Part shown: positions 1 to 64,000 of the stretch, in pieces
How positions within the stretch are numbered: the first letter of the stretch is position 1
How the letters are laid out: every line of letters begins with the position of its first letter
Virus record (IMG/VR): IMGVR_UViG_3300010885_003070
Location: 17,074 to 81,073 of that record
Strand: one strand, 5' to 3'
DNA length: 64,000 nt
Source: a virus
Program-made: the position numbers and the translations under genes
Notes under the pieces: generated by a model
Databases searched by the model: none
What the model saw: the letters and a program-made list of their open reading frames with translations, nothing else
Told to the model about the DNA's origin: nothing

Positions 1-443
1 GCATTATCTATAATTTTGTTGTAGTCGGTTCCAATTCTATAAAGATGATGTGTATCCTCTAAACCGTCGATACCAAAAAGAACAGTATGAACTGGAGGCA
101 ATGCCTTTGCTAATCGTTTCCACCAATCTTCTTTTTGAAGACTCCCATTGGTGCTGATTGATACTATAACGTTAGGATTTATGTCTGTTATATGCTGACA
201 CATATCTACTAAGTTTTTATTGATTGCCGGATCTCCACTATTGCCACAAAAAGAGAAATAGGTAATCTGATTCAAAACATCTTCATTGATGATACTTTTA
301 AAATCTTCTAAAGACCAATCGGACAGTATCAGATCAGGATGTAAAGATCCACCATGTATATTCCGACGACACATAGGACATGATGCCTGACATCTACTAG
401 ATATATCAACAGTTATCAATGATAATTGCGAAAATCTAAACAT
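1..443 (-). CDS. Radical SAM protein, partial (C-terminus beyond window)
   Basis: The reading frame opens at an ATG at 441-443 and runs off the left edge, leaving about 147 residues; I translated it by hand. Residues 18-25 read CQASCPMC, the CX3CX2C motif that holds the [4Fe-4S] cluster and S-adenosylmethionine in radical SAM enzymes. A GNSGDPAIN stretch sits where the GGE-type SAM-contact motif lies, and SISTNGS matches the typical strand-3 TNG motif. It starts 6 nt after the stop of the second radical SAM gene, so the two are probably co-transcribed. The substrate cannot be told. The family call is firm; the missing C-terminus would decide whether an auxiliary cluster domain is present. Confidence 0.85.
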   Translation of the reverse strand, partial: MFRFSQLSLITVDISSRCQASCPMCRRNIHGGSLHPDLILSDWSLEDFKSIINEDVLNQITYFSFCGNSGDPAINKNLVDMCQHITDINPNVIVSISTNGSLQKEDWWKRLAKALPPVHTVLFGIDGLEDTHHLYRIGTDYNKIIDN

Positions 444-449
444 AGTTTT

Positions 450-1661
450 CTAGATGTCTAGTAGATCATTTAGTTTAGAAAACGTTTTTCTCCAATCTTG
501 ATGTCGTCTTTCGTCGTCAATTTTGAGCCCACTGTCTAAGAGATCAACGTATTCGCTGAGTTGTAAGTCGCTCTTATTAACAGATAGAAAATCAATGATA
601 CCAGATTTATAATCGTAATCTTCTTTCTTCCAATTGGTATCAGTCCAATCAAAAGTATCCAAATAGTTTTTGATTTCTAATTTTAAATTTTCAGGAACAC
701 TAGCTATGCTGACATGTTGAGGATACTGAGAAATGTAATCAAAACTTACATTCCACTTAGGAAATTCTTTAAACTTTTCCAGTATGTCTTTTAGATGTAG
801 TATATTGAAAACGCTTATAACTGTATTGAACGAAAAGTTAATGTTGGAGTATTTGTTACTATCATGAATCTCTTTTAAGTTTTTCATAACAGCATCAAAT
901 TTACATGGCCATCTTTCGTAGTCATATCTTTCACCGATGTCATCTATGCTGAAGTTCAGGTCTACGCTTTTAAACGTATTCAACTTTTCAAACAGAAATT
1001 CGTCAGTGACGGTTCCGTTTGTGACTAATCTTAGATTGATGTTCTTACTATTTCCGCTTTCCACAAGATAGTCTATAACCTTAATGCTCTCTTTCATGAT
1101 CAAAGGCTCTCCGCCTGATATGAATAGTTTTTGGACAGAACCTAAATGTTTTTTCCAGTCTTCCCAATTCTTCTCATTAATCTTATTAACTTTACTTCTG
1201 TCAAACCAGGAATTATGATCTTTGTGTTTGGTGTTGTGTCTTCCTGTTTCTGAGAACTCTTTTTCCCAGAGACTACTGTTATACCAAGAGTAACAAACTC
1301 TACAGGCAGAATTGCATTCGTTTGAAAACCTTATCATCAACTCATCTATAACAGGCTCTTCAACTTTTTTCAAATCATAATCATTGTTAAACTGTTGTCG
1401 CAAACTAACTACACCAGCATCTTCTTTGTCCCAACATAGCTGACACTCAGGTCTTTTCTCTTCATTAGTAAATCTTTGTCTAAGATCATTTAACCATGGA
1501 CTATTCCAGATAGTAGATATATCGGAATTTTGGATATAACTATTTGTCGCATCACTGTTTCTAATTATTCCATCTTCACGAAATATAGGACAGGCTGTGC
1601 ATTTTCCTTCGGGTCTAATCTCTAAACTTTTAAATGGTGCCATACAAAAATATTTGTTCAT
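450..1661 (-). CDS. Radical SAM enzyme with N-terminal twitch/SPASM-like cysteines
   Basis: A 403-residue protein. C116, C120 and C123 (CNSACRVC) form the CX3CX2C radical SAM motif. FISGGEPL follows as the GGE motif and RLVTNGT as the TNG strand. Ahead of the core are C6, C21-x2-C24 and C73-x2-C76, the pattern expected of an auxiliary Fe-S cluster placed N-terminally, as in the twitch-domain radical SAM family known from marine phages and bacteria. Such enzymes modify peptides, sugars or cofactors; nothing here identifies the substrate. It lies directly downstream of the fibre module (stop 4 nt before that module's last gene) and upstream of another radical SAM gene, so a role in modifying virion proteins or surface sugars is possible but only inferred. 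Confidence 0.85.
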   Translation of the reverse strand: MNKYFCMAPFKSLEIRPEGKCTACPIFREDGIIRNSDATNSYIQNSDISTIWNSPWLNDLRQRFTNEEKRPECQLCWDKEDAGVVSLRQQFNNDYDLKKVEEPVIDELMIRFSNECNSACRVCYSWYNSSLWEKEFSETGRHNTKHKDHNSWFDRSKVNKINEKNWEDWKKHLGSVQKLFISGGEPLIMKESIKVIDYLVESGNSKNINLRLVTNGTVTDEFLFEKLNTFKSVDLNFSIDDIGERYDYERWPCKFDAVMKNLKEIHDSNKYSNINFSFNTVISVFNILHLKDILEKFKEFPKWNVSFDYISQYPQHVSIASVPENLKLEIKNYLDTFDWTDTNWKKEDYDYKSGIIDFLSVNKSDLQLSEYVDLLDSGLKIDDERRHQDWRKTFSKLNDLLDI

Positions 1662-1665
1662 TATA

Positions 1666-2307
1666 CTAAGTCCAACTTATAACTACGGATCCGGTAGCTC
1701 CAGCAGCACCCGCTGCTGCATAACTAACAAGGGAACAAACGGTGCTACAACCAGAAGGTACTGTTCGATATTGTGGGGCTCCGCTACCCCCACTGCCACC
1801 ACCGCCACAAGTTACAGCAACAACAGCACCTGTCGCTGGTCCAGTTCCACCGTTTAGTGGATTGGTGAAAACTGTTACTGAAGACGGTTGAGATCCAGAA
1901 ACTAAATTTCCGCTACCACCAGCTCCTCCAGCCGCTGAAGCAAATGCTCCAAAACTACTTGCACCTCCTGTACCGCCATTACCAGAACCCTGTAAACCAG
2001 CGCAACCACTATCTTGTGTGCCGGATTGTCCACCTCTTCCACCATATACAGTAACCGTTAGTGTTTCATATAGAGGAACAGTATAGTTACCACTTGCAGA
2101 AACCGTTGCACTTCCTGCGGTTACTGGAGTGGTTTTTCTCTTAGAATAAAAGTCGCTGAAAGATATAGCTCCAGAAGAAAAAGTTCCTTTTTGAACATTA
2201 TCCAAGTACCAACCGATGCCTCTATGAGAATTGAGATTGTTACCTAAAGCAAATTCAGCGTTAATCTCGCTCATAGACAAAGATGAACCTGATGCCTTTA
2301 TGGTCAT
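1666..2307 (-). CDS. Glycine-rich tail fibre tip / adhesin
   Basis: 213 residues. The N-terminal ~60 residues (SLSMSEINAEF, then LNSHRGIGWY and ISFSDFY) are a tail-fibre attachment motif common in marine phages. The rest is Gly/Ser/Ala-rich (GGRGGQSG, GGGGSGGSG), like the polyglycine tips that recognise host receptors in T4-related adhesins. The ATG overlaps the TGA of the upstream S74-domain fibre gene (ATGA), so the two are translationally coupled and may act as a pair. Last gene of the fibre module. Receptor specificity is unknown. Confidence 0.7.
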   Translation of the reverse strand: MTIKASGSSLSMSEINAEFALGNNLNSHRGIGWYLDNVQKGTFSSGAISFSDFYSKRKTTPVTAGSATVSASGNYTVPLYETLTVTVYGGRGGQSGTQDSGCAGLQGSGNGGTGGASSFGAFASAAGGAGGSGNLVSGSQPSSVTVFTNPLNGGTGPATGAVVAVTCGGGGSGGSGAPQYRTVPSGCSTVCSLVSYAAAGAAGATGSVVISWT

Positions 2308-3881
2308 TTAACTTCTCTTGAGATTAGTGTCTTTAGTTCCTCAATCTGTTTCTGCTGCTCTTTGATTGCTTCAACTAACAGCGGTATTACTTTTTCATAT
2401 TGAACAGTCTTATAATTCTGACCTGACTTTGACACCTCTACACCATCTATAAACTCAGTATCAAATGGTGCAGACTTAACAATCTGAGGTAAAACTTTTT
2501 GCACTTGTCCGGCAAGTAGTCCGACTTGCTCCGACATATCTGTATAACCAAATGAGGCAGCCACATCATTGTTAGTGTATATGACGCCTGATAGTTGATT
2601 TACTTTCTCTAACGGTGATTGAATAGTTGATATGATATTCTTTAAACGTTCATCGGAATAGTAAGCGGTAATGTTATTTGTTGCTCTAATTTCACCCGTA
2701 TTAGCGGAAGCGCCTGTTCCAATACCTAAACTACCTGTAATAGTTAAACTGCCAGCAAGTGTACCACTGGTATTCTGTAAAGCGGTGTTAGCTCTACCAA
2801 AAGCAGCATTAGTAGTATTAAAAGCCGCATTGCTTGTAGCATAATCAGCATTGGAAGATGTATAAGCTGCCGTAATCCAATTTATAGCATTAGCACCGCC
2901 AAGTGTAAGGTTACTTGTGATGACATCAGCATTAAGAACAGCATTGATCATACCGTTCGCATATGGAATTATATCGTTTATTGTTTCTGGTTCAGGTCCA
3001 CCTAGATTGTTGAATAGAAAATATTGTTTGGTAGCATGATCTCTGAAAAGACCTGTATGTAGATTGGCTGTTCCGTTGCTATAGTTACCAACAAAGCCGA
3101 TGTCTATAATATCAGAAAGATCGTTGTTGGCAGCAAGATAGATTAGCGAGTCATTAACAATCAGATTGTTTGATCGTAATGTTGTTACATTACCTAATAG
3201 TGATAAATTGCCAGTGATAGCAAGGTCGCCGGTAATTGTCTGACTTGATGATGTTAGTTTAACATAGGTACTATTAGAGTATATGTTAGCACTGTTAGCA
3301 GCCGCAAACGCTAAGTTGGCAGTTAGAAAAGCAGGTGTTACTTGTGGTGCAACATTGTTAGCTGAAGCAAAGGCAGCATTAGCAGTATTGAAAGCAGGAG
3401 CAATTTGAGGAGCAACATTGTTAGCTGAAGCAAATGCGGCATTAGCGGTATCAAAAGCAAGATTGGATGTTACACCAGAAGGAATAGGTGAACCTGCAAC
3501 AATGATAGATTGTGCTGATATAGAGTTATCAGTAATTACTACAGTGTTTGTACCGATTGATAATGTGCCTGTAATTCTTAGATTACCCTCGAACACAGTA
3601 TTGCTTACGTTTGGTAAAGCAGAGTTGGCAACAGCAAAAGCAGCATTAGCGGTATTGAATGCTGGAGCAAGCTGCGGTCCAACATTGTTAGCAGCGCCAT
3701 AAGCGGCATTAGCAGTTATGAATGCGGCATTAGCTTTATCAAAGCCATATGCTACTATCACACCGACGTGTTGGATTGACTGCCATTTTGTTGTAGCAGC
3801 TACATAGATATATTTACTTCCTGATGTAGGATCTACAAATATCTGTCCGTCGGAAGGTGATGGTGGAAAATCTAATGCCAT
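2304..3881 (-). CDS. Tail fibre with C-terminal S74 intramolecular chaperone domain
   Basis: 525 residues. Residues 1-35 (MALDFPPSPSDGQIF...YIYV...W) are the fibre anchor shared with several neighbours. A shaft of NAAFASANNVAPQ-type repeats follows. Residues about 205-330 (LAANNDLSDIIDIGFVGNY, LHTGLFRDHATKQYFLF) closely match a block in the 2133-residue fibre. From about residue 405, YYSDERLKNIIS begins a Peptidase_S74 domain, known in phage fibres and endosialidases to fold the trimer and then cleave itself off. The C-terminus is a coiled coil (EAIKEQQKQIEELKTL), typical of that domain. Upstream lies a decayed copy of another fibre gene start (3892-3916). Confidence 0.85.
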   Translation of the reverse strand: MALDFPPSPSDGQIFVDPTSGSKYIYVAATTKWQSIQHVGVIVAYGFDKANAAFITANAAYGAANNVGPQLAPAFNTANAAFAVANSALPNVSNTVFEGNLRITGTLSIGTNTVVITDNSISAQSIIVAGSPIPSGVTSNLAFDTANAAFASANNVAPQIAPAFNTANAAFASANNVAPQVTPAFLTANLAFAAANSANIYSNSTYVKLTSSSQTITGDLAITGNLSLLGNVTTLRSNNLIVNDSLIYLAANNDLSDIIDIGFVGNYSNGTANLHTGLFRDHATKQYFLFNNLGGPEPETINDIIPYANGMINAVLNADVITSNLTLGGANAINWITAAYTSSNADYATSNAAFNTTNAAFGRANTALQNTSGTLAGSLTITGSLGIGTGASANTGEIRATNNITAYYSDERLKNIISTIQSPLEKVNQLSGVIYTNNDVAASFGYTDMSEQVGLLAGQVQKVLPQIVKSAPFDTEFIDGVEVSKSGQNYKTVQYEKVIPLLVEAIKEQQKQIEELKTLISREVK

Positions 3882-3891
3882 TTATCTCTCT

Positions 3892-3916
3892 ATGGTTTGA
3901 ACGCTAAGGGTTGACA
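3892..3916 (-). repeat. 25-bp duplicated fibre-gene start, decayed copy
   Basis: These 25 bases are identical to 5595-5619, which encode the first codons (STLSVQTI) of the fibre gene at 3938-5620. Here they sit in the 56-nt spacer upstream of a different fibre gene. The copy has TTG instead of ATG and reaches a stop after about 11 codons. It looks like the leftover of a recombination or duplication between fibre genes. Confidence 0.75.
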
Positions 3917-3937
3917 ACGTTTGTTCCTTTTACTGTG

Positions 3938-5620
3938 TTAAGCAACATAATCGAATGTTGCTCCATACATAGCATAACCACCCATGTTACCCTCAGACGG
4001 ATAAGCAAGTGAACCACCAATATCTCTAACAAGAACCATATACCAACGATAACCATATCGACTTGAATTGAAGGCTGCTGTTTTTACGGTACCATCACCC
4101 TCTGAACCTGAACCACCCATATGACCACGACCTAGATATGTCCAATTACCAATAGTTTGATAGTTACCGCTAGTAATGTTTTGATTTGATCCATAAAAAT
4201 CAATATTACCACAAGCATTAGCATGTTTAACCCAGCGAAATCTATTTAGAGCACGAGGCGTTCCGCCTGTTAAGTTGAAACACAGATATGTTGGTTTAAC
4301 ACCATCATGACCTGTATGAATTGCGAAATTGCCATAACTATAATTTAACCAATTTGTTGGACTATTCGGACTTGCCGCTTGAGCATTAGCATAATAGAGT
4401 GTCATGCCAGTGTTTGTAATATTATTAGCAACGGTTTTGTCCGCAAATTGCGATAGATATCCCAATCCCCCACCAGATTCTACACCTCTTTCCACCAAGA
4501 AAGAGAAACTGCGTGGTGTTTGATTGCCGGCATTATCTGTTGCTGTTAATGTAAAACTATATGTAGTATTGCTTTCTGAAAATGTTGTTGTACCAAAGAT
4601 GTTACCGTTTGATGAACCTAGATAACAACCTGCTGGTAGAGATCCTGAGGTTAATGAATATGATAAAGTAGCACCAATATCTGGATCAGTCGCATTTGCT
4701 GTTGCCAAAACACCAGAACCTATACCACCTATTGTGGATCCTAATGAACCAGATGAATTAGCCCAGGCAGGAACACCACCACAATCAATAGCTGAATCCA
4801 ATACAAAAGACAAACCACTAGCATTAATAACTTTTACTTTGAGAGGTTCATTAGCAATAGTAAAATCTTGTGGAGTAGTTGCTGTTAATTGAGAAGCACT
4901 AACTCTAGTTGTTACTGATGCGAAGTATTCTGTGCCACCATTAGTGATAAATTTTACTACAGGTGATCCGTCAAAATTTGATCCATTGATAGTAAATGTG
5001 GTACCAGTTTCACCGCTAAATGATGATGGTGTTACATTTGAAATCACTGGTGGTGTTGAAATACTCGACCACGAACCTTGTGAATATTGTTCGAGATAAC
5101 CCGTTTCTGTGTTAAATCTCATCATACCTGGCATTGCGCCTGACGGTCTCTGAGCAGTATTACCGGTTGGTATTGTCATGTAATCTTTGGTAACAAACAA
5201 TCCATTAGCTACATTTAGCGAGGTTTCTGTGATTGTTACTGTATTCTGACCGATAGTCAATGCGCCGGTGATTGTTAGATTGCCTTGAAACACAGCATTA
5301 GTTGTGTTTGGTAATGCTGAGTTAGCTTTAGCATAGGCTAAGTTGGCTGTATTAAACGCAGGTGTTACTTGTGGTGCTACATTGTTAGCTGAAGCAAAGG
5401 CAGCGTTAGCAACACCATATACAGTATTAGTAACTGTCCAATTAGAATTGACGGAGTTATAAGAAGCATTAGCAACAGCAAACACAACATTTTGTGCGTT
5501 ATAAGAAAGATTGGCAGAATTGAACGCAGCATTAGAAGCATTATACGCACCAGCGAACTCTGTGTTGCTGAAATCCATACTACGAATGTCTCTGATGGTT
5601 TGAACGCTAAGGGTTGACAT
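3938..5620 (-). CDS. Tail fibre with IPT/Ig-like domains and discoidin-like tip
   Basis: 560 residues. N-terminal anchor MSTLSVQTIRD (shared family with 7315-8580), then ANNVAPQVTPAFNTAN shaft repeats and a GNLTITGALTIG block. Residues about 193-280 (ISNVTPSSFSGETGTTFTI, GSNFDGSPVVKF) look like an IPT/TIG immunoglobulin-like domain. About 285-385 (LSYSLTSGSLPAG, YSFTLTATDNAGN) is a putative-Ig (He_PIG/cadherin-like) domain. The final ~180 residues, with WLNYSYGNFAIH, LNRFRWVKHA and NIDFYGSNQN, resemble a discoidin-like carbohydrate-binding fold (tentative). Ends with TAA 18 nt before the decayed repeat; begins at a TAATG overlap with the preceding gene. Confidence 0.75.
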   Translation of the reverse strand: MSTLSVQTIRDIRSMDFSNTEFAGAYNASNAAFNSANLSYNAQNVVFAVANASYNSVNSNWTVTNTVYGVANAAFASANNVAPQVTPAFNTANLAYAKANSALPNTTNAVFQGNLTITGALTIGQNTVTITETSLNVANGLFVTKDYMTIPTGNTAQRPSGAMPGMMRFNTETGYLEQYSQGSWSSISTPPVISNVTPSSFSGETGTTFTINGSNFDGSPVVKFITNGGTEYFASVTTRVSASQLTATTPQDFTIANEPLKVKVINASGLSFVLDSAIDCGGVPAWANSSGSLGSTIGGIGSGVLATANATDPDIGATLSYSLTSGSLPAGCYLGSSNGNIFGTTTFSESNTTYSFTLTATDNAGNQTPRSFSFLVERGVESGGGLGYLSQFADKTVANNITNTGMTLYYANAQAASPNSPTNWLNYSYGNFAIHTGHDGVKPTYLCFNLTGGTPRALNRFRWVKHANACGNIDFYGSNQNITSGNYQTIGNWTYLGRGHMGGSGSEGDGTVKTAAFNSSRYGYRWYMVLVRDIGGSLAYPSEGNMGGYAMYGATFDYVA

Positions 5621-7281
5621 TACTGAGCGATCTCCATAACGGTGATTGTGCTGGACATTCTAGCTCCATTAGTAGAGTCGCCATCAGAATATGATCTATT
5701 CACATAAACCGTTCCGGAGTTTTCACCCCCAACTTTTACTGAATATGTTACTGCTGATGTGGTCGCCGGAGAATCCAGATGAGAAAAAGAACAAGTTCCT
5801 ACTACAATGACACCATTTTCAGAATGAGTTCTTGCCATTACACCGGGTCTAGCACTAACCGGAGATGGATTTCCGATTAATGTAGAATCTCTGTATAATA
5901 AACAATACAATTGAGCAACACCGGGTGTTCCCATACCATTCAAATTAACCATGACTAAAATTTTACTTGTAGAACTAGTAGGCGTTATTGTAACCGATAA
6001 TCCTGTAACAGTTGTGCCTGTAGATGTATAACTACCGCCTGAGGCGGAAATATTGACTGCGGTACTAAAAGTGTCTGTTTTTGTAGTAGATGCTGCTTGT
6101 AATACCGATCCAGCAGGCATTGATGCTTTTGCAATGCCACGAGAAGATGATGTTATATTTCCTGAAGTAACTAAGTTACCGGTATCATCAAGAGCGGCAA
6201 TAACTTGAGTATATGCGTTATTGATAATCTCAAAACTACCAGATTGGTTCAGTCTAAAAGTTTTAACAGGATTTGTAACAGCGGGATATGAGTTGTTTGT
6301 TACTCTCAAGAAATCTGCATAACCGATACCACCAATTGTGTTGGCGGCAGTTATGTGAAGTTTTGCGGCACCTGGTGTAGTATTACCAACACCAAGATTT
6401 GATGCACTAAGAGTTCCTTGGATTGCAGTAGATGTGGTTGAATTGCCTTGATTATTGGCGGCCGCCCACGTTAATGTGTATCCAAGAGAGACTGGAGTAG
6501 TCTGAGATCCAGTTGGAGAGTAATAAGAAGTCGCTCCAGCAGCATCGCTGTATTGAAGATCAATTAGAGAATATGCGGTACTTTTAACGTATATATAGAC
6601 ATTGTTACCTGAATCTTTATAAACTTGAAGGTCTTGGTTACCTATGGATCCATTGATAAGACCTTGAACAGGAATATTACCAACTCTTGAAAATATTGAA
6701 ATTACAACAGAGGCAGCACCTTGTGTTCCTCCAGCAGGACCATCGTGTCCGCCTATATTTCCTCTAACATGAAAATTACCATTATTATTACCAATGGTAC
6801 CAATTAGATAGTAATAAGTGTTTGAATCACTACCTTGATTTACACTAAGGCCTCTTCTTGGAAAGGAATATGTCAAATAATTACTAGTTGTCAATGATGT
6901 ATTTGCTATACCGTATATGGCGTTCGTTACTGTCCAATTAGAATTGATTGAAGCATAAGCATTGTTAGCAGTTAGAAAAGCAGGTGTTACTTGCGGAGCA
7001 ACATTGTTAGCTGAGGCAAAGGCAGCGTTGGCAACATTAAAAGCAGCATTAGAAGCAACAGGAATCCAGTTAGTATTACCACCAAACTCAACGTAACCTG
7101 TATCACTATTGTAGCGTATCATACCAGCTTGTGAATTAGGACGAGAAGCAGTATCACCTACAGGTAGTCTAATGGCAGCCGCTGATACTTTAATGATACC
7201 ATCATCAGCCACAGAATCGTAATCGATACGTCTGGTGCCTGAGGCGTTAAACTGAACGTTTGCTACTCTTAGAATTGACAT
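5620..7281 (-). CDS. Tail fibre protein (SSxITVMEI C-terminal domain)
   Basis: 553 residues. Starts MSILRVANVQF and has an early ASRPNSQAGMIRYNSDTG segment common in marine-phage fibres. A short run of ANNVAPQVTPAFLTAN repeats and a region of unknown fold follow. The last ~130 residues (SVTITPTSSTSKILVM, LDSPATTSAVTY, SSTITVMEIAQ) form a C-terminal domain shared with the fibres at 7315-8580 and 8929-9918. This domain is probably the receptor-facing tip (inference). Joined to the next gene by a TAATG overlap. Confidence 0.75.
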   Translation of the reverse strand: MSILRVANVQFNASGTRRIDYDSVADDGIIKVSAAAIRLPVGDTASRPNSQAGMIRYNSDTGYVEFGGNTNWIPVASNAAFNVANAAFASANNVAPQVTPAFLTANNAYASINSNWTVTNAIYGIANTSLTTSNYLTYSFPRRGLSVNQGSDSNTYYYLIGTIGNNNGNFHVRGNIGGHDGPAGGTQGAASVVISIFSRVGNIPVQGLINGSIGNQDLQVYKDSGNNVYIYVKSTAYSLIDLQYSDAAGATSYYSPTGSQTTPVSLGYTLTWAAANNQGNSTTSTAIQGTLSASNLGVGNTTPGAAKLHITAANTIGGIGYADFLRVTNNSYPAVTNPVKTFRLNQSGSFEIINNAYTQVIAALDDTGNLVTSGNITSSSRGIAKASMPAGSVLQAASTTKTDTFSTAVNISASGGSYTSTGTTVTGLSVTITPTSSTSKILVMVNLNGMGTPGVAQLYCLLYRDSTLIGNPSPVSARPGVMARTHSENGVIVVGTCSFSHLDSPATTSAVTYSVKVGGENSGTVYVNRSYSDGDSTNGARMSSTITVMEIAQ

Positions 7282-7297
7282 TGATTACCCTTTAGGA

Positions 7298-7305
7298 TAT
7301 TTATT
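7298..7305 (-). promoter_or_regulatory. Late-promoter-like AATAAATA
   Basis: On the minus strand the 33-nt spacer between two fibre genes holds AATAAATA, one base off the T4 late -10 consensus TATAAATA, about 17 nt before the ATG at 7281. It could start a late transcript for the downstream fibres. Weak on its own; supported by similar sites elsewhere in the window. Confidence 0.35.
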
Positions 7306-7314
7306 CTCTTCATA

Positions 7315-8580
7315 TTACTGTGCTATTTCCATAACTGTTATAGATGATGTTGTTCTTTGCGCCCAGTCGGTGTTATCGGCATCATTGACTGAACGGTTAA
7401 GATATGCTGTTGAACCACCCTGCATTTTTAATTGTATTCTATATGTCAAAGCGGATGTTGATGCTGGTGAATCGAGATACTGATAATTCCATGGGGTAAA
7501 CTGGTGGTTACCATCGCCAATTGTCTGGAGACCACCAAAGGTAGAAAGAACTCTTGAACTTGCTGCGGCAGCAATTCCAATAGGTGTGTCATTTCTAGTA
7601 AATCTCGCCTGCATTGTTACGTTATAGACGACAGCCTGCATTGAAATCATAACTAATACTTTACTGGTTGCGGATGTTGGCGTGATTGATACTGATAGAT
7701 TTGGATGATTGGTAAAAGAACTTACAGCAAGAGTTGCGACTCCATCCCACCATGTCTGTTGAACTTGTAGAATAGAACCAGAAGGCATAGATGCTTTAGC
7801 AATACCACGAGATGATGTAGTCAGTGTTCCTGTTGTAGCAAAGTTGCCCACACTATCGACACTAAACAAAGTCGCCACGCTGCTATTAGCAACAATAAAC
7901 GGATTGCTAGAAGACGCACCAAAAAATCCTACGGTTGTGCCATTATTACGCAATGCTACTTTGTAAGTGTTACTATCGCTTGAATTGATTATCTGAGGTA
8001 CACCTGTTGTCGATAATGTCAAAGCACCTGCAAGCGTAACACTACTTGTATTTGGTAAAGCAGTATTAGCAACGCCATAGACAGTATTGGTGACTGTCCA
8101 GTTGGAATTGATAGAGGCACTGAGAGATGAGAATGCCGCATTAGCGTAGCTGTATGCTGCATTAGCTGTATTGAAAGCTGGTGTGACTTGTGGCGCTACG
8201 TTATTAGCAGAGGCGAAAGCTGCGTTGGCTACACCATAGACAGTATTAGTGACAGCCCAGTTAGAGCCGAGAGAAGCTGAAGATGTATTAGCTAAACCAT
8301 ATGCCGCATTAGCTGTATTGAAAGAAGCTGATACTACGGCGGCCGATACTGTGTTAGCAATATTGAATGAAGCATTAGCAACATCAAAAGCAACATTTAT
8401 ACTATTTGATTGAAGACCTGCTGATGAGAATGTTCCTAGAAACTTAGTTGTTCCACCAAAGACAATATCATTGTTAGCTGCCTCTACTCTAACAAAAGCA
8501 GCCTGACTATTCGCTGATGAAAGAACGAGCGGTGTCGTATTAGATGGTGTGGTGATATTTGATACGGATAAAGTTGACAT
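7315..8580 (-). CDS. Tail fibre protein (SSxITVMEI C-terminal domain)
   Basis: 421 residues. Anchor MSTLSVSNITTPSN, then NAAFASANNVAPQV shaft repeats interleaved with SNWTVTNTVYGVAN units like those of the giant fibre. The segment TSSRGIAKASMPSGSILQ precedes the tip domain and recurs at 5620-7281. The C-terminal ~130 residues (SVSITPTSATSKVLVM, LDSPASTSALTYRIQ, SSITVMEIAQ) match the shared tip of 5620-7281 and 8929-9918. Starts at a TAATG-type overlap with the short fibre gene upstream. Confidence 0.75.
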   Translation of the reverse strand: MSTLSVSNITTPSNTTPLVLSSANSQAAFVRVEAANNDIVFGGTTKFLGTFSSAGLQSNSINVAFDVANASFNIANTVSAAVVSASFNTANAAYGLANTSSASLGSNWAVTNTVYGVANAAFASANNVAPQVTPAFNTANAAYSYANAAFSSLSASINSNWTVTNTVYGVANTALPNTSSVTLAGALTLSTTGVPQIINSSDSNTYKVALRNNGTTVGFFGASSSNPFIVANSSVATLFSVDSVGNFATTGTLTTSSRGIAKASMPSGSILQVQQTWWDGVATLAVSSFTNHPNLSVSITPTSATSKVLVMISMQAVVYNVTMQARFTRNDTPIGIAAAASSRVLSTFGGLQTIGDGNHQFTPWNYQYLDSPASTSALTYRIQLKMQGGSTAYLNRSVNDADNTDWAQRTTSSITVMEIAQ

Positions 8581-8909
8581 TATACGATTACCACCCTAGA
8601 TCCCGACTGAATAGTTAGTGTAGTATTATTTCCTGTGATATTTAGGGGACCGGCACATATAGCATTGTTGCCTGAATAGATCGTAACGTTTGATGTTAGT
8701 GTGTTAGTGTGTAATCTAAAGATATCACCTAGTGACGGCGCTTGCCCAACTTCACCATTGTTACCAGCATAGAAACCACCTAGAATAGATTGAACGTATG
8801 TATTTGAGTTCCATCTACCATTAGCCGCATCATAGACATAACGACTTCCTGATGTGCCGTCAACATAGACTTGTCCATTAGTAGGTGAGTTTGGAAAATT
8901 AAGTGCCAT
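8580..8909 (-). CDS. Short fibre protein with anchor and beta-rich tail
   Basis: 109 residues, much shorter than its neighbours. Residues 1-35 (MALNFPNSPTNGQVYVDG, then YVYDAANGRW) are the common fibre anchor. The C-terminus (AGPLNITGNNTTLTIQSGS) resembles the end of the 18330-19079 fibre (AGPITLNSGVTVTVPSGS). The long shaft is absent, so it is either a minimal fibre made of an anchor and end cap, or a contracted remnant. The reading frame is intact and abuts both neighbours, which favours a functional gene. Confidence 0.65.
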   Translation of the reverse strand: MALNFPNSPTNGQVYVDGTSGSRYVYDAANGRWNSNTYVQSILGGFYAGNNGEVGQAPSLGDIFRLHTNTLTSNVTIYSGNNAICAGPLNITGNNTTLTIQSGSRVVIV

Positions 8910-8928
8910 AAAACTGTTTTCCTATCTG

Positions 8929-9918
8929 TTATGATATCTCAAATAGTGTGATTGAACTTGTGCCTCTTTCATAACTGTTACCCGCCGAAGCATTAACGCA
9001 TCTATTGATAAACATTGTACCGGCAGTAAATGAAGCAATTGCTAATTGATATGTCAATGCTGATGTCGTTGCTGGAGAATCATAATAATCAAAAAAACAA
9101 GTTTCTGGCGTGCTGTCGGCGTCGCCTCCTGCATAATAAGATAAAGCAGCCATATGAATACCCAGGGTATTTGTTCCATTAGGATCAGGTAGTCCGACAA
9201 CGGTGCCGTTTCTTTTGATGTTGAACATAGCTTCCCAAGTCAATCCTGCGCCATTCCATTCACCAAACCATCTAACCGTCATATAGATTTTACTACTAGA
9301 ACTTCTAGGAGTGATAGTTGCTGATATACCAGGAACATCTGTATATGTGTTGTAACTAGCTGGAATTGATAGAGACGTTGGAGTTCTATAATATGTATTG
9401 ACAACCTGAATGATCTGTCCTGGCATTCTAGGATAACCATCAATCATAAAGTCTGTGCCTGTAGAACTTTGAATGATGTTTGATCTTAGTCTAGTAGCAT
9501 TGATATTGATGTTTGTGTTAACCGTGCCGCTTACAGTTAAGTCACCATTTAGAGTAAAGCTGGTGTTTTGTAGTGAGTTATTAGCTCTATCAAAGGCAGC
9601 AACGATAGCGTTATTCGTTGGGTTCAGTCCGCTGCCAGAAAGAACATTCACATGAAGGCGGTCAGTAACCATTGTATTAGCGACGACACCATTAGCAAAC
9701 AATGTATTCGCTGCTTTAGTATAGACTAGTCCAGATGTTCCGTTTGATAAGCCACCATCAACGAACAATACCTGATTGTTAGCAGCGGTTGATGATAACT
9801 CTGTAGATGTGATTTGAGTCAACCATGCGCCAATAGCAGCATTGTAATAATAGCTAACACCATTCTGGTTATATGTCTGCCCATTAGTTGGGTTTGATGG
9901 AAAGTCTATAATAGCCAT
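8929..9918 (-). CDS. Tail fibre protein
   Basis: 329 residues. Anchor MAIIDFPSNPTNGQTYN with YYYNAAIGAWLT is of the same class as 18330-19079. A middle segment (NNQVLFVDGGLSNGTSGLVY) also recurs there in diverged form (NTQILFNDAGYTNGSIGLVF). The C-terminal domain (ATITPRSSSSKIYMTV, YDSPATTSALTYQLA, SSITLFEIS) is the third member of the shared tip family. This gene combines the anchor of one group with the tip of another, which is direct evidence of modular exchange. Confidence 0.75.
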   Translation of the reverse strand: MAIIDFPSNPTNGQTYNQNGVSYYYNAAIGAWLTQITSTELSSTAANNQVLFVDGGLSNGTSGLVYTKAANTLFANGVVANTMVTDRLHVNVLSGSGLNPTNNAIVAAFDRANNSLQNTSFTLNGDLTVSGTVNTNININATRLRSNIIQSSTGTDFMIDGYPRMPGQIIQVVNTYYRTPTSLSIPASYNTYTDVPGISATITPRSSSSKIYMTVRWFGEWNGAGLTWEAMFNIKRNGTVVGLPDPNGTNTLGIHMAALSYYAGGDADSTPETCFFDYYDSPATTSALTYQLAIASFTAGTMFINRCVNASAGNSYERGTSSITLFEIS

Positions 9919-9942
9919 TTCTTGCTGTTGCCTTTTATTATT

Positions 9943-10707
9943 TTAACCAAATGTTACTGTATCGGTAACGCCCGCCGCAGTTATTGTATAGTATCTATAA
10001 GTAGCATCTGAGGTACTTGTCTGAGTAACACCTGCGGAGAATGTTGCTGTTCTCGCTAAAAGTATTCTTAATAAAATTACACCAGATCCACCAGAGCCGC
10101 CAGGATTACCATTCTCAATTCTCGTTGAACCACCACCACCACCTCTGTTAGGAGCGCCACTTGTTGGAGCGTTTCCTTGTGCGCCGCCATTACCACCACC
10201 ATCTTGACCAGGACCATTAGAACCGTCGTTTGATCCACCGCCACCACCACCATATGTCTGATTAGATCCACCATATGTTGATGCGACACCAGCACCACCA
10301 GTGGTACTAGAACCATTGCCACCACAACCAGCACCAGCACCACCAGTGATTCCACTACGAGCAGCGCCGGTAAATGTTTGAGGTGAACCACACGAACCAC
10401 CTTGACCACCATTTGTTCCGCCCACACCACCACCTGCCACAAAACTCGCAAATGTGGATGGGTTACCTGACAAGCCAGTGGCTGATGCCTGTGATCCTAC
10501 ACCACCCAAACCAACTGTTACTTGATAAGTGGTGCCTAAAAATACTTCGAGTCCTGTTCCTGTGTAATAACCACCGCCACCTCCGCCTCCGCCGTAAGTG
10601 ACACCACCGATACCTTTAGCTCCAGCACCGCCGCCACCTAAAACGAAATAATCAATATTCGTTCTTCCTCGTCCAGCCCCTACCATAGCTCCTAAAATAC
10701 CAGTCAT
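9943..10707 (-). CDS. Glycine-rich receptor-binding fibre tip
   Basis: 254 residues from the ATG at 10705-10707. I prefer this start over one 26 codons upstream because it follows the upstream gene's stop by a single base, while the longer form would overlap that gene by 77 nt and add unrelated sequence. The body is extremely Gly-rich (VLGGGGAGAKGIGG, YGGGGGGGGYY), like phage polyglycine adhesins. The end (RYYTITAAGVTDTVTFG) is a beta-rich cap. The repetitive composition creates long open frames on the other strand and in shifted frames; these are shadows. Confidence 0.7.
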   Translation of the reverse strand: MTGILGAMVGAGRGRTNIDYFVLGGGGAGAKGIGGVTYGGGGGGGGYYTGTGLEVFLGTTYQVTVGLGGVGSQASATGLSGNPSTFASFVAGGGVGGTNGGQGGSCGSPQTFTGAARSGITGGAGAGCGGNGSSTTGGAGVASTYGGSNQTYGGGGGGSNDGSNGPGQDGGGNGGAQGNAPTSGAPNRGGGGGSTRIENGNPGGSGGSGVILLRILLARTATFSAGVTQTSTSDATYRYYTITAAGVTDTVTFG

Positions 10708-10708
10708 A

Positions 10709-11515
10709 CTATGATAATCCCGATCCTGAAACAACAAATACTGGATTAGCGCCACCAGTAACACACAATAACGTTGCTGTTCCATATTGTGCTAATGTTC
10801 TATTACCAGTTGTGGCTGTTCCGCTTAAACGTAACGTAACGTTTGTTCCTTGTGTGATGGTCTGATTTGATCCAGAATTATTGTATATAACAACAGTATC
10901 ACCAATACTGAAAACCGACGCATTGACAGTAACACCACCAGTAGTGATAGATATGTGTTTGCCAGTGTCGCTAGCCACAAGAATATATGCCGAAGTCTGA
11001 GCATTCTGCGGTATTGTCAGATAGCCGACCGATGTTCCACCACCCATAATAATGTTGCCGGTGACAGTCAGAGTTCCACTAAAAGTACCGGTTGTATTTT
11101 GTAAGGCTGTGTTGGCTCTATTGAAAGCTGGGGTTACAGTATTGGCAGTCGCAATTGCCAAATTGGATGTAATATATGCCGCATTAGCCATATTGAAAGA
11201 AGCATTAGCCAAAATATAAGCATTGTTAGACTGATTGAATGCCTGTGTGCTTGTATAGTCAGACGGTGAAGCATCAACCCACTGTGTGGATGTACCATCG
11301 TTGTAATAGACTAATAGACGCCCATATTCCTGATTCCACCACAACTGTCCGACTACAGGACTGCCTGGAGCAGAAGCCGCAATAGTAATCGATTGTGTAA
11401 ACGCAGATGTAGATTTCCAACAAGTATTAGCTGAGTCCCATGCCCAGCGATTGCCGGTTGACACATCCGTATATACTTGACCATTGGTCGGTGTATTTGG
11501 AAAATTAAGAGCCAT
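10709..11515 (-). CDS. Tail fibre protein
   Basis: 268 residues. Anchor MALNFPNTPTNGQVYTDVS with WAWDSANTCWKS. The segment APGSPVVGQLWWNQEYGR with YYNDGTSTQWVD is a unit repeated in the 2133-residue fibre and at 13868-14800. A few NAAYITSN/NTALQNTT repeats follow. The C-terminal ~100 residues (YLTIPQNAQ, YILVASDTGKHI, GDTVVIYNNSGS, LAQYGTATLL) are a phage fibre C-terminal domain I recognise from many marine phages. One base separates it from the glycine-rich gene, so the two may assemble together. Confidence 0.75.
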   Translation of the reverse strand: MALNFPNTPTNGQVYTDVSTGNRWAWDSANTCWKSTSAFTQSITIAASAPGSPVVGQLWWNQEYGRLLVYYNDGTSTQWVDASPSDYTSTQAFNQSNNAYILANASFNMANAAYITSNLAIATANTVTPAFNRANTALQNTTGTFSGTLTVTGNIIMGGGTSVGYLTIPQNAQTSAYILVASDTGKHISITTGGVTVNASVFSIGDTVVIYNNSGSNQTITQGTNVTLRLSGTATTGNRTLAQYGTATLLCVTGGANPVFVVSGSGLS

Positions 11516-11523
11516 TACTTACC

Positions 11524-11823
11524 TTATGGTTTTGGAAACTTGTTCTTTACTTCGTCAACAGATGCCTTCCAAGCATCATAACCACCGTGATATAGTGTAT
11601 CAAACTGATCGGCGAATGACGGATATGCCTTTGCTCTATCTCTCTGATACTGATTGTTCAACCAAATCTGATGAAGACGGTCACATTCATCTTCTAACTC
11701 TTTCTGAGTTGGCTTTGGTTTTTCATTACCTGGTAGCCAGTCTAGCCCAGAGTATTCCTCACCATTGAGAACCCACTGTGCTCCTGGATATAGTGACATA
11801 ATTGCTTTTGATAAATCTCTCAT
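11524..11823 (-). CDS. Tail fibre assembly chaperone-like protein (XkdW-like)
   Basis: 99 residues. The motif AYPSFADQFDTLYHGGYDAW followed by KNKFPKP is the signature of small phage proteins annotated as XkdW-like or tail assembly chaperones, usually written YPSIxDQLDxLYHxG...KYPKP. Its ATG has a good upstream AGAGGAAA site. It sits inside the fibre module, which suits a folding or attachment helper for one of the adjacent fibres (inference). Two further small proteins at 14811 and 17310 may play similar roles. Confidence 0.65.
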   Translation of the reverse strand: MRDLSKAIMSLYPGAQWVLNGEEYSGLDWLPGNEKPKPTQKELEDECDRLHQIWLNNQYQRDRAKAYPSFADQFDTLYHGGYDAWKASVDEVKNKFPKP

Positions 11824-11843
11824 AGTTTTTCCTCTTTTGTTCC

Positions 11844-11850
11844 TATTTAG
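11844..11850 (-). promoter_or_regulatory. Late-promoter-like CTAAATA overlapping upstream stop
   Basis: Minus-strand CTAAATAGG, where TAA is the stop of the 90-aa gene, lies about 21 nt before the ATG at 11823. CTAAATA matches the variant late promoter reported for cyanophage T4-types. Predicted by sequence match only. Confidence 0.35.
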
Positions 11851-12119
11851 TTGGTAGGCGATCCCATCGGAGGCAACTCTGGCTGAGAATTAGCGTATTT
11901 AATATTAGCCTGAGATACTACTAAATCAACATCTGCCGGAATAGTAGGAATATTAGGATCGGCTGTCATGCGACGAACCTCTGCCTGATAGATTTCTTGC
12001 TTTGCCGCAAAGACCCTAGCCTGAACAAAGTTATTGACCCAGTCTTCTGGATCTGCCGCAAACGATCTGATACATTTTTCATCAACATCATTAAGTGACA
12101 CTGTAATAGTCATAGCCAT
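11847..12119 (-). CDS. Small conserved-type phage protein of the tail region, unknown function
   Basis: 90 residues: MAMTITVSLNDVDEKCIRSF, then a helical centre (DWVNNFVQARVFAAKQEIY) and a Pro-rich tail. Similar small proteins accompany fibre genes in other large phages, but I know of no assigned function. It has no membrane segment or signal. It sits between the C1q-like fibre genes and the XkdW-like protein, so a chaperone or minor virion role is possible. Confidence 0.6.
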   Translation of the reverse strand: MAMTITVSLNDVDEKCIRSFAADPEDWVNNFVQARVFAAKQEIYQAEVRRMTADPNIPTIPADVDLVVSQANIKYANSQPELPPMGSPTN

Positions 12120-12131
12120 TTTTTATTCTCC

Positions 12132-12695
12132 TTATCCTATAAGTGCGCCGCTAAAGAAGTTTTGGGTAGCATACCACTGTAATGCTCCACCACCATATAC
12201 ATACAACTGAACGAAATCTCCTGCGGTCAATCTATAAATGTTATTTATCTGTGTGTCGTGAGAGTAGCTACTTGATGCGTTTGTTCTACCTCTAATTCTA
12301 TGCTCATGTCCTGCCCCGGCCGCTCTTGCTCCTGAACTTCCGTTTACCCAAAATCCAGGATGAACATATGAATCAGAATTTGTTGATGTGTTCTTATAAA
12401 AGTATAGACTTGAGGTAAAGTAATATACACCAGAAACAGGTGCTGTAAATGCGTTAGTGCTAGTGCTATAACAAGATCCATTATTCCATATAACTGTATT
12501 GAACGGCATTACTGCCCAATTACCATTAGTAAAGTTGTTCCAGGCAGCCGGAGTAGATTCAACAAAGAAACTAGGTCTATTGCTAAGTATTACTCTATTT
12601 GATGCGTCAATGTTAAGTCCAGTCAGACTATTGGCTATTATACTCAATGCCGTATTGCTAGACTGAATTGTGGCTCCTGCTATATCTAATGGCAT
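12132..12695 (-). CDS. C1q-like fibre tip protein 1
   Basis: 187 residues. A short N-terminal strand region (MPLDIAGATIQSS) leads to a C1q/TNF-like domain: NAFTAPVSGVYYFTSSLYFY is the conserved strand that begins FxAPxxGxYxF, and FFSGALIG is the typical closing strand. C1q-like heads trimerise and bind ligands, and occur as phage receptor-binding tips. It is the third member of a tandem of three related genes (with 12697 and 13293) separated by 1 nt or overlapping, which suggests local duplication. Confidence 0.7.
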   Translation of the reverse strand: MPLDIAGATIQSSNTALSIIANSLTGLNIDASNRVILSNRPSFFVESTPAAWNNFTNGNWAVMPFNTVIWNNGSCYSTSTNAFTAPVSGVYYFTSSLYFYKNTSTNSDSYVHPGFWVNGSSGARAAGAGHEHRIRGRTNASSSYSHDTQINNIYRLTAGDFVQLYVYGGGALQWYATQNFFSGALIG

Positions 12696-12696
12696 T

Positions 12697-13293
12697 TTAA
12701 TTTCCTAGAAATACACCACTAAACGTTGAATATGGTCCATATATACGCAAAGTGACGTTAAAATAATATTTGACATCAACATAGTCACCCGCTGTCAAAT
12801 ATATTGGTTCACACATATCTCCGTCGTGTGCATAGCTACCAGGAAAACCATATTGTCTCATTCTATAGATTGCACCACCCGGTCGACGATTAGATCCTCC
12901 ACCATTAACCCAAAACATCAGGTGAAAATAATTGTTAGTATTACCATTAACACAATACGAATATGTTGTAGATGAAAACAAATACATACCGGTCCATGGC
13001 GCAGTAAATCTATATGTTGATGTGTTATAACAGCTTCCTACATTATAGTATCCATTGCCGCCTGTGTATGTCCAGGGAATAGTAACCCAAGTAGAGGCAG
13101 CACCCATGTCTGTCCAATCGTTCGTTGAATTGAAGCCAACATTGAACATTGGTAATACAGTATTACCACCACTATCGAGCGGAGATAAAACAAGACCAGC
13201 GGATGATTGTGTGTATAATCGATTATCACTAGAATCTCTAGCTGTAAAAGATGTTCCACCCGTTAGTAGTGTGCCACCAACATCGATACCCAT
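12697..13293 (-). CDS. C1q-like fibre tip protein 2
   Basis: 198 residues. The opening (MGIDVGGTLLTGG) is followed by a C1q-like domain: VGSCYNTSTYRFTAPWTGMY, YLTAGDYVDVKYYF and the final STFSGVFLGN. The layout is the same as in the flanking genes at 12132 and 13293, including the GSCY.TST.RFTAP core and a H-D-x-x-I/C-x-x-I/P-Y-L segment, but the loops differ. The TAATG overlap at 13293 couples it to the preceding copy. Confidence 0.7.
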   Translation of the reverse strand: MGIDVGGTLLTGGTSFTARDSSDNRLYTQSSAGLVLSPLDSGGNTVLPMFNVGFNSTNDWTDMGAASTWVTIPWTYTGGNGYYNVGSCYNTSTYRFTAPWTGMYLFSSTTYSYCVNGNTNNYFHLMFWVNGGGSNRRPGGAIYRMRQYGFPGSYAHDGDMCEPIYLTAGDYVDVKYYFNVTLRIYGPYSTFSGVFLGN

Positions 13294-13868
13294 TAGCCTA
13301 CATAAACTCCTGCAAATAAACTATATGGCGAATAATGATATGCTGTGCCCGAGGTCGCCCAAAACACTTCAGAATAGTCACCTGCTTGTAACCAAATAAC
13401 CTCTTCTATTTGTGCGTCTGTTTGATAATTAGACAAATAACCATGACCTCTAATTCTATACTTTGTATCTGTACCGTGTCTGGCGCCTGGAGAACCATTG
13501 ACGCCGATAACAGGATGGTAATAGTTTCCAGCATAGGTGTATGCTGAAAACATTAAGAAATATGGTCCTGAAATGGGAGCGGTAAATCTTGTTGTAGAAG
13601 TATCGTAACAAGAACCTACGTTGATGCTGACATTGGTACAGTAGTCATTGACCTTGCGCCAGGCACCATCAGCAACAGATATCCATCCAGAATCGGTTGC
13701 TCTACCAGCAATAAACATAGGAATATTGCCGCTATTATAATAACCAAATGATGTGCCGCTAGAAGTTGTAATGCCTTGTTCAAATACTGTAGAACCAGAT
13801 GTGTTTCTTACTCTGAAAGCACCACTACCACCTTCTATACTGCTACCATTTCCTAGATTGATTGCCAT
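13293..13868 (-). CDS. C1q-like fibre tip protein 3
   Basis: 191 residues. Starts MAINLGNGSSIEGG; the C1q-like core is NVGSCYDTSTTRFTAPISGP, then VIWLQAGDYSEVFW and SLFAGVYVG. It heads the tandem of three related tips in transcription order. It overlaps both neighbours by one base (TAATG-type junctions), consistent with coupled translation. Sequence between copies differs mainly in the middle, the part expected to face the receptor. Confidence 0.7.
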   Translation of the reverse strand: MAINLGNGSSIEGGSGAFRVRNTSGSTVFEQGITTSSGTSFGYYNSGNIPMFIAGRATDSGWISVADGAWRKVNDYCTNVSINVGSCYDTSTTRFTAPISGPYFLMFSAYTYAGNYYHPVIGVNGSPGARHGTDTKYRIRGHGYLSNYQTDAQIEEVIWLQAGDYSEVFWATSGTAYHYSPYSLFAGVYVG

Positions 13869-14800
13869 TAGACATCTTTCTTAGGTGGTGCCGTAGCAGG
13901 ATCAACCTCTGTAAGATTGAACTTATATACCTTACTTTTCTTATTGTTATAGAGAAATAGTTCATCTTCACCTTCGACAATGGTCCAGTTACCAAACTCG
14001 TTAGCAAGATGTAAGTCGCCTGTGAAGATATTACGCCATCTGGCAGTTGAAGCACCAAGATCGTATGTGTTGGATAATCCTGGAAGAACATGTCCCGCAC
14101 TACTTATTCTTATGCGGTCAGTGCCACCAGTACCAAAGATAAGATTGTTTGTTGTGCCTGAGCCTGAACCAAAATACAAATCGTTTATATTACCGCCAGC
14201 GATAGTTGCTTTAGCTGAACCAAAATACCATGGTGTCGAGTTATCAAAATATGATACATGATAACCACCAGAAGCGCCGGTTGCTGTAAATCTAGATATC
14301 TCGCCGTTTGCGGCTAATACATGAAACTTACCAACGGGATATGAATTAGTTCCGATACTGACAGCACCATTAGGAACATAGAAGCTACCGTTATATGAAA
14401 CGTTTGGTGTATTCGGAAATGCTGTGTTAGCTGTGTTTACGGCAATATTGGCAAACGTGTATGCTGTGTTAGTGTATGTCCAGTTGGTGTTTAGTGAAGC
14501 ATAGATTGGATTGACATATGATGCGATTGTTGTCGTATCAATTGAACCAGAAGGAACAGTCTCAATCCACTGAGATGAATCGCCATCATTGTAATATACG
14601 AATGTTCTACCAATCTCTCTATTGAACCACATAGAGCCTGGCCCGATATTACCAGGAGGTGTAGATGAAACCGACATACCAACATTGTTAGACGAAAACG
14701 CCCAAGCGCCAGTATTAGAGTTATAGATGTATCTATTACCCGTAATAGTGTCTAGATATATTTGACCGTTAGTTGGTGTTGTAGGAAATGTAAGTGCCAT
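13868..14800 (-). CDS. Tail fibre protein
   Basis: 310 residues. Anchor MALTFPTTPTNGQIYLDTI with YIYNSNTGAW, then the PPGNIGPGSMWFNREIGR and YYNDGDSSQWIE unit shared with other fibres here. A GKFHVLAANGEISRF segment follows. The C-terminal ~65 residues (LGASTARWRNIFTGDLHLAN, then WTIVEGEDELFLYN and YKFNLTEV) match a closing domain I know from cyanophage fibres. Preceded by a TATAAATA late-promoter match. Confidence 0.75.
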   Translation of the reverse strand: MALTFPTTPTNGQIYLDTITGNRYIYNSNTGAWAFSSNNVGMSVSSTPPGNIGPGSMWFNREIGRTFVYYNDGDSSQWIETVPSGSIDTTTIASYVNPIYASLNTNWTYTNTAYTFANIAVNTANTAFPNTPNVSYNGSFYVPNGAVSIGTNSYPVGKFHVLAANGEISRFTATGASGGYHVSYFDNSTPWYFGSAKATIAGGNINDLYFGSGSGTTNNLIFGTGGTDRIRISSAGHVLPGLSNTYDLGASTARWRNIFTGDLHLANEFGNWTIVEGEDELFLYNNKKSKVYKFNLTEVDPATAPPKKDV

Positions 14801-14807
14801 CTGATCC

Positions 14808-14815
14808 TATTTATA
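14808..14815 (-). promoter_or_regulatory. T4-type late promoter TATAAATA
   Basis: Exact TATAAATA on the minus strand, 8 nt before the ATG at 14800 and overlapping the TAA stop of the gene at 14811. The consensus match is perfect, but such a short distance would give a nearly leaderless transcript for the first gene. It may serve mainly the genes further downstream. Confidence 0.45.
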
Positions 14816-15161
14816 GTAAGTTGGTAAGAGTGTTTGCTACATCTCTTTGATAGCTTCTGATAAACTCTCTAGCGATCTTTCTCTCTGAGATAAGATCATC
14901 TAGACTTTCACCTTCTTTAGGATCATAACCAGGCAATAGTTTGAAATCTGTATCGTTTAGAAATTTCTTATATAGTTCAAATTGCATCAATGGAGATATC
15001 TCTGGTGTGTATGCTTCTAGAACACCGTTCACCAGTTTGAAGTTTTGTCCTGGAGGAATCTCACCATCATAAGCAAACCATCCCTCTTTTATCATCTGAG
15101 GTGTCGCTTCTTGGCCAGCGAGTTGAACGACATTTTCAAAGATACGTTTGATATAAACCAT
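14811..15161 (-). CDS. Small fibre-associated protein (possible assembly helper)
   Basis: 116 residues from the ATG at 15159-15161. A GTG two codons upstream is open but would touch the Shine-Dalgarno sequence; GGAGG lies 6 nt before the ATG, which decides the start. FENVVQLAGQEATPQM, GWFAYDGEIPPGQNFKLVNG and a helical C-terminus with basic residues resemble small tail-fibre-linked proteins found beside adhesin genes. It shares the pattern NVV...GxxLVNGxL with the protein at 17310-17615. Function not established. Confidence 0.6.
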   Translation of the reverse strand: MVYIKRIFENVVQLAGQEATPQMIKEGWFAYDGEIPPGQNFKLVNGVLEAYTPEISPLMQFELYKKFLNDTDFKLLPGYDPKEGESLDDLISERKIAREFIRSYQRDVANTLTNLL

Positions 15162-15163
15162 TG

Positions 15164-16723
15164 TCACCCTCCAAGAAATGGTGTAATTTGATAAGGCACT
15201 AATGCTGTAATAGTAGAATCGGCAGCTAAACTATTTTGAGAATTGTAACCCCAAACATAAAATCTACCATCAGTAGATTGTGCCATAAAACTATGAACGG
15301 GATATGTTGTGGCCATCCATCCGAGATTAGATACCACAAAGTCACCAGGTAACAAAACTTTGGTGTATGTGGTTCTATTCGTTGTGTCACCAACGCCTAG
15401 TTCACCATTACCGTTATAACCTGTGCAGTAAAGACCGTTATCTGCTGTTTTTCTAATGAACGTGGCAGATGTCAATGATTGAACATAATTTGTGCATCCG
15501 TTTGATAATATGGCAGCTACACCAGTTTGATTTATAGTTGGTGTAGGATTATTTGTTGTGGTGCCATTACCTAGCTGACCATAACCATTATAACCCCATG
15601 TATATAAACTACCATCTGGTTTCAATACAAGACAACCACCCTGCCCATCACCAAAAGAAGCAACATCGGCGATACGACCTGCACCAACATTTGGTGTTAT
15701 TGGTGTTGAACGATCTGTGGTTGTGGTATCACCAAGCTGACTTTCACCGTTTCTACCACAAGTTCTGAAGATAGTAGTTGTGCCATTATCAAGCAACATT
15801 CCCAACCAGGATTGACCGAAATCGCCGCCGTTCCAACCACCAAACCCACCAATCACCTTTGTCAAGATATAACCCGAACCACCACCCCACGCTGATGTAA
15901 CATTAATAAATGAACTTTGAGGAGTTGTTGTGTTTCCGTTACCTAATTGACCATAACCATTATAACCACATACCCAAATAGTAAAATCAGTTTTTTGAAC
16001 AACGGTATTACCCCAATAAGATCCCATATTCCATACATTGAGAATATCTGTACCTAATGCTGTGATCTGAGTCCATGAACTTCTATTTGTTGTATCACCG
16101 ACGCCTAACTGACCAATACCATTGTAACCAGTTGTGTATAGATAACCATCTCTTTTTCTGATTATCAGTCTATTGTAGTCTGGATATCTCTGGGATGTTG
16201 TTGGATGATCATAAACATTACTAACGTTTGTTGTAGAAAGTGTCGGGAATCCGTAGGCAGTTGTATTGCCTACTCCCATTTGACCGTTATTGTTTAGTCC
16301 CCATGTATAAAGATTGCCATTGGCGAATAGTGCCCACGATCTATTAAACCCGTCGGTACCGCATTGAATCGGATTTGTGGTTTCGTTTGGAAAAGCAACA
16401 GCCTTAAATTTGTCTAGACCATACACAGGTACTTGACCGTTCAATCCTCTACCTGTCGCATAATTTCCAGTACCACCACTGGTACCTGATGCTGTATATA
16501 CTCTACCATTCTGAAATAACATCATACAACCTGCGCCACACTGTGAAATGTAGGTCACATTATTATATCTAAGACTTGAGGCACTGACGTTAGCTGTAAT
16601 ACTATTGACTGCCGCAGCGTTACAAGTAACAGTGTTCGAAGACATGTTACCGCCGGTATCTAAAACGATATTTGTTCTTACGCTACCTGGATGCTGTAGG
16701 TTGATTGATTTGATAGTTGACAT
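15164..16723 (-). CDS. RCC1-repeat (beta-propeller) fibre protein
   Basis: 519 residues. Several RCC1-type repeats are visible: LYTWGLNNNGQMGVGNTT, LYTTGYNGIGQLGVGDTTN, IWVCGYNGYGQLGNGNTT, RTCGRNGESQLGDTTTTD, LYTWGYNGYGQLGNGTTT, LYCTGYNGNGELGVGDTTN and FYVWGYNSQNSLA. Seven units would make a full seven-bladed propeller. The N-terminal ~60 residues (MSTIKSINLQHPGSV) would be the virion anchor. RCC1 propellers bind proteins or sugars, so this is likely a receptor-binding head. It overlaps the next fibre gene at 16723 and is followed by a small helper-like gene. Confidence 0.85.
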   Translation of the reverse strand: MSTIKSINLQHPGSVRTNIVLDTGGNMSSNTVTCNAAAVNSITANVSASSLRYNNVTYISQCGAGCMMLFQNGRVYTASGTSGGTGNYATGRGLNGQVPVYGLDKFKAVAFPNETTNPIQCGTDGFNRSWALFANGNLYTWGLNNNGQMGVGNTTAYGFPTLSTTNVSNVYDHPTTSQRYPDYNRLIIRKRDGYLYTTGYNGIGQLGVGDTTNRSSWTQITALGTDILNVWNMGSYWGNTVVQKTDFTIWVCGYNGYGQLGNGNTTTPQSSFINVTSAWGGGSGYILTKVIGGFGGWNGGDFGQSWLGMLLDNGTTTIFRTCGRNGESQLGDTTTTDRSTPITPNVGAGRIADVASFGDGQGGCLVLKPDGSLYTWGYNGYGQLGNGTTTNNPTPTINQTGVAAILSNGCTNYVQSLTSATFIRKTADNGLYCTGYNGNGELGVGDTTNRTTYTKVLLPGDFVVSNLGWMATTYPVHSFMAQSTDGRFYVWGYNSQNSLAADSTITALVPYQITPFLGG

Positions 16724-17310
16724 TATGCAGGCCTCACTAAGAATGCTTGAAAAAATGTAACCGCTGAGCCTGGTTGTATGCTTTGAGCATTATTTCCCTG
16801 AGCATATAGTTCAAAATAATCTGAAGTGCCATTGGCATAAGCAAGAGCAGATCCATTGGAACTATTACTATTTGTTCCGTTTCCTATTGAATCGACACCA
16901 TTTTTAAATGCAGATCCATTTTTATACAAATATGTTGTTAGTCGAGCGGTAGCGGCACCATTCTCAGCGTTAAATGTAAAAAGATAGTATCCAGCGACGT
17001 TAGGTGTAAATCTATAGTTTGTTGTGTTATCGTAACAATTTGCTGTATCAAATTCCTCAGTATTAATCTGTAGCTTTGTATATACACCAGCAGATACGCT
17101 TTGACCACCGATGTTATAAGCACTAAAAGCAGGACCAAATCCACCATAGAAACCTGATCTACTAATCATAGGTTGTGTAATAGTATTAGAATCCGCAGAG
17201 GTGATAACGTTACCTGTAATAGCAGGCAATGTAAGTGTGTTGGCTGTTGACATGTTTGGCACATCAATCGTTATTGAACCACCACCTGATGAGTTTAGTT
17301 TAATCGGCAT
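16723..17310 (-). CDS. C1q-like fibre protein
   Basis: 195 residues. The N-terminal ~40 residues (MPIKLNSSGGGSITIDV, TANTLTLPAITGNVI) are a short fibre lead that recurs widely in phages. The rest is C1q-like: CYDNTTNYRFTPNVAGYYLF, then GNGTNSNSSNGSALAYANG and VTFFQAFLVRPA, a standard closing strand. Diverged from the tandem trio at 12132-13868. TAATG junctions on both sides. Confidence 0.7.
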   Translation of the reverse strand: MPIKLNSSGGGSITIDVPNMSTANTLTLPAITGNVITSADSNTITQPMISRSGFYGGFGPAFSAYNIGGQSVSAGVYTKLQINTEEFDTANCYDNTTNYRFTPNVAGYYLFTFNAENGAATARLTTYLYKNGSAFKNGVDSIGNGTNSNSSNGSALAYANGTSDYFELYAQGNNAQSIQPGSAVTFFQAFLVRPA

Positions 17311-17615
17311 TATTCACCCTTTGGATACTTTTCTTTAACAGCGTCACACTTAGCAATATATTCGTCCATCTTTGTGCTATCACCCTTTTGAGCCCAGTAG
17401 TATGCGTCAATAAAATCTATCATTTGTGGATATGATAAACTTCTTAGCTGCTTATAGTTGTAATTTGGTTGTGCTGGTTCAACTAAATTACCATTAACTA
17501 ATTTCCATCCCACCTTAACATTTTCGTCAGCATCAATCCAATATAGATTATTGTGAACTTCAAATTCAGTGGGAGCTAGGTCTACTACCACATTGTCAAA
17601 TATTAACGCTTTCAT
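17310..17615 (-). CDS. Small fibre-associated protein (chaperone-like)
   Basis: 101 residues from the ATG at 17613-17615, which overlaps the TAA of the upstream glycine-rich gene. The frame is open 50 codons further upstream, but that extension is Trp/Cys-rich and antisense-like, so I reject it. MKALIFDNVVVDLAPTEFEV, then WKLVNGNLVEP and a helical C-terminus ending KEKYPKGE, recall small proteins that accompany fibre genes in T4-like marine phages. Probably helps assembly of the adjacent glycine-rich fibre (inference). Confidence 0.65.
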   Translation of the reverse strand: MKALIFDNVVVDLAPTEFEVHNNLYWIDADENVKVGWKLVNGNLVEPAQPNYNYKQLRSLSYPQMIDFIDAYYWAQKGDSTKMDEYIAKCDAVKEKYPKGE

Positions 17616-18319
17616 TAATAGTATTCCTCCACAACAACAACTCCAGACACACCATTTGAACCAGAATCGCTTGAAGTGGCGTGAGTGCCTGCACCACCAC
17701 AACCCCATCCTCTTGATGTTCCACGAGCAATCCAGTATGATCCGCCAGCTCCAGAGCCTCCCCAAAAAGAGTTGCCTCCATTACCACCTGTTTCTTCATT
17801 ACCGCCGCCGTCGATATTGCCTCCGTGACCATCTGCACCGTATAAGTTTATATCACCTCCACTAGCAGAACCACCACGACCGCCGCCCGCCCAGTTTACA
17901 GGTCTTGAACCTCCTGTTGCGGTACAATATGCACCAAATGATGATGTTCCGCCGTCGGATCCGCCTGTATTTGTGTTGCCTACTGATCCTGTACCACCAG
18001 AACCAATGGTAACAGCGACAGATGAAACAGAACTAACATCAATTAATTTGATTGCTGTGCCACCGGCTCCGCCACCACCTTGAGCATCGTCTTGGTTATG
18101 TGAACCGCCACCTGCTCCACCACCAGTCACATAAACTCTAATTCTTTTTATGCCAGCAGGTCTTGTCCATGTAAAATTTCCAGCAGTTTCAAAAATTTGA
18201 ATTGACTTTAATCCAAGCGGGACCGAAGAATCCAACGCACTGGCTGATATTGATCCATTTGCAATACCACCAGAAGAGAGACCGGTAATTAGTCCAGATC
18301 CACTAATACTAACAGGCAT
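17615..18319 (-). CDS. Glycine-rich fibre tip protein
   Basis: 234 residues. MPVSISGSGLITGLSSGGI begins a common short fibre lead. IQIFETAGNFTWTRPAGIKR with VYVTGGGAGGG is the conserved strand pair that opens many phage glycine-rich adhesin domains. The rest is Gly-loops (GGGGAGGTA, GGRGGSASGG) closing with GSNGVSGVVVVEEYY, the usual last strand. Followed immediately by its putative helper at 17310. Confidence 0.75.
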   Translation of the reverse strand: MPVSISGSGLITGLSSGGIANGSISASALDSSVPLGLKSIQIFETAGNFTWTRPAGIKRIRVYVTGGGAGGGSHNQDDAQGGGGAGGTAIKLIDVSSVSSVAVTIGSGGTGSVGNTNTGGSDGGTSSFGAYCTATGGSRPVNWAGGGRGGSASGGDINLYGADGHGGNIDGGGNEETGGNGGNSFWGGSGAGGSYWIARGTSRGWGCGGAGTHATSSDSGSNGVSGVVVVEEYY

Positions 18320-18329
18320 CTATCTTTCC

Positions 18330-19079
18330 TTACACTACTGTCCAGGTTGAACCTGATGGAACTGTTACTGTTACACCACTATTTAGTGTGATAGGTCCAG
18401 CCGACATAGCGTTACGACCTTCAGTGATTGTATAGCTTGTTGAGATGTTAGCAGAGCATTCAACGAAAGCATCTACTGACATATTGCCAGCAACCTCTAG
18501 CTTTAGACTTGGGTTTGTATTACCAATACCAACGTTACCATCAGTAGAAATTCTAACTCTTTCAGCACCACCAGCATTCGAGAAAACTAGATTTGGTGAT
18601 GCTCCTGATGTTGCTCCGATGTAATAGTAATCGTTGCCCGCCGCTATTGAATATCTGACACCAATTGAGTATGTCTCGGCATTTGCTATTAGACCCGAAC
18701 GTCCACCATATACCAGAAACTTTTGATTTACAGCTAGACCAGTAGTACCAACACCAATCTTATCTAATGTTGATATGATACCATTGGAAGTGACATTACC
18801 AGAAACAGTGACATTACCAGTAGCCCAGATATTACCTGAAGCAACAATGCTACCAGTCGTAAATGTATTGGAATACTTATTGAAAACTAATCCAATTGAA
18901 CCGTTAGTATAGCCAGCATCATTGAATAGTATCTGTGTATTAGTCGTATTCGCATTGACTGGATTGGTAATTAGATTAGTTAGCCAAGCACCAATATCAC
19001 CATTATAGTAATACTGAACTCCATTAAGAGTGTATATCTGATTATTAGCTGGTGATACTGGAAAGTCTAAAGCTGCCAT
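18330..19079 (-). CDS. Tail fibre protein
   Basis: 249 residues. Anchor MAALDFPVSPANNQIYTLNG with YYNGDIGAWLT. The segments TQILFNDAGYTNGSIGLVF, NIWATGNVTVSGNVTSNG and NAGGAERVRISTDGNVGIG (a repeat family in bacterial and phage fibres) precede the end domain NAMSAGPITLNSGVTVTVPS. The same end appears in shortened form at 8580-8909. Ten bases separate it from the 980-residue gene upstream. Confidence 0.75.
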   Translation of the reverse strand: MAALDFPVSPANNQIYTLNGVQYYYNGDIGAWLTNLITNPVNANTTNTQILFNDAGYTNGSIGLVFNKYSNTFTTGSIVASGNIWATGNVTVSGNVTSNGIISTLDKIGVGTTGLAVNQKFLVYGGRSGLIANAETYSIGVRYSIAAGNDYYYIGATSGASPNLVFSNAGGAERVRISTDGNVGIGNTNPSLKLEVAGNMSVDAFVECSANISTSYTITEGRNAMSAGPITLNSGVTVTVPSGSTWTVV

Positions 19080-19088
19080 TTTCTTCCT

Positions 19089-22031
19089 TTATGCCTGTGC
19101 TTCTGACCATCGCAAAACAAGTGCGGCGTTCGCTGTACCTGATGTCGTTCTAATATTGATTGCTAGAATATCAGAGCCGTCAGGATACTTAAAGTCACCA
19201 CCAAGTGGAGCACCCGTCAACTCTTTTAGTTTACCGATGTCAAGACGATCACTAACAGCGCCTGATGTAGTTGCCTGACCAGCGAAAGCGAACACCTGCT
19301 CACCAGGAATAGCATACTGAACACCAGAAGATGGACCAGCACCGATAGTTGACCAAATAACAGTCTGAGAAACCTGAGCGAAACTTGGCTGTCCACCCAC
19401 GGACTCTGTGTTCAATGCTGTCCATGTAGCATTACTAAAGTTCTTAGGATTGAGAATACCTTCAATAATAATGTTACCAACTAAAGGTGATGATGAACCG
19501 CCGGAGACAGCAACACCGACTTCTTCTAGTAGCAACTGAGAACGATTGAGCAATGTCTTAGAACCCAATGGACCAATCTGTGAGTTTTCAACTGATGGAG
19601 CAAGACGAATAACGAACGCCGTCTGCGCTGTAGTTGTAAGCGGCATGTTAATTCTTTGATAGTTGAAGATGTAACCACGTTCCGAGTCAAACCCACCGTC
19701 AAGAATAAGAGCAGAACCCCAGTGATTGAGTGTCGGACTACAAGTTGTCTGAATCATAATAACGCCGTTAGCGGCTGAGTGAGCAACGTTAGCTCCCGCT
19801 GTTAGATTATATGATGATCCGGATTGATACTGTGACATAGTAAAGTTTCTAACAGCATTCGTCAGATTACCTGTACCAGATGTAGTGCTCTTACCATTAT
19901 AACTAATGATTTCATTGTCAATATAAACGATGCCCGTATTAGGAAAGAACTTAGTTTCTTTGATTGGAATAGTATTCTGTGTAGCATTCATAGCAGTAGT
20001 CAAGAAACTAACTGGACAGTCATTCTCGATAGAATAACGAACAGGCAAGTTACCAGAACGCATATAGGATTCGTCATTGACGTTATTGTTTTTGATACGA
20101 TGTGCTGTTAAGAAGTTACCATCTGAACCACGAACCATGTAATCAATGAAGCCAGCGCCGTACCATGAGAACTGAATAGCCATCATCTGCATTTTGTTTA
20201 GATCGATGTTGTATCCACTAGGACCGTTACCGTCGATAGTATCAACGTTAAATTCATTCTGAGGAATTCTCAACTCTCTAATCATACTTGCTTTAATACC
20301 TGTAGCAGTAACACCACGATAATCTGGTGTAATGTATGCGGTTATATCATCCGCAACATATGAAATAAAGTGTGTCATACCTCTAATCATGACCTTATCA
20401 CCAGCTTTAAGTTGCTGAGTAAATCTTGTGCTTGTTCCTGTAATAAGACTGCTGTTTAATGTTGCTGAAACTGTACCAGTAACCTGTGCCGTGGATGATC
20501 TTCTAACCACATAAAGTCTATTACCATCGAACTCCCAGAAAATACCGTTCTGATCGTCAAACATACCGGCTCTAACACAAGCGCCAGTCCATCTGTCAAT
20601 ATAAACTCTACAATCAATATCAAGCACCGCACTAGTGGCACCAAGATTTTGTGTAGCAGTAAAGGTGAAAGAATAGTCACTTACGATACTAGTGACGGTA
20701 TATGTTCCGTTATAACCAGATGTCAATACACTGTTTAATCTAATAATCGCACCAGGTTGTAAACCATGATCGATATTATCTGTGGTTACTGTTACAGTAG
20801 AACCAATGCCTAGACCACTGGAGGTAATAGATTGAACGTCATAGTTTGGTTTAAACAATGTACCAGTTGACCAGAAATAACCTTTACCAGATTGATAACG
20901 GAAATACTTTTTAGTCTGACGAACTGCGACAGCACCATATGTCGGTGTTCCTGTTTCAAGAACAACACCACCGTCTTGTGGTCGATGGACAATAGATGAT
21001 GAGTTGAACGCATAAACATTCATCAAAGCTGGAGAAGCAACTGCTGCTCCTGTTCTGGCAGTATAGATGAAAGAGTTTTGTGACGGTACGCTTGTAATAA
21101 CAAACGGACCAGTTGCTAGGTTGGCATAGTTACCAGATCCAACGTTAGCATATATCTGTGTACCTGGTAGAAGTCCATGAGGAGCATTAAAATTGATCGT
21201 CATAACAGAAGGAATCGCACCAGATGATGTGGCATCTTTAACAACGATTTCTGATACCGAGTAGAGAGCACCTCTTTTTGCTAGTGTAGAGGTGATAAAC
21301 AAATTTTGACCGTTGAATGTTCCTACAATACCTTTAGCAAAGTATGTGACGGATGTAGAAGATGGCACTGAGTTGATGATAAAGTTACCTGCCGCTCTAC
21401 TGAAACCAACAACAGCAGGATTCAAACTTGTCATACAAATAACTTGACCTGCGACCATACCATGAGCAGAATCGAATGTTGCTGTAATTACACTGTTTGT
21501 TGAACTTGTAGCATTGAAGTCTGTGGTAACTGTGGTTACTGTTAGATCGATACCTGGCAATTCGTATGTTGAAGGATAACCACGAATTGTGCCGTAACCT
21601 GCCCACTTCGTAGGCTGTAGACCGTATTCAAAGTCGGCGTCAATCATTGACTGTGGATTTGCTACACGAATACGTTCAATGGCGTCAGTACCAAATGCCC
21701 ATGGTCTAATCTTAACACCGTCTTTTGAATCTTCTACGAATACTTGTAGTTTGTCTGTAGCACTATGGGTTGATGTATTGTAAGCAAGAGTAATAGTTGT
21801 ATAACCAGCTTCTTTCTGAAGAAGATTTGTGAACAAAGCAGTATCAGCGGCAGTATAGACAACTGTTGTTCCAATAAATTCAGGAGCACCGAAGTTATAG
21901 ATAATGACGTTTCTTGTTACGTTAGTAACTAGCAACAAATCTTCAATAGACACCTTGCCTGGAATAACAACGGATCCCACTCCCGCCGCTCCCGGTGTGA
22001 AAACATATGATTTAATTAACTTCTTTGCCAT
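19089..22031 (-). CDS. Large virion structural protein (fibre/baseplate-associated)
   Basis: 980 residues. MAKKLIKSYVFTPGAAGVGS and VEDSKDGVKIRPWAFGTDAI, then IRVANPQSMIDADFEYGLQP, are conserved in large structural proteins of T4-like marine phages. In the centre, GMFDDQNGIFWEFDGNRLYV, EFNVDTIDGNG, MQMMAIQFSWYGAGFIDYMV and SGNLPVRYSIEND align by eye with the protein at 62585-64000, which suggests a common domain. Inserted segments of the type HGLxPGxxIxxN...YNGTYTVTSI look like small repeated beta modules. The precise location in the virion is unknown. Confidence 0.75.
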   Translation of the reverse strand: MAKKLIKSYVFTPGAAGVGSVVIPGKVSIEDLLLVTNVTRNVIIYNFGAPEFIGTTVVYTAADTALFTNLLQKEAGYTTITLAYNTSTHSATDKLQVFVEDSKDGVKIRPWAFGTDAIERIRVANPQSMIDADFEYGLQPTKWAGYGTIRGYPSTYELPGIDLTVTTVTTDFNATSSTNSVITATFDSAHGMVAGQVICMTSLNPAVVGFSRAAGNFIINSVPSSTSVTYFAKGIVGTFNGQNLFITSTLAKRGALYSVSEIVVKDATSSGAIPSVMTINFNAPHGLLPGTQIYANVGSGNYANLATGPFVITSVPSQNSFIYTARTGAAVASPALMNVYAFNSSSIVHRPQDGGVVLETGTPTYGAVAVRQTKKYFRYQSGKGYFWSTGTLFKPNYDVQSITSSGLGIGSTVTVTTDNIDHGLQPGAIIRLNSVLTSGYNGTYTVTSIVSDYSFTFTATQNLGATSAVLDIDCRVYIDRWTGACVRAGMFDDQNGIFWEFDGNRLYVVRRSSTAQVTGTVSATLNSSLITGTSTRFTQQLKAGDKVMIRGMTHFISYVADDITAYITPDYRGVTATGIKASMIRELRIPQNEFNVDTIDGNGPSGYNIDLNKMQMMAIQFSWYGAGFIDYMVRGSDGNFLTAHRIKNNNVNDESYMRSGNLPVRYSIENDCPVSFLTTAMNATQNTIPIKETKFFPNTGIVYIDNEIISYNGKSTTSGTGNLTNAVRNFTMSQYQSGSSYNLTAGANVAHSAANGVIMIQTTCSPTLNHWGSALILDGGFDSERGYIFNYQRINMPLTTTAQTAFVIRLAPSVENSQIGPLGSKTLLNRSQLLLEEVGVAVSGGSSSPLVGNIIIEGILNPKNFSNATWTALNTESVGGQPSFAQVSQTVIWSTIGAGPSSGVQYAIPGEQVFAFAGQATTSGAVSDRLDIGKLKELTGAPLGGDFKYPDGSDILAINIRTTSGTANAALVLRWSEAQA

Positions 22032-22040
22032 TTTGGTTCC

Positions 22041-25000
22041 TTACATTCCAAGTGCTACAGCATAAGCAAGTGACAATGATGATCCACTATTCGCTTTATC
22101 GTATGCGGCGTTCGCTGTATTATATATAGGTGATGTGTCGTAGGATGGTGATGTATCAACCCACTGAGATGAATCCACATCTGTATAGTAAACAAGTAAT
22201 CTACCATAATCTTTATTCCACCACAATGTTCCTGCTGTTGGATTGACAGGCGCAATACTACTGATTTGTACCTTATTGTTAGTAGCATCGAAAGCAGCAT
22301 TAGCAACATCATAAACAGGATTGATATAACCTGTAACGATAGCGCCTTCAATTGATGATACAGAAGGTGATATTTCAACCCATGAACTTGTATTCGCTGG
22401 ATCAGTATAGTAAACGAACATCTTACCAAGGTCAGAGTTCCACCAAAGTTTACCGACTGTGAGATCAACAGTAGGAGCAGTTTGTCCTACATTAGCACCA
22501 CTATTATTAGCTTTATCAAAGGCAGCATTAGCAGTATTATAAGCTGCGTTGGCCAACTGATTAGTTGGTATTAGAATACTAAGATCAATACCAGGTGCTT
22601 CTGGAGCAGCCTCAACCCATTGCGCCGAATCTTGATCAATGTAGTAGATATAAAGTTTACCTGAATCATTATCCCACCACAGATTACCGCCAGCAGGAAG
22701 AATTGGTGCGGTGTTCTGAACCTTAACCGAAGCTGTGCCAATTGGAACGCCATTGATGAGAATGTTAGAAGCATTAACTGTTCCAACAATATCAAGTTTA
22801 TAATTTGGATCAGTTCTACCGACACCGATATTGGCACCGCTTGCACTATCTTGAATGCGTAATACTTCATTACCAGCAAGTGTGCCACCGACGAAGAATG
22901 ATAGTGATTTAAGAGCAGTTGAGTTAGCAGTACCAATTGCTAGATTGCTATTTGATGTATAGAGATAACCGTCTCTTGCACCATTGATTGTCCAACCAGG
23001 TTGTGCATAGTTAGAACCGTTGATACCAAAATTGATAAAGTTGCTGACATCATTACCATCATCAGCGGTAACAACAAGGTCACCAGATGATGCAGGACTT
23101 GTGCCAGCATTGCGAATGTTTAGCTGAACTGGTCCGTTTTCTGAACTCTCTGCACTGAAGATGGCACCAGCAAGTGTGGTTATCGGTGCGCCGTTTCCAG
23201 ATATGGTAACTGGATAAGTTGGATTTGTATTACCAATTCCAATGAAGCCATACTGTGACAATGTTAGAATTGGTATAGTTCCAACACCACCATTGTAGAA
23301 TGTCATAGCATCGTTAGCACCGACACTGATACGACCTCTACCGTTTACATAATCAACTACGATACCATCAGAGAATGAACCTCTGTAATCGTGTAATGAA
23401 AAGAATCCATTGTTAGCGGTTGCTGAACCAGAGAACTTTAGATTGCCGGCAAATGTAACACCAGTTGTATTAGCAAGAGCATTGTTTGCTTTATCAAAAG
23501 CTGCATTGGCAGTATTGTAAGCATTGTTAGCTGTGTTATAGCTAGGTGTTACTTGCGGCGCTACATTGTTAGCTGAATCAAATGCTGCGTTGGCGTGTCT
23601 GAATGCCGCATTACTATTAAAGAATGCTAGATTTGCTGTTGTATAACTTGGTGCAATCTGAGGAGCAACATTGTTAGCTGAAGCAAATGCGGCATTGGCA
23701 ACATCATAAACAGTGTTTGTTACTGTCCAATTGGAATTGATAGAAGCATAAGCAACATTTACAGTATTGAATGCTACATTTGTTAGATGATAATATCCAG
23801 TATCAATTTCTGGTGTAGGTGTTGTTTCTACCCACTGTGAGGTATTACCATCATTATAATAGATAAACAATCTACCAGTAACAGTATCCCACCATAGCTG
23901 TCCATTTGTAGGACTTGTTGGCGGTGTAGAAGCAACATTAGCTCCACCAACGTTTGCTTTAGCAAAGGCAGCATTAGCAGTTAGATAAGCATTGTTAGCA
24001 GTTCTAAAAGCTGGCTCTACTTGAGGTGCTACGTTATTGGCAGAAGCATAAGCGGCGTTAGCTGTATCAAATGCTACGTTAGATGTGTTGTATATGATAG
24101 CAACATTTGATTGTGTCGCATAGGTAGCGGTAGCATAAGCATTGACAGAAGCACCAACATAGTTAGTATAGTTATTACCAGCGGCTCCTACTTGCTGTGT
24201 ATAAGCATTACCAGCAGAGGCATATTGTTCAACTAGTGTATTGGAAGCAATGTATGTGGTAACTGTTTGTGCTATATTACCTGAAATACTCCACTGTCCA
24301 GCGGTTTCAATCCAGAGTAAAGCAGCATTGGAACTTAGATTACCACGATTGACTTCAAGACCAGCATTGTCAATTGGCATAACTGACATTGGTAAATCAG
24401 CATTAAGAGTAAGGATATTATCCCCAATCTGTAGTTGCTGAGTGTTAGCATATGTTGTTGTGCCAGAGATTGTTAGATTACCAGTGATACCTACATCACC
24501 AGAGATCAATCCACCAGTCTTCTTATAGTATGTGGCATCAGCGAATGCGTTAGCAGATGCGCCAACATAGTTAGTATAGTTATTACCAGCAGTTCCAATA
24601 TTGGTTGCTGTAGTAAGAGCATAAGAATTAGCAGATGCTCCAACTGTGTTTGTCCAAGCATTAGCTGAAGCAAGACCCACATTAGCACTGTTATAAGCAG
24701 CGTTGGCTACAGTGAATACAGAATTGACAGCATCATAGGTAAGATTGGAATGACCAAATGCTGCGTTTGCTGTTAGATAAGCATTGTTAGCAGTATTGTA
24801 TGATGGTGTAACCTGTGGAGCCACATTGTTAGCAGCGGCATAAGCAGCGTTAGCAGTATCAAACGAAATGTTTGTTGTCTGGTATACCTGTGCTACGTTT
24901 GATAGTGTAGCGTATGTCGCAGTAGCATAGCTGTTAGCTGAAGCGCCGACATAGTTAGTATAATTATTACCTGCTGTGCCTACAGTGTTAGCCCAGTTGT

Positions 25001-28000
25001 TAGCACCAATAGCATTGTTAGCAGCTAGTATAGAAGCGTAGGTATTACCAGAAAGAGTAACGTGGTCTGTGTAGTTGTTTCCAGCAGTTCCTACTGTATT
25101 TGCCCAAGCATTAGCACCGACAGCATTATTGGCAGCTAGTATTGATGTATAGATATTGACAGATAGACCGACGTGATCGGTGTAGTTATTACCAGCAATA
25201 CCGACTGTATTAGCCCAGTTGTTAGCTCCAACTGCGTTGTTTGCTGCTAGAATAGAGGCATAGTTGTTACCAGCAGTACCAGTAGCATTTGAGTAAGCAT
25301 TAGCCGCAGCAAATCCAACATTAGCATTGTTATAAGCAGCATTTGCTTTATCAAAGGCGCCAGTAATTGTATGAATAGCGTTAGCGCCGCCAAGATAGAT
25401 GTTGCTTGTGATTAGATCAGTGTTGAGAACCGCATTGATCATTCCATTTGCATATGGAATAAGTTCGTTTGTTGTTGATGGATCTGGACCGGCATGTTCA
25501 ACAAAGAGGTAATACTGCTTATTAGCATGATCTCTATAAAGACCAGTATGAAGATTTGCTGTTCCGTTGCTATAGTTACCAATAAAACCAATATCTAAAA
25601 CATCGCCTTGATCATTGTTAGCAGCAAGATAGATTACTGGATCGTTGATAACAACGTTGTTAGCAGCAATAGATGTTGCATTGCCAAGTAAGAAAACGTT
25701 ACCAGTGATAGACAGATCACCAGTGATTGTCTGTGACGGTGATGTTAGTTTTAGATATGTTGCATCAGCATATGAATTGGAGCTATTGACCATAAAGCCA
25801 GCATAGCTATTGGCTGATAAACCGACTGTATTAGCCCATGTGTTTGCTCCAATAGACACAGCATTAGCATTAGCATAAGCAGCATTCGCTAGTGTGTAAG
25901 AAGCATTTACTGTCGCATATACGAGATTCTGAACAGTCCAATTGGAATTAGACGAAGCGTAAACTGTATTTGTTAAATCGTAGATAGCATTCTGGACAAC
26001 CCAGTTAGAGTTGGAAGAAGCATATACAGTATTGGTAAGATCGTATAGAGCATTTTGAACTTGCCAGTTGGAATTACCAGAAGCGTAAGCAGCATTCGTT
26101 AGATCATAGTTGGCATTTGCCATAACATAGTTGGCATTTACAGTAGCGTAAACTAGGTTCTGAACTGTCCAGTTGGAATTGCTAGAAGCGTAGATTGTAT
26201 TAGCTAAATCATAGACAGCATTCTGGACAACCCAATTAGAGTTGCTTGATGCGTAAACTGTGTTAGTTAAATCGTAGATAGCATTCTGTACCTGCCAGTT
26301 TGAATTGGCAGAAGCATAAGTGACATTGACAGTATCGTAGGCAGCATTGAGTGTATTGTATCCTGCGTTTGCCATGACATAGTTGGCATTAACAGTAGCA
26401 TATACTAGATTTTGAACTGTCCAGTTGGAATTAGATGAAGCATATACAGCATTGACTGTTCCGTAAGCAGCATTAAGTGCCTCATAAGAAGCATTACCCA
26501 TAACGTATGAAGCATTAACAGTAGCATATACTAGATTTTGAACAACCCAGTTTGAATTTGATGATGCGTAATTGGCGTTGACTGTATCATAGGCTGAGTT
26601 CAATGCTACATAAGCAGCATTAGACATAACGTAGTTTGCGTTTACTGTGGCATATACTAAGTTCTGGACAGTCCAGTTAGAATTGGCAGAGGCATAATTA
26701 GCGTTGACTGTATCTAATACTTTACCGAGATCAGTGTTTGATGATATGAAGGTATTGATTGTTTGTGAAACGTTACCTGTGATTGCCCACTTACCATCAA
26801 CTTCCATCCACAATAGAGCGGCATTAGAGTTGTGATTGCCTCTATTGACTTCAAGACCAGCATTATCAATTGCCATCACATCCATTGGCAAATCAGCATT
26901 CAATGTGATGATATTATCGCCGACTTGTAGCTGTCTTGTATTGGCGTATGTTACAGCACCTGAGATTGTAAGATTACCAGTGATACCAATGTCGCCATCA
27001 ATCAATTGTGACGGTGCGATTAGTTTTACATAGGTTGCTTCGGTATAGATGTTAGAGCTATTGGCCATAAAGCCAGCATAGCTATTGGCAGATAGACCAA
27101 CATGATTGGACCAAGCATTAGCAGCAATTGCTAGTGAGTTAGCATTAGAATAAGCAGCATTGGCTAGTGTATAAGCAGCATTGACTGTAGCGTAAACTAG
27201 ATTTTGAACAACCCAGTTAGAGTTAGATGATGCGTAAATGGTATTGGTAAGGTCATAAACAGCATTTTGGACAACCCAATTGGAATTAGATGAAGCATAA
27301 ACAGTATTTGTTAGATCGTAAAGAGCGTTTTGAACGACCCAGTTAGAGTTGCTAGAAGCATAAGTGGCATTAACTGTATCATAAGCAGCATTTAGTGCCT
27401 CGTAAGAAGCATTACCCATAACATAATTAGCATTTACGGTAGCATAAACTAGGTTTTGAACTGTCCAATTAGAGTTAGATGATGCGTAAACGGCATTAAC
27501 TGTGTCATAAGCAGCATTTAGTGTGGTATAGCCAGCATTTGCCATGACATAGTTGGCATTGACTGTGGCATATACTAAGTTCTGGACTGTCCAGTTTGAA
27601 TTAGATGAAGCATAGATTGTGTTTGCTAGTGTGAATAGAGCATTCTGCACAGTCCAATTGGAGTTGGATGATGCGTATATTGTGTTTGCTAATCCAAATA
27701 CTGCGTTCTGGACTGTCCAGTTTGAGTTTGATGAAGCATACACCGCATTGATAGTAGCATATGCGGCATTGCCCATAACATAGTTAGAATTGGTGGTAGA
27801 ATATAATGCGTTTTGAACGACCCAATTAGAATTAGATGAAGCGTAGTTAGCATTAATCGTGGCATACGCTGCATTACCCATAACATAGGCAGCATTTGCT
27901 GTTGAATATATTGCATTCTGAACTGTCCAGTTAGAAACAGAAGAGTCATAGATGGTATTAGCTAATGTATAAAGAGCATTCTGGACAACCCAGTTAGAGT

Positions 28001-28442
28001 TTCCTGAAGCATATACGGCGTTGACGGTATCATATGCCGTGTTGAGCGCAACATAACTCGCATTAGCCATAACGTAGTTAGCATTTACAGTAGAGTAAAC
28101 TACATTTTGAACTTGCCAATTGGAATTAGATGAAGCATAGACAGCATTGACAGTACCATAAGCAGCATTCAAGCAAACATAGGCAGCATTGCCCATTGTA
28201 TAGCTGACATTAACTGTGCTATAGATTAGATTTTGAACAACCCAATTAGAATTAGATGAAGCGTAGGCATAGTTTGCTACGTTAGCAGCACCGTTGGCAT
28301 GGTACCAAATTGGAGGAAGATCAGTGATAAGAGCCGCACCGGCCATTGAGCCGCCACCGCCAGTTGTTAATGTAATTCTATTCTTAGGTGTGGTTGTGAC
28401 ATTTAGCTTGTCACCACCGCCGGTTGTGATCTTGATTGACAT
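22041..28442 (-). CDS. Giant repeat tail fibre (2133 residues)
   Basis: The longest gene in the window. After a Gly-rich start (MSIKITTGGGDKLNV) residues ~55-480 and ~570-900 are tandem units of about 21 residues of the form YASSNSNWxVQNxxYxxxN, often paired into ~42-residue super-repeats with YVMANAxYxxLNAAYDTVN. Single-copy blocks interrupt them: GNLTISGAVTYANTRQLQVG (present twice), LAANNDQGDVLDIGFIGNYS (shared with 2304-3881), and three or more GxLWWNxxxGRLxxYYxDxx units towards the C-terminus. The protein is probably the long shaft of a side-tail fibre, analogous to T4 gp34/gp37 (inference). No enzymatic motif seen. Confidence 0.85.
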   Translation of the reverse strand: MSIKITTGGGDKLNVTTTPKNRITLTTGGGGSMAGAALITDLPPIWYHANGAANVANYAYASSNSNWVVQNLIYSTVNVSYTMGNAAYVCLNAAYGTVNAVYASSNSNWQVQNVVYSTVNANYVMANASYVALNTAYDTVNAVYASGNSNWVVQNALYTLANTIYDSSVSNWTVQNAIYSTANAAYVMGNAAYATINANYASSNSNWVVQNALYSTTNSNYVMGNAAYATINAVYASSNSNWTVQNAVFGLANTIYASSNSNWTVQNALFTLANTIYASSNSNWTVQNLVYATVNANYVMANAGYTTLNAAYDTVNAVYASSNSNWTVQNLVYATVNANYVMGNASYEALNAAYDTVNATYASSNSNWVVQNALYDLTNTVYASSNSNWVVQNAVYDLTNTIYASSNSNWVVQNLVYATVNAAYTLANAAYSNANSLAIAANAWSNHVGLSANSYAGFMANSSNIYTEATYVKLIAPSQLIDGDIGITGNLTISGAVTYANTRQLQVGDNIITLNADLPMDVMAIDNAGLEVNRGNHNSNAALLWMEVDGKWAITGNVSQTINTFISSNTDLGKVLDTVNANYASANSNWTVQNLVYATVNANYVMSNAAYVALNSAYDTVNANYASSNSNWVVQNLVYATVNASYVMGNASYEALNAAYGTVNAVYASSNSNWTVQNLVYATVNANYVMANAGYNTLNAAYDTVNVTYASANSNWQVQNAIYDLTNTVYASSNSNWVVQNAVYDLANTIYASSNSNWTVQNLVYATVNANYVMANANYDLTNAAYASGNSNWQVQNALYDLTNTVYASSNSNWVVQNAIYDLTNTVYASSNSNWTVQNLVYATVNASYTLANAAYANANAVSIGANTWANTVGLSANSYAGFMVNSSNSYADATYLKLTSPSQTITGDLSITGNVFLLGNATSIAANNVVINDPVIYLAANNDQGDVLDIGFIGNYSNGTANLHTGLYRDHANKQYYLFVEHAGPDPSTTNELIPYANGMINAVLNTDLITSNIYLGGANAIHTITGAFDKANAAYNNANVGFAAANAYSNATGTAGNNYASILAANNAVGANNWANTVGIAGNNYTDHVGLSVNIYTSILAANNAVGANAWANTVGTAGNNYTDHVTLSGNTYASILAANNAIGANNWANTVGTAGNNYTNYVGASANSYATATYATLSNVAQVYQTTNISFDTANAAYAAANNVAPQVTPSYNTANNAYLTANAAFGHSNLTYDAVNSVFTVANAAYNSANVGLASANAWTNTVGASANSYALTTATNIGTAGNNYTNYVGASANAFADATYYKKTGGLISGDVGITGNLTISGTTTYANTQQLQIGDNILTLNADLPMSVMPIDNAGLEVNRGNLSSNAALLWIETAGQWSISGNIAQTVTTYIASNTLVEQYASAGNAYTQQVGAAGNNYTNYVGASVNAYATATYATQSNVAIIYNTSNVAFDTANAAYASANNVAPQVEPAFRTANNAYLTANAAFAKANVGGANVASTPPTSPTNGQLWWDTVTGRLFIYYNDGNTSQWVETTPTPEIDTGYYHLTNVAFNTVNVAYASINSNWTVTNTVYDVANAAFASANNVAPQIAPSYTTANLAFFNSNAAFRHANAAFDSANNVAPQVTPSYNTANNAYNTANAAFDKANNALANTTGVTFAGNLKFSGSATANNGFFSLHDYRGSFSDGIVVDYVNGRGRISVGANDAMTFYNGGVGTIPILTLSQYGFIGIGNTNPTYPVTISGNGAPITTLAGAIFSAESSENGPVQLNIRNAGTSPASSGDLVVTADDGNDVSNFINFGINGSNYAQPGWTINGARDGYLYTSNSNLAIGTANSTALKSLSFFVGGTLAGNEVLRIQDSASGANIGVGRTDPNYKLDIVGTVNASNILINGVPIGTASVKVQNTAPILPAGGNLWWDNDSGKLYIYYIDQDSAQWVEAAPEAPGIDLSILIPTNQLANAAYNTANAAFDKANNSGANVGQTAPTVDLTVGKLWWNSDLGKMFVYYTDPANTSSWVEISPSVSSIEGAIVTGYINPVYDVANAAFDATNNKVQISSIAPVNPTAGTLWWNKDYGRLLVYYTDVDSSQWVDTSPSYDTSPIYNTANAAYDKANSGSSLSLAYAVALGM
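25880..28290 (-). repeat. Coding tandem repeats YASSNSNWxVQN within the giant fibre
   Basis: About 63-nt units encode the fibre shaft. Protein sequence is strongly conserved between units, while the DNA alternates synonymous codons for the SNSNW core. The units are in frame and uninterrupted, so this is protein repeat architecture and not a non-coding array. Boundaries are approximate; a second tract continues at about 25,900-26,720 after the single-copy block near 26,740-27,060. Confidence 0.75.
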
Positions 28443-28445
28443 GCG

Positions 28446-28787
28446 CTACCTGGTAATAGAGGGTGCTACAAATATCACACCTTCAATTAATCTAGATGTT
28501 GTCGATGATAGTGTATCACGAACTTTTACATCAAAAAGATATGAACCTGATCGTAGGTTAGCCGTTTGACCAGCAGTCATTGTGATAAGAAATTCACCGT
28601 TTGATGCGTCATAGACAGTGCAGGTAAGATTTGCTGACGTATTAGGTGACAGCAATGATCTTCTAAGGGAACTGGTTACTACATAACCATAGACGTTTTG
28701 AGGAAGATTTGTGTTATCATCATTTAGATTGACTGTGGTAGAAAAGTCGCTTCCTTGATCTATGTAAAGTTCTACATATTCTGCCAT
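28446..28787 (-). CDS. Small virion protein, BppU-N/fibre-attachment-like
   Basis: 113 residues, beta-rich: YVELYIDQGSDFSTTVNL opens like a family of phage proteins whose N-terminus reads QGxDFxxTxxL and which hold fibres or upper baseplate parts (compare BppU N-terminal domains). It ends 4 nt before the giant fibre gene and is preceded by a late-promoter match. That position, first in the fibre operon, suits a connector or base protein (inference). Confidence 0.55.
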   Translation of the reverse strand: MAEYVELYIDQGSDFSTTVNLNDDNTNLPQNVYGYVVTSSLRRSLLSPNTSANLTCTVYDASNGEFLITMTAGQTANLRSGSYLFDVKVRDTLSSTTSRLIEGVIFVAPSITR

Positions 28788-28812
28788 TGGGTCTCTTTCT
28801 TATAGTTCCTAC

Positions 28813-28820
28813 TATTTATA
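28813..28820 (-). promoter_or_regulatory. T4-type late promoter TATAAATA
   Basis: Minus-strand TATAAATAG, with another ATAAATA overlapping just upstream, in the 90-nt spacer before the ATG at 28787. The 26-nt distance leaves a normal leader. This is the best placed late promoter for the fibre module. The remainder of the spacer holds a GTCCTAGGAC palindrome of unknown meaning. Confidence 0.6.
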
Positions 28821-28877
28821 TTTATCTGTCCTAGGACCCAATGACTATATGTTTATCACTCCCAGAAAGAATAGGTA

Positions 28878-29405
28878 TTAGCTTTCGGCGATCTTTTTAA
28901 TCTCTTCTAAAGTATCATAGAATCCTTTTATAGAATGAGGATCTTCAGCAGCTATGACTTTCAATGAATCCAACAGATTAGTGACAGTAGCATATGCATT
29001 CTCGACGCTACGCTCATCTCTTTCTTGTTTGACAATAATCTGTCTCATTTCTTTCAATTCATCCAAGGTGACTGATTTACTTTCACCTGTTAGATTTCTA
29101 ATATCCATCATCTTAGTATCAACACCAGGATCTTTGATATCTTCCTGCAACTTCAACCAATCGACAGGAGCATTCATCAAAATGCGCTTTTCAATTTCCT
29201 CGTTGCTTGGAGCAGGTGTATCAAAAATACTCATCATAACATCTGTTCTTGTAGATACTGGATATCCATCAGCGTTTAGTATCACTGATCCGTCGGGATT
29301 GAGTGAATTAGCAAGATCGGTTTCAGTTACTTTGTCGGTAAAGTAACGAACGACTATTCCATGTGCCGCTGGATCAACCTTGATTATTCGGTAATGAATG
29401 TTCAT
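28878..29405 (-). CDS. Fibre-region protein of unknown function
   Basis: 175 residues. HYRIIKVDPAAHGIVVRYFT at the N-terminus is a motif I recall from uncharacterised proteins beside phage fibre genes. The centre mentions a short beta section (DGSVILNADGYPVST). The C-terminal ~100 residues are charged and helical (LDELKEMRQIIVKQERDERS), possibly coiled coil. No signal peptide. A chaperone or minor virion role fits the location. Confidence 0.6.
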   Translation of the reverse strand: MNIHYRIIKVDPAAHGIVVRYFTDKVTETDLANSLNPDGSVILNADGYPVSTRTDVMMSIFDTPAPSNEEIEKRILMNAPVDWLKLQEDIKDPGVDTKMMDIRNLTGESKSVTLDELKEMRQIIVKQERDERSVENAYATVTNLLDSLKVIAAEDPHSIKGFYDTLEEIKKIAES

Positions 29406-29415
29406 TTCTTTCCTC

Positions 29416-30540
<1,125 letters not shown>

Positions 30541-30543
30541 TAA

Positions 30544-31386
30544 TTACCTCACGTCAGGTAGATAAGAACCGTATAGATTTGTTCCATCACAGACGAATGA
30601 GAATAGATCACGACGATTAGCAGTTGTAGTCAATACTGGCGCAACACCAGCAGGCCACTTGAATACTGAATTCCATGTAACGGTTCTGTTACCAGAGCCA
30701 TCTTGTATAATATGAAGAATGTATGAACCGATCTTTAGATTTGTTGGGGCAGCGATTGCTCTATTGCCACCAAGTGTGACTGTAGCAACTGAACCGAGAG
30801 ATGTGTCCCAGTTGATTGTAGCACCATCTGTCAATATTTGATTAGCAATATTGGCATTGATTGTGACTGTTCCTGTGAATGTAGGACTGATCTTAGGAGC
30901 ATATGTGATATTAGCAAAGCTGTTAGCTGATGTTCCAACGTAATTTGTATAGCTGTTACCAGCGGCTCCAACGTTATTAGCCCAACCTGTTGCTGTTACA
31001 CCTGTAGAGAATGCTAGAGTGTTTGCCCATGCGTTAGCGCCGACAGCATTGTTAGCAGCTAGAATGGAAGCATAGTTGTTAGCAGCGGTAACAGAGAATT
31101 GAGCATTGCTATTAGCTGCCGCAGCATATGAAATAGCAAGTCCTTGTAATGTGTTAGCTGTAAATGCGGAAGCAACATTTGCTGTTGCGGAATCATTCAA
31201 TGAGGTTGATGTAATGATATTGACGTATAGATTACTTGATCCAGAGATACTTGTAGGAATAGATACGGTATTGGCATTAGTGGTGTTACAATAAACTAGC
31301 TTACCATTAAGAACAGTAATTATCTGGTTAGTTGTTGTTCGCCAGTAATCAAATGTATCTGTGAGTGCGACGTTTGCTATTGCCAT
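30544..31386 (-). CDS. Tail fibre protein
   Basis: 280 residues. N-terminus VALTDTFDYWRTTTNQIITV is a widespread fibre anchor (compare LxxSDTFxxWRxxTN). Two ASILAANNAVGANAWANT-type repeats are shared with the giant fibre. The C-terminal ~85 residues (VTLGGNRAIAAPTNLKIGSY, DGSGNRTVTWNSVFKW, RRDLFSFVCDGTNLYGSYL) form a common phage fibre end domain. Confidence 0.8.
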   Translation of the reverse strand: MAIANVALTDTFDYWRTTTNQIITVLNGKLVYCNTTNANTVSIPTSISGSSNLYVNIITSTSLNDSATANVASAFTANTLQGLAISYAAAANSNAQFSVTAANNYASILAANNAVGANAWANTLAFSTGVTATGWANNVGAAGNSYTNYVGTSANSFANITYAPKISPTFTGTVTINANIANQILTDGATINWDTSLGSVATVTLGGNRAIAAPTNLKIGSYILHIIQDGSGNRTVTWNSVFKWPAGVAPVLTTTANRRDLFSFVCDGTNLYGSYLPDVR

Positions 31387-31387
31387 T

Positions 31388-31615
31388 TTATCTTCTCGCT
31401 AGTCCTTTTAGTAAGTCTTTGATCTCGTTGATATCGGTTCGTAACTCGTCAATTTGATTTTGTATTCTGTCAACCGCTTGTTCTCTTCTTTTACGTTTCT
31501 TATAAGCGGCTAATGCTTCATTATCCTTATTTATAAGAAATCCCTCAGCGGTTCTATAGATACCTGGCTTGTCGGTTCTTCTATCGGGTCCTAATGTCTC
31601 TGTCACTTCCTGCAT
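31388..31615 (-). CDS. Small coiled-coil protein, unknown
   Basis: 75 residues: a short N-terminal part (DRRTDKPGIYRTAEGFLINK) and a charged C-terminal coiled coil (VDRIQNQIDELRTDINEIKD). The first 35 nt overlap the end of the beta-helix gene in another frame. The intact frame, one-base spacing to the next gene and coiled-coil composition support a real protein. Similar small proteins flank fibre genes in other phages. Function unknown. Confidence 0.55.
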   Translation of the reverse strand: MQEVTETLGPDRRTDKPGIYRTAEGFLINKDNEALAAYKKRKRREQAVDRIQNQIDELRTDINEIKDLLKGLARR

Positions 31616-32372
31616 TTCTTTCTGTTATGAGATTGAGAATAACGTTTCTTTCTGTCTCAGGTGTCAATTCCGATTCGATATCGGTACAGCCGTGAACCTC
31701 TATCAACTTATCAACTATACTTAGCCACAACTCTGCTTGCTCTTTATCGTAACCAACCATTGTAATAATTCGTCTACCGAGCTTCTTTAGTATGGTTGGC
31801 GGAACAACGGTACAGCCAAGCAATACGTGATGATCAGTGAGGGTCACAGGATAATCAAAGCCTAATCCTAAAAGCGGTTTCTTCGTTACAATAGTATGAC
31901 CGTATAGCTTGATACATTCATATACTATTCCATTGCGATAAACTTTGCTATTATCATACACCTCAGCATTGTTACAAATAATAGCATTATCATAGATTTC
32001 CGCATTTTCATAGACTTGTGCGTTATCCATAACTCTAGCGTTACCAAACACTTTACTGAAACCACTTACTCTAGCGTTGTCTCTAATAGATGCGTGATCA
32101 AATATCATAGCATCACCATAGACTTTGGCACGATTGGTTACAGAAGCATTTCCAAATACACTAGCACCATCGTTGATGATAGCAGCATCAGTAACAAAGG
32201 CATTCTCAAAAACTCTGGCATATGGACCAACAAAGCAGGTATCATCTACCTTTGCTGTGTTTGCTACCCAGCCACCTCCACGTGGGTGTTGGTGTGCTGG
32301 TACTGGTCCATTGCCAAAATCGTATTCGTGTATTTCTCTAAAATCATTCTGTAGATCAAATTCAATTTCCAT
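31581..32372 (-). CDS. Left-handed beta-helix (hexapeptide-repeat-like) protein
   Basis: 263 residues. HQHPRGGGWVANTAKVDDT starts a run of about 17 imperfect hexapeptides ([V/I]-x-x-N/D-A-x), for example ARVFENAFVTDAAI, ASVFGNASVTNRAK and ARVMDNAQVYENAE. This pattern builds a left-handed parallel beta-helix. Acyltransferases use the same fold, but no acyltransferase active-site His or CoA-binding loop stands out, so a structural or surface role is as likely. The C-terminal ~80 residues are alpha-helical. Located between the DUF4815 giant and the fibres. Confidence 0.65.
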   Translation of the reverse strand: MEIEFDLQNDFREIHEYDFGNGPVPAHQHPRGGGWVANTAKVDDTCFVGPYARVFENAFVTDAAIINDGASVFGNASVTNRAKVYGDAMIFDHASIRDNARVSGFSKVFGNARVMDNAQVYENAEIYDNAIICNNAEVYDNSKVYRNGIVYECIKLYGHTIVTKKPLLGLGFDYPVTLTDHHVLLGCTVVPPTILKKLGRRIITMVGYDKEQAELWLSIVDKLIEVHGCTDIESELTPETERNVILNLITERNAGSDRDIRTR

Positions 32373-32380
32373 TCATCACC

Positions 32381-35300
32381 TTATATCTGTAGTGCGATTG
32401 TTCTCAAATCACCAACACGTGGATAGACAGCGGTATTGTTTAGTGTATTGACAAGACCAATCTTGATAGCGAAATACTTGTAGCCAGTGAATGTGATACC
32501 AGCAGCATTAGTATATCGAACTTCGCCATTAGGACCTGTCAAGTTAGCTGTAGCAAATCCATATGTGTATTCTTTGTAGTCGTTTCTGTTTGCTAGTGAA
32601 GAATACTCATCGGCTGATGATCTTGACATTTCAATCCATGGTGCGTTATCAAACAATGTTGAGTCTTCACGATGAAGTATCTTGATCCAAACTTTAACGT
32701 CTGTATTAGGTGGACGATAAGCAGTTAGAACAACTTGAATGTCCTCTGCGTCTTGTCCCTCTGCTAGAGTTACAGTCTTGGAGATGTATCTATTTATTAG
32801 CTCACCACCAGAGGCAGCAGTTTCGCCACCAGAGTTAGCACTAATAATGTTATCTAGGTAGATTGAATGTGTTCTGCCCATATCAAGAACAGGAGAAACG
32901 CCAATCTTACCAGTTAGGAATGTTGCTCTAACTTGATTAGAACGAGCACCGCCTAGAGCCGATGTTTCATTGCTCTTTGAGTGTAGTGCTTGCTCGGCAT
33001 CGTAGTAATATGTTTCTGATGGTTGAACGGAAACATAAGAACCTTCTACACTTGTATTTGAGTAAGAACGCATAGCAAACTTTAGATCGGTATCTTTGAA
33101 GTTCATTGTCGCAGGCTCAAATGAGATTGCGGAATATCTGTAGTTTCTTATCTGACCAATTACACCGTTGTAATCTGGTGCGGCGACACTAAAGATATAG
33201 TCATTAGCTGAGAAGTTACCATCAGAGTTTGTTAGCTGTGCTATGCTGTATGTGATGGCTGAGTTTGTTGTCGGACCATCAACATAGTAGTTTAGAACAC
33301 CACGACCGTATGAAACAGAGGTAACGTTTGCTGAAATGCCACGATAGACATTGTTAGCAGCAAAGACGTTGATTGTTTCACCAACAGTATATCCAGTGTT
33401 AGACATTGAATATGTTGAACCGTTGATAGCAGATACGGAAGAGTTAGCTAATGATGTAACACCCTTTAGAATATCTGTTGTCTGAATTGTTCCGTTAGAT
33501 GAAAGAACTAGTTTAGAACCAGTGGTGAATACATCACCTTGTCTTGGTTTCAAGCTCTTTGATCTACTCTTGAGTATTAGATTTTCAACTGGCTTATTAC
33601 CAAGAATAGCTTCGCCTTCTGTATTAGTAACGAAGTTTGCTCTGTAGAACTTACAGGTCAAGTCAACGTCAGCAATAATATCCCAGTTGATGTTATTGTT
33701 TGTCTGATAGAATGCCCCAGTGTTACGACGGTTGTTATACTGTCCTTTGCCGTTGAGATCATCTTGACCCAACTTAGCAGTCCAGAAGTATGTATCTGGG
33801 TTACTATCAATAGGATGTATGATAAACGCATACATTGTATTGTGATACAAGAAGAGTGGTGCTTTGAACTTGACGTTTAGAGCATTTGTCTTACCATCTG
33901 TGGATATCGGAATATCATCAACATTCTCATACCATACTTCGGAGAATGGAACTTGATTTCTTGTAATAGTTCCACCAGCAGACATTTCACGAATTTCAAA
34001 CCAGATACCTTTATCTCTGATACGAGAAATAAAGAGATCAACACTTGTTAGGAACATACCCTCTTCACCATTTGGCGCCTGAGCCAAGAATGAGTAAGCG
34101 GAACAATGCTTACCTCTTGGTGGAGGTGGAGGTGGAGCAGCAATGTCTTGGAAGGCACTGTCACTATATGTTTCTTCAAGTTCTTTGTCGTAATAATCAA
34201 CGTGTCTTGAAGAGTAAATTGTTCTTTGTTTTGTTACTGCGGTACCAGAAGCATAGAAGAATGCTCTACCACCAGTTGATAGATCGTCACTTGCTCCGAG
34301 TGGTGAAACAGACGCTTCATTTACAGGAATAAATGTATCAGCAACTACAAGCGCACGGCTACCACAACGGAATCTCTTCTCATTAGGTAGACGCATTTGG
34401 AAGTATAGTGTACCATTAGCATCAGTAACAAGTTCTGAGCCTTCCGCCGGACCACCCTGGATCAACAAATCTTCGGCTGGTGAATTTTCAACACCATCAG
34501 TAATAGCTGTATATTGTGTGTTGGAGATTGGACGTGTATATGATGCCATTGGCTCGTTATCAAAGAATGTCCAAACTCTTGTGAATGGCTTCATTGAGGT
34601 ACAAGCAACAGTGATTACCTGAGGACGAATATAAGGAATTGATTCAGTATTGATAATCTTATATCCGCTTTCCGCTGTCTGAGTAACATCAGAAACCCAA
34701 TGCTCTGTACCGGTACGAACATTGTTGTAAACTGTCTCAACAGAAACACCACGACCGTTACCTGGTGGATTTAGTGAGTTAGCAACATCTCTTGCTTCAT
34801 CGTATGTTCTATAGAGATTGCCATAGTTATACGCATTTCTATTTGAGCCGTTGCCTGTATAGACACGATAACCAACAACATACTTTTTCCAAGCATTCCA
34901 TTCGGTGCTTGTCAATACTGACTGATTGGTTAGAACGTTTGTCTGTGTCCATGTGCCAAGATTAATTTGTTCGTCAGGAGCGGTAGAAACGTCAACCCAA
35001 ACGTCTTGCTCAGGGAACAATCTAACCTGACCAACGAACAACCAGTCACGGCGTTCGATGTTTCTGTCAGATGTAACCCATGACTGATTCCACAATAATT
35101 CTTCTGAATAGTTTAGTGTAACAAGATCATCATTCTTTACAACGTTTGTTCCACTAACATAATCATAACCAAATGAGTCCATGGTGTATAGTGGACGAAG
35201 AACTTTTTCATCAGGATCGACACAGATATGATGATCGTTGTTGTATGTTGCTGCTAATGACTGATCACGGAATGAATCGGTAAAGATACCATTCTTGAAA

Positions 35301-38300
35301 CGATCAAGACCATCACCATCTAAGATGAGTAGATCAGAAGCAGCCTTTTCTAGAACGGACAATGCTGTGTAGTATTCTAGATTGACGATACGCTGTTTCA
35401 ATGTACCAATGTCACGCATAGTAAATCTAGCGTTTGACATCTTCTTAGTGGATGTTGCTAGATCATAGCGATTGATTGATGAAGCATAAGCTGGTGACAA
35501 TGATGGATATGGCACAATGTTGAGAACAGCAATAGTCATTGTACCAGGAATTGCTTCTGGTGTGATTGGGAAATTGCTTGGTATGCCAGTGATGACTTGG
35601 AATCTCTTATCCTTATCTACAACAAGCAAGTCCTTACGACCCATGTATGTTGTATAGTCATATATAATCTGACTTGATGAAGCAGGTATTCTCAAACCAT
35701 TTGTTGAGTTCTGATAAGCAAATGACCTAGCTGGATTCTCTGTTGCCGTCGCAGGTGTTGTACCTGTAGGACTTGTGCCATCGGCAGAGTTTGTCTTTAC
35801 TGGTCTAAAGTCAAGATAGTTTCTGAGATTATACTCTTTACCATTTACTGGTGACTTGTAGATAGAAACATTTTCTGTTCTGATATCTACTGAGGAATCA
35901 TATAGAGCATCATTATCCTCAATTGGATAGGAGTCAATTGAGAAGTAACCAGCACGGGATGTAAAGTTTGGCTCAAAGTAATCTAGTTCAACTAGAAGAC
36001 GATCAGTAGCAGATAGACCAATACCAGTTGGTGTAATTGTGCCATGATCATAGTAACTATCACGTTGACCGTTATCAAACTTGAACAATGTTGTAACATC
36101 TGTGCCAGCAGTATTAGATGTTGGATATGTTCCTCCTGTACCAAGTCTAATGCTCTTAACTTGATAAACATCAGAGAAGCCTAGATCGTATGGACCAGTT
36201 GTTCCTCTTGCGTTCGTGTTACAATTAATTCTAACGTAACGGCTTGCTCTCTTGAGCTTTTCAATTTCCTTAGCCGCTGTTCTAGCTAACTTATATGTCA
36301 ATGTAGCATTTAATGTAGTCGGAAATGTTTCTTTAAGATCAAAAGTCAATGATGTTGGTGTTGCCACTACTGTTCTAGATACACCTGCGGCTGAACCTTT
36401 ACCAGTAAGATCAATAATATCACCAGTTTTATATGCTTTAAAGAATGTGTTACCTGATAGACCGGTAGGTAATCCACCAACAACTGTCAAGCTGGTATCG
36501 TTAGTGATTGCTGAAATGTAATATGTTCTTGTGTTGCCGACAAATTCAATTTTGTCACCAACGTTTAATCTTGTGAAAGCTGTACCTACACCGCTGAGTG
36601 CGGATGTTCCACCAGTACCATTAACAGTACCTGTCATTGTAATATTAGCTGAGGTGTCTAGTGTTAATCTTAGTTCGGATTCTTGTGCGGCAGAAAGTGT
36701 CGTTGAACCATATGGGAATGTTTCACCAGTGCCAGCAATAGAGTATGTGAATGTGCCATTAGCAGCAATTGGTGAGATACTGTCTGTTTTGTTGAAATAG
36801 AATGTTGTAGCATTGATTGTTGGATTATCAATATCTCTTACACTCTTAACATATTCATCACCAACATAGTATAGTAACTGTGAATTAGGCACTTCGTAAA
36901 GAACGGCTGCGCCGGCATCCAATACAATATCAGCATAACCATCAGAAGCAGAACCATCGTAATAAACGCTTCTTACGTTAGCAAAGCTGTTGCTACCGAG
37001 CATATTGACATCCATTAGATAGATGTTATATCTGGCATCATATCCTGGTGTACCTGTTGAGTATTCAAATGATGCTACGTTAGCTGTACCGATAACTCTA
37101 CCTGATGGTGATGTAGCACCTGACCATAGATTGTTACTAATACGGCGTTGAGGTGTATCGTAAAGAGAAACTGCTGTTGCTTTGTCTAATACCCATGAAC
37201 CTACGGTGCTATTAGCAGTAACATATGAACCTAGTGTAGCGGAAGCAATTTGCTCTCTAAACTGTGAAGTGGCTAGACCTTTTTCAATCTGTAGTTCGGC
37301 TGTATCAAGATTGTTGATCTCATAACCTTGAACATAACCAAGACCAGACGAAACGCCGACGAACAATAGACTATTGTTACCGTTGGCATAACGACCAAAG
37401 TTTGAACCTGTGTCATCATGTTCTCTAATCTGAACATCCATACCACGAACAACATAATCGCCAGACTGATCAAAAAGACGTTTAGCCATCTCATCTTGAA
37501 TGATGTTATACTGTGATCTCTCAAAGTATGACTTAACCACACCATTCTCAATACTAAACAATTCCACAAAATCAGGAGCACCGATTGGATCATCATATGG
37601 TCTGACAGTTAGAGTTGGTGTTAGCTTTAGACGATCTGCGCCAGGTGCGGCATAGTTAGATGCTTCTAGTGCTGGATCTAGTAATGATGTATCCTGTGAA
37701 GCATTGATAATGTCTTCTGTTACGAAGAAACCAACCTTACATGACGGATTTGGATTATATCTATCGAGAATGACTGACTGTGTTTCAAAAGAGATAAAGT
37801 GGTTCTTAGCAAAGAATACACCTTCATCAATCTTAAATCTTGAACCGAAGCCGACGTTAGCAACTGGATCTGTATTGAGAACAACAAGTGTCTTTGTTAC
37901 ACCACCAACGTTTGCTGATAGTGTTTCACCAGCAGTAAAGATTTTCTGAATGTTGTTTGAACTTGATGTTGTCTTATACTTAACGTATAGTGTCTTTGTA
38001 TTTGAGTTTGACTGTGTACCTGATACAACATCAACAACCGCTGCGGTAATGTTTGATGTAGCACCTAGAACGTCAACGCCAACGAAGTCACTGATGGTAA
38101 CGTCATTGTTTGATGCGTCATAATCTTTAATCTTAACGTAACGAATACCTGAACCTGTATTAGCACCACCGTGTGTTTCTAGTGTGAAGCCACCAGGAAT
38201 AACAATAGAGCCTTCTTTGAATACATGCTTGCCGAAACGATTAATCTGTTCTTGAAGGGATGACTGGATCTGTGTTAGTTCACGGGCTTGGACTGCGTAG

Positions 38301-38410
38301 CCTGGCTTAAATAAAATTCTATAGTAGTTACTATCAATGGTATAATCATCGTAGTAAGGAGTAACATTGAAGTCAGTTGTCAATGTATTATTTGCTCTAT
38401 TATAAGCCAT
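32381..38410 (-). CDS. Giant baseplate/virion protein with DUF4815-like N-terminus
   Basis: 2009 residues. FNVTPYYDDYTIDSNYYRIL, then LFKPGYAVQARELTQIQSSL and GKHVFKEGSIVIPGG, match the N-terminus of DUF4815-type structural proteins in T4-like marine phages. YFEPNFTSRAGYFSIDSYP is also typical. The C-terminal ~170 residues (LAEGQDAEDIQVVLTAYRPP, TDVKVWIKILHRED, FTGYKYFAIKIGLV) are conserved in the same group. A proline run (PPPPPPRG) sits near residue 1415. It occupies the position after gp8 where T4 has gp9-gp10, so it probably replaces those fibre-connecting proteins (inference). Confidence 0.8.
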   Translation of the reverse strand: MAYNRANNTLTTDFNVTPYYDDYTIDSNYYRILFKPGYAVQARELTQIQSSLQEQINRFGKHVFKEGSIVIPGGFTLETHGGANTGSGIRYVKIKDYDASNNDVTISDFVGVDVLGATSNITAAVVDVVSGTQSNSNTKTLYVKYKTTSSSNNIQKIFTAGETLSANVGGVTKTLVVLNTDPVANVGFGSRFKIDEGVFFAKNHFISFETQSVILDRYNPNPSCKVGFFVTEDIINASQDTSLLDPALEASNYAAPGADRLKLTPTLTVRPYDDPIGAPDFVELFSIENGVVKSYFERSQYNIIQDEMAKRLFDQSGDYVVRGMDVQIREHDDTGSNFGRYANGNNSLLFVGVSSGLGYVQGYEINNLDTAELQIEKGLATSQFREQIASATLGSYVTANSTVGSWVLDKATAVSLYDTPQRRISNNLWSGATSPSGRVIGTANVASFEYSTGTPGYDARYNIYLMDVNMLGSNSFANVRSVYYDGSASDGYADIVLDAGAAVLYEVPNSQLLYYVGDEYVKSVRDIDNPTINATTFYFNKTDSISPIAANGTFTYSIAGTGETFPYGSTTLSAAQESELRLTLDTSANITMTGTVNGTGGTSALSGVGTAFTRLNVGDKIEFVGNTRTYYISAITNDTSLTVVGGLPTGLSGNTFFKAYKTGDIIDLTGKGSAAGVSRTVVATPTSLTFDLKETFPTTLNATLTYKLARTAAKEIEKLKRASRYVRINCNTNARGTTGPYDLGFSDVYQVKSIRLGTGGTYPTSNTAGTDVTTLFKFDNGQRDSYYDHGTITPTGIGLSATDRLLVELDYFEPNFTSRAGYFSIDSYPIEDNDALYDSSVDIRTENVSIYKSPVNGKEYNLRNYLDFRPVKTNSADGTSPTGTTPATATENPARSFAYQNSTNGLRIPASSSQIIYDYTTYMGRKDLLVVDKDKRFQVITGIPSNFPITPEAIPGTMTIAVLNIVPYPSLSPAYASSINRYDLATSTKKMSNARFTMRDIGTLKQRIVNLEYYTALSVLEKAASDLLILDGDGLDRFKNGIFTDSFRDQSLAATYNNDHHICVDPDEKVLRPLYTMDSFGYDYVSGTNVVKNDDLVTLNYSEELLWNQSWVTSDRNIERRDWLFVGQVRLFPEQDVWVDVSTAPDEQINLGTWTQTNVLTNQSVLTSTEWNAWKKYVVGYRVYTGNGSNRNAYNYGNLYRTYDEARDVANSLNPPGNGRGVSVETVYNNVRTGTEHWVSDVTQTAESGYKIINTESIPYIRPQVITVACTSMKPFTRVWTFFDNEPMASYTRPISNTQYTAITDGVENSPAEDLLIQGGPAEGSELVTDANGTLYFQMRLPNEKRFRCGSRALVVADTFIPVNEASVSPLGASDDLSTGGRAFFYASGTAVTKQRTIYSSRHVDYYDKELEETYSDSAFQDIAAPPPPPPRGKHCSAYSFLAQAPNGEEGMFLTSVDLFISRIRDKGIWFEIREMSAGGTITRNQVPFSEVWYENVDDIPISTDGKTNALNVKFKAPLFLYHNTMYAFIIHPIDSNPDTYFWTAKLGQDDLNGKGQYNNRRNTGAFYQTNNNINWDIIADVDLTCKFYRANFVTNTEGEAILGNKPVENLILKSRSKSLKPRQGDVFTTGSKLVLSSNGTIQTTDILKGVTSLANSSVSAINGSTYSMSNTGYTVGETINVFAANNVYRGISANVTSVSYGRGVLNYYVDGPTTNSAITYSIAQLTNSDGNFSANDYIFSVAAPDYNGVIGQIRNYRYSAISFEPATMNFKDTDLKFAMRSYSNTSVEGSYVSVQPSETYYYDAEQALHSKSNETSALGGARSNQVRATFLTGKIGVSPVLDMGRTHSIYLDNIISANSGGETAASGGELINRYISKTVTLAEGQDAEDIQVVLTAYRPPNTDVKVWIKILHREDSTLFDNAPWIEMSRSSADEYSSLANRNDYKEYTYGFATANLTGPNGEVRYTNAAGITFTGYKYFAIKIGLVNTLNNTAVYPRVGDLRTIALQI

Positions 38411-38425
38411 TTTTATCTTTTCCTT

Positions 38426-39751
38426 TTAGAAATTCAGAACGATTTTGTAATCTTCGGCTTGGTCATCAGCCCTTTGAATAGCAGTCATGTTATCTGTATA
38501 TAGTAGATTTCCGCTACGTGGTTCTAATGTTGGATTGGTAATAGCACTAACAAAACGGGCAGCGGTTGTATTAGCACCAATAAGCAAGTCTTTTGATGGT
38601 ATACCATTTGTATTTGATAACTTGATAACGTTATTACCAGAATCCCATTCTACAACATGCCCACTAAAGAATGATGATGCTAATGAAGCACCTTGATAAA
38701 CTACCTCATCTTCGACATACTCAACTGAGGTACCGTTCAATGATAGAACTGTTAATTGTGAGAATGCTGGTAGAGATGACATTGTTGTAACACCGTATAG
38801 GCGAGGATCTTCAATCAATGAAATCTGTCTGTAATCGTTATGTGTGGTCAATACACCGCTTTCGGTATCTTTGATCTGAACATCCATAATCAAATATGAA
38901 CCACCAAGTTCTATTATAGGATCTAATCCGTGACCACCCTGAGGACTGATGATTGCTCTAGCTGATGCTCCAGCACCTGTAGTCGAACCAAGCGTAACAT
39001 TAGCATATGTATAGCCATAACCTAGATTGTCAATGACGATTGACTGAACAGTATTTGATGATGTATTCAATACAGCAAAGGCGTTAGCATAAAGACCATC
39101 GCCTGTGATTGATACGACAACATCGTTTGCTGTGTATCCAGAACCTGCGTTTGTTACATTGATAACATGAATAGCACCATCAATAGCATTCTCTTGAACG
39201 ATCCATTGCTGGCTGTTATCGCTTTGTGCTAGAGTTTTGACTGGAATAAATGATGGTGTCAAAAATCTTAGTTTCTCTTCCGCAGTTAGACTATACATAT
39301 ACTTCCAGTTATAACCATCTGCGGTCTGAAAGTGTGTAGTTGTAACAAGAATGTTTGGCATAACCGTAGAAGGTGCGCCATTGTTATTAGATAGACACTT
39401 GAATATGTTATGCTCGGATGTCATAACATAAAAGTTGTATGAAGAGTCGAATAATTGTAGGGAATCAATTAGATCGTCATAAGCATCATAAACAGTACCA
39501 GATGTCCAGTTGATACGTGGAATAGCATGTCTGATATTGTTACCTGTAATTCTTTTGCCACCAATCATGTTCTTCCAGATTTGATTGGTATTGACTGCGG
39601 ACGTGTTAGCCTGAGGTGGAGCAGCATCGTTTGCCCAAGTAGCGGCTCGACCAAAAGTCAAATAGACGTTTGATGATGATGGTTCTGATACGGATTCTTT
39701 GACTTGCTTGGCGACAAAGATATCGAGATTTTTAGAACGTGACGATGACAA
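38426..39751 (-). CDS. 8: Baseplate wedge protein gp8
   Basis: 441 residues against 334 in T4. The alignment with T4 gp8 is clear by eye: NVYLTFGRAATW (T4 IFITFGRSEPW), IWKNMIGGKRI and IRHAIPRINW (T4 MWTHMMG, AVIPRRDW), GYNWKYMYSLTAEE (T4 GYVWEYLFEIPPD), DYRQISLIEDP, and the end RSGNLLYTDNMTAIQRADDQ with DYKIVLNF (T4 SGEMIYMENRPPI, INILFTF). The extra length is a central insert with AGSGYTANDVVVSI-type repeats as in gp7 and gp6 here. The first codon is TTG, since no ATG lies nearby and AGAAGGA precedes it. Order gp6-gp7-gp8 is as in T4. Confidence 0.9.
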   Translation of the reverse strand: MSSSRSKNLDIFVAKQVKESVSEPSSSNVYLTFGRAATWANDAAPPQANTSAVNTNQIWKNMIGGKRITGNNIRHAIPRINWTSGTVYDAYDDLIDSLQLFDSSYNFYVMTSEHNIFKCLSNNNGAPSTVMPNILVTTTHFQTADGYNWKYMYSLTAEEKLRFLTPSFIPVKTLAQSDNSQQWIVQENAIDGAIHVINVTNAGSGYTANDVVVSITGDGLYANAFAVLNTSSNTVQSIVIDNLGYGYTYANVTLGSTTGAGASARAIISPQGGHGLDPIIELGGSYLIMDVQIKDTESGVLTTHNDYRQISLIEDPRLYGVTTMSSLPAFSQLTVLSLNGTSVEYVEDEVVYQGASLASSFFSGHVVEWDSGNNVIKLSNTNGIPSKDLLIGANTTAARFVSAITNPTLEPRSGNLLYTDNMTAIQRADDQAEDYKIVLNF

Positions 39752-39777
39752 AGGCTGATCCTTCTCTAATTATCTAC

Positions 39778-42700
39778 TTATTTATAAGGCGAAACATAGG
39801 CAGTGCCTTCCATAACCGAGCCAGATACAATACCAAGACCAGAATGAGCAACCGCATTGATAGTGTTTGTATGGCGAATTACCGCACCAGTCACTTCATT
39901 TACAGTGTTAGGTATAAAGACTTGTGATCCATATATTGCCGCTGAGTTGGCAATACTATCGTTAGCGGTATAGTATATATTGTATGTGTTGGTGCTATAT
40001 TCACTCTTGATCATATAGACACCGTTAGCTAAATCGGTAGCAGATGTGAAGAACTCAATATAGACATTATCATTAGGTGATAGTTCATTATCTGTTTTGA
40101 GTGTAGTAAATCTAATATTGGAATAGTTATTTGTCTGATACCAAACTCTGACATTGCTATTACCTGTAGCAGGTTTAGCAACATTGATTGTAAATACATC
40201 AGAGCCTGTCTTGATTGGATAGTAAATGCCATTTGATGTATTAGCCTGATCACCGCTTGTAAATGCGATATAAGCAGCATTACCATTTGACATTGGATGA
40301 CTAGCAATAACAATCTTAGATAGCTTCTGATAGACACGGGATGTTGAACCAGCAAAGATTACATTCTGTCCAGTGATATTGAATGTATTACCGTCTTGAA
40401 CACTGGATACAGTATAGTAACCATTACGTGTGTTTCCTGTGTCACCACCAAGGAATAGAACGTATGTCTGATCTCCAGCAGCGAATCCGTGATTGTTTGC
40501 TTTTACAGTAATCTTTCTACTGATTAGATTTGCTACACCAGATCCTACGTTAGCGGTTGTCATGTTAGGATGTAGAACGTTGAATGTGTTGGCGTTCTTT
40601 ACACCACGAACTTGATAGTAACCATTTGCTAGTGAGTAATCTACTGTCTGGAATTGAATATAGACATTATCATTTAGTTCTGGTCTGCTATATGGCAGTG
40701 TGATCATAACGTCAGGATTATATACAAGAACGTTACCAACGTTGGCGACACCATCGCTTCTTTCAGTCAATGGATTAGTAACAGAGAAATGACTTATATT
40801 GGCTGATGTTACTGTATAGTTTGTGTTTCCAAGATTAGCCCATGTGTTTGAGTTTTTGAATTGTAAGAATACAAAATCACCTTGGGTATATCCGTGATTG
40901 AAATAAGAAATAACAATATCATTATTGGCAGCGGAATAAGAAGTATTGTGATTTGATGTATTAGCACTATACGAACCAATAACAAACTCGGCATTTGCTG
41001 TACCAGTTAGAACATTTGGTGAGAATACACCGCTAGTGTATCCCTGTACCTGATACATTGTTTTGTGTGGTAAAGTTGATGACTCGGTATTAGAGAAAAC
41101 AACCTCAACGTTTGTGTTTGTGAGTGTTTCATTATCAAAGACGATATCATATTGACCAAATAGTCTAGCGCCTGCAGGATGTGATAAGTCTTTTACTGCG
41201 GCTCTATACTTGTTGATTGTCTCATCAACCTTGACAACGTATGAGAACTCTTGATAGTAATCTCTGTCTTCCAGGAAGTTATAGCCAGAGATGTGTCCAT
41301 CATCGTTGATGTATCTGCCTGGATATGAGTAAGCACCAGTAACGTATGATAGCTGTGCGTTAGCGTTACCGTTACCGAGTCCTGTTAGATCAAGTGTTGG
41401 ATTATCTGTATAGCCATAACCACCAGAAACAACGGTCATTGCTTGAATTGTACCGATGTTAGAAACTGACTGAATGATTTCTTCGTTATGTCCAATGATT
41501 GCTGTTACAGCGATATTAGCACCAGTACCTGTTCCTGATACAACATTAGCTGCTGGTAGATTGGTCGGCTCATATCCTGATCCACCAATAATGTGACCAG
41601 GCATTTGCTTAAACTTGACTTCTGTAATCATGCCATTAGCAGCAACGTTTGTTACGTTGGCAATAGCACCAGAGCCAGCACTACCTAATGGGTTAAGAAA
41701 TTCGATGGTATCACCAGCAGTATAACCTATACCACCATTGATAATCTGCATCTTGCCTATAATACCCATCTTCGATATAACAGAATTAGCAGAGATAGCA
41801 ATTGTAATTGGCGGAATGTAGTTGTTACCACCAGAAGCAATTGCTAGTGAGAAAGCAGGTCCACAATTACCATACACAAAGTATGACATTGAATTAGCAA
41901 AGCCAGCGGAATCATTAGCTGGATCTATAATAGATGATTTGAGATTGGAGTATCTATTGTTACCGATAGCTGTATTAGCTTCGAGATTGATTGTTGACCA
42001 GATAACATTATAGCTATTTGGATGATAGAAGCCACTTTCATCAACGTCGGCAACGGTACCAGACGCACCAGAGCCTGAACCGAAGATTAGTAGAGCATCA
42101 TCAACTTGGAATCCTGCGCCGCCTTTGACAACACCAGCAGCCTGAATTGTTCCTTTGGTAACCTTTGAGATGATAACCTGTGCGCCAATACCAGTGTTAC
42201 TAACAATAGGAACTGTGGTGCCTTCTGTATAACCAGCGCCGCCAGATACAATCTGAACCGATGTGATAATACCAGAGAATAGATTTGCTGTTAGAAACTT
42301 ATCAACACCTTCTTCGGTATACTGAGTATAGATTTCTTCCGCATTCAAGAACTCTTTATAGATATTAGAGAGTTTCAATTCATAGATAAGCTGTCCTTTG
42401 TCATAGTAGGTATCAACCTTCTCGACAATAGCAGTAGCGTTTGATGATATGCCTTTGATGAATGTGTTACCAAAGTTTGTCGCTGCTATAGAATTAGAAA
42501 CGTTATCAACCTTGACGCCTCTAACTCTCAATGACTTTTCAATAAACCACTTACCATCAGAAGCACGAAGAATGTCGGTCTTTGGATAATAGAACTGAGC
42601 TTCTTTGTTGAATAGAGCTTGAACAATAAACCGAACAGAACTCTCACTACCAGATGATAGATAGAACTCTTTGGCGTGTTTTAGTATGTTTGTTCTATCG

Positions 42701-43005
42701 GCTAGAACATTGTCAGGAATATACTGTATGAAAGTATCATACATCTTCTGTAGGAATGAGATGTAATCGTAGTCATCTCTGACATTCTGATCATTGGTAT
42801 GATCTTCAAGGACGTGTTCATATAGCTGATCAATATCTAAGTTTCGTAGCATGTTCTTGGAGAGATAGAGAGCCTCGCCCTCTTGCTCCATTGCTTTATA
42901 ATAGTATTCTAGAAACTTGATAAAGGTATCATGCTCTTCCCTGACGAATGCAGGAAGCTGTCCAGAAACTAATATTGATGTTTTGCTATTTGATGATAAT
43001 GACAT
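39778..43005 (-). CDS. 7: Baseplate wedge protein gp7-like
   Basis: 1075 residues. Residues ~12-160 match the C-terminal wedge-binding part of T4 gp7: LPAFVREEHDTFIKFLEYYY, FLQKMYDTFIQYIP, ILKHAKEFYLSSGSESSVRF and IVQALFNKEAQFYYPKTD (T4 FESRSYDFYSTKGIEASYKF, LFKVLYNEEVEIEI). T4 carries this segment near residue 700, here it is N-terminal. The remainder is AGYTxGD/GGxGYTxxP-type beta repeats, then three ~90-residue HGxxxGDxVxxxF modules. The gene lies between gp6 and gp8 as in T4. Confidence 0.85.
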   Translation of the reverse strand: MSLSSNSKTSILVSGQLPAFVREEHDTFIKFLEYYYKAMEQEGEALYLSKNMLRNLDIDQLYEHVLEDHTNDQNVRDDYDYISFLQKMYDTFIQYIPDNVLADRTNILKHAKEFYLSSGSESSVRFIVQALFNKEAQFYYPKTDILRASDGKWFIEKSLRVRGVKVDNVSNSIAATNFGNTFIKGISSNATAIVEKVDTYYDKGQLIYELKLSNIYKEFLNAEEIYTQYTEEGVDKFLTANLFSGIITSVQIVSGGAGYTEGTTVPIVSNTGIGAQVIISKVTKGTIQAAGVVKGGAGFQVDDALLIFGSGSGASGTVADVDESGFYHPNSYNVIWSTINLEANTAIGNNRYSNLKSSIIDPANDSAGFANSMSYFVYGNCGPAFSLAIASGGNNYIPPITIAISANSVISKMGIIGKMQIINGGIGYTAGDTIEFLNPLGSAGSGAIANVTNVAANGMITEVKFKQMPGHIIGGSGYEPTNLPAANVVSGTGTGANIAVTAIIGHNEEIIQSVSNIGTIQAMTVVSGGYGYTDNPTLDLTGLGNGNANAQLSYVTGAYSYPGRYINDDGHISGYNFLEDRDYYQEFSYVVKVDETINKYRAAVKDLSHPAGARLFGQYDIVFDNETLTNTNVEVVFSNTESSTLPHKTMYQVQGYTSGVFSPNVLTGTANAEFVIGSYSANTSNHNTSYSAANNDIVISYFNHGYTQGDFVFLQFKNSNTWANLGNTNYTVTSANISHFSVTNPLTERSDGVANVGNVLVYNPDVMITLPYSRPELNDNVYIQFQTVDYSLANGYYQVRGVKNANTFNVLHPNMTTANVGSGVANLISRKITVKANNHGFAAGDQTYVLFLGGDTGNTRNGYYTVSSVQDGNTFNITGQNVIFAGSTSRVYQKLSKIVIASHPMSNGNAAYIAFTSGDQANTSNGIYYPIKTGSDVFTINVAKPATGNSNVRVWYQTNNYSNIRFTTLKTDNELSPNDNVYIEFFTSATDLANGVYMIKSEYSTNTYNIYYTANDSIANSAAIYGSQVFIPNTVNEVTGAVIRHTNTINAVAHSGLGIVSGSVMEGTAYVSPYK
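39779..39786 (-). promoter_or_regulatory. T4-type late promoter TATAAATA
   Basis: Exact TATAAATA on the minus strand, 28 nt before the gp8 TTG start and formed by the last codons and stop of the gp7 gene. The position leaves about 20 nt of leader including the AGAAGGA ribosome site, so it could transcribe gp8 and the DUF4815 giant separately. Confidence 0.6.
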
Positions 43006-43008
43006 AAA

Positions 43009-45090
43009 TTATTTTTCCGCAACCATTTCGAGAGTAACAGATTGAACATTGTTTTCGTCCATCGTCAATATTCTGTTTCTCAATGGTTGAATGATTTCTG
43101 TACCAGATACGATGTTCATTGTTAGAACGTCTGTGTCGTAATAGTCATTAGAAACAACGGCGCTTGGCTGAATAGCATTCAATACAACCTCACCAGTATC
43201 ATAATCGACGGTACCAGCGTTTTCATTAATAACAATCTTGTTACCAAGTGTATCATAGTAATATGTTCTAAGAATACCGTTTCTTGCTTGTAGAACTGCT
43301 TTAGCGGTTGACTCGGTGCCAACTTGTCCATCGTCAGTGATTGTGACAGTAGCACGGGAATAATTGATGCCTTTGTTTGTTACCTCAATAGATGTAACCT
43401 TACCATTGACCACACTAGCAACTGCGGTAGCTCCTGTACCGTCGCCAGTAATACTGACATTAGCTGAGATGTAATCTCTACCTGGTGTGATAAGATCAAT
43501 AGCATCAACACCTGTGAATGAGTTTGGCACCTCTTCATAGAACACGTTTCTAGAAACTAGACCGCTATCGAGAACTGTAATCTGTGGGAAAGAGTATAGC
43601 TTATTAGTGTAAGTTCCTCTTTCAATTGGTGTCTTGAAGTAATAGTAATACTTCTTTGACTTAGTTGTATCAATAACCTGACGGCTTTGTAGATAGATTG
43701 AGATATCGGAACCAGTAATTGCTGGATCTGCCTTTTCAATATAGCTTTGTAGTTTTGCTTTCTTGAATGTTGAGCGATAGGTATTCAACTCATCATTAGC
43801 ATAATCAAAAGCAGCCTGCTTAACTAGCTGTAGAATTTCTGTTGCTGACTTTGATGTTAGTCCTGGATTGTAATAGACTTTACCACGAACTGTGACAAAG
43901 ATATAATCAGGATCAACAATAACTGGTGTCACAGTAACGACGTTCTTATTCTTGATTAGGTTAGTCTTGATATTCTCTTTCTCAAGGTTTGTCAGTGTAT
44001 AGAAACCTTTAGTCTTGATAGAGATATAAACCTTTCCGTAAACTGGCGGATCGTTGTCTTCGCCACCCCAGATAGAAACGGCGTCAATGTTCTGATATTC
44101 TTTGACTAGAATTGTTTCATAGTCACGAACAGTAACGCAACGATTTTGTGCTGTGTAATACTGTGGTGCTCTTAGTTTAACTCTATCAATGTCTTCCTTA
44201 TCAGACCCGGTTCTTGAACTTGAAACGGTTGTAACACGAACATTGCCGGTATAGATATCACCGACAGGCTCAACTAAGTTAAACTTGGAAACATCATTGC
44301 CCATTGAACCCTGTGTATCAACATATGTGGCGATAACAATGTTACCATCTTTTGGACGATAACCAAGAACACCGTCACCAAACTGTAGTGTATAGTTTAG
44401 GTTCTCGTTCTCTTCTAAGAAATATACTCGGCTGTTTGCTGTGATTGTTGTGATATCAGTTGAGAGTAGAAACTCTTCTGTATAGGAATTAGATGCTGAT
44501 TCCTGAACTGTGATTGTTAGTGTGTCAGTATCAACGTTAGCTGATGGAATCTCAAATCTTGCTGTCTTGTTATTAGATGACATGCCAAATTGCTGAGTGA
44601 TAACCTCACCCTGCTTGATCCACACATTAGGGAAATAGAATGAGTTACCTGACTTACTAGCTGTATTAGAATTGAGTGTTACGAATGGATATGATGTGCC
44701 TTCGATATCAGCACCAAGTAGTCTTGTGTATTTGTCCAGTGTGATTGTGTGTAGTGACTGATTTTCTGAAGCGGTTGGTGTAACACGGAGATTGATCATT
44801 GCCTCTGCCGCATGTGGTGATGTCGGCACATAGTTGATCAACTTAGCTTGTGAGATGATGTTCTGTCTAATCTGAGCGGTATCTAGAAACGCTTCGTTAG
44901 CTACCATGTTCAAGTAGTATGAATTGTAATAGGTGTTGTAAGCGAGAATGTCTAGTAGAACGGACATACCTGAGCCTTCAAAGTTATAATCAGAAAACTC
45001 TGACTGGCTGCCAAGAAATGTCTTTAGATTGTTTCTAATAGAGTTGAAATCTAGTTCCGAAACTCTGAGGGTTGTATTTGCTCTAGACAT
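43009..45090 (-). CDS. 6: Baseplate wedge protein gp6
   Basis: 693 residues, close to T4 gp6 (660). NTTLRVSELDFNSIRNNLKT, then SDYNFEGSGMSVLLDILAYN and ANEAFLDTAQIRQNIISQAK, are the signature of gp6/gpJ-type wedge proteins. LVKEYQNIDAVSIWGGEDND is another conserved block. gp6 forms the iris ring around the hub in contractile baseplates. A short GxGYSxATVTITDDG repeat in the C-terminal third is shared with gp7 and gp8 of this phage. Three nt separate it from gp25. Confidence 0.95.
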   Translation of the reverse strand: MSRANTTLRVSELDFNSIRNNLKTFLGSQSEFSDYNFEGSGMSVLLDILAYNTYYNSYYLNMVANEAFLDTAQIRQNIISQAKLINYVPTSPHAAEAMINLRVTPTASENQSLHTITLDKYTRLLGADIEGTSYPFVTLNSNTASKSGNSFYFPNVWIKQGEVITQQFGMSSNNKTARFEIPSANVDTDTLTITVQESASNSYTEEFLLSTDITTITANSRVYFLEENENLNYTLQFGDGVLGYRPKDGNIVIATYVDTQGSMGNDVSKFNLVEPVGDIYTGNVRVTTVSSSRTGSDKEDIDRVKLRAPQYYTAQNRCVTVRDYETILVKEYQNIDAVSIWGGEDNDPPVYGKVYISIKTKGFYTLTNLEKENIKTNLIKNKNVVTVTPVIVDPDYIFVTVRGKVYYNPGLTSKSATEILQLVKQAAFDYANDELNTYRSTFKKAKLQSYIEKADPAITGSDISIYLQSRQVIDTTKSKKYYYYFKTPIERGTYTNKLYSFPQITVLDSGLVSRNVFYEEVPNSFTGVDAIDLITPGRDYISANVSITGDGTGATAVASVVNGKVTSIEVTNKGINYSRATVTITDDGQVGTESTAKAVLQARNGILRTYYYDTLGNKIVINENAGTVDYDTGEVVLNAIQPSAVVSNDYYDTDVLTMNIVSGTEIIQPLRNRILTMDENNVQSVTLEMVAEK

Positions 45091-45093
45091 TGA

Positions 45094-45498
45094 TTACCTT
45101 ATTTTTTCTAGGAATAGATTAAATGTCGCTGGAGTTTCAGTATTCAATATTACATATTCCAACTGGACATTGAAGCCGTGATTGTCAGTATCAGCATAAA
45201 CATTTAAACGTGTTATTTCAACTCTAGGCTCATAAGTATTTATTAGTCTTCCTAAAGCATCTTCTAATAGTGAAGCGGTGATAACATCGACGTTATCGAA
45301 TAGTAGTCTAGGAACATCTGAGCCAAGAGACGAGTTAAACGGACGCTCATAATAGCTAGTAAAAATTAGATTGCGTATTGATCTTTTTACAGCATCGACA
45401 CCTTTTTTCTTATTGATGTCGCCAGTAATCGGATTGATCATGAAATCTAAATCAAGATCAGAATAGTCTGGTTGTCGGCTAATGTTTACTTGTGCCAT
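45094..45498 (-). CDS. 25: Baseplate wedge protein gp25
   Basis: 134 residues, the usual size (T4 132). DLDLDFMINPITGDINKKKG, AVKRSIRNLIFTSYYERPFN and TYEPRVEITRLNV are diagnostic; the EPR motif nucleates sheath contraction in gp25 and TssE proteins. It starts the wedge block gp25-gp6-gp7-gp8 and has a late-promoter-like CATAAATA 24 nt upstream. Confidence 0.95.
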   Translation of the reverse strand: MAQVNISRQPDYSDLDLDFMINPITGDINKKKGVDAVKRSIRNLIFTSYYERPFNSSLGSDVPRLLFDNVDVITASLLEDALGRLINTYEPRVEITRLNVYADTDNHGFNVQLEYVILNTETPATFNLFLEKIR

Positions 45499-45521
45499 CT
45501 TAGTCCTCTACCCATTTATAC

Positions 45522-45529
45522 TATTTATG
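45522..45529 (-). promoter_or_regulatory. Late-promoter-like CATAAATA
   Basis: Minus-strand CATAAATAG, in which TAA is the stop of the spike gene, sits 24 nt before the gp25 ATG at 45498. One base from TATAAATA. A second TATAAATG follows 8 nt on. Likely late promoter for the wedge block. Confidence 0.5.
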
Positions 45530-46649
45530 CCCAATTCTTAGTCTCACTATTTCCAGCAGGCTTATCTGGAGCATGAACACCACGAGACTTAGGATCATCT
45601 GATGCGAACTGTCCAAAGTCAAAGTCCATCTGTAATCCTAAAGCAGACATTATATTAGATAATCCAAGGCCCGAGTTAAGATTGAGACCAGACGGACCAT
45701 CAACATTAACACTTGATTGACCAACGATGGTTGTCATTGTCTGTCCTTCAATACTTGTCTTTGCTCCGCCAAAGTGAGCGTCACCTGTTGCTCTCACATC
45801 AACTTTTTGTTGAGCTTTAACCTCAACACTACCAGCAGCAGATTTTGCTTGAATGTCTCCAGTAGTTGAACTAATGCCAACGTCTTTATCTGCTTTGACT
45901 TGAACGCCGTTTGACTTTGACTCGATGCCAAAGTCTTTCTCGGCTGTCATCTTGATAGCTTCGTCAGAGGACTCATAGTTCATCTTACCTTTTGACTTGA
46001 CATGAACCTCACCGTCTTTTGTCTCTGAGTGAAAGTTTCCTTCTTCGATATTCTGTGTGATATTTCCCTTTTTGACTGCCATACCAATACCGGAAGCGGA
46101 GCCAAATAGTAACGAGTCTGACTGAGAAGCAATAGTAGTGGAACCTTTAGACACATAAGCAATAGCACCACGGGCAATCTTACTAGATGAACCCATGAGC
46201 TTTTTATTCTCGTTTCTTGCTTGTGTATCAATATTTCCTAGAATTTGTCTGTTATGATTTTTAGCAGCTAGATTGAAATTACCCAATACTGTGAGATTAT
46301 AGTCTTTGTGGCAGGTAACATTATAGTCACCATATACTCTAAGCGAAGCATCACCCTTGACTGTGATATCCTGTGCGCCAGATATAGTCATACGATCTTC
46401 ACCAAACGTCACCTCATACTTGCCATTATGCGCTGTGATATGTAATGAGCCATCGTGCGCCATCTGAATAGATGTGCCGCTGCGGTGCTGTAGTGTGACA
46501 GTCTCTCCGCCCTTTGTATCATCTAATTGTAGCACATGACCAGATCGTGTCTTCCAACTGAAATAGTCAGGATACGATCCAGCCGACTGAGCTTTACGAG
46601 CATCAGACTTATGTGGCTGCGTCCATTTTGGAGGCGTTTCTTTTTTCAT
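45525..46649 (-). CDS. Central spike beta-helix protein (gp5 C-terminal-like)
   Basis: 374 residues. After ~35 polar residues, HVLQLDDTKGGETVTLQHRS begins a VgrG/gp5-type repeat: MTISGAQDITVKGDASLRVY, DYNLTVLGNFNLAAKNHN, GVQVKADKDVGISSTTG and SVEVKAQQKVDVRATGDA. These build the intertwined beta-helix that forms the membrane-piercing needle in T4 gp5C. No lysozyme domain is present, unlike T4 gp5. The end (GVHAPDKPAGNSETKNWA) is loose. It lies between the OB-like hub gene and gp25, where T4 has gp5. Confidence 0.85.
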   Translation of the reverse strand: MKKETPPKWTQPHKSDARKAQSAGSYPDYFSWKTRSGHVLQLDDTKGGETVTLQHRSGTSIQMAHDGSLHITAHNGKYEVTFGEDRMTISGAQDITVKGDASLRVYGDYNVTCHKDYNLTVLGNFNLAAKNHNRQILGNIDTQARNENKKLMGSSSKIARGAIAYVSKGSTTIASQSDSLLFGSASGIGMAVKKGNITQNIEEGNFHSETKDGEVHVKSKGKMNYESSDEAIKMTAEKDFGIESKSNGVQVKADKDVGISSTTGDIQAKSAAGSVEVKAQQKVDVRATGDAHFGGAKTSIEGQTMTTIVGQSSVNVDGPSGLNLNSGLGLSNIMSALGLQMDFDFGQFASDDPKSRGVHAPDKPAGNSETKNWA

Positions 46650-46660
46650 TCTTTCATACC

Positions 46661-48340
46661 TTAAGGATTAGGATTAAACGATACACCAAAATTACTACTA
46701 ACTGATTCCGGAATACTTTCTAGTGAATCCGGTAAGAATTTATCTAGTGCTATTGGATTGCCGCCTTTGACTGTATCTTCTACAATCTGCGTCATTCTTT
46801 GTGTGTCGCCATCTTGGTTTAATTTCTTATGCATACCCTTGGCGTCATTCTCTTGCTCTCTTGTCATACGCTTCCACATATCTTTCATTGTGCCAGCGGA
46901 CTCGCCGAACATGTTCTGGTTCATACCCTGAGCAAGACCCTGGATCTGTCCGAGCAATCCCTGAACCTGTCCGATAACTTGTCCTGCGTTTGTCGTGCCG
47001 CCTTTACTGCCACCAGATGGAGGAGAGTTAGAACCGCTAGTAGCACCTGAACCAAAGCCAAGACTAGCACCAGTAGAGTTGATTGAGTAATAAACGTCCT
47101 CTGAATTATTGCCGTCAAAGTAACCCAAAGCAGGACTGCCGGTATTACTTGTCATGTCATTAGTAAATTGAATTTCATTATTAGCGTCTTCTGCGCCGTA
47201 GGTAATAATCATATTACCGTTATAATCGATTTCTTGTAGAGCCACGCCCCAAGCTGTCTCGATTTCATTTACAACGTTTGATAGCTTTTCTGTACCACGT
47301 AGGGATTCGTCCCACTGTAGTCTATTCATAACATACATTAGATCACTAAGATTAGTAACCTGACCTAATAATTCCTGTGCGTTACCGAGATATGTGTCCT
47401 CATGAACAACGTCACCAGTCATAAATGCTACGCCACCTTCTGTCTCATAGCCCTGTAGCAATACAGAAAGACTATTTACAGCGGCTTTCATATTAGGTGT
47501 GAGCCCATCCATGATTTCATAGAGTGGTGTATTTGACGGAGCATCAGCGGCTGATATAATATTATTGCCTAGACCGCCAGAATATCCTGAGCCACCAGCG
47601 CCGTTTTCTGTACCTGGTGGAACATATTGAACTGAGCCGCTGCCTGTAGATGCTGGAGTAGAATAATTAGAGCCGTAGCCTCCCCCGCCTCCACCAGCAC
47701 CTTTATTACCAGCGAGACCTTGGATCATCTGCCCAAGTGACATAATCTGTCCGGCCATTTGCTGTAAGTTCTGGACAGACATCATTTGGTCATTAGTCTG
47801 TTTAGCTGTGGGAACGTTTTTGATTTCTGGCAGTCTAAATCCGGCGATATCAAATAAAGCACCGTGAACTGGAAGACCATCTAATAAGTCCAGCTTATGT
47901 TGCTTTCCTTTCTCGATGACCTTTCTGATTTTAACGCCGTTTTCTTCAACTTCTTTTATGTCGGGAGCTATGTTGATATCTCTTTCGGTCCCGGTCAACT
48001 GCTCGACCTTCTGTGCGCTTCCTAGGGGCTTTCCAGCAGCCGACTGGCCATTGCCCTTTCGGGTCGTATTTGACTGACCGAGAATAATACCACCGAGTTC
48101 GCCTGCTTGTTTGAGCATGACGACACCTGTGCCGGGATCTAGTCCACCCGGAAAGATTTGCTGTAAAAATGCCACTGGAGAATTTAGCATAGAACTAAGA
48201 CCGAGATGATCCAATTCTACCCCTTCACCATGATCCATTGGTGAGTAGCAACCTTGATTGCCTGAACAATCTTCCGCCTTTTGGTCTGTTACAACTGAGA
48301 CTTGAAACTTGGAATCTGGTCCTGGAAACTTACCTGCCAT
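46661..48340 (-). CDS. Baseplate hub protein with OB-like N-terminus
   Basis: 559 residues. The first ~95 residues (FQVSVVTDQKAEDCSGNQGC, then LNSPVAFLQQIFPGGLDPGT, GVVMLKQAGELGGIILGQSN) resemble the OB-fold of gp5/VgrG, where a pore-lining strand is followed by G-xxMxLxQ-(G)-E-xxIILG. A middle Gly-rich hinge (GNKGAGGGGGGYGS) and a second Gly/Ser hinge at about residue 430 separate further helical parts. Its position between the gp27-like gene and the spike gene suggests it joins the hub to the needle. The OB assignment is by pattern, not alignment. Confidence 0.6.
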   Translation of the reverse strand: MAGKFPGPDSKFQVSVVTDQKAEDCSGNQGCYSPMDHGEGVELDHLGLSSMLNSPVAFLQQIFPGGLDPGTGVVMLKQAGELGGIILGQSNTTRKGNGQSAAGKPLGSAQKVEQLTGTERDINIAPDIKEVEENGVKIRKVIEKGKQHKLDLLDGLPVHGALFDIAGFRLPEIKNVPTAKQTNDQMMSVQNLQQMAGQIMSLGQMIQGLAGNKGAGGGGGGYGSNYSTPASTGSGSVQYVPPGTENGAGGSGYSGGLGNNIISAADAPSNTPLYEIMDGLTPNMKAAVNSLSVLLQGYETEGGVAFMTGDVVHEDTYLGNAQELLGQVTNLSDLMYVMNRLQWDESLRGTEKLSNVVNEIETAWGVALQEIDYNGNMIITYGAEDANNEIQFTNDMTSNTGSPALGYFDGNNSEDVYYSINSTGASLGFGSGATSGSNSPPSGGSKGGTTNAGQVIGQVQGLLGQIQGLAQGMNQNMFGESAGTMKDMWKRMTREQENDAKGMHKKLNQDGDTQRMTQIVEDTVKGGNPIALDKFLPDSLESIPESVSSNFGVSFNPNP

Positions 48341-48342
48341 AA

Positions 48343-49584
48343 TTAACTTCCTTTACCAAATGTATTAGCAATACAGTCTAGTGTGGTTGTCGCATAGCCA
48401 CCGTATTGAATATTGTGTGTCATATGAAGAATAAGATACTTACCAGAACCATACTGAGGGAATGTCTCATCATAACGGTTAGACCAATTGAAATAAATCT
48501 GCTGGCCAACGTGTAAACTTGGGGTCCATGGTATAGTAATTCTAAGAGCAATCTTGTCTTTTTCAAGCATACCCATTCTAGCTTGGCGAGTGTGTAGATA
48601 TTTCTCTACATTTGTTTCACAATTATTTTGTTGCTGTGCGGTGCCAAGATTTGTCAGTGACTTGAAGATATTAGCCGCTTGAGAGATAGCGCCCATAGCT
48701 GATGATATGTCACCAGATGCTAGATTAAATGTGCGGACATCATTCATATTCTTACCATCACAATTGACACCATTGAGAATATCGGATAGAACATCATAGT
48801 CACATGGGAAATTAAATGTCACAGCGGTTCTTGAAGCAATATCATATTGAGCTTGATCGGAGAATGACTTTTTACCAGTGACGCCCAGATCAGAGGCATA
48901 TAGCTGATAAGGTTCTTTTGTGGAATTCATCAGTTCCGTCAACGGCTGAAAGTTATGAACATTGATACCAGTTCTTTCATCAATAGTCATATAATGAAGA
49001 AACGATGGATCATTGCCATTATACAATGCTACGTTGGCTTGTTGCTGAATAACCTGAAGCGGATGAATAGACTCGGCGACATATGGACGACCGGGGCCTG
49101 TGCTATTATTCATTCTAAGTGATTGAACATTGAGCTTTGCCATAGCTGCTTTGACGACGGTCGCTGGCGTAGAGCATTTCCAGGATTGCTCCATGATCGT
49201 CTCAGCGTCTTTTAAAATGGATTCATCCACGCTATGTAATGTTAGTTCCTCGACCTGACCAGAGTTAGTTGTCGCAAAGTGCCGATTGTCACAGCGGTAG
49301 ATTTGCTGATTGACCGTCATTAATCTATTGCTGTTTTGTCTATTGTCTCTGATATTGATAGTGATCGGCTTACATCTAAAATAATTCCAATCAATCGGAC
49401 GATAATACATGGCAGTCTGTAGAGTGACCACAGCATGAGCGGATGGATTCAAAAGACTTTCGCCAATGATAACCTCTTTGACGGTCACATCTAATAATTG
49501 AACACCCAAATCAACAGAGGCAGATACCTGTGCGGATGGATCATTACTCTGAGCGGTATAATCTATTCTATTTGGCTGAGCCAT
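48343..49584 (-). CDS. Baseplate hub protein (gp27/gpD-like)
   Basis: 413 residues. Beta-rich with EELTLHSVDESILKDAETIM, LSDILNGVNCDG and, near the C-terminus, LHVGQQIYFNWSNRYDE followed by GSGKYLILHMTHNIQYGGYA. The last segment is the hub family's hallmark (a short domain of LxxGxxIxF...GxYLIxxVxHxI). Such proteins form the trimeric ring that adapts the sheath's sixfold symmetry to the spike. It lies 3 nt before the OB-like gene and 3 nt after gp53. T4 codes gp27 elsewhere, so synteny alone is not decisive. Confidence 0.75.
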   Translation of the reverse strand: MAQPNRIDYTAQSNDPSAQVSASVDLGVQLLDVTVKEVIIGESLLNPSAHAVVTLQTAMYYRPIDWNYFRCKPITINIRDNRQNSNRLMTVNQQIYRCDNRHFATTNSGQVEELTLHSVDESILKDAETIMEQSWKCSTPATVVKAAMAKLNVQSLRMNNSTGPGRPYVAESIHPLQVIQQQANVALYNGNDPSFLHYMTIDERTGINVHNFQPLTELMNSTKEPYQLYASDLGVTGKKSFSDQAQYDIASRTAVTFNFPCDYDVLSDILNGVNCDGKNMNDVRTFNLASGDISSAMGAISQAANIFKSLTNLGTAQQQNNCETNVEKYLHTRQARMGMLEKDKIALRITIPWTPSLHVGQQIYFNWSNRYDETFPQYGSGKYLILHMTHNIQYGGYATTTLDCIANTFGKGS

Positions 49585-49587
49585 CTA

Positions 49588-50373
49588 TTATAGAGTCCTT
49601 ATGTAATCAGGTTGACCTTGGGTCAATCGCTTAAACTCTGACAAAATTTGTTTATAGTATTGTGCCTTGACGACTTTGATAAACTTCTTATTATCATTTA
49701 GCTCTAGTTCATAATCATAGTTAGTCACAGCTTTACCATAGGTATTCATAAAGACCGTAGTGTCATTTACATCATGAGCTTCATATGAATAATACTCAGG
49801 CAATGATGTATCGTCATATGAAAAGTGATTGGAATGATCCGCTGTGAAATAGACATTATCGGCAGTTATTAAATTTGTGTCCGCTGTTAGAAAGTAATTG
49901 TTTGAGTATGGCTCATAATAGGTATAAGGAACATCAAGAGCATTCTCTGTCAAGCGTTCTTTATTGACAAGATATGTGCGAGTATATGTCTGGTCGCCTA
50001 CTCTTGTCTCTACGATCTTCTCATAATGATGATAGGATGTCTGAGCGGCAGCAACGGAGCCATACTTCTCAATAATGTATTTCTTGAAATTGATATCGGA
50101 GAGCGGCCAATCAAACTGCGGGTCCATAATCTTATTGGCATATAATATCATCCAGCCAGCACCAGCGTCTTTATAGACTTTCTCTGCTAGAATTTCCGGC
50201 GTATCATTATCCTCTATCTCGTATAGAACATATGAACCAGAGTTGCTTAGAACATCTCTGAGCATGGCATATCGCTTGAAGATATTGGTTACGTTTTCAG
50301 TAACGTTTTTATCTTCACTAATAGAGTAATCTATTCTCGGAAAACTATCTAGATATGGTGATACGTCTGCCAT
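49588..50373 (-). CDS. 53: Baseplate wedge protein gp53
   Basis: 261 residues (T4 196). YEIEDNDTPEILAEKVYKDA and GAGWMILYANKIMDPQFDWP form the LysM-like domain typical of gp53; NIFKRYAMLRDVLSNSGSYV precedes it. T4 gp53 locks neighbouring wedges together. The C-terminal third with repeated Tyr-rich YFTADHSNHFSYD segments is longer than in T4. Order gp4-(unknown)-gp53 parallels the T4 order gp4-gp53. Confidence 0.9.
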   Translation of the reverse strand: MADVSPYLDSFPRIDYSISEDKNVTENVTNIFKRYAMLRDVLSNSGSYVLYEIEDNDTPEILAEKVYKDAGAGWMILYANKIMDPQFDWPLSDINFKKYIIEKYGSVAAAQTSYHHYEKIVETRVGDQTYTRTYLVNKERLTENALDVPYTYYEPYSNNYFLTADTNLITADNVYFTADHSNHFSYDDTSLPEYYSYEAHDVNDTTVFMNTYGKAVTNYDYELELNDNKKFIKVVKAQYYKQILSEFKRLTQGQPDYIRTL

Positions 50374-50378
50374 TATTC

Positions 50379-50909
50379 TTACCTTCTATATACCCATTCG
50401 TCAATAGGTAGCTGAACTGCTTTGTCGTATTCGTCTTTATTGATTTTGATAAACTGACTACGGACATGATTATAAAGATACCGTTTAACACATTCTTTTG
50501 AAAAACTCTCTAGCCCACTGGTAGATGATTGAACTATATCCCAGTTAGACTTTGCTGATCCTGACATGATACCATTGAATAGCTTTTTCTTGACATAGAA
50601 ATCGTTGAACAAGCCAACCATTCTGCCACGCTGTCCTCTTGTGAGATAATGCGTGTTAAGTCCAAGAAAGCCATCGGTATATCTGTCAATGACAATAGCC
50701 AAAGGATACTTATCATACATTGGCAGCGTCATCTTATGCTTTGGATCATAACGAAAGAAATACATACCGCCGACAAACTGATTACTAACATCAGCATATC
50801 TTTCTGATGCGTCTAGTATTTTATTTCTAGCCGCTCCACCTGACTTTACACTAAGGGCTTTTTCTTCAAACCACTTAGCTAATTCGTCTTTTGTATATTC
50901 TTTTGCCAT
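50379..50909 (-). CDS. Conserved virion-region protein, unassigned
   Basis: 176 residues. The block GGMYFFRYDPKHKMTLPMYD, then YPLAIVIDRYTDGFLGLNTH and YLTRGQRGRMVGLFND, is one I recall in T4-like marine phages, between head-completion and baseplate genes, without a firm function. No T4 homologue comes to mind. The C-terminal part (CVKRYLYNHVRSQFIKINKD) is basic and helical. Placement between gp4 and gp53 suggests head-tail joining or a minor tail component. Confidence 0.7.
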   Translation of the reverse strand: MAKEYTKDELAKWFEEKALSVKSGGAARNKILDASERYADVSNQFVGGMYFFRYDPKHKMTLPMYDKYPLAIVIDRYTDGFLGLNTHYLTRGQRGRMVGLFNDFYVKKKLFNGIMSGSAKSNWDIVQSSTSGLESFSKECVKRYLYNHVRSQFIKINKDEYDKAVQLPIDEWVYRR

Positions 50910-50913
50910 CTTA

Positions 50914-51369
50914 TTATTTAGTTGGTTTTTTAAATAAGTCTGCTTCCGTTATAATATGAAACTCCCAGCCCTTATCGATACAAAACTCTCTCGCTGCTTT
51001 CCACTTTGCTTCATTGACGCCGTAAGTCATAACCTCAGTAATATACCGCTTAGTCTTTCTCTTCGGTGACTTTGGTGGCTGCGTCTGTGCGGCTGGCTTT
51101 ACTTCTAATAGCATCTTCTTAACCGAGCCGTCAGGTGCTCTTGCTTCTACATAGAAATCTGGGTAATACCTATGATATTTACAGTCTATCGGAGAATAGT
51201 AAGGTATGATTATTTCTTCGCTGGCCCAGCGGACAATCGTAGTGTTTTCATCTAGAGACTGCATCACACGTTTTTCCCAACCAGAACGATATACTATATT
51301 AGTTGGATCGCCAATATACTTCTTAGGGAATCTCGGCTTGAAAAATCCCTGCTTATAATCATATGCCAT
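50914..51369 (-). CDS. 4: Head completion protein gp4 (PD-(D/E)XK-like)
   Basis: 151 residues (T4 150). PKKYIGDPTNIVYRSGWEKR, ASEEIIIPYYSP and MTYGVNEAKWKAAREFCIDK match T4 gp4 (YRGDPKKITYRSNWEKFFFE, GSETAVIPYF, YTYSVNTDKWKAAQSLAEKR) along the full length. The YYPDFYVE...LLEVKP segment has the D-(x)n-E-x-K arrangement of PD-(D/E)XK nucleases, which gp4 resembles. gp4 completes the packaged head for tail joining. It is transcribed divergently from gp48 with a 41-nt gap. Confidence 0.95.
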   Translation of the reverse strand: MAYDYKQGFFKPRFPKKYIGDPTNIVYRSGWEKRVMQSLDENTTIVRWASEEIIIPYYSPIDCKYHRYYPDFYVEARAPDGSVKKMLLEVKPAAQTQPPKSPKRKTKRYITEVMTYGVNEAKWKAAREFCIDKGWEFHIITEADLFKKPTK

Positions 51370-51381
51370 ACTGTACCTCTA

Positions 51382-51388
51382 CTAAATA
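51382..51388 (+). promoter_or_regulatory. Late-promoter-like CTAAATA before gp48
   Basis: Plus-strand CTAAATAC lies in the 41-nt divergent gap, 22 nt before the gp48 ATG and ahead of a strong GGAGG at 51401-51405. Likely late promoter for the plus-strand hub block. No equally good match faces gp4 on the other strand. Confidence 0.5.
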
Positions 51389-51410
51389 CTATGTAGCATC
51401 GGAGGATTAA

Positions 51411-52208
51411 ATGCCACAATCATATGTTTTCCCTTCTGACTTGGGATCAAAGCAGCAGGGACACTTTATGAAAATTCAGATTGAACCTAGTAAAGTCGGC
51501 ACCGCTCCTGCTGAGACTAGCACCGTTATGCTTTTTATACCTGGCGGCCAGCAGAATGGTCCGCTACAGTGGCAGATGGTTCATGAGTATGATGACGTTA
51601 AACTAACAAAGCTCGGCATGGGTGCTGTTGGTGCTATTACAAGAGCCGCAGTTGGTGCTGCTCGAATTGCTGGACAGGGAACAATTAATCCTAAGGTTGA
51701 CGTTCTCTATGGTAACTCTGAGTTGCGTACCTTTCAGTTTAGTTTCTTCATGGCTCCACAGTCACAGAAAGAAGCTCAGGATCTAAAACAGATTATCAAG
51801 CTGCTAAGAAAGTTTTCAGCACCAGAGATTGGCACACCAGCATTTGCTCAAGGAGCAGCATCAGCAATCGGATCAGCAATCAATACACTGACAGGACGAC
51901 AAGGCACATTTGGCGGAGCATCAGGACAAGGATCATTATTGGATTCTGGCTTCTGGTTCATACCTCCAGCAGAATTTCTAATTACATTTCATTCTATTAT
52001 CAATAATGAGAATACTGGACTAAACGCACCAGTCAATCCATATCTTCCTAGAATTGGTAGATGTGTGCTAACAAGAGTTGACGTTGACTACACTGTCCAG
52101 GGTGACTTTAGCACATTCAATGACGGCTCACCAACAAATCTACAGCTAACTCTGGTGTTCAGAGAAATGCGTATTATCAGCCAGAAAGACGTAGAGGACG
52201 GATACTAA
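51411..52208 (+). CDS. 48: Tail tube cap protein gp48
   Basis: 265 residues. NPKVDVLYGNSELRTFQFSF and FMAPQSQKEAQDLKQIIKLL are typical of gp48, as are FWFIPPAEFLITF and the end GDFSTFNDGSPTNLQLTLVF with REMRIISQKDVEDGY. These are tail-tube-fold features; gp48 caps the baseplate and with gp54 starts tube polymerisation. An Ala-rich hydrophobic stretch (AVGAITRAAVGAARIAG) lies near residue 75. GGAGG 5 nt upstream supports the start. Confidence 0.9.
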   Translation: MPQSYVFPSDLGSKQQGHFMKIQIEPSKVGTAPAETSTVMLFIPGGQQNGPLQWQMVHEYDDVKLTKLGMGAVGAITRAAVGAARIAGQGTINPKVDVLYGNSELRTFQFSFFMAPQSQKEAQDLKQIIKLLRKFSAPEIGTPAFAQGAASAIGSAINTLTGRQGTFGGASGQGSLLDSGFWFIPPAEFLITFHSIINNENTGLNAPVNPYLPRIGRCVLTRVDVDYTVQGDFSTFNDGSPTNLQLTLVFREMRIISQKDVEDGY

Positions 52209-52209
52209 G

Positions 52210-52800
52210 ATGGCAGTCAACCAGGTTAGACAAACAGGCATCAAAGATTTAGACCTCAACAGGTTTAGAAGCGTATTAGATCGTGGCGGCAGTTTAGCAA
52301 AGAACTGTCGTTATCTTGTTGCTATCAAACCACCAACATCATTGAAAACGTTTCCACAGGATCTTCATTATCTTTGTGAAGCGGCAGACTTTCCAGGTCG
52401 TGGCTTTGCTGTATCACAGGCAAGATACTATGGACCATCACAAGTATTCCCAAATAACACAGAGTATCAGCCACTGGCACTGACATTCATTTGTCGTTCT
52501 GATAGCCAAGAACGCCGCTTCTTTGATGACTGGTTGAACTTTATCAATCCAGTTGATAGCTTTAACTTTGCTTATCCAAACGAATACTATAGTGAAGTTG
52601 AAATCTATCAATACACAGAGTATGGCGCTGGCGGACAAAGAACTGCGAGACCTATGGCTAACATATCATATCACTGGAAACTATACAAAGCCTGGCCAAC
52701 ACTAATCAATGATCAGGCAGTCAACTGGGCAGAAAATGAATATCTAAGATTACAAGTTACCTTTGCGTATAAGTATTGGGATAGACCGAACCTACAATAA
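52210..52800 (+). CDS. 54: Baseplate tail-tube initiator gp54-like
   Basis: 196 residues. CRYLVAIKPPTSLKTFPQDL, LCEAADFPGRGFAVSQARYY and FICRSDSQERRFFDDWLNFI follow the tail-tube fold seen in gp54 and gp19. T4 gp54 is 320 residues, so this is short, but it lies 1 nt after gp48 in a hub operon, which favours gp54 over the major tube protein gp19. The C-terminus (WAENEYLRLQVTFAYKYW) is the closing strand. Confidence 0.8.
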   Translation: MAVNQVRQTGIKDLDLNRFRSVLDRGGSLAKNCRYLVAIKPPTSLKTFPQDLHYLCEAADFPGRGFAVSQARYYGPSQVFPNNTEYQPLALTFICRSDSQERRFFDDWLNFINPVDSFNFAYPNEYYSEVEIYQYTEYGAGGQRTARPMANISYHWKLYKAWPTLINDQAVNWAENEYLRLQVTFAYKYWDRPNLQ

Positions 52801-52815
52801 TAATGGAGTTATATT

Positions 52816-53541
52816 ATGCCGTTACCTAAGATTGATTTGCCAGTTTATGATTTTACTATTCCATCTAGTGGCAAGGTAATCAGAGTTAGACCATTTACAG
52901 TAAAAGAAGAGAAACTACTGTTAATGGCTATCGAGTCAAAAGTGGCTTCTGATATTATAGCCACAGTTAAACAAGTTATCAATAACTGCGTCCAAGATGA
53001 TAGCATTGATGTTGATAAGCTGCCGTTCTTTGATATTGACTATCTCTTTATTTTCTTGAGAGCAAAGTCTGTCGGTGATGAGGTAGCAATCAATCTAACC
53101 TGTAATAATGTATTAGAGAATGGAGAAGTATGCGGTCATAACTTTGAGGCTGAAGCTGACGTTTCCGATGTTGAACTAGTCCGATATGACGATGTTACTG
53201 ACGATATCAAACTCGGTCCGGCTTCTGGTGTTCGCATGAGATATCCAAACTATGGCATTATGAGAAAGCTAGAAGAGTTACCAGAGATCGATAAGAAAAC
53301 GCATATCATCGTTAGCTCTATTGATTATGTCTATGATAAAACTGGAATGCATTCGTATAAAGATTATACAACGGATGAACTAAAAGATTTCGTTGAAGGA
53401 CTGACAGAAGAAAACTATAAGAAGCTGGAAAGATATGTGGATTTGTTTCCTTCAATAGCAGGCAAGATTGAAGCAAACTGTCCGAAGTGTGGATTTCATC
53501 ATGATGTGAGGTATACAGAGTTCTATGATTTTTTTATCTGA
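52816..53541 (+). CDS. 26: Baseplate hub assembly protein, gp26/gp51 family
   Basis: 241 residues. LPVYDFTIPSSGKVIRVRPF and TVKEEKLLLMAIESKVASDI are the T4_baseplate (gp26/gp51) family start. FFDIDYLFIFLRAKSVGDEV follows. Cysteines in LTCNNVLENGEVCGHNF and NCPKCGFHHDV could hold zinc. These proteins assist hub assembly and may not remain in the virion. It is followed 2 nt later by a small partner, the usual layout in T4-like marine phages. Confidence 0.85.
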   Translation: MPLPKIDLPVYDFTIPSSGKVIRVRPFTVKEEKLLLMAIESKVASDIIATVKQVINNCVQDDSIDVDKLPFFDIDYLFIFLRAKSVGDEVAINLTCNNVLENGEVCGHNFEAEADVSDVELVRYDDVTDDIKLGPASGVRMRYPNYGIMRKLEELPEIDKKTHIIVSSIDYVYDKTGMHSYKDYTTDELKDFVEGLTEENYKKLERYVDLFPSIAGKIEANCPKCGFHHDVRYTEFYDFFI

Positions 53542-53543
53542 TA

Positions 53544-53762
53544 ATGGGTCATGACACTTTATCTAATCACATTAAGTCAAACTTTAACTTGATACATCAT
53601 CATAAGTGGAGCTTGAGTGAGATAGATGGAATGATGCCATGGGAGAAACACATATACGTGGAACTATTGAATGCGTATATCAAAGAACAAGAAGACCTGG
53701 CCAGACAAAAAGAAAATGAACACAAGAACATGATGAACCAACTCAACAGAAGAAGAATGTAA
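53544..53762 (+). CDS. Small baseplate-assembly partner protein
   Basis: 72 residues. HKWSLSEIDGMMPWEKHIYV carries the MPWE motif that follows gp26- or chaperone-type proteins in many contractile phages, where the small frame completes an assembly-chaperone pair. The remainder is a charged helix. It begins 2 nt after gp26 and ends in a TAATG overlap with the large hydrolase protein. Function is inferred from location and motif. Confidence 0.65.
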   Translation: MGHDTLSNHIKSNFNLIHHHKWSLSEIDGMMPWEKHIYVELLNAYIKEQEDLARQKENEHKNMMNQLNRRRM

Positions 53763-56692
53763 TGGCTTTCAACGTAGGTAAAAGTTCAAAAGATACTTTT
53801 AGACATCTAAAGAAATTGACACCTAGGCAGAGAGTTGATTATGTCAATAAGTCTGCTCAAGGCCCTGCTACCATTCTCACTCTGCTTACACCAGCAGAGT
53901 TTGCCGAGTTATTCCCAAAGTATTATCAAAAAGGTTTGCCAGATGTTTCCGGCTTTCGTGAGGCAATTACTAATCGATCTACACAGAAACAAGATGATAT
54001 TAACTTTGGTTTGTCACAAGGCGCTAAGACAGTTGATCAAGCCGAACAGTATGGACAGTGGCGCAGAAGATTTAACAAAGAACAACCTGGCACCACTACA
54101 TCAACTCTTGGTTCAACTGGTGGTGAGAAATCAATTTCAAATAAAGTAATGGCAAAAGAGGTATATAATTATCTCAAATCAAAAGGCGTAGATCATGTCC
54201 ATGCTATGGGCATTCTAGCAAACATGCAGGGCGAGTCCGCATTTAGACCAGGCATTCAACCTCCTGCCGATGTAATGCGTCGTGAAGGCGGACCATCTGG
54301 TGGATTGTTTCAGCATCATGATAATCCGAGCAGAGGTGAATATCGTTTTACCAACATGGTTAAAGCTGCTGGTGGTGAAGGTGTATGGCAGAAAAACTGG
54401 AAAGGTCAGATTGATTATGCGTTGACCGAACCTGATATGAAGAAATATCTAAGTCGGAAGATTACTGACGAGAGAGATGCCGTTAAAAGTTTTATAGCTG
54501 ATTTTGAAAGACCTGCTAACCCCGAAAGAGATGCTGTTCTAAGACAACAGTATCTAAAATCTATTTCAAGCGCAATAACAACCTCTGATCCACAATCATC
54601 TATGGGTGACATATCAAGAGTATCAACTAAGTCAGGCGGCTATTACGGCGAAGGTCCGAACGGCGAACAATGTGTTTCTTTGTCAAAACACTTTTCTGGT
54701 TTAGGTCCTGCTAGTAAATGGAATGTAAAAGAAGGTAATATCACAGCCGGTACTGTTATTGCTACTATGAACTATGGTAAGGGTGAACATCCTGGTGGCA
54801 TTGAACATAATAAAACGGCAGATGGTAAGTCACACTATCATACAGGCATTGCTCTATCCGCACCAAACTCAAATGGTGACGTTCTTATTCTAGAACAGTT
54901 CAATGGGCAGCCTGCCCGAGTTGCTATGGTCAATATTCATAACTATCGTGGCTCTGGCGAAAGAATGGGCGTCGTCGAAGGCGGCGAGCCAAGTGCTGGT
55001 ACAATGAAAGCAGTTGAGATTGCCAAAGGCCTAGCTAATCCAGATCAGTTAGCATTGATCGGTGGCACAGGCGAAGCACCAGCGCAAGCAACTCTTCAGG
55101 TTAAGTCAGTTCAGAAAGTACCTACAGCTAGTCCTACATCTATATCAACTGAACAGCAATCACAGTATCCAGCCGATCAACAGCCACAGCAACCAGCTAA
55201 CAAGCAAACTGCTACAGTTGAAAAGGCTGATAAGTCAATGAAGGCTCAAGAGTTATATAAGTTTGATCCTGACAAGTATTGGAACGAAGTCAAAACAAAA
55301 CAGCCAATGGCCGATAGTATGTTCTACGGCAAAGATAAAGTTATGCAGGAGACATATAAAGGCTTTGAAGATGCTCAGGCTGCTGGTGCTATCAAGTGGA
55401 ATAAGAAAACAAACGAGATACACATTCTCGATCCTAAACACGAAAAGGTTCAGCAAATCTATAAAGATATGCAGGACAATAACATTGATAGAAACGCCTT
55501 CTTATCAAAGAGTGAAGCTGGCGGCGCAGGAACAGCTAAGGTTCACAAAGTTAGAAAAGCTCCATTCGTTGAAACCTACAATGGCTTTCTACCTGATCTT
55601 AGAGAAGACATCGGTGGCATTACAGGACAGTGGGAGTCTGGTAGACATGGTGCTCGGGCTGCCCAAGGTGTAGAGTCTATTTCAACAGGTAAAAAAGATC
55701 CTGGTGGTGTATCATATGGTCGTCATCAGCTATCAAGTAAGAAAGGAACAATGGCTGAGTTTCTTAAATCAAAAGAAGCTGAAGCATTCCGATCACACTT
55801 TGGTGATATGAAACCAGGAACACCAAAGTTCAATGCCGCATATCAGAAAGTTGTCAGAGAGAATCCTCAGGCATTTGACAAAGCGCAGCATGATTTCATA
55901 GCTAGAACACATTACACACCATTTCTAAAGACTGCTGCCAGACTTGGATATAAAGTAGAAGATCCAAGAATCCAGGAAGCTGTATGGGGTGGCGGTGTTC
56001 AATTCAGAAACAACATGAGAAAAGTATTAAACAAGGCTAGCCATTCTGTTGGACAGTCTGTAGAAGATCAAGTCATGGCTATTGCTAAGGCTAAACAAGA
56101 AAGAGGGCCGCATATCAAAAACAGATATATGCCAGAAGCACAAGCTATTCTCGGACAGACACCTGGTGGCGGATTTGGAAAGTCTAATGTTCTTGATATG
56201 AGTAAGTATGAACAATATGCTATGGATCAAAAGAGTAAGAAAGCAACATTTATCGCACAACATCAAGCACCACAGGCACAGAAAGAACAAGTAGCATCAG
56301 CTAGATCAGTTGATCCATATGCTAGACCAGCGGCTGCGGCTGTGGATACAGGATCATCAGCTAAACAAGCATTTGATCGTATGAGAAACTTTAAGGCTGA
56401 ACCTGTTCAAAGACCACAGCCAGAGGTATCAACTGGTGTTTCTACTGCTCCGCCAGATGTTACTAGAGAGACAATGCAGCCTGTTACACCTGATAATAAA
56501 AATGCCATGAACATGCAGCAAGTGCCGCCAGATAGACCACAGAAGGAAACAGTTATCGATCCTTCATTGAATAGACAAGTGAGAGAGTTCCCAACAGCAT
56601 CATTAGAAAGAGCAATGGGTAAGGCGAGAGGATTTGAAACTGGAACTGGTGCTGACGGTCATCATCATAGCACTACATCATTAGGTCAATAA
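53762..56692 (+). CDS. Multidomain tail lysin/hub protein with three hydrolase-like domains
   Basis: 976 residues. Residues ~130-245 look like a phage tail lysozyme: MGILANMQGESAFRPGIQ, with E158 as catalytic candidate, then GGLFQHHD. Residues ~295-415 resemble an NlpC/P60-CHAP-type peptidase: C304 (GEQCVSLSKHF) and H358/H360 (SHYHTGIAL). Residues ~615-770 (ITGQWESGRHG with E about 625, GVSYGRHQLSSKKGTMAEFL) resemble the muramidase domain at the end of VgrG3-type spike proteins. Gln/Pro-rich linkers join them and the C-terminus is low complexity. Probably the peptidoglycan-piercing part of the hub, taking over the role of T4 gp5 lysozyme (inference). TAATG-coupled to the gene before. Confidence 0.8.
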   Translation: MAFNVGKSSKDTFRHLKKLTPRQRVDYVNKSAQGPATILTLLTPAEFAELFPKYYQKGLPDVSGFREAITNRSTQKQDDINFGLSQGAKTVDQAEQYGQWRRRFNKEQPGTTTSTLGSTGGEKSISNKVMAKEVYNYLKSKGVDHVHAMGILANMQGESAFRPGIQPPADVMRREGGPSGGLFQHHDNPSRGEYRFTNMVKAAGGEGVWQKNWKGQIDYALTEPDMKKYLSRKITDERDAVKSFIADFERPANPERDAVLRQQYLKSISSAITTSDPQSSMGDISRVSTKSGGYYGEGPNGEQCVSLSKHFSGLGPASKWNVKEGNITAGTVIATMNYGKGEHPGGIEHNKTADGKSHYHTGIALSAPNSNGDVLILEQFNGQPARVAMVNIHNYRGSGERMGVVEGGEPSAGTMKAVEIAKGLANPDQLALIGGTGEAPAQATLQVKSVQKVPTASPTSISTEQQSQYPADQQPQQPANKQTATVEKADKSMKAQELYKFDPDKYWNEVKTKQPMADSMFYGKDKVMQETYKGFEDAQAAGAIKWNKKTNEIHILDPKHEKVQQIYKDMQDNNIDRNAFLSKSEAGGAGTAKVHKVRKAPFVETYNGFLPDLREDIGGITGQWESGRHGARAAQGVESISTGKKDPGGVSYGRHQLSSKKGTMAEFLKSKEAEAFRSHFGDMKPGTPKFNAAYQKVVRENPQAFDKAQHDFIARTHYTPFLKTAARLGYKVEDPRIQEAVWGGGVQFRNNMRKVLNKASHSVGQSVEDQVMAIAKAKQERGPHIKNRYMPEAQAILGQTPGGGFGKSNVLDMSKYEQYAMDQKSKKATFIAQHQAPQAQKEQVASARSVDPYARPAAAAVDTGSSAKQAFDRMRNFKAEPVQRPQPEVSTGVSTAPPDVTRETMQPVTPDNKNAMNMQQVPPDRPQKETVIDPSLNRQVREFPTASLERAMGKARGFETGTGADGHHHSTTSLGQ

Positions 56693-56726
56693 AAAAAAAG
56701 AGGGAGATTGCTCTCCCTCCAATTTT
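56691..56726. terminator. Bidirectional intrinsic terminator
   Basis: An 8-bp perfect stem (GAGGGAGA / TCTCCCTC, 56700-56707 and 56712-56719) with a TTGC loop lies between the convergent lysin and gp32 genes. On the minus strand a run of nine T follows, making a strong terminator for gp32. On the plus strand a weaker AATTTTCTT tract follows the stem. Confidence 0.9.
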
Positions 56727-56727
56727 C

Positions 56728-57657
56728 TTAGTCATCAAGATCGGCTAGTTCTCGGAACATAGCCAAGTCTTCATCATCATCTTCTACAACTGGAGCCTTA
56801 GGTGCTGCCTTCTTAGCAACAGGCTTTGACTCGGTAAAAGGAACATCATCATCTTCTGTTACTACTGGTTTAGCTGTAGCACGTGGAGCACTATCACCAA
56901 AGCCAAGAACATCATTGAGACGAGCCTTTAGCTGATCATAAGACTTAAAGTTCTTTGGATCGATAATCTCTTTGAGAGAATACTCAGCCTTCCAAATCTT
57001 TTCAAGTTCTGCCTCATCTTCTGATAGCGGACCTGGTGCAAGGAATGTTGACTCATCATAGTTTGGAAAACCAGACTGACGGGTCATCTTCAACTTAAAG
57101 TTAGCACCCTGCCAAAGATCGAAAGGATTAACTGCCTTCTCCGACTCAAGGTCTGGGTTCATCATCTTTGTTAGCTTATCAAAGATTTTCTTACCATACT
57201 TGAATAGAAAGATTTTACCTTCATTTGATGGGTTCTTAGGATCACTAATAACCTGAATGTTTGACACATAATGAAGGCGGCGCTTTTGATCACGGGCCTG
57301 CTTGCGTTCTGGTGAGTTATCATCAGCCGAAGCATTCCATAGTGTAGAGTTATATTCAGAAACAGGATCTTTCTGACCAATAGTGGTGAGTGACTTTTCA
57401 ATATACCACTTACCGCTCAACTTGTTCTGGAACCCATGATCCCAATACTGAATCCATGGTAGAGCATCGTCACCATCAACGGCAGAGCCAGGAAGGAAAC
57501 GAATAACTGCTAGAGCATTACCAGCCTTATCAGGCGTTGGCTTCCAATAGTTATCTGTAGATGCGTCTCTATCATAGGTGGGTTTGTTGAGTTCATCAAC
57601 CTTCTTGAGAAGGCCACTGAAGTCTTTAGATTGTTTCTTGAGGTTAGCAAAGTTCAT
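56728..57657 (-). CDS. 32: Single-stranded DNA-binding protein gp32
   Basis: 309 residues (T4 301). Matches T4 gp32 in the OB-fold core: DHGFQNKLSGKWYIEKSLTT (T4 NHGFKKNGKWYIETCSST), ISDPKNPSNEGKIFLFKYGK, IFDKLTKMMNPD, GANFKLKMTRQSGFPNYDES. The acidic C-terminus (EDDDEDLAMFRELADLDD) is the partner-binding tail. The three cysteines that hold zinc in T4 are absent, replaced within SLTTIGQKDPVSEYN; cyanophage gp32 as I recall it reads similarly. CGGAGAAATAAT precedes the ATG. Neighbours gp59 and gp33 match the T4 gene order. Confidence 0.95.
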   Translation of the reverse strand: MNFANLKKQSKDFSGLLKKVDELNKPTYDRDASTDNYWKPTPDKAGNALAVIRFLPGSAVDGDDALPWIQYWDHGFQNKLSGKWYIEKSLTTIGQKDPVSEYNSTLWNASADDNSPERKQARDQKRRLHYVSNIQVISDPKNPSNEGKIFLFKYGKKIFDKLTKMMNPDLESEKAVNPFDLWQGANFKLKMTRQSGFPNYDESTFLAPGPLSEDEAELEKIWKAEYSLKEIIDPKNFKSYDQLKARLNDVLGFGDSAPRATAKPVVTEDDDVPFTESKPVAKKAAPKAPVVEDDDEDLAMFRELADLDD

Positions 57658-57719
57658 ATTATTTCTCCGTATGTTCGATGTATTTTCGTAGTATCCACAG
57701 TATCATCATATAAAGTAGT

Positions 57720-57748
57720 ATTATAACAGAGACCGAAGCCTCTGTCAA
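57720..57748 (-). promoter_or_regulatory. Perfect-consensus sigma70 promoter for gp32
   Basis: TTGACA at 57743-57748 and TATAAT at 57720-57725 with a 17-nt spacer, all on the minus strand, 62 nt before the gp32 start. Both boxes and the spacing are consensus. The spacer is itself an 8-bp inverted repeat closed by a TTCG tetraloop (57726-57745). Expected to give strong early expression by host RNA polymerase. Confidence 0.9.
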
Positions 57749-57750
57749 GT

Positions 57751-57927
57751 CTATCTTGGTACCTTTTCTGAGATATCAAGACCGAGGGTAATATGTGTAA
57801 CTTTACCCTTTTTAAGTTCATAGTTATTGTGATCCATCCATAGACGGTAGATATACTCTGCCGCTTTTTCCACGTTATGTTCTTTGATAATGATTTCCAT
57901 TGAATCGATTAAGTCTTCTCTTGTCAT
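57751..57927 (-). CDS. Small protein between gp59 and gp32, unknown
   Basis: 58 residues, found by hand: ATG at 57925-57927, stop TAG at 57751-57753, with AGGAGAAAGGT directly before the ATG. The sequence opens MTREDLIDSMEIIIKEHNVE, then KAAEYIYRLWMDHNNYELKK. It is soluble, helical then beta, with no motif I recognise. Its stop lies 2 nt before the gp32 promoter. The excellent ribosome site and tight fit between genes argue it is real. Confidence 0.7.
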   Translation of the reverse strand: MTREDLIDSMEIIIKEHNVEKAAEYIYRLWMDHNNYELKKGKVTHITLGLDISEKVPR

Positions 57928-57957
57928 ACCTTTCTCCTGTAAAAGATATATGATGAC

Positions 57958-58551
57958 CTATTTAGTCATCTCGTTTTTAAGTATGCTTTTCATCTTCGCC
58001 TTATCATACTGTAGAAACGGTCTATACTTACTTATCTTTTTAGACACCTTACACCAAATGATATCTTCGCCATAATACTTATCAAACTTGCCAGTGTAGC
58101 CCAGAAAGTCATCAACAATGACCATCGTTTCTAGACTGATTTCCCGACGCAAGAAAAGCAATACAATACTAGGGTAGGCATTATCACTGACAATGAACGG
58201 CTCTCGAAAGCCCTTTCTAAAAGTTCTAGCCAAGTCATTGGTATAGTTATACGACAAACTCTGTCGCCGTCGCAGATAATCAGTGTATGTTCGCTTTGCT
58301 GTTTCATCTATTAGATCCGTTATGTATTGTTTCTCTTCAAGTAGATTAGCAATATAGAAATCACGCAACTCGGTAGCGTTATACTCTTTAGCCAGCTTCT
58401 CAAAGAAGAACTTATCATTCCTTTTTTGATAGGACTCCTTAGTTGCACGGAGTTTACCATGCATTTGGAAGAAGTCATAGCCTGACTTAGTGAAATGGGT
58501 CTTCAATGCTAAGAATAGCAAGTAAGCACCATAACCTGAAAAGTGTTTCAT
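57958..58551 (-). CDS. 59: Helicase loader gp59
   Basis: 197 residues (T4 217). ESYQKRNDKFFFEKLAKEYN with LRDFYIANLLEEKQYITDL aligns to T4 gp59 (AYQKRRDKYFFQKLSEKY, FISNLVANQDAWIGDI). The C-terminal SLETMVIVDDFLGYTGKFDK matches T4 SFETFILLDSFLNIIDKHD. gp59 loads the gp41 helicase onto gp32-coated forks. TAATG coupling with gp33 and position before gp32 reproduce the T4 33-59-32 order. Confidence 0.9.
   Translation of the reverse strand: MKHFSGYGAYLLFLALKTHFTKSGYDFFQMHGKLRATKESYQKRNDKFFFEKLAKEYNATELRDFYIANLLEEKQYITDLIDETAKRTYTDYLRRRQSLSYNYTNDLARTFRKGFREPFIVSDNAYPSIVLLFLRREISLETMVIVDDFLGYTGKFDKYYGEDIIWCKVSKKISKYRPFLQYDKAKMKSILKNEMTK
57959..57965 (-). promoter_or_regulatory. Late-promoter-like CTAAATA
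   Basis: Minus-strand CTAAATAGG overlaps the last codons and TAG of gp59, 31 nt before the 58-aa gene. Same stop-overlap arrangement as elsewhere in the window. It could add late transcription of the small gene and gp32. Confidence 0.35.
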
Positions 58552-58775
58552 TAGAAAGGTAGTTGTGCGGTGTTTGATCTCTTTAGATAGTGTAGGTCTT
58601 CAGCTTCTAGCTTGATCTTTGATTTGAGAACACCAGAGATTAGCTTGGCAGCCGTCTCTAGCTCAAAGCCAGTCTCCTCACAATACATAATAACAGCGTC
58701 AATGTATGGAATGTCTTTCATATAGACTAGCTCCTCAATGGCTAGACTAAACTTTTGCATATCGTCGGCGTTCAT
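58551..58775 (-). CDS. 33: Late transcription co-activator gp33
   Basis: 74 residues from the ATG at 58773-58775, chosen because GAGGA lies 6 nt before it; an ATG four codons upstream has no such site. IEELVYMKDIPYIDAVIMYC and LISGVLKSKIKLEAEDLHYL align with T4 gp33 (IEKMVEEFGMSYLEATTAFL, IPSGIIEKIQSEAIDENLL). T4 gp33 links RNA polymerase to the sliding clamp through its C-terminal hydrophobic residues; here the end TAQLPF could serve. It starts directly downstream of the tmRNA. Confidence 0.8.
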   Translation of the reverse strand: MNADDMQKFSLAIEELVYMKDIPYIDAVIMYCEETGFELETAAKLISGVLKSKIKLEAEDLHYLKRSNTAQLPF

Positions 58776-58838
58776 TTTGTTCCTCATAATGTAAAATTGC
58801 CACCACTTCTGTTTCTAGGCTGGTGGCCCACCCAATGA

Positions 58839-58883
58839 TTATGCTGCTAGAGCAAGATCAAATGATGCAAAGTTATCGTTAGC
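58839..58883 (-). other. tmRNA tag reading frame (ANDNFASFDLALAA)
   Basis: Resume codon GCT at 58881-58883, stop TAA at 58839-58841. ANDN start and LAA end match proteolysis tags of other tmRNAs; the LAA end is what ClpX recognises. TTAGGT precedes the resume codon, similar to the UAGUC determinant in E. coli tmRNA. Confidence 0.9.
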
Positions 58884-58947
58884 ACCTAACGTTTGCTTTC
58901 GGTCTCCTTGAACCCTTACTACGCCCGTCGAAACCCTGGTCGCCCCC

Positions 58948-59020
58948 ATCATAGTAACATCGGGTGCCTAAAGACTATTATAGGACTTATTACGGAATTG
59001 AACCGTGTCCGATGTTACTA
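58948..59020 (-). other. tmRNA intervening segment with 14-bp inverted repeat
   Basis: This 73-nt segment separates acceptor and coding pieces and would be removed in processing. Its ends form, with the CA of CCA, a perfect 14-bp inverted repeat (59009-59022 and 58950-58963) that extends the acceptor stem in the precursor. Inside, ACGG-TTCAATT-CCGT resembles a T arm. Confidence 0.8.
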
Positions 59021-59096
59021 TGGTGGAGGCGGGCGGAATCGAACCGCCGTCCGTAACGTCTATGCCGTTCCTCTCAACGACCTCAGCATAGTATTT

Positions 59097-59124
59097 ATTA
59101 TACAGCATTATTTTTGTTTGTCAA
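59097..59124 (-). promoter_or_regulatory. Consensus sigma70 promoter for the tmRNA
   Basis: TTGACA at 59119-59124 and TATAAT at 59097-59102, 16-nt spacer, minus strand. It lies inside the last codons of the adenylating-enzyme gene and would start transcription near 59090, at the beginning of the acceptor piece. Confidence 0.85.
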
Positions 59125-60606
59125 GCGGAATCGTTCAACCATACCAGCTAACTTGTCCTTATCTGCTTTGTTGCTGATAGTGGCATCATATAGTTCTGGC
59201 TCAAGTATAACATCGGCAAGAGTAACATTTCCATGATAGAATGTGTCTATCTCTTCCTTGATATGGCTTCTTTGTTCATATGCTACAACATCAGAGGTAA
59301 GAACATACAACTGATTATATACCTCATCAATGTATATCTCAAACTGATATCTTGTGGTATACTTCTCCACTATCTCAATGATGTCCAGTGGATTGATATC
59401 AATATCGTTTATCTTTTGTAATCTATTCTTACCGACAAAGTAATAGCCATCTGGCTTCTCATCAACAATATCATCAAAACAAATCTCATCTGTGTATGGC
59501 GTGGCTGTGTAGATACGTCCATCAGCTATTCTAGTCTTATAGAAACTATCAACAGTTGGCTTGCCGAGATACTTTGGATTAAAGTTATCCACATTATCAG
59601 AGTTGAGCCACATCATAAACACTGGACCACATACCTCACTACAACCAAATGGACTATAGATACTTTTCAGACTGCCTTCTTTGATTGCCTTACACCATTC
59701 AGGACTGATGAATGAAAGTATCATTACACTTGTGTTAGGCAGTTTGATATCACGATTAGCCATATGATTAATGATTTCATCTAGCACACCGCCATGGGTA
59801 CAGAATATTCTTGTTATACCATGCTTGACACAATCATTGACAAATCTTTCATACTCATCATATTGCTGGTCACCAGGCAACTTACCTTTACCAGAAATGC
59901 TGTTATAGAAATAGTGGTTCTTACATATTCTAAAAGACGGTAGAACAAGTGATAATGTCGCTCCGTGATTAAGTGAGGACAAATGAAGATAATGGTCATC
60001 TGGTTCATAGCCCAGTTCTTGCCCGTTATTACTAGAGAGATTATACAGGTATTCGTGCGAGTGTGCTATTAGTTTCGGAGTGCCAGTTGTGCCGCTACTA
60101 TTACACAATAGAGCAATATCACCTGGCTGTGCTAGTATTGGTGTTTCTTCAGTTGATCTAAACTTCTTTCTCTGTGTCTCCCATTCAATTGGACCATAAC
60201 CCAAAACAACCTTGGAGTTCTTTTGGTAATGTTTCATAGCAGTAGAAAGAATAGGACTAGCCAGATAAGATGTAAAGAAGATCATAAAGTCTAGAGGCAA
60301 ATGACAATTGCTCTTAGGACTCTGGCATTCTTTCTCGTTGTTTGGTCTGTGTAGAACGACCATACTCATACCAAGTTCAAAGGCAGCAAACTTGATAGCA
60401 GTTGAATGAATGTCAGATGGCATGATACATGTGCCAATCTTATCACCACGTTTAGCACCATGCGATAGAAGTTTGAGTTTCCAGTAATTGATAAACTCGC
60501 AGAGGTCTTGTTTAGTATATGTGTTAACCAAAACATCTGCTTTTCTGACATCAGCATGGATCACAATGTCATCTCGGATCCAATCTCTTGTGATTATCTT
60601 TGTCAT
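59098..60606 (-). CDS. ANL-superfamily adenylate-forming enzyme (AMP-binding)
   Basis: 502 residues, full ANL length. Residues 170-178 SSGTTGTPK form the A3 phosphate-binding loop; YSPFGCSEVCGP near residue 315 fits A5; DGRIYTATPYTDEICFDDIV and GYYFVGKNRLQKINDIDINP fit A7-A8 and the hinge before the small C-terminal domain. A Lys near the end (ISNKADKDKL) is a possible A10 lysine, but the surrounding motif is poor. These enzymes activate carboxylic acids as acyl-AMP and usually pass them to CoA or a carrier; neither partner is visible here. Rare in phages. A GAGGAG site precedes the ATG. Confidence 0.85.
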   Translation of the reverse strand: MTKIITRDWIRDDIVIHADVRKADVLVNTYTKQDLCEFINYWKLKLLSHGAKRGDKIGTCIMPSDIHSTAIKFAAFELGMSMVVLHRPNNEKECQSPKSNCHLPLDFMIFFTSYLASPILSTAMKHYQKNSKVVLGYGPIEWETQRKKFRSTEETPILAQPGDIALLCNSSGTTGTPKLIAHSHEYLYNLSSNNGQELGYEPDDHYLHLSSLNHGATLSLVLPSFRICKNHYFYNSISGKGKLPGDQQYDEYERFVNDCVKHGITRIFCTHGGVLDEIINHMANRDIKLPNTSVMILSFISPEWCKAIKEGSLKSIYSPFGCSEVCGPVFMMWLNSDNVDNFNPKYLGKPTVDSFYKTRIADGRIYTATPYTDEICFDDIVDEKPDGYYFVGKNRLQKINDIDINPLDIIEIVEKYTTRYQFEIYIDEVYNQLYVLTSDVVAYEQRSHIKEEIDTFYHGNVTLADVILEPELYDATISNKADKDKLAGMVERFRLTNKNNAV

Positions 60607-60669
60607 GGTATCTGGTTCTCAAACTCCTCTAGTAATGGTGCGCCAACACCACGATGGTCTTTGGAGTTA

Positions 60670-60789
60670 TTAGTTGCATGGCCTACTAGTCGTGTCCCGT
60701 ATAATGCACTCACCGACGGTCGCCACCACACATCCAGACAAACCCAGACAAAGAAACACCATGGCAATAGCGAGATATACTTTTCTCAT
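60670..60789 (-). CDS. Small lipoprotein, unknown
   Basis: 39 residues, found by hand. The ATG overlaps the stop of the exonuclease gene (ATGA). MRKVYLAIAMVFLCLGLSGC is a typical lipoprotein signal: basic start, hydrophobic core, lipobox LSGC with C20 as the lipidated residue. The mature part has only ~20 residues with two more cysteines (C28, C38). The size recalls Rz1-type outer-membrane spanins, but there is no proline-rich stretch and no partner is seen, so the role is open. The 63 nt after it carry only the next gene's leader. Confidence 0.7.
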   Translation of the reverse strand: MRKVYLAIAMVFLCLGLSGCVVATVGECIIRDTTSRPCN

Positions 60790-61466
60790 AACGGATGCTC
60801 CAATCTAAATTGTTTAATCTTATTGACTAACTCAGGTATATACTCACTACGTTGTTTCACAAAGACCTGAGGATCTTCGTTATCAACTGATATCAGTACC
60901 ACAATCTGCTTTGCCTTGATACCTGTCATCTCTTCATACATCAAAGAGTAACAGGTACATTGTTCAAAGTAGTTTAGGATCCACTCTTCTCTCTTGGTTC
61001 TCAAAGATGTCTTAAAGTCAATAACAGAAGGTACACCGTCAAACTCGGCAATACAATCAACTTGACCTGCGAGACCGAGAGTTTCGCTATAGAGCATAGT
61101 TTCCAAATAGTGAACATTGTCAATCCTATCAACGATGGGTACAAATTGGCGAAACGCATGATGCATATCTGGCATCACATTTTCGTCTAAAAAACTGCTC
61201 CGCTCCTGATTTGAGAGATAAGATTCCATAAGCGAATGAAATTTTGTACCTCTTCTACTTGCTCGTCCTGATATCTTATTCGCTTCTTCTTCCCCCACTT
61301 TAGCCCTCCATTTGGCAATGGAGTCGCCTTTGAAGTGGGATAAAAAAGTTGTGACGGACGGTAACTTTTTTCCGTTTGGTGAGATGTAGTATCGCTTGCC
61401 ATTATATTCTTCTCTCTTTAGATTTATCAGATAGTGGTCTTGGTTTAGATGATTAAAGGTTTTCAA
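60786..61466 (-). CDS. PD-(D/E)XK exonuclease (MGME1/Cas4-like)
   Basis: 226 residues. KKLPSVTTFLSHF and RRGTKFHSLMESYL (the GTxxH helix) precede LGLAGQVDCIAEFDGVPSVI with DFKTS, giving the D...D-x-K catalytic set of the PD-(D/E)XK fold. FEQCTCYSLMYEEMTGIKAK supplies the downstream Gln-containing helix. This is the family of cyanophage exonucleases related to the mitochondrial MGME1 nuclease, acting on single-stranded or flap DNA in replication and recombination. ATGA overlaps on both sides place it in an operon with its neighbours. Confidence 0.85.
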   Translation of the reverse strand: MKTFNHLNQDHYLINLKREEYNGKRYYISPNGKKLPSVTTFLSHFKGDSIAKWRAKVGEEEANKISGRASRRGTKFHSLMESYLSNQERSSFLDENVMPDMHHAFRQFVPIVDRIDNVHYLETMLYSETLGLAGQVDCIAEFDGVPSVIDFKTSLRTKREEWILNYFEQCTCYSLMYEEMTGIKAKQIVVLISVDNEDPQVFVKQRSEYIPELVNKIKQFRLEHPL

Positions 61467-61759
61467 CAGCCATTATAGTGGTCATCGAAATCTTCGATAC
61501 CTTCACCTTTCTTGTCTAACTGATTAGCCCAGTTGCCGAAGAAACCTTCAGCACGACGAAAATTACCACCACGAACTTTCTTGAGACAGTCATCAACGGT
61601 GAGAGAGGCACCATGACGCTGATCAAGCGGTATGTTGTTTTGAGTGATTAGCCGAAAGACATAACCGACGTATTCAAGGGCTTCATCCTTATCCACTTTG
61701 CGGTTGTCTTTCAACTCTTTGATTAGAACGTTTATACTATTTTCCACAGGTCCTGACAT
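61463..61759 (-). CDS. Small protein upstream of exonuclease, unknown
   Basis: 98 residues, soluble, acidic at the C-terminus (GEGIEDFDDHYNGC). DEALEYVGYVFRLITQNNIP and LDQRHGASLTVDDCLKKVRG are the distinctive parts; I recognise no family. Four-base ATGA overlap with the exonuclease gene implies co-expression, perhaps as a nuclease partner (inference). Confidence 0.6.
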   Translation of the reverse strand: MSGPVENSINVLIKELKDNRKVDKDEALEYVGYVFRLITQNNIPLDQRHGASLTVDDCLKKVRGGNFRRAEGFFGNWANQLDKKGEGIEDFDDHYNGC

Positions 61760-61762
61760 ACT

Positions 61763-62026
61763 TTATTCCTTTATAATTATACCAGCAGTTTTAGCTGCGT
61801 GATCAAAACATCTGTCCCAAGTAGATAGCCAAGCAACATAACTATTGTGACTACTCGGAACACTTTCATTTATCTCACCTTGAAGATATTCAATACACTG
61901 TCTTGATAGTGAATGATACTCTTCATTAGTAACTTCCAAGATGTTACTGGATAGAAACTCTTGAAATGCCGGAGTCCGACTTAGCCGCTCGGCATAGTAA
62001 TGCTTTGTTTTCACACCCCAATTCAT
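61763..62026 (-). CDS. Unknown small protein
   Basis: 87 residues: MNWGVKTKHYYAERLSRTPA, then EYHSLSRQCIEYLQGEINES and WLSTWDRCFDHAAKTAGIII. Mostly helical, with no signal or motif I can name. It lies 3 nt upstream of the preceding small gene in the same operon and has an AATGGAG site near the start. No function proposed. Confidence 0.55.
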   Translation of the reverse strand: MNWGVKTKHYYAERLSRTPAFQEFLSSNILEVTNEEYHSLSRQCIEYLQGEINESVPSSHNSYVAWLSTWDRCFDHAAKTAGIIIKE

Positions 62027-62040
62027 AATGATACTCCATT

Positions 62041-62583
62041 TTATTTGCGATTAGGATTCTGATGATCTATACCTTTACCTGTCGTAAATGACGGCCGCAT
62101 ACTCACAGGTTTCCTTGGATTGAATTCCGTTTGAGCAGGCGATTCTGGATTATTATATCTGGTTTTACCGACGTTGGCAACCCTACCCATACCAGGATCA
62201 TTGGATTGATTTGTTCCTTTGATGATAGTTTTCCTCTTTGAGCGAAGGGCTACGGAATCTTGATCGTATTTCTTACCTAACTCTTCCATATCTCTGCGGA
62301 ATGCTTTTGTATCTTTCTTATTTGTTCCTTTAGCGGCCACATAGCGAGACTGTTCGCCTTTATCTAACCACTTTCCTTCAGTTTTGCGGAATCCATATCC
62401 TTTGGAACGTAGATCGGAATCAAAAGATTTCATTCTTTGTTTGTTTTCCGTATCAGACAAATGTGAGCGCCAAGCTGTAATTCCGGCGGAAGCACGACCT
62501 TCTTTTTCGTGCTTATGAACCCTAGCCAAAGGATTACCTTCTTCTAGTTCTTTTTCTTGAAGATATTGAAAAAATGATAGCAT
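62041..62583 (-). CDS. Basic protein of unknown function
   Basis: 180 residues from the ATG at 62581-62583, which follows the upstream stop by one base; a longer frame starting 23 codons earlier overlaps the virion gene and is rejected. MLSFFQYLQEKELEEGNPLA begins it; RMKSFDSDLRSKGYGFRKTE with GKW is a block I recall in uncharacterised marine-phage proteins. The protein is very basic and Lys/Arg/Asn-rich throughout, suggesting nucleic-acid binding or packaging in the head (inference). Confidence 0.6.
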   Translation of the reverse strand: MLSFFQYLQEKELEEGNPLARVHKHEKEGRASAGITAWRSHLSDTENKQRMKSFDSDLRSKGYGFRKTEGKWLDKGEQSRYVAAKGTNKKDTKAFRRDMEELGKKYDQDSVALRSKRKTIIKGTNQSNDPGMGRVANVGKTRYNNPESPAQTEFNPRKPVSMRPSFTTGKGIDHQNPNRK

Positions 62584-62584
62584 G

Positions 62585-64000
62585 TTAGTAAATCTCTCTC
62601 CATTGAATGCCTGCCCATACATCGGATGTTCCGCCAATCGCTTGAATAGCAACTACATATATTTCGGAGTTGGATGATGCGATGTTTTGAGTAATAAAGT
62701 TTTTCTTCGCATTACTTGGATTATTGATAGGTGATGTGCCAGTTCCTTTGCCAGAACCACCAGGACTGCTTGTGCCAACAATACCATTCTCCATCTCATC
62801 ACCACCCACCATAGCAGTTCCTGTTAGATTATACTCAACTGCTGAGTTGGTGTCAGCACTAATCCATGTTGTGTTAGCAAGCGTTAGTCCAGCAGTATTG
62901 GCTAACTTAATAAGTTTCCAATATGCTGGATAGTTTTCAGCATACACATTTATATTGCCCATACGAACGGTAACTCTGTTTGGATATGTTCTAAAGTTAT
63001 TCTTTAGACGAATTGCTATAAGAGGATAGTTACCGCTTGCTGTTGTTACTGATCGTGCCGCACTACCTGTTGTAATAGCCCAGTCAATACCACTCTCAAT
63101 ATATCCACCTTCTGAAATAACAGTAGAACAAATTTGGTCAAAGTAAGCACCAGTGGTGGCACCAGTGTTTCTAATCTCACAGCGAACTGGTAGATTAGGA
63201 TTACTCATATAAACGGTTGGTAAGAAATTGCTGTTATAGAACTCATGTGCTACAATTAGATTACCATTATATACGAAACCTGTTCTTACACGACCAACAC
63301 CAAGCCATTGAAAGTCGGTCCAGAAGATTTGTGTATTGCTGATATCCATATTAAAACTACCAACGTTACCTGTTACAGTACCAGTGATAGATGTATTACA
63401 AGTATCCATATTCCATTGTGCTTGTGGTACTCTGCGCTCGACTATTGTACCACTTGTGTCCGATCTAATAACCATACTTAATGTGCTATTGCCTGCTTGC
63501 TCAAAGTAGATACCATTGTTAGCATCAAAGTAACCGGTTCTCTTTGTTACGTTAGCAGTAGCATTATAGAAATTGATTGTTGATTTGATTAGCTGACTTT
63601 TACCAGGCATATAGTTGTGATATTGTTTTGTCTGGTGAATAGCATAACTTGTTGGACTATTGTTTGTTGATAATCTGGCTGCTGCTTGATTAGATAGGTG
63701 GATGACATTAGCACCGGGACCTAATTCATCAATAAAGTTTGGATCAAGACCGTATGTGTGCTTATAGTCACCAAGCGTAAACCCTTCTGATACTCTCATT
63801 CTACCAAAAGCATCAACAGCACCGGCAACTGGAGTTGAGGTTACTGTGCCTGTAATAGCAGCGGTGACTGGTAGAGGATTTGCTGTATTGATAGCAGCAC
63901 CTGTGCTTTGGAAGATTCTAACATTACCGGTAACATTAGCTGTAAGTGGATTACCAATGTTTACTGTACCGGTTACACCTACGTTACCACCAATAGGCAT
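62585..64000 (-). CDS. Virion structural protein, possibly incomplete at window edge
   Basis: 471 residues to an ATG at the last bases of the window; the true start may lie outside. GNVGVTGTVNIGNPLTANVT is a short beta lead. FGRMRVSEGFTLGDYKHTYG, then GYFDANNGIYFEQAGN, QTKQYHNYMPGKSQLI and DISNTQIFWTDFQWLGVGRV, align by eye with the centre of the 980-residue protein at 19089-22031 (GMFDDQNGIFWEFDGN, MQMMAIQFSWYGAGFIDYMV). The shared domain is known from large structural proteins of T4-like marine phages. Its exact place in the virion is unknown. Confidence 0.75.
   Translation of the reverse strand: MPIGGNVGVTGTVNIGNPLTANVTGNVRIFQSTGAAINTANPLPVTAAITGTVTSTPVAGAVDAFGRMRVSEGFTLGDYKHTYGLDPNFIDELGPGANVIHLSNQAAARLSTNNSPTSYAIHQTKQYHNYMPGKSQLIKSTINFYNATANVTKRTGYFDANNGIYFEQAGNSTLSMVIRSDTSGTIVERRVPQAQWNMDTCNTSITGTVTGNVGSFNMDISNTQIFWTDFQWLGVGRVRTGFVYNGNLIVAHEFYNSNFLPTVYMSNPNLPVRCEIRNTGATTGAYFDQICSTVISEGGYIESGIDWAITTGSAARSVTTASGNYPLIAIRLKNNFRTYPNRVTVRMGNINVYAENYPAYWKLIKLANTAGLTLANTTWISADTNSAVEYNLTGTAMVGGDEMENGIVGTSSPGGSGKGTGTSPINNPSNAKKNFITQNIASSNSEIYVVAIQAIGGTSDVWAGIQWREIY

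Follow-up and report, generated by a model that had tools for sequence, protein, structure and literature searches.

Two-piece tmRNAs have been described in phages. The OM43 phage Melnitz is reported to encode one upstream of a transcription coactivator and to have a glutamine riboswitch at the tmRNA, and the survey in the same study counted 53 phage two-piece tmRNAs (PMC9004378). In the SAR11 phage Mosig (MT647606), a tmRNA is annotated directly upstream of gp33. Homing endonuclease genes are also known from tmRNA genes: group I introns with LAGLIDADG endonucleases occur there, with the self-splicing intron located in the T loop (PMC11915505). The available portions of a 2025 tmRNA database paper (97,179 sequences) name group I introns as the sole location of endonuclease genes, and the oddities of the intervening segment (IVS) mentioned in these portions are a tRNA-Ala and a repetitive element only. 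The T4-type homing endonucleases I-TevI, mobE, and segB have hairpin-controlled late promoters (PMC2988022).

Here we analyze a 64,000-nucleotide stretch (the window, positions 17,074 to 81,073) of the IMG/VR virus record IMGVR_UViG_3300010885_003070, an 81,073-base fragment. The window contains a complete, circularly permuted two-piece tmRNA gene on the minus strand, from its promoter through the 3' pseudoknot (59124-58799). Since Melnitz, Mosig, and the 53 surveyed cases (PMC9004378) precede it, the gene is not the first of its kind in a phage.

Architecture of the Window tmRNA Gene

The acceptor piece (59021-59090, start approximate, minus strand as for all parts of the gene) comprises a 5' pairing segment, a T arm (59048-59032) with 5/5 pairs in the T stem, the 3' acceptor strand CGCCTCC (59031-59025), and a terminal, encoded ACCA (59024-59021). 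It is followed by a 73-nt IVS (58948-59020), which carries no HNH ORF in the window and is predicted to be absent from the mature tmRNA. At the IVS ends, a 14-bp inverted repeat (59022-59009 paired with 58963-58950) stacks onto the acceptor stem and extends beyond it, a feature that the first-pass annotation had not described. A T-arm-like hairpin, ACGGTTCAATTCCGT, is found inside this repeat (59006-58992, minus strand). The coding piece (58839-58947) starts with GGGGGCGACC at 58947. Its 5' acceptor strand GGGGGCG (58947-58941) pairs with the 3' strand at 7/7 positions, including G3-U70, and is followed by a D-like TTCGACGGG, a resume region, and the tag reading frame ANDNFASFDLALAA with the stop codon TAA (58883-58839). 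The frame has a resume site and ends in a small hydrophobic degron. In the 3' H-type pseudoknot (58799-58838), GGG (58833-58831) pairs with CCT (58819-58817) and GCCACCA (58827-58821) with TGGTGGC (58805-58799); the conserved AACAGAA loop is present as in alpha_tmRNA, and TTTT comes after. The window copy thereby shows the hallmarks of a permuted tmRNA, namely an acceptor half with T arm before the coding half, a paired acceptor stem, G3-U70, and an encoded CCA. A first-pass annotation of the letters had described these parts together with the complete tag frame, and all of them are borne out.

The Rfam tmRNA_permuted model (RF04321) matches the locus over its complete length (1-213) with 96.3 bits (gathering cut-off 47, E 2e-17), and alpha_tmRNA (RF01849) passes narrowly with 55.6 bits (cut-off 50, E 1.1e-12). 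Because both matches lie above the gathering thresholds, a chance origin is excluded. The RF04321 score is below the 141-167 bits of bacterial alpha matches, which are the best-scoring among the matches listed. The first-pass annotation had named the alpha_tmRNA model and ARAGORN as checks on its claim: the former agrees, and the latter returns no match here at default settings but at -ps80 calls the locus "Permuted" and reads the same tag (ANDNFASFDLALAA).

The gene has its own predicted promoter, a perfect sigma-70 consensus TTGACA-N16-TATAAT (59097-59124, minus strand; -35 at 59124-59119, -10 at 59102-59097, 16-nt spacer), as had been proposed at first pass. Only two perfect TTGACA-N15-19-TATAAT elements exist in the 64-kb window, the other one (57748, minus strand) being located upstream of gp32. 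The -10 element of the tmRNA promoter runs into AATAAATA, which has one mismatch to the T4 late octamer TATAAATA; the octamer itself is present at the matching place in many relatives. In the window, TATAAATA is found at four positions only (39786, 31535, 28820, and 14815), all on the minus strand, and three of these are just upstream of ORF starts (39751, 28787, and 14800), so T4-like late promoters are likely in use in this phage.

Pfam and PHROGs searches confirm the setting next to gp33-gp59-gp32 in this virus record that the first reading had assigned. A gp33-like late-transcription coactivator is encoded directly downstream of the tmRNA (58551-58787; PF16805 2.8e-21, phrog_254 3.2e-22), followed by a gp59-like helicase loader (57958-58551; PF08993/PF08994, phrog_269) and a gp32-like single-strand DNA-binding protein (56728-57657; PF08804 2.6e-41, phrog_224), all on the minus strand. 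Upstream and on the same strand are an AMP-binding-enzyme-like ORF, whose end overlaps the tmRNA promoter (59098-60606; PF00501 5.4e-17), and a PD-(D/E)XK exonuclease (60786-61466; phrog_298 2.9e-73). Two further ORFs lie nearby. One (62041-62652, minus strand) matches S-adenosylmethionine lyase PF23780 (31.1 bits, cut-off 28) and is a possible anti-restriction gene; the other (53762-56692, plus strand) encodes 976 amino acids with phage tail lysozyme and VgrG3-like C-terminal domains. A blastn comparison of the tmRNA locus with phage records returned short matches only (33-42 bases).

Conservation across Related Phages

Among 48 records with a related gp32, a tmRNA scores above the cut-off in 23, and seven show two weak halves ∼500 bases apart; not all related records show a tmRNA gene. 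We parsed 29 distinct phage tmRNAs, including that of the window, with a finder that required at least 6/7 acceptor pairs and did not impose G3-U70. The acceptor stem is 7/7 paired and G3-U70 is present in 29/29, and the T stem is 100% paired throughout. Both acceptor features were counted in this set only, as the wider finder used for the HNH and tag survey imposed 7/7 pairing and G3-U70. In the acceptor stem, 40 cells changed on both sides, compared with 12.2 in shuffles, and the IVS end helix, which was not used for selection, is 90% paired with 63 double-change cells compared with 18.9 expected (0/1000 shuffles); as the shuffles ignore relatedness, these counts are supportive and do not represent probabilities. 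Every phage tmRNA with an AACAGA motif (40/40) shows a 3' pseudoknot stem, for which the search selects the best candidate, and the arms have 28 different sequences. Five other relatives have the identical tag ANDNFASFDLALAA but a different acceptor stem, T arm, or IVS. Taken together, covariance models, ARAGORN in its relaxed setting, and comparative covariation confirm at the sequence level the permuted two-piece tmRNA that had been called at first pass.

Proposed Function and Host

We consider it likely that the phage has a functional ssrA gene of the permuted alpha type at this locus, with processing, charging, tagging, and ribosome rescue as follows. Host RNA polymerase would generate one tmRNA precursor, from which host tRNA-processing enzymes would cut out the IVS, folded as a long hairpin atop the acceptor stem, and the acceptor and coding pieces would stay paired. 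Host AlaRS could then recognize G3-U70 and alanylate the acceptor piece, and the charged phage tmRNA would be brought to stalled ribosomes by host SmpB. These would switch to the tag frame and add ANDNFASFDLALAA, an ALAA-ending degradation tag. In this way, the supply of available ribosomes may be maintained as mRNAs are cleaved in the course of a T4-like infection. The processing, charging, and tagging steps and the benefit to the phage are what we infer; what we observe is the sequence with its pairing and covariation, the synteny, and the lack of a detected phage SmpB. No SmpB gene was found in the window's phage record or in 23 related records by a search that found one in 10/14 control genomes, and the phage thus presumably borrows the SmpB of its host; as the record is an 81-kb fragment, an SmpB gene or clues to the host may lie elsewhere. 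A phage-borne ribosome rescue gene suggests that phages face a non-stop mRNA problem of their own when transcripts are destroyed during infection.

For Melnitz, tagging of host proteins has been proposed (PMC9004378). It seems improbable to us that the main role of the window tmRNA is the tagging of host proteins for destruction, be it for amino acid recycling or for removal of defence factors, instead of ribosome rescue. The parsed phage tags are varied, nearly all ending in AA or VA and most in ALAA (a few odd relatives have uncertain tags, e.g. L142, read by ARAGORN as AKANIASEMALAA), which would suit such a role. In addition, a DNA pattern for ANDNxAx[F/Y][D/E]xALAA and close variants matched no bacterial genome in our collection, and the window tag is therefore not simply copied from a known host. 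However, tagging acts on stalled ribosomes whatever their origin, we see no mechanism that would select host proteins, and the window tag resembles alphaproteobacterial ones. A looser tag pattern retrieves mostly Alphaproteobacteria (Rhodobacterales, Rhizobiales, and Caulobacterales), and the nearest tags are those of Asticcacaulis (ANDNFASDQALAA/ANDNFASDVALAA), a lead to the host rather than proof of it. The tmRNA type had at first been taken to point to an alphaproteobacterial host. We regard it as weak evidence, because Melnitz has an alpha-type tmRNA and infects OM43, which is not an alphaproteobacterium (PMC9004378).

HNH ORFs in the IVS of Related tmRNAs

Two of the seven gp32-related records with split halves were inspected first and both have an HNH ORF between the tmRNA halves; the same ORF was subsequently found in 7/7. 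Scans with the HNH protein yielded 15 distinct tmRNAs with an intact sense HNH ORF (131-158 amino acids) in an IVS of 464-531 nt; two types among these are located upstream of gp33 in the gp32-defined lineage of the window. Some HNH-bearing types recur in contigs from different metagenome datasets and are thus unlikely to be assembly errors. The ORFs are putatively homing-endonuclease-like, a family assignment made by profile matches (phrog_655 "homing endonuclease," 6.7e-15; Pfam HNH 20.6 bits, just under the cut-off of 21.4).

The IVS end helix is kept in 15/15 HNH-bearing tmRNAs (11-18 bp, compared with a mean of 4.9 in shuffled IVS). The HNH ORF stops one base before G1 of the coding piece in 9/15 and 12 bases before it in 1/15, and runs 12-27 bases into the coding piece in 5/15. 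Its leader contains the late-promoter octamer TATAAATA in 11/15 and a CTAAATA variant in 2/15, each in a predicted hairpin before the HNH start codon. Such a hairpin over the late promoter, immediately ahead of the start codon, would allow little translation of read-through RNA.

Standard searches largely overlook these genes. ARAGORN at default settings detects 0/15 HNH-bearing tmRNAs as they stand, 12/15 after the insert is trimmed, and 15/15 trimmed at -ps85, with the same tags except for a shorter reading of one (L375). Most HNH-bearing copies searched with the Rfam model fall below the cut-off, often as two weak halves. HNH-bearing tmRNAs are hence probably missing from databases.

Alleles with and without the ORF can be compared directly: L007 (no HNH) and L020 (HNH) have near-identical tmRNA flanks and differ as a block, which comprises both strands of the inner acceptor stem plus the IVS. 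Acceptor stem and IVS may thus move together, which would preserve pairing, and the HNH protein may spread by homing. The window tmRNA is the HNH-free form of this variable IVS site.

HNH relatives are also located beside a tmRNA in other layouts, and a permuted tmRNA match is present in 24/50 HNH-bearing contigs. In L126 and L142 (and L124), an HNH ORF on the opposite strand is flanked by the tmRNA and, at its other end, by a second tmRNA piece that is partial or acceptor-only; this looks as though an insertion had duplicated or trapped part of the tmRNA gene. In L125, L126, L127, L128, L136, and L142, HNH ORFs start ∼65-90 bp upstream of the tmRNA and point away from it; those of L127, L128, and L136 have a C-terminal module different from the IVS type.

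With somewhat less confidence than for ribosome rescue, we favor the view that a family of HNH homing endonucleases in T4-like phages has the IVS as its dedicated home. Such an endonuclease would need no intron, because host tRNA processing would remove the IVS and the ORF with it, and the RNA would stay functional, because the cassette would replace both inner acceptor strands along with the IVS. The HNH-free window copy would then represent a potential target. One could go further and regard the tmRNA largely as a passenger, kept as the home of a mobile HNH element in a place where inserts are tolerated, and of no help to the phage; the repeated occurrence of HNH ORFs in or beside the gene, including the tmRNA-bearing HNH contigs above, would be expected if this were so. 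We find this very unlikely. Most parsed tmRNAs, the window's among them, have no HNH insert and have nevertheless retained acceptor pairing, G3-U70, the tag frame, and the pseudoknot, whereas a passenger would decay, and HNH-free lineages already give an indication that the tmRNA is under purifying selection. Given the covariance-model E value and the covariation across relatives, it is hardly credible that the window locus is a tmRNA-like sequence that is decaying or due to chance, although the negative default ARAGORN run and the modest score might speak for this.

Comparison with Known Systems

Both Melnitz (compared by its description) and Mosig resemble the window in having a permuted tmRNA directly upstream of the gp33 coactivator in a T4-like phage. 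Like the window, Mosig also has a PD-(D/E)XK protein shortly upstream of the tmRNA as well as an IVS end helix, but its tag differs, as does its IVS, which is 44 nt long (73 nt in the window) and contains no HNH ORF. The glutamine riboswitch reported for Melnitz has no counterpart in the window at Rfam gathering thresholds.

The permuted tmRNAs of Alphaproteobacteria (RF01849, RF04321) and the phage copies have gene order, G3-U70 acceptor stem, tag type, and 3' pseudoknot motif in common, and the phage copies score lower than the bacterial ones that are best-scoring among the matches listed. An IVS helix is found in some bacterial alpha tmRNAs as well, and we rejected it as a phage-specific feature. 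All IVS with an HNH ORF that we observed belong to phage relatives: in a comparison with 289 Alphaproteobacteria, the bacterial matches listed, which are the best-scoring ones, span ∼184-351 nt, too short to contain an HNH ORF, and HNH-bearing bacterial copies may exist beyond these.

The phage two-piece tmRNA itself is already known. For an HNH homing-endonuclease-like ORF nested in a tmRNA IVS, we found no prior description in the open-licence literature, and two IVS HNH ORF queries against 50,697 sequenced phage records returned no relative covering at least 80% of the query. As in I-TevI, mobE, and segB (PMC2988022), the start codon of the IVS ORFs is preceded closely by a hairpin that includes the late-promoter octamer (TATAAATA); unlike the IVS ORFs, none of the three has been described within a tmRNA. 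The group I intron/LAGLIDADG tmRNAs (PMC11915505) likewise harbor, inside the tmRNA gene, a homing endonuclease gene that does not remain in the mature RNA. That arrangement requires a self-splicing intron located in the T loop, whereas in the relatives of the window phage the HNH ORF is in an IVS that would be discarded by tRNA processing. Judging from these relatives, the discarded spacer of the permuted form may offer mobile DNA a way to reside within a tmRNA gene that needs no self-splicing intron.
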